The translations under genes were made by a program, and so were the position numbers. Below the pieces are notes generated by a model. It searched no databases and was not told where the DNA came from. It saw nothing but the letters and a program-made list of their open reading frames with translations. This document shows positions 1 to 64,000 of a stretch of 64,000 nucleotides of DNA, piece after piece. Source of the stretch: Dermatophagoides farinae (taxonomy: Eukaryota > Arthropoda > Arachnida > Sarcoptiformes > Pyroglyphidae); the NCBI RefSeq assembly GCF_024713945.1, contig NC_134680.1, positions 315,001 through 379,000 on the forward strand. The letters run 5' to 3'. Every line of letters begins with the position of its first letter. The stretch's first letter is position 1.

Positions 1-207
1 TGTCTGAAATCTCCACATCCATTTCAACCATATCAGGTATGGTCAGGTGTAAATATCCGAATAAATACAGATTCAAAATTTTTGATGAATTTATTTTTGA
101 AAAATTTTTTCAAAATTTAAAATAAAAATTAATAATAATACGAAAATGAATGAAAGAAAAAAAACATAAAAAGATAACCATCCATCGATGATAGTTTACA
201 ATCGTAA
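1..207. other. window edge, possible tail of an upstream plus-strand gene
   Basis: No gene can be assigned. One plus frame is open from base 1 to a stop near base 120, and it reads as ordinary mixed residues for about its first 15 codons (it contains PHPFQPYQVWSG) before turning into AT-rich K/F/N text. It may be the end of an exon with a donor at CAG|GTATGG near base 36, or it may be chance. A TTTATT at 90-95 would serve as AATAAA for the minus-strand MED18 gene. Confidence 0.3.
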
Positions 208-941
208 TCATTGATTGATCTTTCGCATATCAATATTTTCCAATGAAACTAATGGCTTTAAAAATTCGGCAAATTGTTTCATTTCATCTGTTATGGCTGT
301 CTGATATGATGGTGCAATAACACTCAATTCTACTAAATGTGAATTAGTTATTTGTTCCAAATTCATTTCTTCAATAGCCATAGCGTTTGGTGTGCTATTA
401 TTAGTAGTAGTGGCCATTACACCACTGCCACCATTAATACGAAATATTTTAAATACAAGAATTTTCATTCGACCTTTACGAAACATCCAACCACGTAGAA
501 TGAATTCAAATTCCAATTTGAAACCCATTTCAGCCAGAAATTGTGTGACATTTGATGTTGTATTACAATCAATACAGGTACGTGATAATGTTGCACGATT
601 ACGATCGGTATCATTATGTCCGAGATAACGTAAATTCCATGGATTAGTTGGACAATCCATTGATCGTCGTACACGTAACATACTTGATGGTCCATTTGGT
701 AGTTCTAATGAGAAAGGAAATTTTAATAATTTTACAATTTCTACTCATCATGAATATACTTATTACTTATAGCAAAAACCATTTCATGATCTTTAAATTT
801 TGGTGGTGGCATATCGGAATTATCGCAGAAACCACGAAGTTTCTGTAATAATGCATCACATGATTCATCTAGAATACTGCCTTGTAGTAGAAATTCATTT
901 TGTGAGAATGTATTTTTACGTTGCTGAAAATTTGATTCCAT
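208..941 (-). CDS. MED18: Mediator complex subunit 18 (MED18)
   Basis: MED18 is a head-module subunit of the nuclear Mediator complex, which links transcription factors to RNA polymerase II. I read two exons, 767-941 and 208-704, joined across a 62-nt GT-AG intron, giving 223 residues against about 208 in the human protein. Exon 1 carries the family opening (LLQGSILDESCDALLQKLRG, then FKDHEMVF). Exon 2 carries the conserved block RYLGH, then the stretch around EMGFKLEFEFILRGWMFRKG, and then KILVFKIFRI, all diagnostic of MED18. The start is the ATG at 941: an ATG 45 nt upstream sits in AT-rich low-complexity sequence. The gene runs tandem with the NOS1AP-like gene 266 nt upstream. The family assignment is firm. 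The splice junction is read by eye but keeps the frame. Confidence 0.9.
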
Positions 942-1207
942 TTGATTTTTTTTCAAATTATCAAACAAAACAAAAAAATTCACCAAATTGTCATATGAAC
1001 AGATTGATCACGTGATGATGTTTCGATTTCGTTCAAATAATACGTATCTAAATGAAATTTGAATATTCAGTTTTTTTTAATAATTTAAATTTGAAAAAGA
1101 CAAAAACAGAAATAATTTATAAAAATATGGAATACTTTTTTCTCTGAAACATAAAATAAAATCCTAATTGTAAATTTTCTGACCTCGTTTTTGTGTTCCT
1201 GTTTGTA

Positions 1208-2762
1208 TTAATATAAATCTTTAAATAATAAACACGAGCCAGGTATATCAGAATTTTTGTTATAATTATAATGATGATGATCATTATGATTATTAGTTGG
1301 ACTAGATAATAATGAATCTGGTGAATAAAGTAGTTTCGTTACTTGTGGCCTTAATGTTTGATTATGATGATGATGATCAATAATTGTATTTGTATCACTT
1401 CCCGTATCATCATTTGATGATATAATCGATGATGCACGTGGATTATTATGTACAAACATACGTTCAGATGATTCACTAAAACGTACAGTAGGTAATCGAT
1501 GATGAAATCTATTTCGATGATTAATAACAGATGCATTAGTAGTAGTAGTATTGGTAGTAGCCATTGATGATCCATTATTATTGATTGTCATTGATGATAT
1601 TAATGATGAAATTTGTTTTTCAAGTAATTCAATCTTATCGGAAAGTTGATCCAATTTACAATCAACATTATGAATCATTTGTTCCATATTCAAAGTTAAA
1701 TCTTTACTATTTTTACGTAGATTTGATGATCGTGGTGATGGTGATGATTTTGATCTTGTTATTCTTGCCATCATCGATGATTGATCTGCATCATTATTTT
1801 CATCATTATCATCATCATCATCATTTGGATCATTTCCATCGACATCATCACCATTGTCATCTTCATCATTAACAACAGCTAGATTTATTCTATTTGGGTG
1901 CCTCTGTTGATGATGATGATGATGATGATTTGATCCAATATTACCATTAATTTGAATATTATCCGATACAATTTGTCCATTTTTCATTGTTGTTCGATCA
2001 TCATCAACATTATCATTAAATGGTGGTGTCATTTTATGACATAATTCAAATGCTTGTCCAATCGTTCGGACAATATTGATAGCTAATGACTGATAAATAA
2101 AAAAAATTGATCACATTCATAAACAAAAATCAATCTTTTCTATACCTGTTTGGCAGCTTTAAATACAAAACAACGAAATATACTTCCTTCACGTGCAATA
2201 TAGGAAAATATATGCAAATCTAATGAATCATGTGAGACGTAGAATATTCTATATGAATCGAGAGAATAAAATAACCACTATATCATTGATGGTTAAAAAA
2301 TCTTGACAAACCTATGTATTGGATGATGTGTTATGATCAAATTATTATTGTTGCTGTTGGTTGTCGTGGACGATAATGTCGTGGTGTTAAATATTGATTG
2401 CTTTCCACCACCACCACCACCACCGCTATTTGGTAATGCTATTTTTAGACCTTCATCCGATACTGTCATAATAGTTTTACGTTTTTTATCTTTACGTAAA
2501 CGACAATCTGATCGTATACGACGCATTGCATGAACGATTTCCATACGAGAATTTGGCCGAGGAATTTTTCCGCATCCAACAAGCTAATTATTTTTGTAAA
2601 ATAAAATTATCATCATTATTTTGAATGTAAAGAATAAAACCTATTTTTTACCTTGACAATAAATGTGATTCCCATACGAAATTCTTCTTCCGTTCTTAGC
2701 GGTATTCTTGAATCGAAAAGAGCATCTTCCAATGTTAGATAACGATTTCGTCGTAATCTCAT
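1208..2762 (-). CDS. NOS1AP: NOS1AP/CAPON-like PTB-domain adaptor
   Basis: This is a cytoplasmic adaptor with an N-terminal phosphotyrosine-binding (PTB/PID) domain. In the vertebrate family it links neuronal NOS to partners such as Dexras1 and Scribble. Four exons keep the frame: 2652-2762, 2312-2583, 2146-2248 and 1208-2089, with introns of 68, 63 and 56 nt, giving about 455 residues. The PTB domain (about residues 15-170) contains [39 protein letters not shown] and the piece ending [12 protein letters not shown]. These match the CAPON PTB closely. Downstream come His, Asp and Asn runs and a predicted coiled coil (about residue 270 onward, [20 protein letters not shown]). The protein ends in KDLY rather than the EIAV-type PDZ ligand of mammalian NOS1AP, so NOS binding through that tail is not supported. 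It could be a generic PTB adaptor of this clade. Confidence 0.85.
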
Positions 2763-4597
2763 TTTGATTGCAATTTTTTTTTTCACAAACTTTTGTAGAA
2801 ATTTTTCTCAATGTTAAATTCTAATAATGATGATGATTAACTAAACTGAAAAAAAAACATATTCACTTAGAATTTGTTCAACAACAAAAAAAACAATTAA
2901 AGAAAAATCGGTTATCCGTGTTCATCATCATCATCATCATTCGTATTCTTGCTGTTGATGATGCTGCTGCTATTGTCTGACTTTATATTTTTTTTTGAAT
3001 TTAAAATCTATATGTCTCTGTAGTACGTTTGTTTGTTTGTTTGTTTGGTTGGTTCATATCAACATATCATTCATTCACTGCATTTTAGTCGATTTTTTTT
3101 CTTGGCATCACAATAAGCAACAGCAGCAGCAGCAGTGGTATGGTAGTTGAATCATTTTTTTTTTCTTACAGAAAAATCTATCTTGGTCTTGATGATGATG
3201 ATGATGATGATGATGAATAAAATTTAGGATTTACACACAGAATGTATTGAATAAACTTGAAAAAAAATAAATGAATCCCTCACCATTGTTGTTGTTGATG
3301 ATGCCGGGTATTTTCATTCGCAAGAATCCACCACAATGAATTTCTTCTAGAACTCGGGCACTATAGAGATCTTTATATTATGCCAAAAATATAGAAATTT
3401 TTCCAGAGCATGTTCGGTTGTTCTGTGTTTTACACATATATAATCTGTGTGTGTGTATCTCATCATTATCATATATATATGACGCGTATAAAATGCTAAA
3501 GAAAACAAAACAGAAAAAAAAATTCAGTTTTTTTTTCATTTGAATTTCTTGTTTGTCGTCACATACGGGAAATTTTATTTTCGTTTTTTGCTGCTAATTT
3601 TGCCTGCTACTGCCGTTGCTGTTGTGTTTTTTTTTCTTCATTCACCCGATGACGATAATGATGATGACGTCAATGATGTTCTAATTTTTTTTCCTTTATT
3701 TCAAGAATCGATTTCTATTTGTTTTTCAATTTCTAATTTGGATCATTGGAATTTTTTTTTTTTTTTGGAAGAAAAGAAAAAAAAAGAAAAGAAAGTGGTT
3801 ATTAGGTTATTGGCCTTGAATAAATGAAAAATCCGAAAAAAAAATTCAATATCAATCGATATAATCGATCAATAATGCTAGTGTATTACAATAATTTTTC
3901 GATTGATTGCCTGAAGAAAATAAAAAAAAAGAAGACAAATTATTCATTCACTTGTCTAAATAAATTTTTTTTTTAAACTTCCGCATCGTGATCAATGAGT
4001 GAGTGAGTGAATAAAAGAAAAAAAGGGTTAGCCTATACCAATTAATCTACAAAGAATCTTTTGGTCTATTAATTTAGAACAAACAAGAGAGAGAGAGAAA
4101 TAGAGATCAAATATCAAGATTGGCATTTAGGACAACAAAATTGTTCATACCACCCTTCTAACACTCAGAGATTCATACGAATATGAAATTGAGCAATTAA
4201 TCTTATCACATTGTGTGGTGTTTTTTTTTTGGCTGTTATTTTCCGGATATCTTTTCTTTTCTGGTCGGATGAAATATAAAATATAACACACAAAGGTGTC
4301 CGTTTCGTTGATGCTTGAAAAATTGTTGTTGCTGATCATGACCCTTTTAACATTCAGGTGTCAAATTGTAGAATTTTTTTTTTACTTACAACGAAAAAAA
4401 GGAATTGATATCCACGGAAAAAAATCTTTCTGTGTGTTTGAATATAAATTAAATAAACACAAATAGAGTTAGAGAAATAAAAAAAAATCGAAAATCAAAC
4501 ATCAAACCTGAATGAAAAAAGATAAAAAATGTGTGGTTTTCGATCAAAAAAAAGTCATATATTTGTCATTCTCGAAAATATATCATCGTCGTCGTAC

Positions 4598-4600
<3 letters not shown>

Positions 4601-4631
<31 letters not shown>
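4601..4631. repeat. poly-T tract (T31)
   Basis: An uninterrupted run of 31 T. No retroelement body is recognisable on either side, so it is treated as a simple homopolymer rather than a retroelement tail. Confidence 0.9.
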
Positions 4632-4632
<1 letters not shown>

Positions 4633-7600
4633 GTTTAATACGGAAATCATTTGGTGGTGTGGTTTATCATTGAAATTTGATCTACAAATTGGTTATGAAA
4701 CAAAATAAAAATTAATGTTTTTTTTTTCGGAAAAATTATAAACCATACAAACCATCAAAATATACTTTCAACAACAATGATCCAACAATGTGTGTTCAAA
4801 TGTGAATACAGAAACCATTGATGATGGTGATAATCTTTAGTCAAGAATGAAATTTTGGAAAAAAAAGTAATCTGCTTAAAATCAAAAAGAAAAAAAAACA
4901 AGAATTCTTATTCATCACCTTGGCCTTTTTTTTATATACTCATTTACTTACTCTGATATGATATGGATATCTAATCGAAAAAAAAGATTCAAATCTTTTC
5001 TACATGAATGCACGATTCGTGCACATTCTTTTTCTACTTTGAAAATTCCAAATCTGCAATAGTTTTTGATCAAATCTCTCTCTATGTTTCTTTCTGCAAA
5101 ACATCATGAAATTTTTCATCATGAACAGGCAAATCTTTCTTTTTTTTTTTTGCTTTTGTTGATGAATATCAATGTGTTTCTTCTTCTTCTTCTTCACACT
5201 TTTTGCTGGCTGTTTTGTGCAAAAAAAAAACAAAGAAAGAAAAAGAAACAATGAAAAACAAGAAAAAAAACATTTTTTTCACATGTTCCAGAGAAATAAA
5301 CAAACGACGACGATGAAAAAAATACGCCCACGAAATTTAGGAAAAATTCGGGTCGAAATTTTTTTTCATTTTCATCTTCTTGATTGTTTGTTTCAAATTT
5401 AAATTTTATGAAAAAAAATGCTCAACTTTGATTTTATCCACCACCACCACCACCAAGCATCATTGGTCAATATATTAGTGATATTTAATCGGGGCCAAAC
5501 GATAGTTTTCTTCTCCAATGAACATTGTTACTAATAATAATAACGACCAGTAACACTAATGATGGTTTAATTCAGGATTTTTTTGATTTTTAATCCAGCT
5601 TTTTTTTGAAAAGAAAAATCCATGATGATGATGATCATTATCTTCATTATCATCATCATCATTATCATTATAATCTATGGCAATTAATTAGCACATCATA
5701 TTCAATTCGTTTATATAATCCAGGATCTTGATTTTATGATCATCTTCATCTTCATTATCATCATGATGATGATGATGATGAAGATTTACAGGTGGAAAAA
5801 AAACAGAAAAAAATGATCCATAATCCTTGACCTTGTATTTAAATAGTGGTGGCAATGGATGAAGAGAAAACAAAATTTTCGTTCGTTCGTTCGTTATTTA
5901 TTTCATGGCTCAATCTTCTTTGTGCTGACGCGTAAATTAAATATTTGTAATGTGGCCAAATTTATGAAACCAGGTAAAGTTTATTAAAAAAAAATGAAAA
6001 ATCAATCTAGAGCAAAAAAAAATCATAATACAAAGGTGGTGGTCATTTGCGTTACTATAGTGAAGCAAAAAAAATTATGATTCGAACCTACCTACCTACA
6101 TACACACACGAGGGTGATGAATGTTGAATTTTTTTCGAAATTCAAAATGAAATTGATTTTGAAACGAAAAAAATTCAACTTTGAAGAAATAGTTTTTTTT
6201 CCCTTTTTCCCATGTTGATCGTATTTCATCATCATCGAATCTCTATCATTAAAACGAAATACAAAATGAAAATGAAAAAATTCGTCAATGTTTTCCATAA
6301 AAAAATAAAGATTTAATTTCCCACCTTTATTAATGAATAAATAATGATGATGATGATAATAACACGGTCTTTGAATTTTGGAATTTGAAACAAATTCATG
6401 TCGATCATAGACCACCATTCAATCGACAAAAAAAAATTGAAAATCATCAATAGATTGACAGAAGCTCCTTTGAAGTTTCTTTTTCTCATATTGTCTTCAT
6501 TGATGATGATGATGATGATGGACACATATTGCCGAAATGATTTTTTTCAATGAATGAAGATTTTCGATCAAATAAAAAAATCATCAATGATGGCCAACGA
6601 TGATGATGATGAACACATTCATATTTGGATATTATTATTTATATCCATTTTTTATTGAATTTCAAATTGAAATTAGTCTTTCAATCAATCGATCGATGGA
6701 ATGAAATGATTGTCGGAACAATTGAAAATAAACTGGCAATGAAATTAGCAATTAGAATTGCAAAAAAAAAAATCAAAAAAAATAATAGTTACCTTGTGCG
6801 AGTAGCATCACTTCTTTTTTTTCAATCGTTCAATCTAGCAGCAGCAGCAGCAGCAGTCAAAATTTGATCCATTTTCAGGGCTTTTGTTTTGACAAAAAAG
6901 CTCCACCATGATGATGATGATGATGATAAAGCAATGATATTTTCATTCATTTCATTTTTCATACATCATCATCACAAGGGAAAGTGTCCATCCATTCATA
7001 ATCTTTTTTGTTGCTGTTGTTGACTGACGATTTTGATGTTTTTAATGGACAAAAAATAGGATGGACGACGTGTGAACATCACTGAAATTGTTGATTGCGT
7101 GTCCGTGCAAGCCGGTACTTTTTGTAATTCGAAATATCATAATGATTCTTTTAATTACAAACACACATTAATTTTTGTTCCGGTTTTCTTCTCTATTCAT
7201 ACGACATGTTTTGTCGAGGCAGTGATTGACGAAGAAAAAATAAATTTTCGTTTTCATTGATCGATCAATTGATTTTGATCACAAATTTTATGGTGAAACA
7301 TTGTGTTTTTTTCTCATTTTTCAGTTTTCATTTTGTTTCTGTTTGGATAAACATGCATCATTTGGCAATCAGATCTTCATTGTTAATCGATTAAAATTTG
7401 AACAAGTTCATTGAACACACGGGATTCAATATTCGTCATTGTTGCAATCTGTTTTTTTTCGTCTTTATGGACGGATTTTTCTATTTGAATCTTTAAGAAT
7501 CACTCACTATAGACACAAAAGAAAGAAAAACTTGTTGCATTTACATAATCATCATCATCGTCATCAGTATATGCTGTTGTTGTGGTTTGTTCAAAAGGGA

Positions 7601-8796
7601 CAACAATTTTTTTAATGGATCAATGATGTTGTAACCGCTTGGAGAAAAAAAAACCACTTAAGGCAAGGCCACAAAATTTTTTTTTCTTTTTTGTTGTCGA
7701 TCTACGAATAACAATATGATCCAATAACAAAAAAAAAAATCATTGTGTATCTACCACACGGTCAATAATGATGATTCATCTGCTGACCATCGATATGAGG
7801 ATTTGATCCAAAAAAAATGACAGGCCCTTGTTGTTGTTAACATTGAAAGAATTGGGGATTGATTGAAACAACAACTTGTTAGTTTGATGATAATAATCAT
7901 ACTAGAGTTCCAACAAATGGATTATAGAGAAAAACAAACAACGAAAACGAAACAGATTTGATCAAATTCATAAAGACCTTCAATCACGAATCTTTTTTTT
8001 TGATGCCTTCATTACATATATTGTAATTATAATCATCATCATCGATATCGATTGTTGTTCAATAATGTCCCACAATATTGACAACATAACCTAGGTTCAT
8101 TGATCACACATTGAATTTCTATGGAAAAAAAGAGAAAAAAAAACAAATTTCATCATTGTATTTAAGTATTTACAATGCCGAAAGGGATAAATTCCCTTTG
8201 ATAAACCTGTTTATTTATTATTATGATGATGCATTAAATACAGGCTTACAGCCATCTGTAGATATCTGGTATCTTGGTCTAGGAATTTGCTGTAAAAAAA
8301 AAAACACAAAAACTGATTATAATCATCATAAACATTAACATTAGGTAGAAGTTTACCTGATAATAATCATAAATCTATTCTTTGAAAATCTCATGAATGG
8401 ATGGATGGGTATTATCATTAGTAGGTAGTCAAGTGATCATAAAGTCAAGATAAGCCAAATAGACATTATTGGTTCAAGTCATGTTTGATGGTTGTTCATC
8501 AATGTGAAGGGAGGGGGTTGATTTGCATATTCATCATTAATGGAATTTTGTTTCTTTCATTTCCAATCGTTCATTCACTTGATTTATCGAATTTTGATGA
8601 TTGTTCTGTCATGATCATAAATAAATGAATGAAATTTATGAATTTTTTTCTTTGTAGAGTATTTTTTTTGTAGTCAAAAAAAAAACGAAATTCCTGACAT
8701 TATCATGAATATGTTTAATTGATTGATTGTCAGGAATTATTGTTTTGTTTTTTTTCTCTATCTGTGGTTCTCGTTCTTGCACAATGTAGGAGTTGG

Positions 8797-8798
<2 letters not shown>

Positions 8799-8849
<51 letters not shown>
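8799..8849. repeat. (CAT)17 trinucleotide microsatellite
   Basis: Seventeen uninterrupted CAT units, the longest pure triplet array seen in the window. The same triplet recurs dozens of times as shorter arrays, in spacers and inside genes, where it encodes His, Ser or Asp depending on frame and strand. Confidence 0.95.
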
Positions 8850-11800
8850 AATCATCGTTGTTGGTCTATTTGACCGAAATTGTTTTTTTTTTTTTGCTTT
8901 GATCTTGATGTTCTTGATGACCCTCCACACATTGATCATTGATCATCGAACCAACTGTTGTTAGCCTCATTTTTTTTTCTTAATTTCACAAAAAAGGTTG
9001 ATTTTGAACTTGAGGAATTTTCATCATCATCATCGAATCGTTATTCACAAGACTACACAATCACAGGCAAAAATCTTTCCATCATCATCATCATCATCAA
9101 CATCGTCCTACGAGAAATTTTCTTCTTCTTCGACCATTGATGATGATTCGAAATGAATCAAGTGCACACACACACACACCATACACTTGATTCAGCAGCA
9201 AACAACTTGAAAAGAAATAAGAATTTTAAAAAAATTGAAAAAAAAATTTCTTTGTAGAACAAATATAATTTACCTATTTAGGGTATAGTAGTAATAATAA
9301 TTAGTCAAATGTTGCTTGTTTTGTGATGTATCGTCGTAGTCGTTGCCTTGGTTGTTGTTGTTGGCCATCATCATTATCATGATGATGATGATCAATGGAT
9401 TCGGGTAATAATCAAACAACCAACGAACCAGACAAACCAAATGTTGATAGTGATCTTGTTTTTTCTTGTTACGAATATTGATATTGTGGCTTCAAACCAA
9501 GCAACAGCAACAAAAAAGATAATTTTCTCCGTCTTCATTTACTGTATCGCAATGTTTTGATTGTTTGCATTTTGCCAAACAAAAAAAAAAACAATAATAA
9601 TCAGAGTAATTGGATGATATACTAATTCATTGTTGAAATGAAATTAAAAAAAAACTCAAAAATCTAGGTCGATGATGATGATGATAGAAATGAACATAGT
9701 CACGAATGTTCGGGAATCAACGAATGAACAAAATAAAAAATTCGAGTGTTCCGGCTATTTTCAATGTGTTCGATTCGATTCTATTTCGACATTAATTAAT
9801 TGATGATTGTTTCATTCGATTTTGTTTTTTCATATGTTGTCGTCGTTAATTCAACCAAATCAATCTATATAGATAGAAATCTCCTATGATCGATGAATGA
9901 TTGATTAACTATTTTGATTGTTTTAATTGATCATGGATGTCAATTTTGTCGATGGAGAAAAAAATTCTTAACCAATAAACAAAAAAAAAAAATGAAAATT
10001 TTGAAGGTCAAAAACTCTTTTTTTCAGGTTTGTTTTTTGATTTTTTTTCCAATTACCTTGATTGATTGATTCGAATCCATTTCACTAATCAATTTTAGCT
10101 TCAAGCTTCAATATTTTCCATTACCGTTGCTTTTTTTTTGAATATCATCACTCTAAATTGCTTTGTTTCTATTTTCTCCCATGAAGATTCCGTTTTTATT
10201 TATGGATTTTTTTTTTTGGTTTTCATTCATTCATGGCTTCACCAAATTAAATTGGATTCACTTGAATTTCACTATGTCAATCATCATCATTAAGTATCAA
10301 CGAAAAAAAAACATTGTCAATCATTCTAATGATTATATACCTTGAATTTCAGTATCAAATTAAAATGATGGGTGATAATGATTGGCAATAAAATCACCTT
10401 TTCATTTGTGTATGTCATAAATCTAGTGCCAAAATCAAAATCAAGAAAAAAAAAGAAAAAATTTACTTTTTGGTTAATACAAAACAACAACAACAAGAAG
10501 AACACAAGCCGGCTTTTAATTGATATTGTATAAACACCTCTGTGTGTGATTTCAACAAAATTTATTGTTTTGCTTGCCTGAATTTCATTCACATTCATTC
10601 ATTCATCCATTCAATCAATCAATGTTTATACAAGGTAATGAAACGAAACGAAAAAACAAATTGGCCATAACTGAAAAACAACAATGACAACAGCTGACAG
10701 TAGCTTGAAACAATATAACGATAATGAACAAGATGAATAAAATAAAAACAACAACAACAACAACAACGAAATCAACATTATTTGTTTGTTTGTTTGTTTT
10801 TTTTTTTGGTATATTCGAACAACAACAACAATAAGACAAGAAAAAGAAGAACTTGTTATTCAACGCAGGCAATAATGGTAACAAAATTTAATTTTTATTT
10901 CTTTTTTTTCACCCCAAAAAAAATCAGAATAATCAGATGACCTTTTTTTCCCATTATAGGTAAATGAAATGAACTTACAATGTTTTCAAGTCACCAATAG
11001 ATTCGAATGTATGGTATTTTGGTACTTTGCTTGCCGGAAATGGGATATTGTTTTGTTTTTTGTTTCGTCATCTATTGTAAAGTCAATTTAAACAGAAATT
11101 CTTCGAAAAGAAAAATTATCCCAAATCTTTTCATCATCATTATCATTTTCTCATTGAAGATACACTCACACATGCACATCAAATCATGTCAGCAAACAAA
11201 CAACAAACAACAACCTCCATAATTATCGTATTATATCGGACAACAACAAGTTGCTTGTGTATATTATACGATCCAAGTGCCGGTTTTTATTAATTGAACA
11301 ATTACGTATCATCATCATCTCAATTATCTTTGTAGAAATTACTGAAAAAGATTTGTTTGTGTTATATTTGATATGCATACAAATTGTCATCATCTAAAAT
11401 TGCCGTAATAATTCAACAAATGAATTATTGTGATGATGATGATGATACATTCGGTTTTTGTTTGGGTCTTGTCTTTGGTAAGTTTCTTTTAATTTTTTTT
11501 TCTTATTCCGATTGTGTGTGTGTGTGAAATTTTTAGATTTGGTTTGTTTTGTTTTTGCCGAATTTTGATGATAATTTTGGAATATTTTCAGTCATCTAGC
11601 AAATTTAGCCATATCAGTAGTGCACATGTGTTACAATCGTTGACAATTTTTTTTTGTCGCGCCTCATTTATGACTGATTTGGTCCATTTCATCTCCATCC
11701 AATTTTTGTTTTTTTTTTTGGACCAATGGTCTTTTATTTTGGCGGGTTTTTTCCAATGTCGCGACTGGTTAAAAAATTTTCAAATGCCATATGAATGGAT

Positions 11801-13786
11801 CGATCCAAACCACCACCATCTATATAACCAGGACAGATGTTGATTGCTTTTTTGTTTGGTTGATCCATCAAATCAGATAATATGGAATATTGACACGTGC
11901 CATTAAAATGGCAGCTGTGTGTGTCGCGTATCAGATAATGTTCAAAGCAAACAATTTTTTTTTCGTTTTGAATTCATGATTATATAGACAAGGTAAAAGG
12001 TAAAAGGTCGATTAGTGAACAATTGAACAAAAAAAAACTGGTCAAATGATAGTAGCATAGTATAACTGTTAGTGTGTGGTTGAGATTTATCTTCATATAA
12101 CAATAATTATGCTACTACAATTAATTTGAGGTGTCACTACTACTACTACTACTACTATCACTTGTTGCATGTCGATAACATTGAATAAAAAGAGAGAAAG
12201 AGATGAAAACATTCATTTTTTTTTTGGTTGATTTCATTTCAATTCAAATATTCATACTGATCGTACATGTGTTTACAAGTCGATGTATCGTAATGGAAAA
12301 AATTTTTTCATGAATCAAAAGAAAAAAAAATTTCTGATAAACAAACCGGACAAATTTTAATGTTTATAAACATTTCGATAATTGCTAACAATATTCATTC
12401 GAAACCACATCAAAATAACAACAACAACAACAACACTGTGTGCCGTGTGTATGTTTTGGTGTTTCCGGTGCAATCAAAAATTTCATTGATCAAAAATCGA
12501 TTGATCGATTAAATTGAAATATTTCAAAAGAAAAAAAAAATTCTTGTTGCTTTGTTTTTTGGTGAAATCATTTTTTGTCTTTTGGTTTTTTCCACCATGT
12601 GAAACTCTATATATATATAATTTTACAATCATTCACCATCCAATGATATATATTTATTTAAAACAATCAAGTCAAGCTTGAATAATCATCATCATCATCA
12701 TCAACATTAACATCAATATCTCTCTTGTTTGAAACTTAAAAAAAAGTGAAACAAAAATATATCTGAAACTCATTTCCTCATTGTTTATTAGTATTGTATA
12801 TGTTTGCTTGGTTGTTATCAATCAGATTATTTATCTGATCATTATTGTTGTTGATAATAATAATAATTGTTATAGTTATTAAGTCTACAAATGATGATTT
12901 AGACTTATTTCACCCATCTTCATATCATACTACTACTGATACTGCTACTACTACTAAATAAGAAGATTGAAAATGATGAAAATTTAAAGTCATTTTTTAC
13001 CAGTTATTTTGATTCATCAGAAAAAACGAAAATTTGTTTTTTTTTCTAAAAAAAACGGGAACTGGATGTTGTTGTTTTTTTTGTCGGTACAAATTGATTC
13101 AACCACGGTTTCATTTTCGTGTGTTTTTTTTTTGTTGTTGTTTTTGAAGAAAAAAAATTTTTTTTTTTTTCGTGCATTTTTTATACTCGCACCGTGTATG
13201 TGTAAATTATTTATTTCAGATTTGTTTCATGGATTTATGAATTACCAGCATTTTTTTTTATTTCTTATCTCGTTTTTTTCCCACATCTCTAATACTAATC
13301 AATCAATCAATAAATAAGTAAATCGTGTGTGTGTGTGTGTGTATGTTTGTAAAGCGAAAAAAATGTAAGTTTTTAAAACTTGACTTTTTTCTTTTCTTTT
13401 TTTTCACAGAAAATTCAATATGAAAATAGCAACAAATGTTCTTGAAGGGTGATTTAGCTAACAAGACATTATCATCATCATCCAGACAACAACAACAACA
13501 ATGATCCAAAATCTTTTGAATCTGTTGTACGTTGCAGCTGTGTATATTTTTCGGCTAATAATCTAATGCTCTATATTTGGTGGTGGTGGTGGTGTGGTGG
13601 TGGATTATTTACAAATTGATGATGATGATGTGAATTTGAATTGAAAATGTCATAATGAAAATTTGTGAAGCAAAAAAAAAAATGCTCTGTATTTGTCTGT
13701 GTCTGTGTGAGATATAATATATGGCCTTGTTCTTGTTGTCGTCGTCGTCGTTGTTTGTATGTCACATACAAAAACATCTGGACTGA

Positions 13787-13812
13787 TTTTTTTTTTTTTT
13801 TTTTTTTTTTTT
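13787..13812. repeat. poly-T tract (T26)
   Basis: Twenty-six T in a row, flanked by GACTGA and GGTAAAG. No adjoining mobile element was recognised. Confidence 0.9.
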
Positions 13813-16196
13813 GGTAAAGTTTTGGATTTTTCATTTCGTTTTTTTTATTACAGGGTTTCTTGTTGTTGTTTTTGCTTCAATGTTTAGTTTTTTTTTCACA
13901 TTTGAACACGTGTGTGTTTAGTATTTGTGTTTAATGGTCGATGATGGTGGTGTGACCACCACTTTTGACAGTTTTTTTTCCTGTTGTTGTTGTTGTTGTT
14001 GTTGTTGAGCTATAAATTGAAATTCTGTTTTTGTTGATTATGATCGACCACTTGTTGCTCAAATACTTTTGAAATTTTTTTTTATTTTATTTCTTATCGA
14101 TGATTTAGGAATCTTCTTCTTCATAATCATTCATTATTATTATTGCACATTCCTTTTTCTTTTCGCTTTTTTTTCCTTTGAACAAGAAAAAAAAACCATT
14201 TGTTGAATGTTTTCTCATTTTTGTTTTCTAGAGTTATTTCTTATTTATTCTGAATACTGTAATTACTTTATTTTTTTTGTTTGTTTGTTTGTTTGACATT
14301 TTTTTTTTTTTGAGTAGATCAAAATCTCTTTCTAATCTCTGCTCATTCATCATTTGTGGCATTTTTTTTTAAATATGTTTACGAATCATCAGACAAATAG
14401 ACAAACAAACAAAAAATGCCGAAAATTTTAAATTCCATAAAATTGGTAATTCTATATCTAATGAATGAATGAATGATTGATTGATTTTGTTTATTTAGTT
14501 TCAAATTCCATACATTCCTATATCAATCAAGAGAGAATCCTTGACTTGATTTTTTCTTTACATTTATCTCTCTCTCTTTTCACTTTTTGATTTCATTTGA
14601 TTATTTCATGTGACCAAAGGCGTTGGCTTTGAAAAAAAAACGAAAATATTTTTTATTTTCATGTCCATACAAAAAACAACAAGCAATATAACTGACGATG
14701 ATGATAATGATGATTCTTGACCTTTTATGTTCATCACACACAAGTTCATTATTTTTTTCATTCAGCAACAACAAAAACAGCTTCAATTTCATTCCAAAAA
14801 AAAAATCGATTTCATCAACTTGGGGAATTTTTTTTTTGTTTGAAAAATTAAAAATTCCTGATACTTTACTGGTGTGTGTGTGTGTGTTTGTGTGTAGAGT
14901 ACACCTTTTTCCATTAACCTTGCTGTTTTTATTGTTATACGAACTCCAACTGTTTGTGTATGTTTGACTTTTGATCTGTACCTGTTTTTTTTTTTCATTC
15001 TTTTGAAACTGAATGAATGATGAAAGATCACTTTTCATGAAAATGAATGATCACTGGTCAATTATAAAATAGTTAATCGAAAAATTTCTTTTTTTGACTG
15101 AAAATATGATGCTTCTACCTGTGGATAGATAGATAGATTGTGGTGGTGGTGGTGGTGGTGGTTGTTGGTAATCGGACCAACTAAAATATGTGAAAGTGTG
15201 TGTGTCTGTCTCTGTCTTTCTATTGTTTAGTTGGTTAAGACAACGACTAATTTTCTTCTTTACCTTGATCCGGTTCGGTTTCTGTATGTGTGTGTGTGTG
15301 TGAAAATTTCAATTTCGTTAAATTTTTTTTTCTGTTTAGTTTTCAAGGTCGATCTGAACAAAAAAAAGGTTACCTGTATCTTTCTGTATGTGTGTGTGTG
15401 TGTTTTGTTTTCATCATCATTATCATGTCTGGTTTTTTCCTATCCCTAGGCAGATGATGATAATTGGTTAGTTTTGAATTTCGTTGAAATTTTTTTTTCG
15501 TTTGTTTTGATTCCATCTAAAAAAAATGATTCAATTAAATGAAATAGAATCGTTTTGAATGATTGAATGACTGAATCCATTCAGCCCATTTTTTTTAATT
15601 CAAATTTTTGATGATAATGATTGGATAATTGGCCTTGTCTTTTTTTCACAACAGTTGCCAAATAATGACGATCATTATTATCATGAAGATTCGTTGATGA
15701 TGATGATGATGATTACACACTAGAGTGTGTCTGATATATTTATATAAATGTTGTTGTTGTTGAGTAACCAGTTGAATTTTTTACGCCAACACACACACAC
15801 AGACAGATGAGAATCGAGTAGATTTTTTTTTGTTGCCCATTTTTTTCGAATATAAGACATCAACCTTGGTTATTAAAAAAAAAACAAAGAGTTCTGGTTG
15901 TTGTTGTCGATGTTTTTTTGTTGTCCTTGGTGGTAGATGTCTGGGTGTTTTTTTCTTTGAAATTTACGAAAAATCCGTTAGGAAAATTTTTTTTTTTGTG
16001 GTTGGATGAATGGATAGAAATCACATTAAATGCAATGAACTTCAATAATGATGAATGATGAGTCATTCCATCAAGTGTTTGTGTGTGTGTGCGTGTGTAA
16101 ATAGTTGTCTTTATAATAATGTAACTATTTATTTATACCACCTGTTGATAATATATTTATCTAAATGAATTTATCGTGATCAATACATTTTGATCA

Positions 16197-16219
16197 AAAA
16201 AAAAAAAAAAAAAAAAAAA
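16197..16219. repeat. poly-A tract (A23)
   Basis: Twenty-three A after TTTTGATC. A second run, A20, lies at 16359-16378, and an (AGCC)n array sits between them at 16312-16330. No retroelement body is seen next to either run. Confidence 0.85.
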
Positions 16220-16311
16220 TAGAAAAATTTTCATCTGGTATGTGTATTGGTAGGGTATTTTTTTTTTTAATTCATACATCTATCAATCAATCCTCACTCA
16301 AGATTGATGCT

Positions 16312-16330
16312 AGCCAGCCAGCCAGCCAGC
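16312..16330. repeat. (AGCC)n tetranucleotide microsatellite
   Basis: A short, near-perfect array of AGCC units. It is unusual here because it is GC-rich in a strongly AT-rich spacer. Confidence 0.8.
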
Positions 16331-16615
16331 TTTTTATTTGCTGGAAGCCACTTAAATCAAAAAAAAAAAAAAAAAAAATACAAGAATATATACGATTGAA
16401 ATGAAATGAATTCTTTATTATTATTTGTATCACATATGACCTTTATGCTTTAACATGCACACAAACTTAAATCTCTTTTTATATATATTTTATTTATTTG
16501 ATTGGTGGATGTATGTATACAATAACCTTTGAACTTTGCTCATTTTATTTTATTTTTTTTTTTTGATTATGAAGGAGAAGAAAAAAATTGTTATCATATC
16601 AAAGTCTGTATGTGT

Positions 16616-16620
<5 letters not shown>

Positions 16621-16664
<44 letters not shown>
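16621..16664. repeat. (TG)22 dinucleotide microsatellite
   Basis: Twenty-two uninterrupted TG units, preceded by the interrupted run TATGTGTGTGTC. It is the longest dinucleotide array in the window. Confidence 0.95.
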
Positions 16665-16666
<2 letters not shown>

Positions 16667-17553
16667 CATGAATAATCAAAAATCAAAACGAAAAAAAAAC
16701 ATCAAGTCGGCTATAACAGAAAAAAAAATTCTTCATCATCAAATCGCTCTTTCAATCTTTATCAAAGCCATTTTTGGTCATATTATCATTATCAACGACA
16801 ACAACAACAACAACTATAAAACATGAACGAAAACATCATCATCGTTTTTGTTTGGCCACCATCACCACCACCACCACTACAACAAAAAATAAATAAGACC
16901 AGAGGTCAATCTCTCAATGATGATGATTATCAGAGTGAGAGTGAACATCCGAAATACAATTCTCTTGTTGATCATTTTTTTTTATAACCACTTATTTCAT
17001 TTCCACTTTCGTTTTTTTTTCTTTGATGAAAATTTGAATTTTATGAATGTGCCAGATTATAGTTATGCTATTTATCCGTTTTTTTTTCACTGTATCATCA
17101 TCAATTGTGGTTGAATGATTTTACTTGATATACGTAATGATGATTCTTGCATTTTTTCCATCTCTTCATCTCTCTCATTAATTTTATGTGATGCCAATTA
17201 ATATTTGCATGTCACACACACACACACACATCTGTCAGGCTATTCATGCCACTGGATTTGTGTTTTTTTTTGTGGGGGACGAGTGTTATTTTTCATTTAG
17301 ATTCTGGATAATAATGTTGTCGGTTTCCAATGACAACCATTGTTTTTATTTGTTTGTTTTCACTGCCGCCTTACTAAAAGTCCGTTTTCTCTTTTTTTTT
17401 CTCACAGACACATCACATCACATCACATCAACGAAATAAAGCGCCAGAGAATTGTTGATCGTGGGAATGTTTTCTTCTTTTTTTTCAATCATCATCATCA
17501 ATCATTGAAATTCGGGAAAAATTTTTGATAAATAACCGATTCGATTAAACTGA

Positions 17554-18771
17554 ATGTTCAAAATGAAACCACCACGTTTACCTGGTACGGAAAAATTTCG
17601 TTTTTGTGATAAAAAATTTTTCATTCAACAACAGCATCAACAACAACAACAACCAACAAATTATCATCTTCATGATGATTGTAATTCTAGAGATTCTGTG
17701 ATTCTATTTTCATCTAAAACTACTTGTTGTTGTGGTGGTAGCAGTGGAAATGGCGATCTTTTATCATCAAATCATTCATTACATTCATCTGATTCATTAT
17801 CATTATCGACATCATCATCAGAATCATCATCATTATCAACATCATCAGCGGTCATTGGTGTTGAAATAGCTCCTAAAAGTGAATGCGAAGAACATCAACA
17901 ACAACAACAACAATTGGATGAATTATTTCAACAGATTGTGAATTTTGATAATGATAATGGCGCCTGTATTTATCACCCACACCATATTTATGATAACCAT
18001 TATAATCGATCGACAGCTACATCGACAACAATAACGACAAAACGTAAACCAAATATACCGATAACAAGTCGTATGACCAGTCGTTTATTGATTAATAATT
18101 TAACCACTTATCAATTGTCCGATGATGATCATGAAGAAAATGATGATAATTTTTCATCATCATCATCGGTCAATGATCATCAACAACAAGAATCTCCTAA
18201 CACAAACAAGTTATCATCATCATCATCATCATTGAACAACCGGTCTCAAGTGGTCAATATTATTGAATCATTGACTTGTCCATTATCATCATCATCATCA
18301 AATCGATCTCCATCACCATCAAATAATAGTGTTGATAGTGGTAGCGAAAGTATTCATTGCATTTATGATAATAACAATGGTCAACATTTATGTCATTCAA
18401 CAACAGCAACAACAAGACAAACAACAACAACAACAAATCGATCGATATTACCACAAGCACCTAGTCATACGTCTTTGATGAGTAATGAATCTTCAAGTTC
18501 AATTTCATTTCTATCAACTGGTAGTAATAATTGTAATTGCTGTATGACACAAATAATGATGACAGAAACAGAAGAAGAATCATCTTGTGAATCTGAAGAA
18601 GAATCATCATTAAGATCAACATCATGTTCACCAATGATTATTGCTATAGGTAAACAATGGACAAAAATCAATAAAAACAACGATGATGGCGGTGGTCTTC
18701 CTCATCATCATCATCAAACGAAACGATTCTCGACAATATCAAATTTATCATGGGAAAAAGAAACTGGATAA
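17554..18771 (+). CDS. unrecognised Ser/Gln/His-rich protein, 405 aa
   Basis: A single open frame of 405 codons. A TGA lies directly in front of the first ATG, so the coding sequence is closed at its 5' end and needs no upstream coding exon. A second in-frame ATG at 17563 has a better Kozak context (AAAATGA) and may be the real start. The N-terminus (KPPRLPGTEKFRFCDKKFF) and the C-terminus (KRFSTISNLSWEKETG) are the least repetitive parts. Between them are Gln runs, many Ser runs from TCA triplets, a Cys pair region (GSNNCNCCMTQ) and an acidic Ser-Glu stretch (ETEEESSCESEEESS). No signal peptide, membrane segment or known domain is visible. Downstream, AATAAA near 18960 could end the transcript. 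I do not recognise the family, and most of the protein looks disordered. Confidence 0.65.
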   Translation: MFKMKPPRLPGTEKFRFCDKKFFIQQQHQQQQQPTNYHLHDDCNSRDSVILFSSKTTCCCGGSSGNGDLLSSNHSLHSSDSLSLSTSSSESSSLSTSSAVIGVEIAPKSECEEHQQQQQQLDELFQQIVNFDNDNGACIYHPHHIYDNHYNRSTATSTTITTKRKPNIPITSRMTSRLLINNLTTYQLSDDDHEENDDNFSSSSSVNDHQQQESPNTNKLSSSSSSLNNRSQVVNIIESLTCPLSSSSSNRSPSPSNNSVDSGSESIHCIYDNNNGQHLCHSTTATTRQTTTTTNRSILPQAPSHTSLMSNESSSSISFLSTGSNNCNCCMTQIMMTETEEESSCESEEESSLRSTSCSPMIIAIGKQWTKINKNNDDGGGLPHHHHQTKRFSTISNLSWEKETG

Positions 18772-19310
18772 AGATACGCGATTTACTCCATCATTATAAT
18801 TATCATCATCGATTAAAGATTCTTTATTTTGTAAATTTTTATATAATTTCATTTTGTATATTTCAATTTTCATCATTTTTATATTTACACAAATTTTTGT
18901 TTACACTTATATATCAGATTAAAAATTGAAAATTGATGATATTGTGGACATTTTGAATGAATAAAATCCATGTTTTTTTGTCTTGATTTTTTGATCAATT
19001 TTTTTTTCATTAATTTCAAAGTTATTATCCAGGATTTAATCCGGAAAATAACAAAGATCTAAATGTTCACTAATGTTCCAATCATGGACAGTAAATGAAA
19101 CATCCAAAAACAAGACAAGATTTGATTCAACTTTCTTGTCGTTGTTGTGATTAAATAATGTTATTAATCAAAACGAAAAAAAACCTATGATTGAAATGTC
19201 AGAATAGAAATTGATTTTGAATGGTTAAAATTGATCCATGTTAACATCTTAATCGAATGATGATGATTTTTATTTCGTTTTTTTTTATTTTTCGTTGATC
19301 TGAGATTATT
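18772..19310. other. 3' flank of the 405-aa gene up to the LINE
   Basis: An AT-rich spacer that probably holds the 3' UTR of the preceding gene (AATAAA near 18960). At 19021-19052 lies an imperfect 32-nt inverted repeat (GTTATT at one end, AATAAC at the other, with an inner GGATTTAATCC palindrome). The last 8 bases (19303-19310, AGATTATT) are the probable left target duplication of the LINE that follows. Confidence 0.5.
19021..19052. repeat. imperfect inverted repeat / hairpin
   Basis: The outer arms GTTATT and AATAAC pair over 6 bp. After one mismatch TCC pairs with GGA, and the core GGATTTAATCC is itself a palindrome. It lies between the 405-aa gene and the LINE. Its function is unknown: it may be a transcript-end hairpin or the relic of a very small inverted-repeat element. 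Confidence 0.5.
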
Positions 19311-21702
19311 TATTTATTATTATTTATTTATTAATACAAAAACAAGAAAACCCTTGCTCCATATAAATACAAGGGTATTTAAGAAAAATACAAAACCAAA
19401 AATAGTACAAAAGGAAAGAAACAATTATTGCATAATTAAACTAGAATAAATAAAATTAATGTAAACCAAAAACAATGGCAAAGCTTCATCTTGGAGCCAC
19501 GCCGACACATCAACATTATTAAATTTGGCATTAATCATGAATCGGGATCTTTCCAAATTGAAAGCAGGACACTCGAGCAACAAGTGCAACGAGGACTGCA
19601 TCGATGATAAACAAAATGAACAACTAGAATTATTCTGGCCAAAACGAGATAGATATTCACCAAATTTTCCATGATTCGAAACAAACTGTGTAACAACAAA
19701 ATTTGGCTGTAATTTAGACTTTAATCGCGATTGGATAGTTGGGAAAAACATTTTTGTAATTCGACCATTCATAGCGACATCCCAACTTTGTTGCCAATTT
19801 CCATACATATTAGATTGAAAATTACGATAGACATTAGTAAACGATGGTTGATCATAATCAATAATCGGCAAAAGAGTAGCCTTTTTTGCATAAAAATCGG
19901 CAAGATCATTTCCATAGTTGCCAGAATGTGATCTTGTCCAAGCAAGACATAAATGATTACAATAACCAGCAATAGTCCGGAAAATCTCCTGAACAATACG
20001 GTTATACGAATAAATTTTACATATAGATTGAATTGCAGATTTCGAATCGGAAATAATCTGAACATCAACAATATTATTTGCAACAATCCATTCAAAGGCC
20101 TTTTTAATGGCAAGAATTTCCGCCTGAAAGACAGTACATTGATCAGCTAAACGAAAAGATTGAACAGCTACCGGTCTACAATCATTTCGATAAAATGCCA
20201 CAAAAGATGCACCGACCAATCCATCTATTTTTGAGCCATCCGTAAAAATATAATAATTATGCGAAGCACAACAAAATTCCATATTGCCATCATCAATTCC
20301 GTGGACATCAAAAGAGGTGATCAAAGCCGGATGAATTGTATCAGCATAATTTAATGGTAATTGATAAGAACCAAACATCAAAGAAGGATAATTTTTAGCA
20401 TCAAAAACTTCTGACCAATACTGAATTTTTAAATCAATTGGAACAATATTAGCAATCACCAAAGATGCTTCCAACGACACAGTTCGATACGCTCGAATCA
20501 TACCAATGGCAAAGCGACGTTGTAAACTCAATAACCGGTTCCGCTTTGTAACGTTGCATAAAACACTTCTCCACACAGGACAAGCATAAAGTATCATCGG
20601 CTCAATAGCTTGAAGATAAACTGTACGTAGAACATCATAAGAAAGACCCCATCTGGAACCAAATTTACGTTTGATAAAATTATAAATTTTAAGTGCCTTA
20701 GATTCAACAAAATCAATATGACCATTCCAAGTAAGCTTTGAATCAATAACCAAACCAAGAATTTTCATACTGGACACCAAACTTAACAAATGGCCATTCA
20801 TAATAATTTGTGGCAAATTAAATTTACGGCGTTTTGTAACAAGCATACACTTCGTTTTAACAGGATTGAAGACCAAATCATTATAAGTACCCCAATCTGA
20901 AATCATAGCCAAAACATTATTGGTCAAAGTTGCACAAATTTCAATATCACGATGTTCGCAAATTAATAAACAATCATCTGCATAAGCTTGTAAAAAGCAG
21001 CCCGTCGGTAAAGATAATTTTAATAAATCATCCAATAAAACATTCCACAATAATGGTGAAATCTTCCCACCTTGTGGAGTTCCACCAGTAGCAATTTTAG
21101 AAGACGTATGATCCATCAACGGCAATTCAACCAGACGATCACAAAAATAATCAACAATAATGGCATAAATATTTGGCGGAACAGAAAATCTTCTTAAGCT
21201 ACCAAGAATAATATCATATCTGGCTGCATCAAAAGCCCCGCTAATATCGAGAGAGACTACAAAACCAAAATTATTACGATCATATAAATCATTGATTTTC
21301 GAAACAATAGAATTTAGAGCCAATTCAGCAGATTTTTGCGGTAAAAAACCAAACTGTCTGGATGACAAAAAATGATTCGTGACAAGAAAATGTTGTAAAC
21401 GACGAGCAATAACGCCTTCCAGTATCTTACCCATCACAGACAATAAAGAAATAGGGCGATACGTTTTATAGGTATTTCCATCATTTTTAGGAATCAATTT
21501 GACAACGGCCTTTTTCCAACAGTTAGGGAAGACACCAAAAGACAAACATTTATTGAAAAGAACCAATAAAAGAGAAGGATACATATGATGAATCTGTTTG
21601 ATAATAGCAGCTGAAATTGCATCTGAACCAGGAGACTTATTATCTTTCTCTATATTAACAGCAAAATCTACTTCTTTTCTCGTAATTTTCTTCTTTTCTC
21701 GT
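19311..21702 (-). mobile_element. 5'-truncated LINE with RT and RNase H (I/Jockey-like)
   Basis: A non-LTR retrotransposon copy on the minus strand. It begins at the start of the reverse transcriptase domain, so the endonuclease and any ORF1 are missing, as is usual for 5'-truncated LINE insertions. The RT frame is open without interruption from 21701 to the stop at 19425. A 3' UTR of about 110 nt follows with a stem-loop (19350-19376) and a tail rich in TAAA/TAA units (about 19311-19335), a tail style known from the I clade. A candidate 8-bp target duplication, AGATTATT, flanks the copy at 19303-19310 and 21703-21710, but it is AT-rich and overlaps tail-like sequence, so its support is moderate. 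The open frame suggests a fairly recent insertion. Confidence 0.85.
19425..21702 (-). CDS. LINE ORF2 fragment: reverse transcriptase + RNase H
   Basis: The frame is open over about 758 codons with no start of its own at the truncated end; the first internal ATG is at 21584. Counting from that ATG, RT motif A is SLDISGAFD (catalytic D113), motif B is GTPQGGKISPLLWN, motif C is YADD (201-204), and motif E-like text is MKILGLVID. An RNase H domain follows with its acidic residues in place: D449 (TDGS), E489 (QAEIL), D513 (SDSKSA) and D563 (NDLAD). The C-terminus carries a C-x2-C-x8-H-x4-C cluster. Upstream of the ATG the frame reads through the conserved start of the RT domain (NKSPGSDAIS). RT plus RNase H in one frame fits I-clade or Jockey-group LINEs. 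The enzyme fragment lacks an endonuclease and is not expected to move on its own. Confidence 0.85.
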
Positions 21703-21710
21703 AGATTATT

Positions 21711-24700
21711 ATTTGTCTTTGAAATGGAAAATTTTTTTTGTTTGTTGTTGTTTATTGTTGATAATTATCACAAGGTGTTGTAACCATGTTTGTGAATGAA
21801 TGAAAATCGAATCGAATGTTTTATTTTCTTCGAAGCCCAACACATCTTGTTCATTTGTTGTGACCAAGTCGATCCATGTAATCCCTAATGAAAAAATTAT
21901 CCAACAACAACAACCACAGCAATCTTTTCATTTGAATTCATTAAAACATTAAAAAGCTAAAAACAAAACAACAACAACAACAAAAAACGCGTGTATAATG
22001 TTTGCCACAATGGTCAACATAAGAAAAAATAACGAACATGAATAATGGAACATTATGGAACAACATCATTCAATCAAATTTATTCATTATGTTTATAATA
22101 CGATGATGATGATGATGAAAATTTTTTGTTTTCACTTTACTTAAAAAAACACATTGTCGACTCATTTTCATTTATGTATAGATAGATCATCATCATCATC
22201 ATCATCATTTGTTGCTTGTTTTGTTTTGTTTTCTTTTCATCATCTGTTTTTCATGCAAACATACCATGTATCAGTAATGGTCATTGAATTCGAATAATAA
22301 AGACATATCATCATCATCATCATCATCCTTTTGATTTAAGAAATGCAGATTTTAGAAAATTAAAATTTTCCGACTTTCAACAACAAAATTTATTCGAAGA
22401 AAAAAAGTTCCTCTTTCTTTTTAAAATAGTAAGAACCGGAAGAACCAATTTTCGGAGACATTTCATTTATTTATTTATTTTTATCGTTTTTTAGGTGAAT
22501 GAATTTCATTCATTTTATCAATTTTTTTATGTTTTTTTTTCTTTCCTTGTCGTAATTGTCGTCGTTGTGATCACCACAAAGACACACAAATCATTTAGGC
22601 GTCAACCGTTTTGGTTTTTTTTTGTGTTTTGTTCAATCAATTCAAGTTCAACTAAGTGACTAATTCCTGACCTCAGACTATGAAAATTGGTGGACAACAA
22701 CAACAACAAACTGACATTTTTTTCTCACACATCAATAATATACATGTTAATCGAAAAAAAATATTTGCCCAGAAAATGATGATTAATGGATCCAAAATGT
22801 ATCCCTATGTACAATTTTCAATTGTGGATTCTGAATCAAAAAAACAAATTCATTCGATTTGATATAAACCCGTGATAAATAATCATCATAAAGAAATGAA
22901 AATGAAATGAAAATCCTGTTACTTTTTTTTCTTTTCTTGTTCTTCATTCACTTTTGTATGTGTCTGTGTATTGTTTGATCTATCCGGTATGTATTGAATA
23001 TATGAAATTGTGTTTATTAGCTATTAATTTTTTTTCCATACAACAGGACAGCAAGAGATAATGATATAATAAATAAAGATGTAAATGTCCTGACATTGAT
23101 TGAAAATGATTTTCGATGCTGCTTCATACGACAGCTTCGTCATCGTTTATCGACATTGTATTCGAATAGAAACCGGAACTTTATCTTCATTGTGTCAAAA
23201 CATTCACCTTTGTCAATCATATTTTCATTTTGGTTCGGTCAAACATACTACTCATTCAAACATCATCCCTATATTAATGACATTTTCTTTTCGAAAAGGA
23301 AAAATCATTTCAATTTTTCCACCATTTATCGACCAAATATGACACTTAAATTATGAAAATTAATGCGATCAACATCACAATCAATGCAAAAAAATGGATT
23401 ATCATCATTGTTTTGACATCAAAAGAAAAATAATAAAATAAATGACCCATGACATTGAAACGGATCAACAGATCACTGATTTATCGATCCACTTAGACAA
23501 CGACGACCACCACCATCATACATTTCCATTATTTATGGTGATTTTTTTTTCATTTTCTCATTCCTTCAGATTCGATTAGTTATTTTTCTCATAATGATAA
23601 CAAAGTTTAGTCTCGAACAAATTTATGGCCAAAAAACGACCATTTTCCATTCATTGACCACAATTATCGAAACGAAACGAAATGAAAAAACCAATCTTTA
23701 ACTCTTTCAACTTTTCTCTTTTCTCATCATTTGTCACACTAATCAACAATCAACAGGTGATCCATTTATTTATTTCATTTTCGTTTGAACATAAAAAAAT
23801 CAATTCATTTTCAAATGATAATGATCATGACGATTAGAAATTGAGGCACGCCTTATCTAAAAAAAATTTCTAGGAGGTAATCCAAATATTCACTTGTTTC
23901 TGGTTTATAATTTCAATTTTCTTTCGTCTTTTTTTCGATCTAGTTGGTGGCCACGATGAAAAAAAAGAAAACGAAAATTAAATGAAATCAATTGACGAAG
24001 AAATGTAAAAAATGAAAAAAAAGACCAACAACAAACGAACAAATAAACCTAAAAATATATACTCTAGAAAACAAAAATGAACACAAAAAAACAATCAAAG
24101 ATAACAAAGAAAAAAAAATTGAAAAATCCATCGTCTTGACCAAAACTTGACCAACCGACAACAACAACAATTGAAAAACCAACAGTCGAAAATACTGAAC
24201 AATCAGGTAAATCATGTTTAATTAATATCTACAAGAAAAATATTTTCATCACTATTACCAGACAAGTCAAGTGTATGAATGAAAATAAAAATGAATATTC
24301 AAGATATATCTCTCTGGAAATAAATTCGAAAATAAAATGAAGAAAACAATCCACAAGCTACAACACACACCACCCGTGTCCATGCGATCCAGTTTTACTT
24401 TTTTTCTGCATTGAACAGAAAAAAAAACTTTTTTGATCTAAATCACTTGAAGAAGAAATGATGATATCATTTTTTTGAGATTTGCGATTCTTTTCTTCAA
24501 ATTCAAAGAAATGAAAAAAAATTTCTGGTTTCACTTGGTCAGTATGATGATGATGATAAGCATGATGTTGATTATTCATAACCTATTCCTTTCAATTTTT
24601 TTTTATTTTTTCCCAGGTAGACAGACAGATGACTAGATATCAGGTGAAAAGAAGAAACAAAAGCGAAATTACTTTTTCAACGATTCATCGATAAAAGCAC

Positions 24701-26047
24701 CATACACGATGCTGATGATGATGATAATGAAAAATGATGAAAAATTCATCTTGATCAATTTATGGAATCGAATGAATGTAAGCATAAAAAAAATCCTAAA
24801 AGGATCATTTTTTATTAATTTTTTTTCTTCTCTTTCCGTTCTTATCACTTGAAAAACATCAAACAAATGTCATGCTGTAATAATAATCATCATCATCAAT
24901 TTTTTTGTGCCTTTTTCTTAATTTAAACAACAAAACGGTGCGCTCTTCTAAAGATTTTATCATTATATTTATTATGTTGATCATGAATGGGTCGTTCTCT
25001 ACTGGAAAAAAAGATTTTTTTTCGGTAAAAAAAAAATTTGGTTTCCATTCATTTCATTCATTCATTCATTCATTCAATTCCATCATCACTGTTGATTAAA
25101 ATCACAGTTTTCTTCTTCTTCTTTTTCCATTTTCATTGTAGCAAAATCTTGAAAAATAAGTTTTATAGTGATGTTGATGTTTGGTTATTTAAATTTGTCA
25201 AGTTTTTTTTCTGATTTTCGGACTGAAATGAAATGAACTTGAAACCTACGATGATATTATCGTTGATTTTTTTTAAATTTCGGACATACTAATGTTGATG
25301 ATATCCATGTGGTAAATGATGATGAACTTGATTTTATTTCTTAATGTTTTTTTTGGTAGAAAAAATAAAATTTTTTTTTCAATGTCACCAAAATGATTTA
25401 GTTTAACATAGAAACTGACTCTTCACTTTCTGAATTTTAATTTTTATTTTTTTTTTATTTTTTTTTTTTTTCGTAATCCATTTGGATTTTGGTTTAAGTT
25501 TTTCTCTTTCTTTAAATAAATTGAAAGTTTTTAAAATGAAAAACGTTTATTTTGGTGGTTTAGTGTTTATTATACCACGGTGACCGCTTTTTTTCGCCTT
25601 CGTTAATCTTTACACACACACACACACACACACACACATCAAAAGTTCAACTAAACGAAATAAACGGACGACAAATTTGATGATGATCAGTCATCAACCG
25701 ACAAGTAATCATGATCATTCAAAGTGACCATGAAAAAAAACCACAATAGTATTAGCAATTATCGGTAAATCAATTTATCTTTCATCATTTATTCAATTAC
25801 AACATTCGACATTTTAGAAAGAAAAATTTGAAAAATGTGAAAAAATATTTTTTCGAAAGTAACAGATTTGTAGTATGTAGAAAAATATGTGTGTGGTTAA
25901 TAAGAAGTTTTTTCATCTCTTGATTTAGTATATATGACGATGACGATGATGATTAGATCAATTATATATTGCTTCAACAAATAAAAAAAAGCTTTTCTAT
26001 CCAAAAAAAGGAATTTGCATAAATGAAATGGATGAACAACATGATAA
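21711..26047. other. 4.3 kb gene-poor interval
   Basis: No gene is supported. CAT triplet arrays and poly-A/T runs are common, and a (CA)n array lies at 25612-25638. Around 23046 there is a convincing splice-acceptor look (a poly-T tract, then CATACAACAG). It is followed by sequence in which two plus frames both stay open from about 23096 to 23342, with fewer simple repeats than the surroundings. This may be a non-coding 5' exon or an old fragment, and no family is recognised. The interval lies between the LINE and the 3' end of the RhoGAP-START gene. Confidence 0.5.
25612..25638. repeat. (AC)13 dinucleotide microsatellite
   Basis: About thirteen uninterrupted AC units in the gene-poor interval downstream of the RhoGAP-START gene. 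Confidence 0.9.
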
Positions 26048-28075
26048 TTAAACTTCGGATATTCGTGTTCCATTCATTGGTACAACAATAAATGATGACG
26101 CTAAACATTTAAGCTGTTGATCATGTATTGCCGGATATATTGTACGATACCATTTACTTGATAGACCACTGTTTTATTTGTTTGTTTTTGAAGAAAATTT
26201 CAGTTAATTTATTCATCAATATGCAACGAAAAAAAACTTACCGTAATTCCATCAATATATCATGTTTTACTAATGTTTGTCCTTTACCATTCGGTACCAT
26301 AATCCAATATGATCGTATTAGATCACCAATTTCCGTTAATTCAAAACCACCTTGTTGTTGTTTTGAATTCGACCATTGACGATGTACAGAAAATGTTTTG
26401 GTTGGCAATAGACAACTAAATTGCAGATCAAATTCAAATATGTCACTATTATTTATTTGTTGTTGTTGTTGATGATGATCATCGTGATCATCATCATTAA
26501 TGATTGTCCAACGTGAAATAAGTTTATCAATCATATTTCTGGTTAATTATTTAGAAAGAAACAGAAAAAACAGATTAATTAACTCAATTAATCAACACAG
26601 ACCTTGATTACTAACCTTTCATATAATAAACGTGCAAGAATATCATCGGGACTAGCATTGATAATAATAACTGATGTATGATTATTATTCAACATTGGCA
26701 ATGTGGATTGTCGTTGATGTTTATCAATCAGATGAATATTCTTAACATTCAGATAAAATAATGATTCATAATTTTCAATACAATACTGTAAACATTTTTG
26801 GGCACGATTTATCTGTTTTTCAGTATCACCATCGCATAAAGATGGTGCAAAACAAATGGCTAGATTCTGTGTGTTCATTTGATTCTCGGATGAATGTGCG
26901 GCAACCATTGAAAGAAATTTAAGTATGATAAACAATAAATAACGATGACAATCATCTAGATGCCATAGATGAAATTGTTCATTGATATCATTTTTAGATT
27001 TTGTGGCTACAATAAACATATCGATTAATTCGTTGGTCAATAAATGTGGATGTAAATCACGTAACCATGTTTTCACCAGATCAGCAACATCATATACTGA
27101 TTCACAAAGTGTATCGAAATTAATTTCGTTTTTTTGTATTTTTTCCTTTAGCATATTAATACGTGATTTAACACCTGATTTACGAAATATTCCCACCGAA
27201 TTAAGGCCACATTTTGATAGATAGATTAATGCATTTTCAATATAATCTGGTAGAATTCGACCACCATTTTGTAATTGAAATTGAGCAAAATCATTTGTAG
27301 ATATTTCGTTTGTTGCTGATGTGGTATTATTGTTCGGAATTGATTGATCCAATATATATGAATGTGCAAGATAGACAGCTAATTTGTTACAATTATCGTA
27401 AAAACTATAACGATAATTTGATTCTTTGTCCAATTCATTTGTTGAATTTGGTGTTAGTTGTTGTTGTTCAGTCGATGATGAGCTTGATCGTGATTGTGAT
27501 GATGATGATCCATTAATGAATGGATGTTTTTTATTTGAAATCCAGCTACGTTTATCATTGGCAATCTGTTGATCATTTTTTTCAGGTTCGGATTTCTTAT
27601 TGGTCCCATAACCATCACCATCACCATTCGTTATGATTTGTTCATTAATAATGGAATGTTTTATATTAGTATTCAGATCATTATGAATCTGAGATCTTTG
27701 TTGTTGTTCGATTGTTGTTGTCGAGTCGGCGGGTGTAAATTGAAATTTTGATCCCACTTGTTGCTGTTCAATACTGTTGTTATTGTTCGTTGGTGTTGTT
27801 CGATATCGATCAATGAAATAATTATTATTTTGTTGTTCTTCCAAATTATTGGTCCATACAATTTCTTTGTTTACTTTTTCCAATAAAATATCACAATAAG
27901 AATTAAGATTAGCATTAGTCAATAAAAATCGTTTGGAATCATCTTCATCTTCATCATCATCATTGGAGGAATTGTTATTTAAATTTGTTTGATCCAACAT
28001 GAAAAGAATTTCATTTTGAATTTGTTGAATATTATCTAAAACACTTTTATAAACATCATCATTATCAGTGTCCAT
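26048..28075 (-). CDS. DLC/STARD8-12-13-like RhoGAP-START protein (crossveinless-c type)
   Basis: A Rho GTPase-activating protein with a C-terminal START lipid-binding-type domain, the layout of human DLC1/STARD8/STARD13 and fly cv-c, which restrain Rho at junctions and focal adhesions. Three exons (26616-28075, 26242-26538, 26048-26168; introns of 77 and 73 nt) give about 625 residues. After an Asn/Gln/Ser-rich N-terminus, the RhoGAP domain spans roughly 270-440. Its arginine finger is R298 in VGIFRKSGVKSRI, followed by YDVADLVKTWLRDLHPHLLT and NLAICFAPSL, very close to DLC1. The START part shows SPDDILARLLYER, a core strand pair around SYWIMVPNGKGQ, and LRGLSSKWY. It is shorter than the human domain. 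No SAM domain is seen, though more 5' exons of another isoform cannot be excluded. Confidence 0.85.
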
Positions 28076-28923
28076 GTTTCGATGTTTTTGTTTGATTGAT
28101 TAAGATTTTTAAGGCCACATAAAATAAAAAAATTTTTCAATAACAAATTAACACAGCCAAAACAGGATTATATATTCCATAAAAAAATTGATAATGAAAA
28201 AGAAAATTAGGACAAATTTCAATGACGAAATAATACCAAAATGAAAAGAATGTCAATCTGTTTTCGATTTTGAAATGAAAAAAAAATTATCAATTAATCG
28301 ATTAAAAAAAACGTTTTACCTTAATTAATTACGTATGTGTATGGTTAAAATGGTTATGCAATAATCAGAAAGCAATCACATCATTTTTTTTTTGTTTAAT
28401 AATAAAAAACAAATTAATATACTCTATATATGTGTGAATCTATCATAAAAAGAGTACAAAAATAAAAACAATAAACAACCAGGATGTGTGTATGTGTGTG
28501 TATGTATGCGATCGATCGATTGGTTGGTGGAGAGATGGTCATTATCATCAATGAACATTCATGTTTGTTTAATTGACAATTAAAATTTCATTTTTGTCGA
28601 ATGAATCATCATGGTTTGAACAAATAGAAAATCGAACGAAATTGTCCTGTTTCCAATGATGATGATGATGATGATAGCTCTCTGTAGTTGAATGAATCGT
28701 TCATTACTTTATATCACATTTGACCATAATCGATAGTTTATGTGTGAAGGAAAAAAAATTTCCGAAATTCGTCCATTACTTACTTATTGTTTTCTTTTTT
28801 TTCTTTGTGTTGTTTATTTATATTGACTCACGATTTTATATTTCTTTTTTTATTTGTTTTGGAACAATTTTAGAAAATTTCACAACTTGATTGATTTTAA
28901 TTTTACAAAAAAAAATTCTAAAA
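28076..28923. other. divergent intergenic region, RhoGAP-START and ZC3H11A
   Basis: The 848 bp between two start codons facing away from each other. It should hold both promoters and 5' UTRs. Only simple repeats are visible (GTGTGTATGTGTG near 28485, ATG triplets near 28660); no sharp promoter motif can be named. Confidence 0.5.
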
Positions 28924-30430
28924 ATGAATACAATGGATAAAAATAATGATTGCTATTTTTATTTCTATTCTACCTGTACAAAGGTGAGAATTTTTTTTCG
29001 GTTTTTTATTTAAAGTTATTATTATTAATTGATGTGTTGATTGATTTAATCCGTAGGAAAAAAATTGTCCATTCCGACATTGTGATCTTGCACTTGGTTC
29101 AGAAGTTGTATGTGAATTATGGCGTGTTGGCCGTTGTAATGATCGTAATTGTCCTTTTCGTCATATGGAACCAAATATAAAACGTTCAACAACACAATGT
29201 TGGTTTGAAACACAACCAAATGGTTGCCGTAAACCACATTGTGTATTTATGCATACAAAACCACGGCCATCAATAACCGATCTGCAGAGTAATATAGCTG
29301 AATGGATATTACCAACTGGCCATAATATTAATCAACAACAATTGACCACCAATACTAAACAAAATTCTCAACAAATAAAACCGAACATCGTCAATAATAA
29401 TGATGGTAATCATCAAGATTTATCGAATAATTCGAATGTCCAAAACAACAACAGTAAAGAATCACATATCACCATAACTAAACCACAATTACAATCAACT
29501 GAACAATTAAGCATTTCAATTGATAAAGATGAAGAATCGGATGATAATAATGAAATCGATACTGTACCAGATGATGATGGCCATAAACAACCAGAACAAC
29601 CAGCCATCAAAACATTGGAACAGATAAAAATGGAAAAAATTCTTCATTCATCACCAAATGAACATTTAATGGATGCAACCAATAATCATAGTTTGACGAA
29701 ATCTTCAGTTATTAATAAGATTGATATGAAATTTGATAATCTCACCGCCAAACATTCTCCATCATCATCAATAGCTGCACCATTAAGAGCTGAAATAAAA
29801 CGATCTATGCCGATAAAACAACAAGAAAATATTCAACCACCATCACAATCGAAACATTTACATGAAGAACGACCAGTAAATGTTGTTGTAAAAACATTGG
29901 AACAAATTCGTAAAGAACGTGAAGAATCTGAACAGATAGCAGCGACAGCCGTTTCAAAAGAAAATCAAATACCGAATTCTTATAAACGAACATTGATGGA
30001 TAATAATAATGATACTGATGATCAATCATCATCATCATTGATTCCATCGAAACCGATAAAAATACGAAGAAATCGTTTGACAACATCTACGTTGATAATG
30101 ATGACGAATAATCAAAATTCAAATTCAAGTATCGAAGATAATAATGAATTAGAATCACAACAAAATTATAGTCGACAACAACAACAGATAAATTCATCAA
30201 CAACGACGGAAAAATCATCATTAAATCAAGACGATATAATAACACATGGACAACAATCGACAAAATTATCAAACAATGACTACAACGATGATGATCTCGA
30301 TCTAGAATTTCTACATGGCGGTGATCATGTAGAACCAGCGGTGGCAATAAATTCCTTCTCAGCAGAATTTACAAACATTGATGATGATGATGAATTAATG
30401 CGTGAAATTAATCAGGTTATCAATAGCTAA
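28924..30430 (+). CDS. ZC3H11A: ZC3H11A-like CCCH zinc-finger protein
   Basis: A nuclear RNA-binding protein; the human protein associates with the TREX mRNA export machinery. Two exons, 28924-28983 and 29057-30430, are joined across a 73-nt intron to give 477 residues. Three CCCH fingers stand at the N-terminus: C10-C18-C24-H28, C39-C47-C52-H56 and C68-C77-C82-H86. The wording CYFYFYSTCTK, NCPFRHCDLALGSE and CWFETQPNGC follows human ZC3H11A closely. Two copies of the family's KTLE-type motif are kept (IKTLEQIKMEK at about 204 and VKTLEQIRKER at about 298). The acidic C-terminus (DDDDELMREINQVINS) matches the human end. The middle is low-complexity Asn/Gln/Ser. The first intron splits finger 1, so the short first exon is needed for a complete finger. 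The protein is about 60% of the human length. Confidence 0.92.
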
Positions 30431-30641
30431 ATAAAAAAAAAATTCCTTTTTCTCTTTTGTAAATTTCATTGTTTTTTTTTCTTCACTTTCATTTTAATTA
30501 TTTTTTTTCCTGATTATTTGCATGAATTGTATAATTTATTTATGAAAAAAATTAAAAATTAAAAAAATGAAACAATTTGAATTTTTGTGAGTGGGTGTGT
30601 GTGTGTGTAATGAATTAATAATGGTTGGTTGGTTGGTTGAT
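30431..30641. other. short convergent spacer, ZC3H11A and tetraspanin
   Basis: The stop codons of two convergent genes lie 211 nt apart, so their 3' UTRs must be short or overlap. A GT-rich run (30587-30608) and several AT-rich stretches are all that is visible. Confidence 0.6.
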
Positions 30642-31740
30642 TCAATATTTCCGACAAAACAACAGGAAAAATATCAATATTGCAATAATTAAATGTATCC
30701 AACCGTTGAAGAAACAAAGAAATCCAACAACAGCTGTACGTAATTCATAATGTCGTCGTAATGCCAGTGCACAGCCTTGTTCATTAAGATATGTTTTTCC
30801 GGCCATATAACATGATATTGGTATTGCCATACCATATCGGGGATAATCATTGAATGATTCAACACCACAACAGCGTAATTTTATCTGAAAAAAATCGATA
30901 AATGCCCGGGATTCAGCTTGATAATTATATTGTTGTAGTTCACGTAGCAATTCTTTATAAGCAAAAATGTATAAACGTGTTCCATATCCACGCATAATGG
31001 CCAATGTAACGATAGCCACTTGCATTCCAAAACAAATCAGCAAGAATATTAGATACTAAAAATTAGAATTCAATTAAAATCGGAAAAAAACGTCGAGAAA
31101 ATTATCAATTACCAATATGATCATGTAGATGTTTTCCCATTGAACAGCGAGGATACCAAAAATCGATAATGCTAATGTAAAGCTACTAATAATGATCATT
31201 ATATATGCAGCCCAAATAACATTATAAGTATCAAGAAATCGACTTGGTTCATACGATTTTGGATCGGCAATCAACCATATTCCTATACCTAATATGGTTG
31301 CGCTCATCATCTTAAAAATCAATAAAATTAGATATATTCACGCAAATTATACACAATTTAAAACTTACAAAAAGCAAAACATTGAAGAATATAATGGCCC
31401 ATGTAATAATACGATTCATTAGTCTATTATTTGAAACACAAAATGAACGACAACAATCCCAAACATAAACACGTTCAGCATTCGGATTGGTATTGGTTGG
31501 CGGTGGTGGTACCGAAGTTGTGGCAGCAATATCAATTTTTGGTGTAGATGATTGATTTTCCGGAGGTGATAATGGTGATGATGTTGTTGATTGTGGTGGT
31601 GCTGGTGAATACATTGTACGAGAATTTGATGACTCTTGTTGTAATGGTATAAGTTCATTGTCTTTAACCGTTGTTGTAGCCAGTTTTTTCTTCTTCTTCT
31701 TGCAAAACTTATGATCAAAATTGACGAAAAATTCAATCAA
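30642..31740 (-). CDS. tetraspanin
   Basis: A four-pass membrane protein that organises other membrane proteins into microdomains. Three exons (31369-31740, 31113-31310, 30642-31055; introns of 58 and 57 nt) give up to 327 residues. Membrane segments are TM1 around ITWAIIFFNVLLF, running on into MMSATILGIGIW across the exon join; TM2 YIMIIISSFTLALSIFGILA; TM3 IYMIILYLIFLLICFG; and TM4 with FFNGWIHLIIAILIFFLLFC. The large outer loop has the tetraspanin CCG signature (LRCCGVESFNDY) and two more cysteines (PISCYM, NEQGCALAL). The N-terminal cytoplasmic part is long and Pro/Thr/Ser-rich. The upstream ATG (31740) precedes a Lys run, and an ATG at 31614 is an alternative start. The subfamily is not determined. 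Confidence 0.88.
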
Positions 31741-31991
31741 CTCAAAAAACCGAAATGATGAACAAAATCTTCATATAAAAATTATATAAACGACGACGAT
31801 ATGATGACATAATATGAATGATGAAAAATTACAATTCATTCTCGATCTGCAGGTGTGATCTGATGGTGAATGAGTCGTCGAATTTCGTTTTTTTTCTACC
31901 TGTTTTCTTTGAAATTGGGAACCACCACCACCCCTCGATAAATTTAGGTCATTCCTCTTCGATTCATAATGATGATGTTGATGATGGCAGG

Positions 31992-32867
31992 TTACATAAT
32001 GATTCGTTCGAATGTGTCCAATGTTTGTTTAATATCTTTGATACGATTTCGAAGTTCATCCAAAAATTGTAATGATTTATTCAATTCTTCACATTTTGAT
32101 ATAATTTTATACATTAACTATAGATAAATCGATAAATGAATAAAGGATTAAAAGATGTGAAAAAAATTTCTTAAGAATTATTACCTTTATATCGGCATCA
32201 ATATGATCACAGGTATCGAATACATTATCACGATAGATTTCCATCACATCTGTCGATGATGTCGTTACATTAGTTGAATAGGAATTTAAATAGGTCATTA
32301 TTTGATTTAAATTTTCAGCAATCATCATTGCTTGTGTTTCGATATCCATGATGAATTTCATTTGAAAAAATTTCAATTTTTCTTTTTCATTTCGATCATC
32401 TACTAGACCATCGCCGCTAGGTGGTTCAGATGATAGTTGTGGTGGTCGTGTTTCAGAACGATTGGGCCGTTCTTCTTCATTCGAATCCTGATATGATTCA
32501 AATGTTTTTTTCGACCATTCAATTATCTGTGATGATAATTCGGGCAATGCAATTGGATCTTTTTTCTTTGAATCTTTTGGTTTCAAATCTGGAAATGATT
32601 TCTGTTCATCATCATCATCATCATTGACAAATTCATTATCCGATTCAGATCCAATATCCGTATGATCACCAACGGTTTCATCATCATTATCATGATTAAA
32701 TTGTGATATCTGTGTATACGATGAAATATAATCCGGACACATTGATGCTTCTTCTATAAAGTAAAGAAAAGGTCAAGTAAATGGGAAAAATTTCATCGAT
32801 TATCATTACCTGTACTTGGTGGTGAACTAAGCGGTGTTTTCGATGAATCGTCAGGTTCGAGATCCAT
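31992..32867 (-). CDS. BORCS6: BLOC-1-related complex subunit 6 (BORCS6)
   Basis: A subunit of BORC, the complex on lysosomes that recruits Arl8 and kinesin for outward lysosome movement. Three exons (32810-32867, 32185-32753, 31992-32117; introns of 56 and 67 nt) give about 250 residues. The N-terminal half is acidic and Ser/Pro-rich. The conserved C-terminal helical region starts near residue 140 and includes MEIYRDNVFDTCDHIDADIK. It continues in the last exon with LMYKIISKCEELNKSLQFLD and then LRNRIKDIKQTLDTFE. This matches the human BORCS6 end (VDANIK.MY, CEELE, IRDIRRTLE). The last exon must be spliced on for the family signature, which supports the third exon call. The gene is head-to-head with PPOX. 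Confidence 0.88.
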
Positions 32868-33052
32868 TTTAAACGATGTAAAAATCACTAATTTTCTCAA
32901 TTAAATAAAAAAATGATGAAAAAATAAATTCATTCGATTCGATCGATCAAATAAGACATCCGTCCATAAAGTCTGTAACAATCGTCGATTCGAATGATGA
33001 TTTTTATAAATCATGATGATGATGATGATCAATCATCAAGAGCAAGAAAAAA
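32868..33052. promoter_or_regulatory. likely bidirectional promoter, BORCS6 / PPOX
   Basis: Only 185 bp separate the two divergent start codons, so both promoters and 5' UTRs must fit here. The segment is AT-rich with GATTCGATCGATC-type text near 32935 and an ATG triplet array near 33014. The role is inferred from gene orientation, not from a recognised motif. Confidence 0.55.
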
Positions 33053-34613
33053 ATGCCAAAATCAATTGCAATATTAGGTGGTGGTATTAGTGGATTATCA
33101 GCCGCTTATTATCTATTGGAGAAATCCATTCAAAATAGCGTGCGTATTGGAAAAATTTATCTATTCGAACAACAATCACGTGTTGGTGGTTGGCTACGAT
33201 CGAAACCGATCCATCAAAACGCTGATGATGATGAACATTTTGAACTTGGTCCACGAACAATCAGTTTGAATTCATATGCTGGAATCAATTGTCTTTCATT
33301 GGTAAGTAATTTAGATTAAATCGTTTTTTTTCGGTCATCATGTTAATTGATTGATTCAATTCAACCGATAGGTTAATTCCATTGGACTGGCTGAACAAAT
33401 TAAATCAGTATCGAAACAATCGAAAAGTTTTAAACGACGTTATGTTGTTATTGGTGGTCAACTTCGTCTTCTGCCCAATAGTTTGAGTGATTTATTTATT
33501 CAAAGACCACCATTTAAACCATTTGTGTACTATTTATGGAATGATATTCGACAACCACCTGTTCAGATTTATGATCCAAACACTGATGATATTTCGGTTG
33601 ATGATTTTTTCCGTCAAAGATTTGGTGAAGATATTGCCCGTTATTTGATAAATCCATTATGTATGGGTATAACCGGTGGTGATAGCCGAACATTATCAAT
33701 GCGATCAATATTTACATCAATGTTCCAGAAAGAACAAAAATATGGATCTGTAGTGAAATCAATGTTAAAAAACAAAGATGATATTTTCCAAGAATTACGT
33801 GACGATTCTCTTGTCCAACAATCAATTAATGAAAAATGGGCCGTTTTTTCATTTCAAAATGGAATTGAATCATTACCAAAACGATTAAGTTCGTTGTTGA
33901 TGGAAAAATTTCCATCACAAATTGAATTAATGCTCGACACCAAAGTCAATGGAATCGAATTTCCCAGATCGGATAAATGCCTGATAAATATCGTTCATAA
34001 ACAACGTGGTGTAGATAAAATTCAAGTTGATCATTGTTTCTCATCAATACCCGCCATTCATTTAGCTCCGTTACTACAATCATCATCAAACTTATCGGAA
34101 CTTAAATCAACACTTTTGTCAATCAAAACTATACATATGGCTGTTGTTTGTATGCAATTCGATGCGGAAATTATTCCATCAGATATGGGATTCGGATTTC
34201 TTGTACCGGCAACGGAAAATTCTCAAATTCTCGGTGTTACATTTGATTCGTGTATATTTCCAGAATCGCGAACCAAATTAACCGTTATGTTAGGTGGATA
34301 TATGTTTGAAAAATTATTTGGTCATCCTGATCAAATGGTAGATCATGATCAAATTATCGATATATCACTTCAAGCACTGAAAACCTATATGAAAATCAAT
34401 GAACTACCATGCAATGTACATGTTGCCATTCACAAGGATTGTATTCCTCAATATACTGTCGGCCATCAAAATCGATTAAAAAAAATTGAAAAAGAAATTC
34501 AAAATCTTCCATTATCATTGTTGGGTGCATCATATTATGGTTTCAGTGTACCGGATACAATACTGCAAGCACGACGAGAATCAGAATTGTGGCATCGACA
34601 ACAACGGATTTAA
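33053..34613 (+). CDS. PPOX: protoporphyrinogen oxidase (PPOX)
   Basis: An FAD enzyme of the mitochondrial inner membrane that oxidises protoporphyrinogen IX to protoporphyrin IX, the penultimate step of heme synthesis. Two exons, 33053-33301 and 33372-34613 (intron 70 nt), give 496 residues against 477 in human. The N-terminus has the FAD dinucleotide-binding fold (IAILGGGISGLSAAYYLLE), then the RVGGW motif and FELGPRTI. Later family blocks are GEDIARYLINPLCMGITGGD, the SMRSIF segment and the C-terminal ILGVTFDS and GASYYGFSVPD. No cleavable presequence is evident, as in other animal PPOX proteins. A complete gene suggests this animal keeps at least this heme step. Confidence 0.93.
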
Positions 34614-34918
34614 TTTACAAAAAAAATAAAAAATTTCCATTTGTTTTTCTTTATTTACAAATTCTGAAATGAATGAAAAAAAAGTTATATAACACACGAA
34701 CGCACACACACACAGAATAAAATATTTTTAAAAAAAGCTCAATTATATAAATAATAAAAGATTGAGAAAATGAATAAATTGGTGGCATCAATTTGAGATA
34801 CAAAAAAAAAACAGAGAAATGAAAGAAAGAAATGGCAGAATATTATTGAAGAATTTGAAAAAAAAATGAAATCAAACACAACTATTTGTCCATCGATGGC
34901 TGATGTTATGTCTTTTTT
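34614..34918. other. convergent spacer, PPOX and ihog
   Basis: The 305 bp between two stop codons. It must hold both poly(A) sites. A CA repeat (34701-34712) and AATAAA-like strings (for example near 34717 and 34754) are visible; nothing else was recognised. Confidence 0.5.
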
Positions 34919-37900
34919 TCAGCATGAACTTTGCATTATCACAAAATTATTTCCACCACCATTTGAATGAAAATAGCTGGAATTATTTCCATTCGAATAC
35001 TGTTGTTGTTGTTGTTGCTGCTGCTGTTGGCGATGATGATGACTTGAATTGTACATATCGATTGTTGAACCACCACCATTCGATGATATATTCGTTCGGC
35101 TATTATAAAATTGTCCCACACCATTACCATTACCATTCATTAATATGGCTGTAGTTAAATCATGACGACTTCGACGTTTTCTTTCTAATGTACCATTTAA
35201 ACGTGTAAAACTACTATGATGATGATGATGTTGATTTCGTGTGATGACACCACCATTATCATTATTATGATTATTATTCGATGATGATAATGTCGATGGT
35301 GATGATGACGGTGGTATCGATGGCTCTAATAAATATGATCCGGGTATCGAATTTTTCAATGGCCTTTTACGATCAATTGTAGCTGTTTGGTGGTTATTCT
35401 GTTGCTGCTGTTCAGTTTGATGATGATTTTTGTTATCCACACGTTTTTGATCATTTGAATTATTATACAGCAAATGATTTGATGAATAACTTAAGGCCGT
35501 AGAATTACGAAATGAATTTCGTCGATTCATTATTGAACAAGCAGAATCTGTTGTCGTTTCATCATCATCTGTTGATTGATGATGATGATGATTTTTATTA
35601 TTATTGTTTATATTATGCTGTGAACCATTACCAACAGATTTTAACATCAATAAACCAGATGCCGTACTATTATGGTGATTGTGGCCATTTGCTATAACAG
35701 AAACTGATGATGGTTTGGTTGCTGAAAGACGTCGATTTTGTTCTTGCAATAAACCATTGATGGCAGTAAAATAATTATGATGAGGATGATGATTGTGATT
35801 GGAATTATTTTCCAATTTCAATTTGGTTCCATCCATTGTTGTCGTTGTATTGCATGCAGTATTAGTAGCACCAGAATTTTTAGATGTTTTTTGTCGTAAA
35901 CAACAAATTATTGAACAGGAAATAATGAATAATGCCATGGTAATGATAATGATAACGATGGCAAGCCAATATTGATCACGTGTTAGCCATTTAGGTTTCA
36001 TCATTTTTATACCGAAAACAAAATCACCATAATCATCATCATTGGTTTTGTTATCATCATCAATTCCATTGGTAGATGGTGGCAGTAATCTTGGCCGTTC
36101 ATTCGAAATTTCATCTTTCGAATCTTTTGTCAACGATGATGATGCTATTGTCTTCACCGTATAAATATTGGAAAAATCCGAAGTACCAGCATCGTTGAAA
36201 CATTGCATTTTAATTTCATACGCTGTATTTGGTTTTAAATGTGGTATATTTTGACTACGGCTTGTGGCACCTACAGAAGTGACCATTAGATATTGGCCAG
36301 CAGAATCGGTAGCACGATAATTGATGAAAAAACCATCCACAGGCTGTTGATCAATATTCAAATGTTCCCATTGAACCACGATTTCTTCCGGCGATATTGA
36401 TGTTGCATTCAATATTGTTGGTGGCATCGTCGGACGTTTCATTTGGGGATCTTTTTGAAATACAAATTTATTGGAACTTTTACCATTTTTATTATCATCA
36501 TTTGAATATACGGCTGCTATACGAAATCGATATGTTGAATTTGGATTCAAACAACAAACTGGATATGAAAAAATATGTGCCGGTATATCAATGTCCACTG
36601 TGTTCCAATCACCATGTCCCAATTCTTTGTATTGAACTTTAAAAAATTGTATCGGTAATCCAGTTGATTTCGGTACATGCCATCTAACCATAACAGAATC
36701 ATCATTTAATTTTGATATTTCCGGTCTTGATGGTGGTATTAATTTCAAATCTTTACCAAATTTTCCATGTTTTTTCTTCGAATGATGATGATGATGATTG
36801 TGATGATGTGGATGTGGTTGATTTTGATGATCATGATTTTTTGATTCTTCACCCTGACCTCCTTGACCATTATCATCATCATCATTATCATTTGGTCGAT
36901 AATTTGTATTATCAAGAAAATCCGGTTGTTCATAACCATCCGTAATGGATGGATCCATAATGGATGGATTATTTTCATTCAGATGGCTATCAACAAATCG
37001 ATGATGATGATGGGTACTTGAAACTTGTTGATTATGATGATGATGATGATAATTATTCAATGATTTGAATTGAATCACTTTAATGGCATAAGTAGTACCC
37101 AATTCATTTGTAGCAAAACATTGATAAATCCCTTGATGTAATTGTGGGCTGGCACCAATTATTTTCAATAGTGAACCATCTTGTTCAAAGAAAACATCAT
37201 TCGTTATTTGTGAATCAATAAAATAACCATTATGTAACCAACTGATTAATGGTCTTGGTTCACCACGTGCATCACAATGGAGGTCATAATTTTGACCGGA
37301 TTCCATTTCAATTGTTTCATATTCATCTTGGATGATTTCAGGCATTTCATATACTTTTAATTCAGTATTTGCTTCCAATGATGATTTAGAATTCGAAGCA
37401 CTACATGAATAAATACCTTCGTCTTGTTTTTGTACGGTTGTAATGACCATCACACCATTGGTGATGAATGTTCGTTGTTTGGGCAGTTCACCATTGCCAT
37501 CAATTTTGGTCCACATAATTTTCGGTATTGGATAACCATGTGCAACACATTCAAATGTTATATTCGATCCAAGTATAACGGTCATTTGTGTTTTTGGTTG
37601 TAACATAAACCGTAAAGGTTTCAATTCATTTGGTGAATGTTTTGGTTTCATCACTTTCAATTGAACAAAATGATTTGCATACATTTTTTCTTGTAAAAAT
37701 GGATTATGTGCAATACAACGATATACACCAGAATCGAATGGACGAACATTTTGTATTAATAGCTGTCCGGATGGTAATATTCTATATCGATCTATATATA
37801 CATAAATACAAAATTACTAAAAAGTTAAAATCATAGCCATATATGATGATTACTTACCATGGCTGATATTATTTGCAGTTATCGTTACATTATGATTAAA

Positions 37901-38599
37901 TTCAAATTCCGCTACAGCTAACGGTATTGAATGCGGTAGATTACATGGTATAATGACATTATTACCAGCAATAGCTGTCATATTGATTATCGATTCTTGA
38001 TCCTGGTCAAATGGCATTAATTCAGCAATAATTAATTTAGCTGGTTGGCTAACAATAACCTGGTTATTCCATTCAGCAAGACATTGGAATACAGCACCTT
38101 GAAGATTGGTCATCATCATCATCATTTGTGATCGTTGCCTTTGCTGTTGTTGTGAATCAATCGATGATGATGATGATGGTAAATCATTATTATTGGATTT
38201 TTGTAATTTGATTGATAGTTTATTTTCACTAATTTTAATCCAATCAAAATTATCATCACTATCATTTTCTGTTAGTATTGTTCCATTTAATAACCATCTA
38301 ATATGTGCATCGGATGGTGATACTTGACATTTGAATGTAATTCGTCGACCATCAGCTGAAGCAGCCCATATTGTTTCTGGTTCAACAATAAATTGTAATC
38401 TTTGATCATCATGATGATGCGGATGTCTTTTACCACCACCGCCACCATCGTCATTTAATAGAAAGAATTTATTATTTTGCAAACTTGTCGTCGTTGTCGT
38501 CGTCGTTGTTGATTTTACAGTTGACAATGTTGATATAAAAATGTAAACAAACATCAAGATGATGACATTATTATCCATATGATGATGATGATAAGACAT
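34919..38599 (-). CDS. ihog: interference hedgehog (ihog/boi-like) hedgehog co-receptor
   Basis: A single-pass cell-surface co-receptor for Hedgehog. Two exons, 37858-38599 and 34919-37791 (intron 66 nt), give about 1204 residues. A signal peptide covers about 1-30. Four Ig domains follow with their Cys pairs and, where present, the core Trp: Ig1 FKCQ..IRWLL..FQCLAE, Ig2 IIPCN..YRCIAH (split by the intron), Ig3 FECVAHG..IMWT..YSCSAS, Ig4 LHCDARG..ISWL..YQCFAT. Two fibronectin III domains span about 600-693 and 702-798 (VRWHVPKSTGLPIQFFKVQY; then WEHLNIDQQPVDGFFINYR). The membrane helix is about 856-879. Four Ig plus two FN3 matches insect Ihog/Boi rather than vertebrate CDON/BOC, which have three FN3. 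The His/Asp-rich insert between Ig4 and FN3 and the long low-complexity cytoplasmic tail are lineage-specific. Confidence 0.92.
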
Positions 38600-41500
38600 G
38601 ATTTGTATTTATGTTTTGTTTGCATTTGATTGACATTCAATGATTGACATACATAACAATGATATGTGTGATGTGACACACACACAATATATTTATTTTC
38701 GGTAGTAGTAAATCAAAATAAAACAAAAAACAAAACGATAAATTTCAATGAATGAAAATGATCATCATCATCATCAACGTAGAACCATGGAAACACAATC
38801 AAATCAGAAAAAAAAATTGTGTTCATTAAAATAAATTGGCATCGATTCGATTCTATTGATTTTGCCAGTTCTTTTTCTTGTAGGTAATACACACACACAC
38901 ACACACAAACACCATTGAATCATTGGCAAAAGAAAGCCGGCATTTTAACAAAATGAACGTTTGTGGAATTTTTCGACTTCAAAATCATGATGATGAACTT
39001 GCTTGTTAAACAACATAGAAATGAAAAATGAAAGTGGAGTATATAGATCGAATCTTTCTGTTTTGTTGAAATTGGATGATGGTGATGATGATGATCAACA
39101 AACAAATCTATAAATCCATCGTATAAGAACAACAGAAGGGAGAAAAAACAAAAAATTATTTTTCATAAAGAGAATCGTGCTCTTTTTATAACCAACAAAA
39201 CATATACACACACACACTAAGAGAGAGAGATTATACAAACACAGTATATTCAAATCGACCAGAAACACAGAAACACACACAAACAGAAAAAAAACAGATG
39301 GAAATAATCGAAGAAAATAGTAAATTTTTGTTTTCCATCTAAACACACACACATTCGAAATAAATGATTCGATGATGATGATTTGTTTACAAAATGCTTG
39401 ATGTTATATAACCGACACATATGGATTTGTGATATTCTGATGGAAAGAACATTCTTTTTTTTCAAAAAAAGAAAGAAGAAAATCTTCTGGTGGCTTGTGT
39501 TTGGAATTTTCAATGAATTGATCCTTTCATCATCATCATCATCATCGTAAAAAAAATAGGGGCACATTATTGGTCGGTTGAATGGTTGAGATATTTGTGT
39601 ATTTGTATATCATACCAAAACCACTACTACAATTTTTTTTCTTCTTTGAATTCCAAAGAAAGAAACAAAACAAAAACAAAACAAAAAAAAATATCCCGGC
39701 AAAGTAGAAGCTTGCTAAGCTTGCCCAGCAACAAAATATTGGCCTGTTCTGTTTTCTTCTTTACGGGTTTACTTGTTGCTTCAATTCAACTAAACACACG
39801 CAGACACACACACACACACACACGAATGAATCAACCATTGATTGACCATAAACAACGACGAGAAGGTCGAAACCATTTTTTGTTTTCTTGTTGAAGCCTA
39901 AAATGAAAGCAACAACAGGCTCAGTTTTGCGTTATCTTTATTCATTTTACGACTTACGAGTTTCGAGGTTTTCAATTTTCATTTTCATTTTTTTTTGTGA
40001 ATAAAAATTCTTTATTTCGAAAATGGAATACTGATAGTGGTAGTGGCGCTGGTGCTGGTGGCGACGACGATTGTAGTTGTCCTTCAATGATGGGAGGGTT
40101 TTTTTTCTTATTTGGAAGGTTCATGGTCCCATTCATCACCTTGTTTTCAAGACATGTAGAGAGATACAGACAAATCGAATAAAACAACTATAACCACCAC
40201 CACCTCAAAGACCCATAATCATCATGATGATGATGATGATAAGCGCTAACCATTTATTTGATCGTCGGTCAATTTTGGCTTTTATTCGATGATTATATAT
40301 GGGTGTTGTTTGTTGGTGATGAAACAAACGAGACTATTACGACTATATGGCGGCTATTTACAACACACACACACATACACACAAGAGATTTGAACTTCGA
40401 CACATTCCACATTCGATTTTTGTTTTTCAATTCAAATGTTTGACTCTCAACAACATTTTGGGTGATGATATGATGACCTTTGATGATGGTCAATGCTTCA
40501 ATAATGGTTGTTGCTTTTGCTTGGCACTGAGTAGAAAAAAAAACTAAATTTTTTTTTTTTGATAATGATGAAAAGTGGAAAGTGGAAAATTTATCGACAA
40601 AAATTTTTCATAAATTTTTTTTTCTCTCTCTCTGTGTGTGTTTGCGCGCAACAACATCGATTTTTTTTTATTTTCCATTTTTTTCGCGTAAAACCCTCTC
40701 TTTAAAAAAAACCAAAATTCTTATCATCATCTGAATGGCTTTTGAAGGAATTTATGGGGTTTTTTTTTCGTTGTGAAGATGATGTTGCTACCAGTGTTTT
40801 TCTGTTTTGTTTTGTTTTGTTTCTTCTGGCTTGTGTTTTTTTTCCACATTAAAAGAGAGATTGAAGAGTGAGAGCGATATTGGATTTTCGAATGTGGCAG
40901 GTGTGTGTTTGTCCATTGACCTGATGATGATGATGAACATTTTTCCGTTTTGTTTTGTTTTCTATTTCTCTGTCTGACCGAAAATTGTTTTTTTTTTTTT
41001 GGATTTAATTTCTGTCCAACTAAGATTTATTAACCATTGCTTGATGGTGAAAAAAAAAAACAGAAAAGATCCACAACAAACAACAGGTGGTGTTTGTGGA
41101 ACATTTTTTCATTTTTGATCATGATGTTATTGATAATTTGTTGAGTAAAAAAAAATTTTTTTTGCAAATATCAATTTCCGCAATCTATAATCGATGCGAT
41201 AGAGTACAGTACAAGGTTAAAATAGCCATTGATGTCTATTTTTACAAACAAACAAAAAAAGAGATTTATATTCATTTGATGATTTGTGGGTGGTAAAAAA
41301 AACGAAATCTTGACAAATGATAATGATGATGATGATGATGATTTTTTCCTTTCAATTATATATCATCATCATCATTGAAATCGTGATGATGGAACGAAAA
41401 AAAAACCTACAAACCTATTAAAAAGATTTTTCTGGTCTATTTTAGGCCTATTTTTTTATTTCTTATCATCATCGAGATAATAACCATTTTTTTTGTTTTT

Positions 41501-42939
41501 GCTTCCATCATCATCATCATCATTATTATTATCGCGATGATATTATGACCCATCCATCCATCCATCCATTTCGAATTGAAAGAAAAAAAGATTTCCTCAT
41601 GCAGTGTAAAGAAAAAAAAAATTGCCAACAATAAGTACAGGCCGAAAAACATTCGAGAGATACCGTATGATTTTTTCGTTTTTTTCTCTTCTATAGTTGA
41701 GGAGAAAAATCACTCGATTGATTAGTGTTTACGTTGATTGTCGTTGTATGGCCAATCGATAATTATATTATTCGATGATTATCTGGTTTTTTTTTCTCTT
41801 TCTTTTCTTTTGATTCTTTTCAATTCTCAAATTAATGACGCAAATTAATTTCCTCTTTTCGAAAACGAAAAGAAAAATTCAAACGTAAAAGTAAAAGTTT
41901 TGTTTTGTTTTTTCATTACAGAGAAGCCAATCAATAGTTTTGAATAACAAAAAAAAAATTTTCAATTTTTTTTTCGCATTGATGTTAATATGATGTCATT
42001 GATTGATCAACGGACATTCATCAATTATCTTGCACAAATTGACGATACGATACGATACGGCACAGGATATGACGATTTTTTTTGTGATGTGATAATTTTC
42101 GATTAGAGCTGGTTGCTTGATTGGTTTATTGCCATTTTTTGTTTTCACTATTGGCACTTTTTTCTTCGTTTTCTTGGTTTTTTTTCCGATTTTCTGACTT
42201 TTATCACCACCTAAAAAAACATTTGATTTATTTGAAAATGATGTGTGGTGGTGGTGGTGGTGGCTGTATATGTAAATTTTTTTTTCTTTTTTCTTTCTTT
42301 TTTTTTGTCGTTTGACAACAAGAGTCGAACCATTTTTAAATGAAAAAAAAATCGCGTCATCATCAACCATCATCATTCAATAGTTTGTCGTTGACGAAGA
42401 AATTTTCTGTTGTATTCAATGGACATAAACACACAGCTCTCCATATATACACACAATCAGCTTCTATTTGAGATAGAAAGATAGATATTTTTGGTCATGT
42501 CGTTTATTTTTTTTTCTTTTTATATGTATATTATATGTATATCATACCTTTTCAACAATCATCAAACGACTACTACGACAACGACAACTTGTTGAACTAA
42601 AGACGATGACGGTTGATTGGTTTTAGTTTGGTTCATATTTCAGTTAGTTGATGATGATGATGATGATGATGTTTTTTTCTGTTTCAGACAAACGATGAAA
42701 TGAGGAAAAAAAATTAACTATTTAATCAATCGATTTGATTCGATTCGAAAGAATTTTTTGTTGTTGCTTCTGGTGGATCGATGTTGAATATTTGTATATA
42801 AAAATATCATCATGAATTAATTTGGTTGCCACACATCGAAAATTTCTTCTTCTACTGAAAAAAAAGTCCATAAACCAACGACAAAATCATCAATTGTTCC
42901 ATTCATTCATTCATTCATCATTAGGAAATCAAAAAAAAA
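38600..42939. other. 4.3 kb divergent spacer, ihog and PANK
   Basis: No gene was found. The sequence is rich in CAT triplets, poly-T and CA/GT arrays (near 38890, 39202, 39804, 40371). It lies between two genes transcribed away from each other, so it should hold their promoters and possibly non-coding first exons. A short direct repeat (AAGCTTGC, 39710-39724) and a self-complementary CTTTTCGAAAACGAAAAG (41855-41872) are the only other local patterns seen. Confidence 0.5.
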
Positions 42940-45186
42940 ATGGCAAGCAAAGTAATCAATACAACCAGGTAAGCCAAAAAAATAATTAAAAATTTTTTTC
43001 ATTGATCAAATTCGAATCGAAAATAAACAAATTCGAATCCGCGGTTCGTTCGATTCGTGTACTAGGCCATTCATAAATACCGTGATTTATTTTTTAACAT
43101 TCGGGTCGTTCTCGAATGATATTTACATCACAACAAAATCATGCTGGATGATAAGATAATCTATTTCTTCCAAAATAATTAAGATGTGATTCAAGTGTTT
43201 TTTATTTTTTTATTTTTTTCCATTCAAAAAAGTATTTATTATCTTGTCTTGTTTTTTTTAAATAACAAAAATAAAAAAAAAATTAATTTTTTTTACCACT
43301 CTAGTTCGAATACACTGGTATCATCATCATCGACATCATTTTGTAATCATTGTAAAGATAAAATTGATAAAACAAATACCACCACATTGAATCCAACATC
43401 ACAATCAACAACATTAGAAAATCAAGAATCATCATCATCATCATCATCAGCAGCATTAAAATATCAAGAATTAATTAATCCATATCGACAACAAAGTTAT
43501 TTAAGTCGTAAAGAGATTGCATTACTTAAAAGTCGTGCTGCAACGACGACCACGACCACGACCACAGCAATATTGAATGATTGGCCATCAAAGTGTAAAA
43601 CATTATTGAATCATTTGAATATTGATAATGAAATAGAACAAAATCCACATCAATATCATCATCATCATCATCATAATCATCAGGAGACGATATTAAATGG
43701 CCAACAAAAATTATTGAATAATAGTGACCGAATTGCATTATCATCATCATCATCTGCGAAATTTAAATCATCATCATCATATCCATATCTAAATCATATT
43801 TTTGTTCATGATAATCGAATGATTATGATGAACAATAGTAATAATCATGATGATCATGATTGTAGCAATAGCAATAATAGTAATGATGATGATGATTGTA
43901 AATCAAAAATTTACATTGAAAATAATGTTCCAACATTAAATTCATGTTCATCACCGACAACTATAAATCGAACAACAACAAATAGCCACAATGATTCTTT
44001 GATATATAATGGACGATCTGAACCACGTAAGATTGGATTTTGTTTTCGATTTTTTTTTCGAATTCTCATTTCTTTTTTTTTCCACTATAAATCCAATAAT
44101 ATAGCAATGCCATGGTTTGGCATGGACATTGGTGGTACATTAGTGAAATTAGTTTATTTTGAACCAACAGATCTGCCACCGGATATGAAAACCGATGAAA
44201 CAGAAATTCTCGACCAAATTCGTCATTATTTATGTAGTAGTTCATCATATGGAAAAACCGGTATCAGGGATATACACTTGCAGATGGATAATTGTTGTAT
44301 TAATAATCGAATCGGGACATTGCATTTTATTCGTTTTCCAACTTCGGAAATGCCTGTATTCATGAAAATGGCCGCTTCGAAAGGATTGGCATCAACATCA
44401 AGCACAATTTGTGCTACCGGCGGTGGTGCATTCAAATTCGAACAAGATTTCCAACGTGAATGTCGACTACAATTACATAAATTTGATGAATTAGACTCAT
44501 TAATACATGGTCTGCATTATATTGAAGCATCAAATCCACATGAATGTTATTATTTCGAGAATGCACGTTCACCATCATTGGCATTGAAGCGACCATTTGA
44601 TTTTTCACGGCCATATCCATTTCTTGTTGTCAATATTGGTTCTGGTGTTAGCATTTTGGCCGTGTATTCTCCGGATTCATATCGTCGTGTTAGTGGTTCT
44701 AGCCTCGGTGGTGGAACATTTCTTGGCCTATGTTCATTACTTACTGGTTGTGACACATTTGAAGATGCCATTAAATTAGCTGCACAGGGTGATTCAACTA
44801 AAGTGGATAAATCTGTACGTGACATTTATGGTGGTGATTATTCAAAATTTCGTCTGTCTGCCGATACTGTTGCATCAAGTTTTGGACAAATGTGTTCACG
44901 AACAAAACGTGAACAAGTGACGAAAGCCGATCTAGCACGTGCAACATTGGTTACAATAACAAATAATATCGGATCGATTGCAAAAATGTGCGCCATAAGT
45001 GAACATATTGATCGTGTATTATTTGTTGGAAATTTTTTACGTGTCAATGAAATTTCATTAAAATTATTGGCATATGCAATGGATTATTGGTCAGAAGGAC
45101 AGATGAAAGCATTATTCTTGGAACATGAAGGTTATTTTGGTGCTGTTGGTTGTCTATTGGAATTGATGAAAACTGGTAATCAATGA
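42940..45186 (+). CDS. PANK: pantothenate kinase (PANK; fumble-like)
   Basis: Pantothenate kinase phosphorylates vitamin B5, the first committed step of coenzyme A synthesis. Three exons give about 610 residues: a 29-nt first exon (42940-42968), then 43305-44026 and 44105-45186, with introns of 336 and 78 nt. The catalytic domain begins near residue 254 with the phosphate-binding MDIGGTLVK. It continues with [10 protein letters not shown] (the conserved catalytic Glu lies here), [21 protein letters not shown] and [10 protein letters not shown], and ends [14 protein letters not shown]. The N-terminal 250 residues are Ser/His/Asn-rich low complexity. The intron at 44027-44104 removes a Phe-rich stretch that would otherwise sit in the frame, and the join gives [12 protein letters not shown]. 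The first exon is inferred from an ATG followed by a consensus donor (AG|GTAAGC) and matching phase. Confidence 0.9.
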
Positions 45187-45691
45187 ATCAATGAAACCGG
45201 TGAATATGTGCACCATATATATATGTTGTTAACATGTGAATTCAAAAATTTTATTACTTAGGTGTTGTGCTTATCGTTGCCTCTTTCTCTCTATCTGATT
45301 TGAATTTTCAAAACACAAAAACATTCAATCAATCGATTGATCGATTAACTCGTGTGTTGTGAGTTTTTCCTTTTCTTTCTTTCTTTACATTCGAGACTTT
45401 TATCAAAAAAAAAAAATTCGTTTTGTTATTCTGAAATTTCAAACAAACAAACAAACAGAAAAATTTTATCCAATTGTTATTAATGTGTTTAATTTTATTA
45501 TAGACATGATAATTTTACCTTTTCATTTATTTGAATCAAATTTTCCTTTTTATTAAAAAAAATTCAGAATTTTAAAAATTTTCGAACGTGCGACATCTAT
45601 CGATTGTTTACATTGGCGATAATCGATTATCATTTCGATGATGAAATTCGAATGTTTTGATTTTTTTTTTGAATTTTTGTTTACAATCGAA
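45187..45691. other. spacer between PANK and POLH
   Basis: A 505-bp tandem spacer holding the PANK 3' UTR and the POLH promoter. It contains repeated ATCGATTGATCGAT-like text near 45330 and AT-rich runs. No other feature is recognised. Confidence 0.5.
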
Positions 45692-47426
45692 ATGTCTAAT
45701 TGTAATCGAATTATTGCTTTAATCGATATGGATTGTTTTTATGTTCAATGTGAACAACGTTTAGAACCGGATAAATGGCTAAAACCATGTGCTGTAGCAC
45801 AATACAATAATTGGAAAGGTAATTAATTTGATTTGATTTTTTTTCCTTCTAAACGTCTAATATTTTTTCGCAAAAGGTGGTGGAATTATAGCCGTTAATT
45901 ATGAGGCACGTTCTTTTGGAATTAAACGTGGTATGAGGGGTGATCAAGCTAAACAATTGTGTCCAGAATTGCATATTTTTCGTGTACCCGATGAAAATGG
46001 TAAAGCTAAATTGGATAAATATCGTGATGCCAGTACAGAAGTTTTTCAAGCTATTGCTGATTTTATTGACGAACAAGAAAAAACAATGGAAACGGATGAT
46101 CTGGTCATTTTGGAACGAGCATCAGTGGATGAAGCATTTTTAGATCTAACTAAAATGATCGATGCCAAACCATTAATGTTGCCCGATCTCGATGATTTGA
46201 CATCGTTCAATACAAAACTTGAATTTGATAATCATTCAATGGCAGAATGGTTTTATCGATTTGAAAATGGTACCGTAAATCATCAAGAAGATATCCGTTT
46301 GGTAATGGCTGCCATATTTGTTGGCCAGATACGACAGAAAATCCTCGAGCGAACACAATTCAAATGTTCAGCGGGTATTAGCCACAATAAAATGTTATCA
46401 AAACTGGCTTGTGGCTTGAACAAGCCAAATGCACAAACCATATTACCGATGATGGCTGTACCATCATTATTCAAACGAATTGATATCAGTGATGTACGAT
46501 TATTAGGCGGGAAACTTGGACGTCAAATAAAAGAAATATTTGACATTCAAACAATGTATCAACTTAGCCAATTGAATCGATTTGTATTGAATGAAAAATT
46601 CGATGATAAAACCGCTGAATGGTTATATGATCTGGCCAATGGTTTCGATAATGAACAGGTATCGGATCGTCGTTTAACAAAATCACTTGGATGTGGTAAA
46701 AATTTTCGTGGTAAAAATGCCTTAAATCGTATAGAAGATGTAGATCATTGGATCAAAGCATTACTTAAAGAACTTTATGAACGAATGATGAAAGATCGAG
46801 AAATGAATGACCGATTAGCTAAATTACTTATTGTTGGTTATTATACAGCTGGTAAAGGTCATTGTCATCGATCCATTACTATTGATATTACATCGGGAAA
46901 TTATCCACTTTCGGAACGTATAGCTGCTGATATAATGCAACAAGTATTTTCCAAATCATCAACAACGATTGCACAGGATCCATTACAAAATCTATCATTA
47001 GCTGCGACAAAATTTGTTGATACAACCAACCTACCTGGTGGTGATAATGGAATGGAAAAAATTGAAAAATTTTTCCCCAAAATTGATCGTAATACATTTG
47101 TCGAACATCAATCGACAAAAAATCAATCCATTCAACCACAACAACAACAACAACCGGATCATCAACCAAATAAAAAATCTAAAAGTCCAATGAAAAAACG
47201 GCCACCAATTACCAATGTACAATCGAATACAATGGATCGATATCTAAACCAGCAGCAACGTCCAACAACGTCCACCGCTGTAAACAACACCAAAGCCGAT
47301 GATAAAATCGATCTAAATGATCCGAATGTTCGCCAACTTAATAATGAAATGAATCAATTATTGGATTCATTTTTTTATGGTAAAATCTTGTGGATGCTAG
47401 AAAATAATCAATGGAAAGAAACGTAA
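45692..47426 (+). CDS. POLH: DNA polymerase eta (Y-family translesion polymerase)
   Basis: A nuclear translesion DNA polymerase that copies past UV photoproducts. Two exons, 45692-45818 and 45877-47426 (intron 58 nt), give 558 residues against 713 in human. Catalytic motifs are IDMDCFYVQCEQ (metal ligand D12) and ASVDEAFLDL (D127, E128). The eta-specific text NWKGGGIIAVNYEARSFG is present; it spans the intron, which supports the join. The little-finger region follows around residues 300-420. Past residue 420 there are three PIP/FF-type motifs (MEKIEKFF at about 435, SNTMDRYL at about 492, NQLLDSFF at about 535) and a basic NLS-like KKSKSPMKKRP. There is no Cys/His pattern for the ubiquitin-binding zinc finger. 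The upstream ATG at 45638 would add a Phe-rich stretch and is less likely. Confidence 0.92.
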
Positions 47427-47479
47427 TTTTTTTTAAAATTTTTATTTTATTAAATGTTTATTATTCATCATCATCATCA
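47427..47479. terminator. shared poly(A) region of convergent POLH and MED22
   Basis: Only 53 nt lie between the two stop codons. On the plus strand ATTAAA (47449-47454) can serve POLH. On the minus strand AATAAA occurs at 47462-47457 and 47446-47441 and can serve MED22. The signals interleave, so the two 3' UTRs probably overlap. Confidence 0.7.
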
Positions 47480-47896
47480 TCAAATACTATATTTAATATA
47501 AGAATTATAATATTCATCTTCAAGATCATACAATTCACTAGTCATTTCATCACGTAATGCAATTAAAACTTGATCAATTTCTTTGGATTTACGAATATTT
47601 GTTTCAGTTTTTTTCGTTATCGATTCATTTATCAACGGAAAATCATTGATGGTTTGATATTGTTTAATTTCCCATATTAATTTCAACAATGATTCACAAG
47701 CACGTATAAAATTCGCTGCACGAATATTCACTTCGAATGATAATTCATCCAATTTGGAATATTGGATTTTATCATCAATACGAACAGTACGAAATATTTC
47801 GGCAAAATTATCGGCAATAGCATTGATATCACTTTTAAGACGATGTTGATAATTTGTAAGAAAACTATCATATGATTGATGTTGATGATGAGCCAT
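47480..47896 (-). CDS. MED22: Mediator complex subunit 22 (MED22 / Surf5)
   Basis: A small head-module subunit of Mediator. One exon encodes 138 residues. The text follows human MED22 through its core: YQHRLKSDINAIADNFAEIF, VNIRAANFIRACESLLKL, then IKQYQTINDFPLINESI and IALRDEMTSELYDLEDEYY. It stops just after the conserved block, like the short human isoform, and lacks the Ala/Gly/Pro-rich tail of the long one. It is tail-to-tail with POLH and head-to-head with RPL17. Confidence 0.93.
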   Translation of the reverse strand: MAHHQHQSYDSFLTNYQHRLKSDINAIADNFAEIFRTVRIDDKIQYSKLDELSFEVNIRAANFIRACESLLKLIWEIKQYQTINDFPLINESITKKTETNIRKSKEIDQVLIALRDEMTSELYDLEDEYYNSYIKYSI

Positions 47897-48213
47897 TGCT
47901 TAGTGATGATAATTTGGAATTTTATTTTCGGCTCGAAATCTTGAAAAAAAAATTCGCTCAACTCTTTAAATTAACTTTGTTTGTAGAGTAATTATATCGA
48001 TGAAGGGAACATTCAAAATCGATTGTATCGATTGTTTCAATGTGTGTGTGTTTGTTGTGTTGTGCTGTGTGTGTGTGTGTTTTTTCTCTATACTCTTTCC
48101 TGTGTCGTAGCCGTGTGTTTTGTGAGGACACGTTTTTTTTCGAAAAATTTTTTGATTTTTTCTCGGTTTTTTTTTTTGTTTTTTCTTGTTCCAAAAAACT
48201 TTTAATCATCAAA
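47897..48213. promoter_or_regulatory. likely bidirectional promoter, MED22 / RPL17
   Basis: The 317 bp between two divergent start codons. A GT-rich segment (48041-48080) is followed by a pyrimidine-rich stretch. CTCTTTCC at 48093-48100 resembles a 5' TOP start of a ribosomal protein mRNA. The TOP assignment is inference; no transcript start is known. Confidence 0.55.
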
Positions 48214-48837
48214 ATGACTCGTTATCAAACTGAACCCGATAATACGAGTAAATCATGTAAAGCACGTGGCAGTAATCTTCGGGTTCATTTCAAAAATACC
48301 CGAGAAACAGCACAAGCAATCAAAAAGATGCCATTGAAACGTGCACAACGTTACCTGAAAAATGTTATCTTGCAGAAAGAAATTGTTCCATTCCGTCGTT
48401 TTAACGGTGGTGTTGGCCGTAAAGCACAGATCAAAGCATGGACAATGGCCACACAAGGCCGATGGCCAAAGAAAAGTGCTGAATTTCTACTTCAATTGTT
48501 GCGTAATGCTGAAAGTAATGCCGATTTCAAAGGATTGGATGTCGAACGTTTGGTCATTGATCATATTATGGTTTGTTTGTGTTTACTCATTTTTTTTCCA
48601 TTGAAAATTTTTTTTTTATCATTCTGTCAATTATAGGTAAATCGTGCACCAAAAATGCGTCGTCGTACATATCGTGCACATGGTCGTATTAATCCATACA
48701 TGTCAAGTCCATGTCATATTGAATTGATATTGGCCGAAAAAGAACAAGTGGTAGCCAAAGGACAGGATGAAGATGCACCGAAGAAAAAATTATCGAAAAA
48801 GAAATTGGCTCGACAAAAGTTGATGAATCGTGAATGA
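48214..48837 (+). CDS. RPL17: 60S ribosomal protein L17 (uL22)
   Basis: A core protein of the large ribosomal subunit lining the exit tunnel. Two exons, 48214-48570 and 48637-48837 (intron 66 nt, donor ATG|GTTTGT, acceptor ATTATAG), give 185 residues, nearly the human length of 184. Conserved blocks include [66 protein letters not shown] and the Lys-rich tail. The exon join restores the invariant [16 protein letters not shown] possible TOP-like start (CTCTTTCC) lies about 115 nt upstream. Confidence 0.97.
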
Positions 48838-49327
48838 GAATTTTTTTTATTTTGGCTGACAAAACAATGAATGAATGCTCACAAACAACATCCTGTGGAC
48901 ATTATTCTTCATTATTATTATTTTAATGATTATTATGAATAATATAATAAGAATAAATAAATTGAAAAAAAAATTACAAAAAAAATGATTTTTTATTTTT
49001 TCCAAATATTTTTTTGATTGAAATTTTTTTCTGTTTTCCATCGATAGATGGTGCTGATAGGCGTGTTCTTTTTCCATTTTTTTCTCTCTCTCTCTGTTTA
49101 CTTCGCAGTTGTTTTTGATTTGGTGCTCAAAGTTTCTTTCTTCATCGTCTTTATCTGTTTCTGTTGTTGTTTTCTTCTTCGATGCTTAATACTTGCATTG
49201 ACCTTATTTCATCTTCATCATTTTTGTTTTAACAAAATTCTGTTTTTTTTCCAAAGAATTTCCTATTCTATTCTTGTTTGTTTTCTTCTGTGATCTTCTG
49301 AAATAAATTTGATCCAAAAAATAAATA
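48838..49327. other. spacer between RPL17 and the TMEM127-like gene
   Basis: 490 bp of AT-rich spacer with the RPL17 3' UTR (AATAAA near 48954) and the promoter of the next plus-strand gene. A CT-rich run near 49082 is visible; nothing else was recognised. Confidence 0.5.
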
Positions 49328-51344
49328 ATGCCTGAAATAAGGCCTGAATTCACACGTTTCTATCATGATTTGGCAACACGTTTTCATTCTGGTATAAATA
49401 ATATTCGTTCATTTGGACAACAGATTACGACAAGATTTCATAATAATGATAGTGGTGGCAGTGCAATTGATGATAATTCCATTGAAAATAATGATAACAA
49501 CAACAACAATAATAATGATGGCTCATCAACAAATCAACCACCAAGTAATAGTATGAATCCATTTCTTGATTCATCCACAAATAATAATGATCCATTGAAT
49601 CCATCGAATGTTACATCATGTTCAACGAATCGTTCATCGAATACAAATCGTAAGTTGAAATTCTTTGTGAAAAACAAAAAATTCTTTCAATGTTTCTATA
49701 TTATCATTTTTTTCAGGCTCAAATCGACGATCATCATCACGTCATCATCATCATCATCATCATCGTCATCATTCACAAACATCATCATGTCGTGACCGAG
49801 AATATCATCGACAAGCATATCATCCATATTTGTTTAGTAGTAATAATCATCATCATCATTTAAATTCATCACCAAATAATGTTAGCATAATTCATCGAAA
49901 TGGTCTAATTACATTACGTTCACTTGATGATTATCATTATAAAGATCGTAATGTATTGGCTGCTATATTATCGATAATTGTTATTGCAATATTGGCCACG
50001 GCATTAGTACAACCAAAATGGTTCTCTATCTATAATGATCTTTGTGTACCGACAACAACACCGCAACAACAGCAACAACAACAACGTTATTTTACTAAAT
50101 CAGATAATTCTGTTGATAAAGGTATATTGTAAGATCGAAAAAAAAATTATGTTTCATAATATTTTTTTTTTGTTAATTCTTTAGTAAACACGATTAATAA
50201 TAATCCATTAGCCTCATCGTCGACAATATTTAATTTACAACTATCACCAAAACATCATTATACACAGTATAGGCCACAATATTATCATCATAATAATGGT
50301 CCATTTCATTCATCGTATTCAACATCCTATCAATTGACACCCGTTACTATTTATGGTTTAACACCAGATTTTAAAACATGTGCTAATGCACAGATTCTAG
50401 CATTGAAACGTACAATTATTGGCCTATGTTTTTTAGCTATAATGTGTACATTGGTACAATTTTTTATGGATACAATGGGAACCTCCAGCCACCATAATCG
50501 TGGTGCTGGTGCTGGAAAATGGTGGCTAAATTCAATGCGTCAATATGCTGTTGGAAATATTCTATGCGTCATATTTTGCGTCTTAATAATTGGCCTTTGT
50601 TATTTTATAAGCCTCCTATATGAACGTGTACAGCTGCAACAATTATTTGAAACGAAAACACCAATATCTCCACAACAACAACAACCAAATGCTGTTTGGA
50701 TCAAAAGTCGTATGATTAGCCGTGCAACATTATTTGCGACTACAACAACAACGGCCAATGGTGGTGGTGGTGGTGGTGGCGGTGGCAGTATTGTTCAACC
50801 ATTAGATTACCTTACTATCCATCAGATTGAAGTAAAATTTGAACTATCCTATTATCTAATTACATTGGCTGGTTTTCTATCGATTCTTGCTTCTGCTGCT
50901 AATCTATTTCGTCGTCCAAGACAAATATTTATTGAACGTATTGGTGGTTTCAATGATGGATGTAGCTATAATGGCCGTTATCATCACCATCAACATAATC
51001 GTTCATTAATGGCACGACGTTTACGATCAACATCAAATGGCAATCATTATCACAATAATGGTGATGAAAATTCATTACTAAATTCTGATGTATTATTGAA
51101 TAATTCATTAGAATCATCATCATCAAACACAACACCAACATCATCATCATCACCATATGATTTATTTACAAATTGGACACTTTATTGTACAAATTCCAAT
51201 AATAATAATAATCATTCAACATCAACAAATGGTCATCATTCATCATCGATTATAATGCCACCGTCAACACTGCCACCACCGCCATCATCTATTATACCTC
51301 ATTCATCAGCATCGTGTCCACCACCACCACCATATTCGCCTTGA
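49328..51344 (+). CDS. TMEM127: TMEM127-like four-pass membrane protein with long N-terminal extension
   Basis: Human TMEM127 is an endosomal/lysosomal membrane protein that dampens mTORC1 signalling. Three exons (49328-49649, 49717-50121, 50185-51344; introns of 67 and 63 nt) give about 628 residues, over twice the human 238. The first roughly 185 residues are low complexity (Asn, His, Ser). Four hydrophobic segments follow at about 187-206, 319-338, 361-386 and 465-484. The best family matches are the fourth-segment text YYLITLAGFLSILASAANLF (human YLVAGAGGASILATAANLL), the spacing before it, and the Pro-rich end PPPPPYSP (human PPPAYTP). Of two possible donors at the end of exon 2, only AAAG|GTATAT keeps the frame. 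The family call is good; the large inserts are odd. Confidence 0.8.
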
Positions 51345-51602
51345 TATTTTTTTTTTGTTTTTTTTGTTGCATATTTTTATTAGGAATAATTTGAAAATTT
51401 TAATCCATCACATATATACACACTATTTACTAGACCTTGAGTTCTAGTCTCTTTATAAATGTCCCACTATTTTTCGGTTTTGCTTTCTTTAACTTTTTTT
51501 TTCTTATTCACCAAAAAAAAAAAAAAAAAAAACAAATGTCATTCTTGTACGTTTTTGTTGTTGTTGATACAAATGATGTACAAAGAGTTGAAAATAATTG
51601 GC

Positions 51603-51636
<34 letters not shown>

Positions 51637-52270
51637 TGTCTTGTTTCAAATTGATTTACACACACCCAGACACTAATTTGATTTGATTAAATTTCAAATG
51701 AAATGTAACGATGAAATGGATGATGTTGATATAGTATGGAACTCATTATAATAATTTTGAATTTCTGTCATTGTCAATCAAACAAAAAAAACTGATTATT
51801 TCATTTGTGTGAATGATAATGATGGTATTTTCTAATTGGCAATTATTTGCTTCTTTCGAATTTGATTTTTTGAATCATAATTCAAGGAAAAATTTTCAAT
51901 GATAAGTTTGATTGATTTGTACGGATGGATGGATATTTTTTTTCGATAAACATCACGATCGCGATTTTTGTAAATATCGGTTGGTGTTTATCGGTGCCGG
52001 TGGTAATCAATAAATCATATATGATAACTGATAATTGCGAGGTTTTTTTTTATAAATGAATCCATCCAATATGATTGATTGATATGGTCAATCGATCGAT
52101 CGCTTGGTTGTCATGTTTTTTTTCCATTCATTCAGTGTATGAAATGATTTCGAATCAATCAAATGAGATATTGTTGGTGACATTTGATTATTGAGATTGT
52201 AAAAAGGCAAAAATAAAACGCATCAATTCATTCAAAACCAGAAAAAATTGTACAAAACATTAATACAGCA
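51345..52270. other. spacer before the sugar transporter gene
   Basis: 926 bp without a gene. It holds an A18 run near 51514, a (CT)n array at 51612-51636, and repeated GATTGATT/ATCGATCGATCG strings near 52070-52100. It probably includes the 3' UTR of the TMEM127-like gene and the upstream promoter of the transporter. Confidence 0.5.
51612..51636. repeat. (CT)n microsatellite
   Basis: About twelve uninterrupted CT units between the TMEM127-like gene and the transporter gene. Confidence 0.85.
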
Positions 52271-55200
52271 ATGATGATGAATAAACCGCAGAAAACATTG
52301 AACGACATTGATATCTATGACATGGATGATGTTCATCATCATCATGATGATGAAGATGATGATGGTAAACTTATACAAAAACAACAACGAGAACATCGCA
52401 GCCGCCGTCGACAACAACAACAAAGCCATCATAATCATCATCATCATCAAGATGATGATAATAATCATGACATTATCATCATCGGTAATGGTGGTAATGA
52501 ATCACAAAATTCAAATTATTTTACCGCTAAAAGTCAATTGATAAAATCAAGGTAAGTTTTTTCAACTATAAATAAAAAAATTCTTGATAAAGAGACAATT
52601 CGAATGTTTTCTTTTCCTTTCTTTCAAAAAACATTCGATTCTATTTTGACCTTGTCATCATCATTCATCATCATCATAAATTTTTTTGTTTTGTTTTTTT
52701 TTGATGTTTTTGTTTTCATTTTATTGTGAACATTTCTTGGCAAATAATAAATTTCGATTTATATTTACACCCGTCGTTGTTGTGTAATGCCAATAATAGC
52801 GGATAATGATCGGTAATACTTCAAAGTTTTTTTTTTTTTTTTTTTTTTTATTATAGAAATAAACCCCTATACCTTTATAAATAGGGATAAAAATTTATAT
52901 ACAAAAATAATAAATTATAAACATTTATATATCAATAATAAAAATTCAAATAATTGCACAGGAAATTTTGTAATCCAAATCGGCAAGGTCTCTTCATGTA
53001 AAGATAAACCACACCGGTTCTCAATCTGGAAACGAGGACTCGCAAATCGTTGACAATAGCAAATTAAATGTATAGAATTTTGAGTATCTATTCCACACCA
53101 GCACGATGAGTCAGTAGAATACCCAATATTATATAAATAATGACGAAATTTACCATGTCCGGATAAAAATTGAACTAAAGTAAAATTTAGATCAATATAG
53201 TATGATAAACGATCATAAATAGACGGGAAGAAGCGTCTTGTAACACTTCCATCTCTACTTGTTTTCCAGCGATTATCCCAATAATAAAACATTATATTTT
53301 TCAAAAAATATTTTGCCAAGGAAACTGGACAAAAATCATACGAAATATAAGAGAGATTTGTAGCATCTTTTGCATGTTGATCAGCCAGTTCATTACCAAG
53401 ATAGCCAGAATGTGAAGGTATCCATTGAAGACAAAAATGTATTCCAACCAAATTTAATTGAATACCATGAACCAATAAATCATTACTTTTACTTGAACAA
53501 CAAGCAAGAAGAGCAGAATATGAATCAATAAAGATTTTCGCGGATTGATTATTCCTTTTTAACCATTCAGATGCTTGATAGATTGCAAATAATTCAGCTT
53601 GAAAAATGGAACATGAATCAGCCAAACGAAATTTTAAAATATCAATAGATTGATTAGAATTAGCAGGAAAAATCACAACTGCACACCCAACATGACCGGC
53701 CAATTTTGAACCATCAGTATAAATATGATAATTGTGATTAAAATTACAAACATTATTTAAAAAATTAAAAGATACAGATGGATGGTGAAAATCCTCAACA
53801 GGCAACGTTAATTGAAATTTTAAATTTGATAAGTGATCCACTTCAAAGTATTTATAGATAAAATGTTAAAATCATTTAAAAGTGTGTGAAAGGAATTTTT
53901 TTTTTTTTTTGAAAATTTTTTTAAATTTCCAGTATTTAGAGATTAAAAATCATAATCTTTCCACCATGTGATTGATTTGATTCAATTGATTAGCATCAGG
54001 ACAAATATAATTCATTAATAGGTCGTTGATTTTCACTAGAAAAAAAATTTATCTGTTTTTTTTTTGGTTTTTTTAGCCATATCAAAATCCAAAAATCTAA
54101 ATAAACGATGATGATGAAGATGCTCAAGTATTTTTTTTTTGTTTCTTTCAAGGTAATATCAATGGATTTTTGTTGAGATTTAATCAAATCAAATCAAACC
54201 AAAAAAAAAAAAAAAAAAAAAATTTCAAAAGTTGATAATGATGAAAAAAGCTATTGATTGAAACCTGTTTCTATAGTATATATAGCCATCATCATTATAT
54301 TTGTGTATTATAATGTGATTGTTGATTTCAATCTTTTCTTTCTCTGAAAAAAAACCGTTAATCATCATCATCATCATTGTTCATAAACATTCATCATTTG
54401 ATTTGATTCATTTCATGTTGCTGTTTTTCCAAAACAAAACCAAAACGATAAATTCACCACTGAACAAAGGGTATTGTATTTGTGTGACATTTATTTTTAT
54501 CGTTTTAATAACAAAAAAAAATTCTGATTGATAATCAAAAAGAAAAAAATGGTGATGAAGCAAATTTTGTGTTTCGTTTGTTTATATCAGTGTTTCCCAA
54601 CCTTTTTTTCTTCGCGTACCCCCGGGGGTTTTTTCTTTACAAAATTCTAGTACATACAAAGTTACCTTTTGCATATCCCACGAACCCCCAGGGGTTCGCG
54701 AACCACCGGTTGGGAATCACTGGTTTATATAAAGTATGATTCAATTTCCTTTTTTTTATATATAGAAAAGTAAACTTAACTTGAATCATCATTTGACGAT
54801 TGTTGATGATTTGAAAAAATTTTTTTTTTTACTCATCTCCAAATGTGACAATAAATTCAAGTGGTCATGAACGTTACACACACACAGACACAAATTCGAT
54901 GATGAAAATCGATGATTTATTTTCAAACAGAAAAGAAAAAAAAATTAAACTTCCTTGTCGATAATAGTGTTCCAGAGAGAGAGAAAGAGAGAGAAAGCAA
55001 ACAGGCAAAAAAAGGTCGTTTCACTTTCACAGATCGATCGAAAATTGAATAATAATTTTTTTTTCATATAGCTCACAACCAGAAAGAGATTAATTTGTTT
55101 CAAATGAAAAAAAAAATTTGTCAACACAATTAATCCCAGAATTAGAATCACGAGAATAAAACACCAAAAAAAAATGTTCGCAATGAATTCGAATCAAAAC

Positions 55201-58200
55201 TATACAGATTCGAATCATGCTGATTTCCATTCATTCGATTCCAATCATTCGATTCGAATGATTCGAGTAATTGTCATCATCATCATCATTATCCAAAATT
55301 ATTCAGATTTCAAAATGTTCATTATGGCAATGATGATGATGATGATGGCAATTATTTTTGTTGTTTGTTTTTACCATATGGTCTATTGTTGTTATTTTGT
55401 TTTGTTTATTGAAAAATAAAAAACAAAAAAAAATGTCATTCATCCATAATCATTATCATAATCATTCATCATCATCATCATCGTCATCATCGTCATCGTC
55501 ATCATCCACACCATCATTATCGATATCGATGCCAACATTATCAAAACATTTAATCATGATAACATTGAATATAATTCGTAATTCATTACCGGATTCTATT
55601 CATGGTAGCAGGTATGGAGCGAAAAATTTCTTCAGAAAAAAAAATGTTTTTCTAAGAAAAAAGTTTCCGTAAAAAAATTCAAAAAAAAACATTCGGATTC
55701 GAACAGAATTTGTTTGTTTGTTTGTCTTGACATTTACCCCATATATAGTATAGGTCTTATGATTGAGAATTCTTGAATCAGGATTGCATCATCATCATCA
55801 TCATCAAGAAGAATAAAAACAAAATGTCATCTGTGTGCTTGTTTTTATTTTTTTTTTTTTTTTTTTTGGCAAAAACAACAACAACAACAGTAAAAAAAGT
55901 CATGTCATATCATATATAGAAAGAATATATTATTACCACACACACATACATTTCCGTTGGTATTTACAAGATGCGTCTACTACTTCAAACAAATAAAAAG
56001 AAAAAAAAATTTTACCAAATTGCAGCAGCTACAGCAGTAAGCAGCAGGGAATACCTCTCTTATTACCAGTTTTTTTTTCAATATTCCAATTCAAAAACTA
56101 TTATTATTATTATTATATATTTAACATTGAAAATATTGTATTTTTTTTTGCTGTTATCCATTTTCATATACTTCCTCTTAACCACATTCTTTCGTGTTAT
56201 TATATATGAGTGTGTGTGTATGTGGTTTAGACATATTCGATTTGTTGTGATAGTGGTGGTGGCAGTTTTTTTTTAAGAAGACACGAAAGATTCATTGAAA
56301 AAAGAACTTTTTGATTTGCTCCGTCTCTGTGTGTGTGTGTGTGTGTGTGTGTGTTTGTTTGTGATAATCTAAATGTTGAATATTTTTGTCTATATATTGG
56401 CCATATACATCTTATACATCTTAAATTACCATTCGTTACTGCCGAACTGAATAACTTGAAACCTAAATAATGATGATGATGATGATGATGATGATAATGA
56501 TTATAATAAACACATGAGACATTCATTCGTTCAAAGAAAACTGTGAAGAAGAGAAACAACAGAAAGCAAAAACAAAGAAAAATCTGGTTTTTTCTTTCTC
56601 ACTTTCTTAGAACGAAAACAAAATTTTTCTCCATTCGAATTTCAAGTTTTGTTGCTGTTGTTGTTGTTGTTGTTTTTTGCATTTATTGGCCAGTTAGTTT
56701 TAATTTGTTTGTTTCTGGCCATTTATTAATCCATTTTTTTTGGTAATTGTGAAAATTGAATTTTTTTGTTGTTGTTGTTGTTGTTTCATTTTCTTTCATC
56801 TTTTCAGGTCACCATTAACGGCCGCATCATATTCAAGTCTTGATACTACTATTACTACTGGTTCAGATTTATTTAACCACAGCTGAAATATCGACAACAA
56901 CATCATCAGTGGTGATCACTCCGATGACAACGTCCACCGACGATAATAATCATCGAAATAATAAACGAAAAATAGCATCAATGGATTCAGAAAGTAATCG
57001 TCCACGTATTAAACAACAGCCATCGTTAACATTATATTTGGCTGCCGTTTCTGCATTACTTGGTGCATTAGGTATGTGTTTCATTATTTTTCAATCGAGT
57101 TTGAAATTTGAACTTCAAATTTTTTTTTTTTTTTTTTGATCAAACAGGCATGGGTCTAGTACTTGGTTGGACGGCACCAGCATTAATAACAATGGCTGAA
57201 GATGGTAGTGAACCAAAATTAGATGATAAAACTGATAAAGATGCAATTACATGGATTGGATCGAGTATGACATTAGGTGCATTGTGTGGTGCACTATTTT
57301 CCGGTACGATATCACAATTTTTTGGACGTAAAAAAGCCCTTATTATCTATGGAATACCATTCACAATTGGTTGGGTACTATTGGTTTTAGCCAAAAATGT
57401 TACACTTTTAATTGTTGGCCGTGTTGTTTGTGGTATTAGTTGTGGTTTACTTTCCGGTACTGCACCGTCATATGTGGTTGAAATTTCAACCATCGATATT
57501 CGTGGTATGATTGGTGCTTGTTTTCAGGTAATATTTTTATTTATTTTTTTTTTTTTTGTTATCGAATATATGATCTGATTTTCTATTCTAGCTTTTCGTC
57601 ACAATCGGCATCCTTCTTGTCTATTTATTTGGAGCTTTTATTACATGGCGTCCATTAGCCGGTGTATCAATGATACCGACAATCATAATGATGATTTGTA
57701 TGTTTTTCATGCCTGAAAGTCCATCATGGCTAATGTCAAAAGGCAAAGTATCTGAAGCAACACAATCATTACGACGATTACGTGGTTCCAATAGTGATAC
57801 CGAACAAGAGATACGTATGTTACAGCAAGCTGAAATTGATAAACAAGGTGATGAGTTTAAATTCAGCAGCTACAGTCGTCGACCACATTTAATGCCATTC
57901 ATATTGTCACTATTGTTGATGTTGTTCCAACAATTTAGCGGTATTAATGCCGTAATGTTCTATGCTACATCAATATTTTCTGAAGCCGGAAGTTCAATCG
58001 AGCCAAAATATGCAACGATTATTATTGGTGTCTCACAAGTTATTGCTACTGGTGTCGGTAGTTCACTTGTTGATCGTCTTGGACGAAAAATCCTTCTCGG
58101 CAGTTCGGCCCTATTACATGTTATTTCATTAGCCGCATTAGGTGTATATTATTATCTTGCCGATAAACATCCGGATACGGCAAAAAGTCTTGGCTGGTTA

Positions 58201-58560
58201 CCATTAGTCAGTCTAGTCGTATTTATTATTGGATTTTCAATCGGTTTCGGACCGGTTCCTTGGTTAATGGTAGCCGAAATTACACCAACCGATTCACGTG
58301 CTATGACCAGTGCCATTGCAACTGCATTCAATTGGACATGTGCATTTTTAATTACAAAAAATTTTGAATTACTCAAAGATACTTTCACTACGGAAGGCAC
58401 ATTTTTTTCATTCGCAGCAATGGCCATTGTAAGCATAATATTTGTTGTATGTATGCTACCAGAAACCAAAGGTAAATCAAGTGAAGAGATTGCAAAAAAT
58501 TTCAATCATCATCATCATCATCGTCATCAAATCATCGTAGCAATAATAAAGTGGAATTAG
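52271..58560 (+). CDS. SLC2/Tret1-like facilitative sugar transporter
   Basis: A major-facilitator sugar carrier of the plasma membrane, close to insect trehalose transporters (Tret1) and GLUT6/8. The core is in exons 56808-57071, 57148-57527 and 57592-58560 (introns of 76 and 64 nt). Signatures are LGALGMGLVLGWTAPAL (TM1), FFGRKKALI, PESPSWLMSKG, QQFSGINAVMFYATSIF, DRLGRKILL, GPVPWLMVAEITPTDSRA and the closing PETKGKSSEEI. An upstream first coding exon (52271-52551, His/Asp/Gln-rich) ends AG|GTAAGT in phase 2. A second candidate first exon is at 55433-55611. Read from either one, the exon at 56808 meets a TGA at 56884; a small intron starting at 56837 and ending at 56882 or 56909 would remove it and keep the frame. 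Without that intron, translation could begin at the ATG at 56924 (about 498 residues). Confidence 0.85.
52828..53839 (-). mobile_element. 5'-truncated LINE (RNase H and C-terminal part only)
   Basis: A short LINE copy on the minus strand with a poly(A) tail (T-run 52828-52849 on the plus strand). It keeps only the RNase H domain, the C-terminal Cys/His cluster and the 3' UTR; the reverse transcriptase is missing. The copy is bounded by a perfect 10-bp target duplication, ACTTCAAAGT, at 52818-52827 and 53840-53849, which fixes both ends. It sits inside the first intron of the sugar transporter gene. It is related to, but clearly diverged from, the copy at 19311-21702, so it represents a second family or subfamily. 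Confidence 0.9.
52915..53839 (-). CDS. LINE ORF2 C-terminal fragment: RNase H
   Basis: An open frame of about 308 codons that begins at the truncation point with no ATG of its own (the first codon, GTG, straddles the target-duplication border). The RNase H acidic residues are in place: TDGSK, QAELFAI, FIDSYSA and NELADQHAK. The region after the domain has C-x-C-x8-H-x4-C (CWCGIDTQNSIHLICYC), nearly the spacing seen in the larger copy. The frame is undamaged over its whole length, which argues for a young insertion. It is not expected to make a working protein. Confidence 0.85.
54201..54222. repeat. poly-A tract (A22)
   Basis: Twenty-two A in the intron between the LINE fragment and the MITE. 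No retroelement body is visible next to it. Confidence 0.85.
54588..54722. mobile_element. hAT-type MITE, 135 bp
   Basis: A small non-autonomous DNA transposon. Terminal inverted repeats are CAGTGTTTCCCAACC (54588-54602) and, on the other strand, CAGTGATTCCCAACC (54722-54708), matching at 14 of 15 positions. An exact 8-bp target duplication, GTTTATAT, stands at 54580-54587 and 54723-54730. The CAGTG...CACTG ends and the 8-bp duplication are hallmarks of the hAT superfamily. Subterminal text also pairs (TTCGCG with ACCCC on both sides), and the inside has GC-rich palindromes unlike the host DNA. It contains no open frame and so depends on a transposase elsewhere. Confidence 0.92.
55433..55611 (+). 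CDS. candidate alternative first coding exon of the sugar transporter
   Basis: It starts at an ATG (MSFIHNHYHNH, then a Ser run) and ends AGCAG|GTATGG in phase 2, the same phase and the same AG|GT ending as the upstream first exon at 52271-52551. The last 20 residues (around LNIIRNSLPDSIHGSR) are not repetitive. Spliced to 56808 it reads on as SPLTAASYS. The equal phase of two independent upstream exons supports alternative promoters giving different cytoplasmic N-termini. No transcript evidence is available. Confidence 0.55.
55612..56807. other. intron of the transporter gene before the core exons
   Basis: 1.2 kb of AT-rich sequence with CAT arrays, a T run near 55849, and (GT)n at 56329-56354. 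It ends in a T-rich tract and TTTTCAG at the acceptor for 56808. No gene or mobile element was recognised. Confidence 0.6.
56329..56354. repeat. (GT)13 microsatellite
   Basis: Thirteen GT units inside an intron of the sugar transporter gene. Confidence 0.9.
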
Positions 58561-59450
58561 ATCGATTGAATTGATGATGAAATGTAAATGATAATAATAA
58601 ATGATATTCAAGAACAAAAAACAAAAACAAAAAATTTCATCACCATCATTGTCATCATATCAATCGTGATCACAAATCAACCAACCAACCAACCAACCAT
58701 CACATCATCAATTTACACAATCATCAATCAAAACATTTGATGACAAAAAAAACATCGTCTTTTTAACCCTTTTGTTTTTCTACAAAATAAAAATAACAAC
58801 AACAACAACAATTATCAAAAAAAAAAAAATTTTTTTTGTCCATAAAATTATCATCGCTAATACGAACAAGACAAACAATGATTTTGACGGACAATTTTGA
58901 CTCTGTGTATGTTTGTGTGTGTATGTGAAATAGGCCAAAAAAAAAAAAATATTTTTTTTTTATTTCTGCCACAGAATTTTTTTTTTTGTCCATAAAACCA
59001 CCACCATTAATAGTTGCATTATTTGATTTGTTTGTTTGTAATTTTTTTTTCTATTTAAAAAATAGATGTAATGATGATTTTATTCCAAATGGAAATAATA
59101 AAATAAAAATAATTTATACATATAGAAAAAAAAAAAATTTTACAATCCAAATTCAAAAAAAAGGAAAATCAATAAATAGTTTCTTTTTCCGTTAAAAGAT
59201 GGCAGCACTTTCATATGTTGGATTCGAATTTTAAATTCGATGATGATGATTTAAAACATTGATGATAATCATTCAGTTCTTTATATATTTCTTTATTTCA
59301 AAATATCACATTTATGGTTTTAGAATCTTTTTTTCTTCTTCTTCATTATCATCATCATTTTTTTTCGTGTAATAAGAGTAAAAGGTAAACAAACTGATAA
59401 CAAACAAATTGATAAAATAAACAAACAAACAAACAAAAAAAATAGTATAG
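58561..59450. other. convergent spacer, transporter and UVRAG
   Basis: 890 bp between two stop codons. It holds (CCAA)n near 58680, several AATAAA-like signals on both strands and long A/T runs. No gene is supported. Confidence 0.55.
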
Positions 59451-62400
59451 CTAAGTTGAATGATCATCGTTATTATGAATTGTTCTATCGATTTCCTGTC
59501 GTTCTGGTTGTTGTTGTTGATGATTATTATGTAATAATTTTGAATTTCGATCCATAAGGAATGTAATACCATCATCATCAACGATATTTTGATCATCATC
59601 ATGAACAATGGATATTGAATCAAATTGTCTCCGATGATGAATATGGTGATCATCAATCGATAAACGATGATGATTTCTACCAATCAGATTATGTAGACCA
59701 TTATCTAATGAGAAAGATAGATTATTATTAAACACCGATGATGATGATGATTGTGGTAATTGTGGTATTGTTCTAGTCACCGTCGTTGTCGTTTTTGTTG
59801 GATGTAAAAATGAATGATTCATTGATGATGGTAATGATTGTGGACCAATCGAAATTATATTATTATTATGATTATTATTATTTGATGCACTAGCTTGTTG
59901 CTGATTTTGTTGATTTTGAATTCTACGTATTGAATGAAATTGTTGAAATAATAATGATGATGCACAATGATGACCGGTATTTATACGAAACGTTGATGAT
60001 GATGATGATGATGATGATAATGAATTATTATGATGATGATGATGATCACCAACAACACCACTACCATTTGAACCAAATGATGATGATAATGTTGGTTGAT
60101 TTGTTGTACTAAATCGTCGCCGTTGGTGACGAAGAATTTCCTGTGGTGATGATGTAGATATCACAGATGAACGTATTGAATTGGGTGTCAATATATCGAA
60201 TGATGATGATGCACGTGAAAATGACAATGATGATGACAGTTGACTTAGTAATTCTGAATTTTGTTGACGTTTTTGTTGCCGTTGTTTAATGATAATATCT
60301 TTGATTTGTTCTTCAACGATAGCTACCATTGCAGATGTTGATGGTGGCTGTTGTTGTGAATTTCTTGATTGTTGTTTCTTTGAAGTAGATTGTGAATTCA
60401 TTTTCATCGATTGTAGTGTCATTTGTTCGACTTCTTTCCATAATGTATCGATCATTATATCGTTGATTTTTACTCTTTTTGAAAAAAAATTCAAAATTAA
60501 TCACTGATCAACACGATTGATTTCTGGTACTTACTCATTGATATTACGTAAAAGTTTTTCATCATCCAAATCAAATCTAACATCATTATCGTGGTGGAGG
60601 CTATGTAAACGTTGTGAATTTGAACGTGATGAATCGACGATAATTGATGGTGAATATATATTGAAACGATTCATTGTATCATCATTTGTGAAATGACAAT
60701 CATTATCGTCATTATTTTGATGATCATCATCATTATCATCATTATAATTATCATAGGCAAATCGTTTACGATATAATGAATATAAATTACATAATGTTAA
60801 CGCTAAATCGATCGAATCATCAATGCCCATTGATTGACGTAAAAATACAATATTACGATTCAATAGATGCCAACCATGTTTAAAGAATTTTATATTTAAA
60901 TTTGATCTAGATTTTGGATATAATGGAACGATACGATCATTAGGTGGTAATAGCCTGTTATAGAGATCTAATATCGAAGAATTTGAACCAAATGGTATTA
61001 TCTATAAGTGAGTGAGGTAGATAAAAATAGTTGAAAATTTTTTTACTAAAAAAAACATTCTAAAATTCATTTACCTGATGAAAAAGAAATACATCCAATA
61101 CGATTGAAAGATAATAGACAAGATGTGCAACATAACCAAGGCCGATGGAAATCATTTTCAATTGATGATGATCCATTTGTTGAGCACTAGGCAAATGGAT
61201 ACAATTTATTGAATAACCATTACCATCTGGAAATGGAACAATCGGATAAATATGGGAGAAAAATTTTCTTGCCAATGATTTTCGATGATAAACAAGTGCC
61301 GATCGTATTTGAGATAATTTTCTTACGGTTTCCGGTAATTTAATTGAACGTAATTCACTAAGTAATGATAATTCCTGTTTCAACAGTTGAACATTCGATG
61401 ACATGTCCATATTATATTCACATAATTTTTCTTCAATTGTGGCCATTTCTTGTTGTAATTTTTGTAATCGTTTTCGACGACGTTCAGCTATGATTGTCAA
61501 GAATTCAATTGATGTTTTCATCCGTTCAATATCTGATTGTAATTCTTGTTTCTGACGAAATTTCATTAATTCATCTTCCAATGATGATTTTTCTAGCTGC
61601 GATTGTGTAGCTGTTGCTTGCATTATACATTGTACCATTTGTATTCGAATCAATGTATTTAAACAATATGAATCACGAGTTATATGGAAATCGGTAATTT
61701 GTAAACTTTCACTTGGTGGCATTGAATGTGTAAGCAGTGTTTCATTGGCCACAGAACATACACTTGTATAGAAACCTTCAGCAAAACCAAATATTATTGA
61801 ATTTCTAGTGAGACGTCGATCTTTTGGAAATTCTTCACCAATATATAGCAGACCAGTTAGATTTACATTCCATTCTAGAAATAATGTACCAATTTCATCA
61901 TCCATTTCATATTTTTCTTGACATTGATGATCATGATGATCTTTGATTTTATTCGTTAAATTTCTAATCAACCTCGACGATGGTATTTGATCCATTCGAA
62001 CGAAATAAACGCGAACAATAAATTGTGAAATTGATGGTGAACAAAGTGATGAGCCATCTAGACCTTTCCATGATGGATTCTAAGAATTAGAAACCAGAAT
62101 TAGACAAAAGAAAAATAATTACCAAAAAAAAACACAAACATTATTCATGAGAAATTCACTACGATATAATAATCGTCCACAATTACAACCACAGTGGATT
62201 TCATTGGTTAATCGTGATGAAGGATCACTTTGATGATGATTAGGACATTCTCGAATGAATGGATAATGTATAGTATAATAGAATGAAATATTTAAACTGG
62301 AATATAATCGTGTTTCATCCTCAGCATTATCATCGACAATATTATCATTATTTTCACCAAATAATCGTAATTTAGATCGTAATAATGGTTCTGGAATAAA

Positions 62401-62582
62401 TAAATTACGGGCAGCAATACGTTTTACATGGCGTAGATATCTCTAATTGATTGTAAATGCAAATAAATCATTAATTAATTTTCCATCAAAAAAGCTGTAT
62501 CCTGATTCTTTACCTGTTGATTAATTAATGGAACATATTTTTTACGAATTCTTGAATCAAATGAAAAATCCATACAAGCCAT
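59451..62582 (-). CDS. UVRAG: UVRAG (UV radiation resistance-associated; Vps38-type subunit)
   Basis: A subunit of the class III PI3-kinase complex II with Vps34, Vps15 and Beclin 1, acting in autophagy and endosome maturation. Five exons (62514-62582, 62140-62442, 61075-62079, 60535-61001, 59451-60474; introns of 71, 60, 73 and 60 nt) give about 955 residues against 699 in human. The opening (QQRYLRHVKRIAARNLF) and a C2 domain up to about residue 200 (NPSWKGLDG; WNVNLTGLLYIGEEF) are followed by a coiled coil at about 282-377. The conserved UVRAG block comes next (LARKFFSHIYPIVPF, LGYVAHLVYYLSIVLDV, then IIPFGSNSSILD, VPLYPKS and HLLNRNIVFLRQSMGI). The C-terminal 350 residues are Ser/Asn/His-rich low complexity and account for the extra length. 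A more distal start is possible. Confidence 0.9.
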
Positions 62583-63042
62583 CGATGATCTATGATGAAA
62601 TTTATTATTATGATCTATCTATTGATTCGAACAATGGAATGATGAACAAAAATCAGACACATACATACACACACACTAAACAAAAAAAAAAATAAACGAA
62701 CCACCACCAAATCTTTTAACAATTCAATAAAATTCACATTTCGATTGATATCATCACATCATCGTCAAAACAGTGGGAATAATAAAATGAAGAAAAAAAA
62801 GGAGGAATCAAAAAAAACGCGCATTACAGAATCAAATTGTTTTGGTGTTAACCTTAAAACAGCAAAAAAGTAAATCAATTTTTTTTTATTTTTATTTGTC
62901 TCATACAAAATAAAAATCAACAACCAGAAAAAAACACGTCATCTATGGATGGAGGGCAAAAAAAATATTCATCATTTTTTTGAAAAAAGGCGTTTTTTTC
63001 ATCATTTCATTTCAAATTGCATTCAATTGATGATTTGACAGT
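62583..63042. other. spacer between the RBIS-like gene and UVRAG
   Basis: 460 bp between two minus-strand genes. It should hold the 3' UTR of the upstream gene and the UVRAG promoter. Only AT-rich sequence and a short CA repeat (62659-62677) are visible. Confidence 0.5.
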
Positions 63043-63484
63043 TTACAAATTGGACAATCTATCGATTGCATCGTTTAGATCATTTGCTGTTTTCGATGAC
63101 GATGATGATTGATGATTATTTTCATTCGTATTATAAATGGCCATTGGATTGATGAATGTCTTTTCCGGTTTCTGGTGCAAAAAAAACATCAATGAATTTC
63201 ATCTGAAAATTGAATCTGAAAAACAAAAAAAAATTCTATACCTGAATTTTTTCAAACGAATTTCGATTCTTTCGTATGTAATCCAAATTTCTATTCAATT
63301 CAACAACAGCTTGATGGTTCATTTCATTTTTATATTTAACATTTGCTTTATTCTTTTTTGCTTTTATTGCTCGTTTTGGATCAACTTTGAAGAAATTATT
63401 ACTGCTATTACTGCGGCTTTTATTGTTGGATGTACCGCCCCCACTATTTGTTGAACGATTATTTTTTGGAAATTTTTTCGACAT
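63043..63484 (-). CDS. small basic protein, ribosomal biogenesis factor (RBIS/C8orf59)-like
   Basis: Two exons, 63242-63484 and 63043-63171 (intron 70 nt, donor CAG|GTATAG, acceptor TGCACCAG), give 123 residues. The N-terminus is basic and Ser/Asn-rich. The middle (FFKVDPKRAIKAKKNKANVK) and the following helix (HQAVVELNRNLDYIRK) resemble human RBIS (VFHI...FKAKNKAK, then ...VNKAFVNVQKEL). The end (TANDLNDAIDRLSNL) resembles its last residues. RBIS acts in 60S subunit assembly in the nucleolus. The similarity is short, so the family call is tentative, but the two-exon gene itself looks real. Confidence 0.6.
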
Positions 63485-63523
63485 TTTTTTTTCTATTTAC
63501 AAAAAAAAATTTACAGAAATTGA

Positions 63524-64000
63524 TTATTTAACTTTTAATCTTTTCATCACATTTGATTCGGAACGAATTTTTTGTTCATTTCCATTATCACCATCACTAT
63601 CATTATTGAATGTTCGTCCATAGAGAATATTCTTATCAATACGAAAACTAAGTCGATACATTAATTTATTTGGTGCAACTTTACGAACTTCATGTAATTC
63701 TTCAATATTATCAGATGAAATTGTATGACCAAGATTTTCACTAGCCAATTTCCAAAGTTGATCAGAATCTTCAGCTTTGCCTTTGAGAAAACAATAACAA
63801 TGTATACGTAGAAATGGAATTTCATATTGATAATTTTCATCACCACGAATCGATGATAATAATCCATTAAATTCATTGAGAAATTCAATAGCCATGGCCG
63901 GTAGATTCATTATTACATGATGTTGACGATTAATGTTGGAACCATCGAATGATTGAATTTGTTTGATTAAATCTTCTTTCACTTGATTACGAATGAATTC
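63524..64000 (-). CDS. TRMT5: tRNA (guanine-37-N1)-methyltransferase TRMT5, C-terminal part
   Basis: TRMT5 methylates G37 next to the anticodon, using S-adenosylmethionine, and so prevents frameshifting. Only the last 158 or so residues lie in the window; the gene continues past base 64000. Visible family text is HHVIMNLPAMAIEFLNEFNG (the NLP catalytic-region motif), IPFLRIHCYCFLKG and HEVRKVAPNKLMYRLSFRI, followed by a divergent basic tail. This closely follows the human C-terminus (HVHCYCF, VRNVAPNK). The frame is open to the window edge. Confidence 0.92.
   Translation of the reverse strand, partial: EFIRNQVKEDLIKQIQSFDGSNINRQHHVIMNLPAMAIEFLNEFNGLLSSIRGDENYQYEIPFLRIHCYCFLKGKAEDSDQLWKLASENLGHTISSDNIEELHEVRKVAPNKLMYRLSFRIDKNILYGRTFNNDSDGDNGNEQKIRSESNVMKRLKVK

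Follow-up and report, generated by a model that had tools for sequence, protein, structure and literature searches.

In the 64-kb window analyzed here, a stretch of the Dermatophagoides farinae genome, Pfam matches place TMEM127 (49326-51341) and a sugar transporter (Sugar_tr, 57105-58557) on the plus strand. On the minus strand, an RNase H relic at 52918-53865 resembles a non-LTR retrotransposon, presumably its origin. Ahead of the Sugar_tr match, an open reading stretch (56819-57136) includes a methionine at 56924 and looks to us like the first coding exon of the transporter. The element that is the subject of this report, a MITE at 54588-54722, lies between TMEM127 and the transporter and would be 2.2 kb upstream of the transporter's likely first codon at 56924. 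Its placement inside a transporter intron by the first-pass annotation was therefore not borne out, although it may still sit within an intron of the 5'-UTR.

The MITE is 135 bp long, is read on the plus strand, and begins and ends with 15-bp terminal inverted repeats. An end-motif search located these repeats at 54588-54602 (CAGTGTTTCCCAACC, plus strand) and 54708-54722 (CAGTGATTCCCAACC, minus strand), and they are identical at 14 of 15 positions. Directly outside the left end stands the 8-bp string GTTTATAT (54580-54587), which is repeated exactly outside the right end (54723-54730) as a target-site duplication. The element is 47% GC; the window as a whole is 30% GC, and the 1 kb on either side 26%. 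When folded as single-stranded DNA, the MITE strand forms one end-to-end hairpin of -28.5 kcal/mol; shuffled versions reached -12.3 ± 2.6 kcal/mol (z = -6.2), and none of 200 folded equally well. The inner arms of the subterminal hairpin occupy 54611-54630 on the left and 54683-54702 on the right, where the arm overlaps the palindrome GTTCGCGAAC (54694-54703). These results agree with the first-pass description of a 135-bp element with inverted ends, an exact 8-bp duplication, and a GC-rich, palindromic interior unlike the host DNA.

Copies, empty site and target preference

We searched the genome (62,435,336 bases in 22 contigs) with the MITE and obtained 26 matches, all 26 candidates being scored, which resolved into 24 elements with the same ends: the window copy and 23 others. 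We refer to these as family 1 and to the group that includes the window copy as subgroup A, both names being coined in the present analysis. In keeping with a dust-mite source, a group-2-allergen-like protein encoded by this genome had chains of Der p 2 and Der f 2 as its best PDB matches, although it is related to Der f 2 and not that allergen itself. Family 1 comprises 21 short elements (118-136 bp) and three long ones (L009, L010, and L011). Exact 8-bp duplications were found in 21 of the 23 elements compared together, namely in 19 of the 21 short copies and in L009 and L010. In L021 the duplication is altered, and L022 has lost its right end. L011, the 24th element, was judged separately and has one mismatch in its duplication.

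The exact end motif had 41 matches genome-wide, all of which fall within the 24 family-1 elements when coordinates are tallied. Allowing up to one mismatch raised the number to 98, other families included, versus 2 for a reversed-pattern control; six of the 57 one-mismatch matches lie in family-1 elements and many in a second family described below. With 20 of the one-mismatch loci fetched, the family may be larger than the 24 elements counted here. One family-1 MITE, L015 (C6:3528498-3528633), lies 18 bp away from an element of the second family (C6:3528652).

Subgroup A contains seven copies, the window MITE included, with at most one substitution between any pair (mean divergence 0.2%). The five 123-bp copies differ pairwise by at most two substitutions (mean 0.65%), the four B copies have a mean divergence of 1.5%, and the outlying copies L023 and L024 reach 8%; these values count substitutions and exclude indels, and L013, L021, and L022 stand outside the groups. 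L001 and L003 are identical in sequence and occupy different sites. Since seven copies at different sites are separated by at most one substitution, the family-1 MITE likely underwent a recent burst, in keeping with the first-pass view of the element as recent. As expected of MITEs, the elements are short and non-coding, have conserved ends, and are present in 21 copies of 118-136 bp at mostly unrelated sites.

When we compared 280 bp of flank per side (E 1e-5, low-complexity masking on), 19 of the 24 elements showed no flank similarity to any other element. The five with shared flanks (L010, L012, L013, L020, and L021) all lie in one dispersed host repeat, for which at least 83 matching pieces were found with 40 of 127 candidates scored. 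Element-free copies of the repeat that hosts L012 abut at the insertion point. One of these, L112, reads GGTGCAGTCATT-CAATAGAA-CATAGAAAGAG, with one CAATAGAA compared with two in L012, and is identical to L012 over the 22 bases before and the 14 bases after CAATAGAA. L112 is an exact empty site for the L012 insertion. L012 and L013 show no differences over 735 bp, and in L021 what looks like the same insertion sits within a more diverged host copy; the host repeat thus multiplied after the MITE had landed in it. L010 and L020 lie in this dispersed repeat at another, apparently shared, site. Fewer than 24 independent insertions are therefore represented, given that L012, L013, and L021 apparently stem from one event and that the flanks of L010 and L020 are homologous.

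These data bear on two other accounts of the element. At up to two mismatches, the end motif matched the 64-kb window at two sites only, the two MITE ends, but two matches also arose in 2 of 100 shuffled windows, and thus the window by itself is no proof of an element. The shuffles would allow a chance inverted repeat that happens to adjoin a chance duplication, yet the copies elsewhere in the genome and the exact empty site rule out such an origin, to which we assign practically no probability. Passive spread, as a passenger of segmental duplications or of other repeats and not by the element's own transposition, does describe the L012/L013/L021 group, given the identity of L012 and L013 and the apparently shared insertion of L021. 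For family 1 as a whole it is ruled out by the 19 elements without flank similarity and by 20 distinct duplication strings, and we consider it very improbable. Instead, the 135-bp stretch is a genuine transposon relic, recently copied, of the known cut-and-paste kind. Two further first-pass points held up: the ends are clean, as seen from the unrelated flanks and the exact empty site, and the proposed genome-wide search for more copies with the same ends and different 8-bp flanks returned 24 elements with 20 distinct duplications.

In every one of the 20 distinct exact duplications (L012 and L013 counted once), position 4 is T and position 5 is A. Taking the most frequent letter at each of positions 2-7 gives TCTAGA, and the outer positions are mixed. 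The number of independent sites is at most 20, given that the flanks of L010 and L020 are homologous and their duplications are reverse complements of each other. The duplication consensus of Buster elements, as stated in the available part of Depra et al. 2012 (PMC3517528), is nnnTAnnn, a pattern present in each of the 20. The same part of that source gives 5 to 27 bp as the span of hAT terminal inverted repeats, which includes the 15-bp ends of the window MITE.

We hold with high confidence that the window MITE is a non-autonomous hAT transposon of Buster target type in D. farinae, an assignment made by target site and not by transposase tree. This basis would allow a hAT element outside Buster, for example of the Ac or Tip group, whose TA-centered target is shared among groups or derives from local AT-richness; the authors of the BuT2 study state that they did not themselves look into which targets the Tip group prefers (PMC3942097). 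However, AT-richness alone would not fix a central T followed by A in every duplication with the outer positions mixed, and a non-Buster hAT origin appears unlikely. The first-pass label of a hAT-like MITE stands with the Buster-type assignment, supported by the copies, the 8-bp nnnTAnnn duplications, the short inverted ends, and the empty site.

Long relatives and shared 42-bp arms

The long elements with family-1 ends measure 2,668 bp (L009, within C1:4140000-4143900), 2,004 bp (L010), and 820 bp (L011). The outermost ~38 and 42 bp are shared between short and long copies. The middle ~55 bp of the MITE is unmatched in the long copies, and plain internal deletion is therefore insufficient to account for the whole MITE. 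L009 and L010 contain arrays of a 42-bp minisatellite unit around a core, with forward units to its left and reverse units to its right. A 20-mer count allowing three mismatches gave 26 forward and 6 reverse units in L009, and 15 forward and 3 reverse units within L010. Just beyond the right end of L010 are more 42-bp units, along with a 78-bp piece that is 87% like the left subterminal part, so these arrays are not restricted to elements. The unit pattern had 488 genome matches at up to three mismatches and none in the control, and no 42-bp unit was found within the 64-kb window. A broken transposase segment makes up part of the core; it has ~92% DNA identity to a hAT transposase at locus L031 and runs in the direction opposite to a transposase remnant in L011.

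Inverted 42-bp arms were found at L009, L010, L113, L114, L115, and L116; these loci represent two families that are hAT-like and one more group of dispersed copies. The second family has ends CAGTGATTCTCAACC and GCGGCAC motifs in six of seven sequences counted. Its six short copies measure 66-164 bp, five of them with exact duplications, and 13 copies match the whole of a 192-bp left-end query at 97-100% identity. The long copy at C2:3570868-3572772, the one second-family long copy of which the right half was read, has an exact duplication, TTATAAGC, and the same inverted 42-bp arms. Seven of 20 fetched loci (L088, L091, L092, and L095-L098) were rejected as second-family members; they hold a different repeat beginning with CAGTGTTTCTCAACCATA.

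The third group (L113, L115, and L116) has the same 42-bp arms and near-identical flanks. GCGGCTC is present in L115 and in L031, and a stretch of the group, GCGGCTCTTT...GATTATTTGTGGCTC, appeared by eye to be similar to one in L031. Based on this motif and stretch, we tentatively place the third group with L031, and its classification as hAT is likewise tentative. Overall, inverted arms of this 42-bp unit occur in three families or groups, marked by GCGAAC, GCGGCAC, and GCGGCTC; the hAT-like character is clear for two of them and less sure for the third. GCGAAC was found in all 24 family-1 sequences (67 sites) and in none of 10 sequences from the two remaining sets. The whole window contains 8 GCGAAC sites, so the hexamer as such is no rarity. 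Its distribution suggests that GCGAAC marks putative family-specific binding sites for the transposase.

Transposase frames

No intact transposase frame is present in L009, L010, or L011, and no full-length transposase bounded by family-1 ends (CAGTGnTTCCCAACC) was found in this assembly. On its right-end side, L011 has a frame-broken transposase N-terminus that starts with MDRWLKTG and, after the break, reaches KRKYDDNYLQLGFHYIGDESEPKPLCVICE; we take this remnant to be ZBED/BED-like. A complete hAT transposase comprises a BED finger, an RNase H-like core, and a dimerisation region at the C-terminus. The 54-aa remnant had no Pfam match at E 1, and neither protein nor DNA searches of the genome found a second copy. 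Its matches to BED regions of hAT transposases were weak (39% over 36 aa with L031, E = 0.009; 33% over 39 aa with L067, E = 0.003). A first, short L011 peptide that matched L032, L033, and L034 (E = 0.047-0.62) was set aside as chance. The check set beforehand, a hAT transposase gene bounded by the same inverted repeats, thus came back negative apart from the broken N-terminus in L011. The suggestion of a possibly still mobilised family is unsupported in this assembly, in which the three long copies are without an intact transposase and the L011 remnant is single-copy.

The genome contains at least five PF05699 matches. Among them is L026, a 977-aa open frame with no family-1 ends within its 3.15-kb locus at up to three mismatches; L027/L028 and L032 are further matches. 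L033 and L034 (C7:2788000-2795000 and C7:2876000-2884000) are hAT transposase loci with equal scores and opposite orientation, ~88 kb apart, and are apparently an inverted duplication.

L031 (L031:2841-4694; C2:3118340-3120190) has an intact 617-aa hAT transposase frame, with Pfam matches to Dimer_Tnp_hAT and BED above the cut-off and to DUF4371 below it, and adjoins a gene that is presumably WBP11-like. L031 as the helper of family 1 is unsupported: its 9-kb locus has no family-1 ends at up to three mismatches, and the nine scattered end matches obtained at up to four mismatches, with C/T allowed at one place, we take as chance. GCGGCTC motifs lie close to both sides of the frame, and a different end-like sequence, CAGGGGTGGCCAAGC, is located on the reverse strand 167-181 bp past the stop. 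A 5' end matching CAGGGGTGGCCAAGC was not found at this locus, and none of seven AT-rich candidates for a flanking end pair with a duplication was convincing. As a test of whether L031 is domesticated, we compared it with the broken L009 fragment and found 26 differences, of which 5 are silent and 21 non-silent, including 5 stops. The resulting pN of 0.073 and pS of 0.079 give no sign of constraint in what is a weak test, the L009 side being a dead copy. In the PDB, L031 had no real relative, the best match being titin (E = 0.78).

Proposed mechanism, known systems and significance

We propose that a hAT transposase from a longer relative would act in trans and bind the inverted ends, and perhaps the subterminal GCGAACCCC repeats as well. 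Through cut-and-paste chemistry, it would excise the element and insert it at a staggered cut in an nTCTAGAn-like site, which would yield the 8-bp duplication. The near-identical forms, of which there are at least two (135/136 bp and 123 bp), appear as if they came from separate waves. The family-1 helper may have been lost, or may be missing from the assembly, leaving the frame-broken N-terminus in the 820-bp L011. The BED domains of Hermes bind the left end of that transposon, according to excerpts of PMC10368747.

Ends of hAT elements often start with CAG. The family-1 ends appear to resemble those of hAT-Charlie-type short elements of mammals such as MER20 (of the CAGTGnTTCyCAACC kind), and both seem to have subterminal GC-rich palindromes with CCCC/GGGG runs. 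In the part of PMC3517528 available to us, the Drosophila willistoni MITE Mar, a hAT element of Buster type, is similar to family 1 in being short and non-autonomous, in its 8-bp nnnTAnnn duplications, and in its modest copy number, recent mobilisation, and lack of an intact full-length relative. Unlike family 1, Mar has CAG(G/A)GGTAGGC ends and a fly host, and that part of the source makes no mention of minisatellite arms. A literature search of partial coverage found no published description of family 1.

In foldback elements, a core is flanked by tandem repeats that face in opposite directions. Opposed 42-bp arms around a core make the long relatives L009 and L010, and these only, foldback-like, similar to the foldback-like Tetris of Drosophila virilis as portrayed in a portion of PMC9659126. 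L009 and L010 differ from Tetris and Galileo in their hAT-type ends, their 8-bp nnnTAnnn duplications, and 42-bp arms common to more than one family. Galileo, itself foldback-like, is listed as a P-superfamily element (PMC4168063), unlike the hAT family 1. Foldback-like hAT elements may be described elsewhere, given the partial coverage of our literature search.

Between the family-1 arms lies a broken part of the transposase that we tentatively link to the third group, which suggests module exchange. Such exchange between hAT families would probably have proceeded by gap repair or recombination. Dust mites have no piRNAs and rely on siRNAs made by Dicer to keep transposons in check (PMC5805368). 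Transcripts of the mirrored arms could form double-stranded RNA and lead to joint silencing of the three families. The reading as a whole, a foldback module that shuttles between hAT families and whose arm transcripts feed the silencing of all three, is tentative, and we think it somewhat more doubtful than probable.

In its available part, the D. farinae assembly paper tabulates 736 DNA-transposon pieces that total 55,004 bp, or 0.09% of the genome (Hu et al. 2024, PMC11074847). Against those 736 pieces, near-identical copies from each of at least two hAT-like families are evident in the raw sequence. Together with their exact duplications, the near-identical copies are clean insertion markers for comparing strains of this important source of allergens. 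Whether transposons with inverted repeats supply the siRNA control that replaced piRNAs in dust mites could be tested naturally on the relatives with minisatellite arms.
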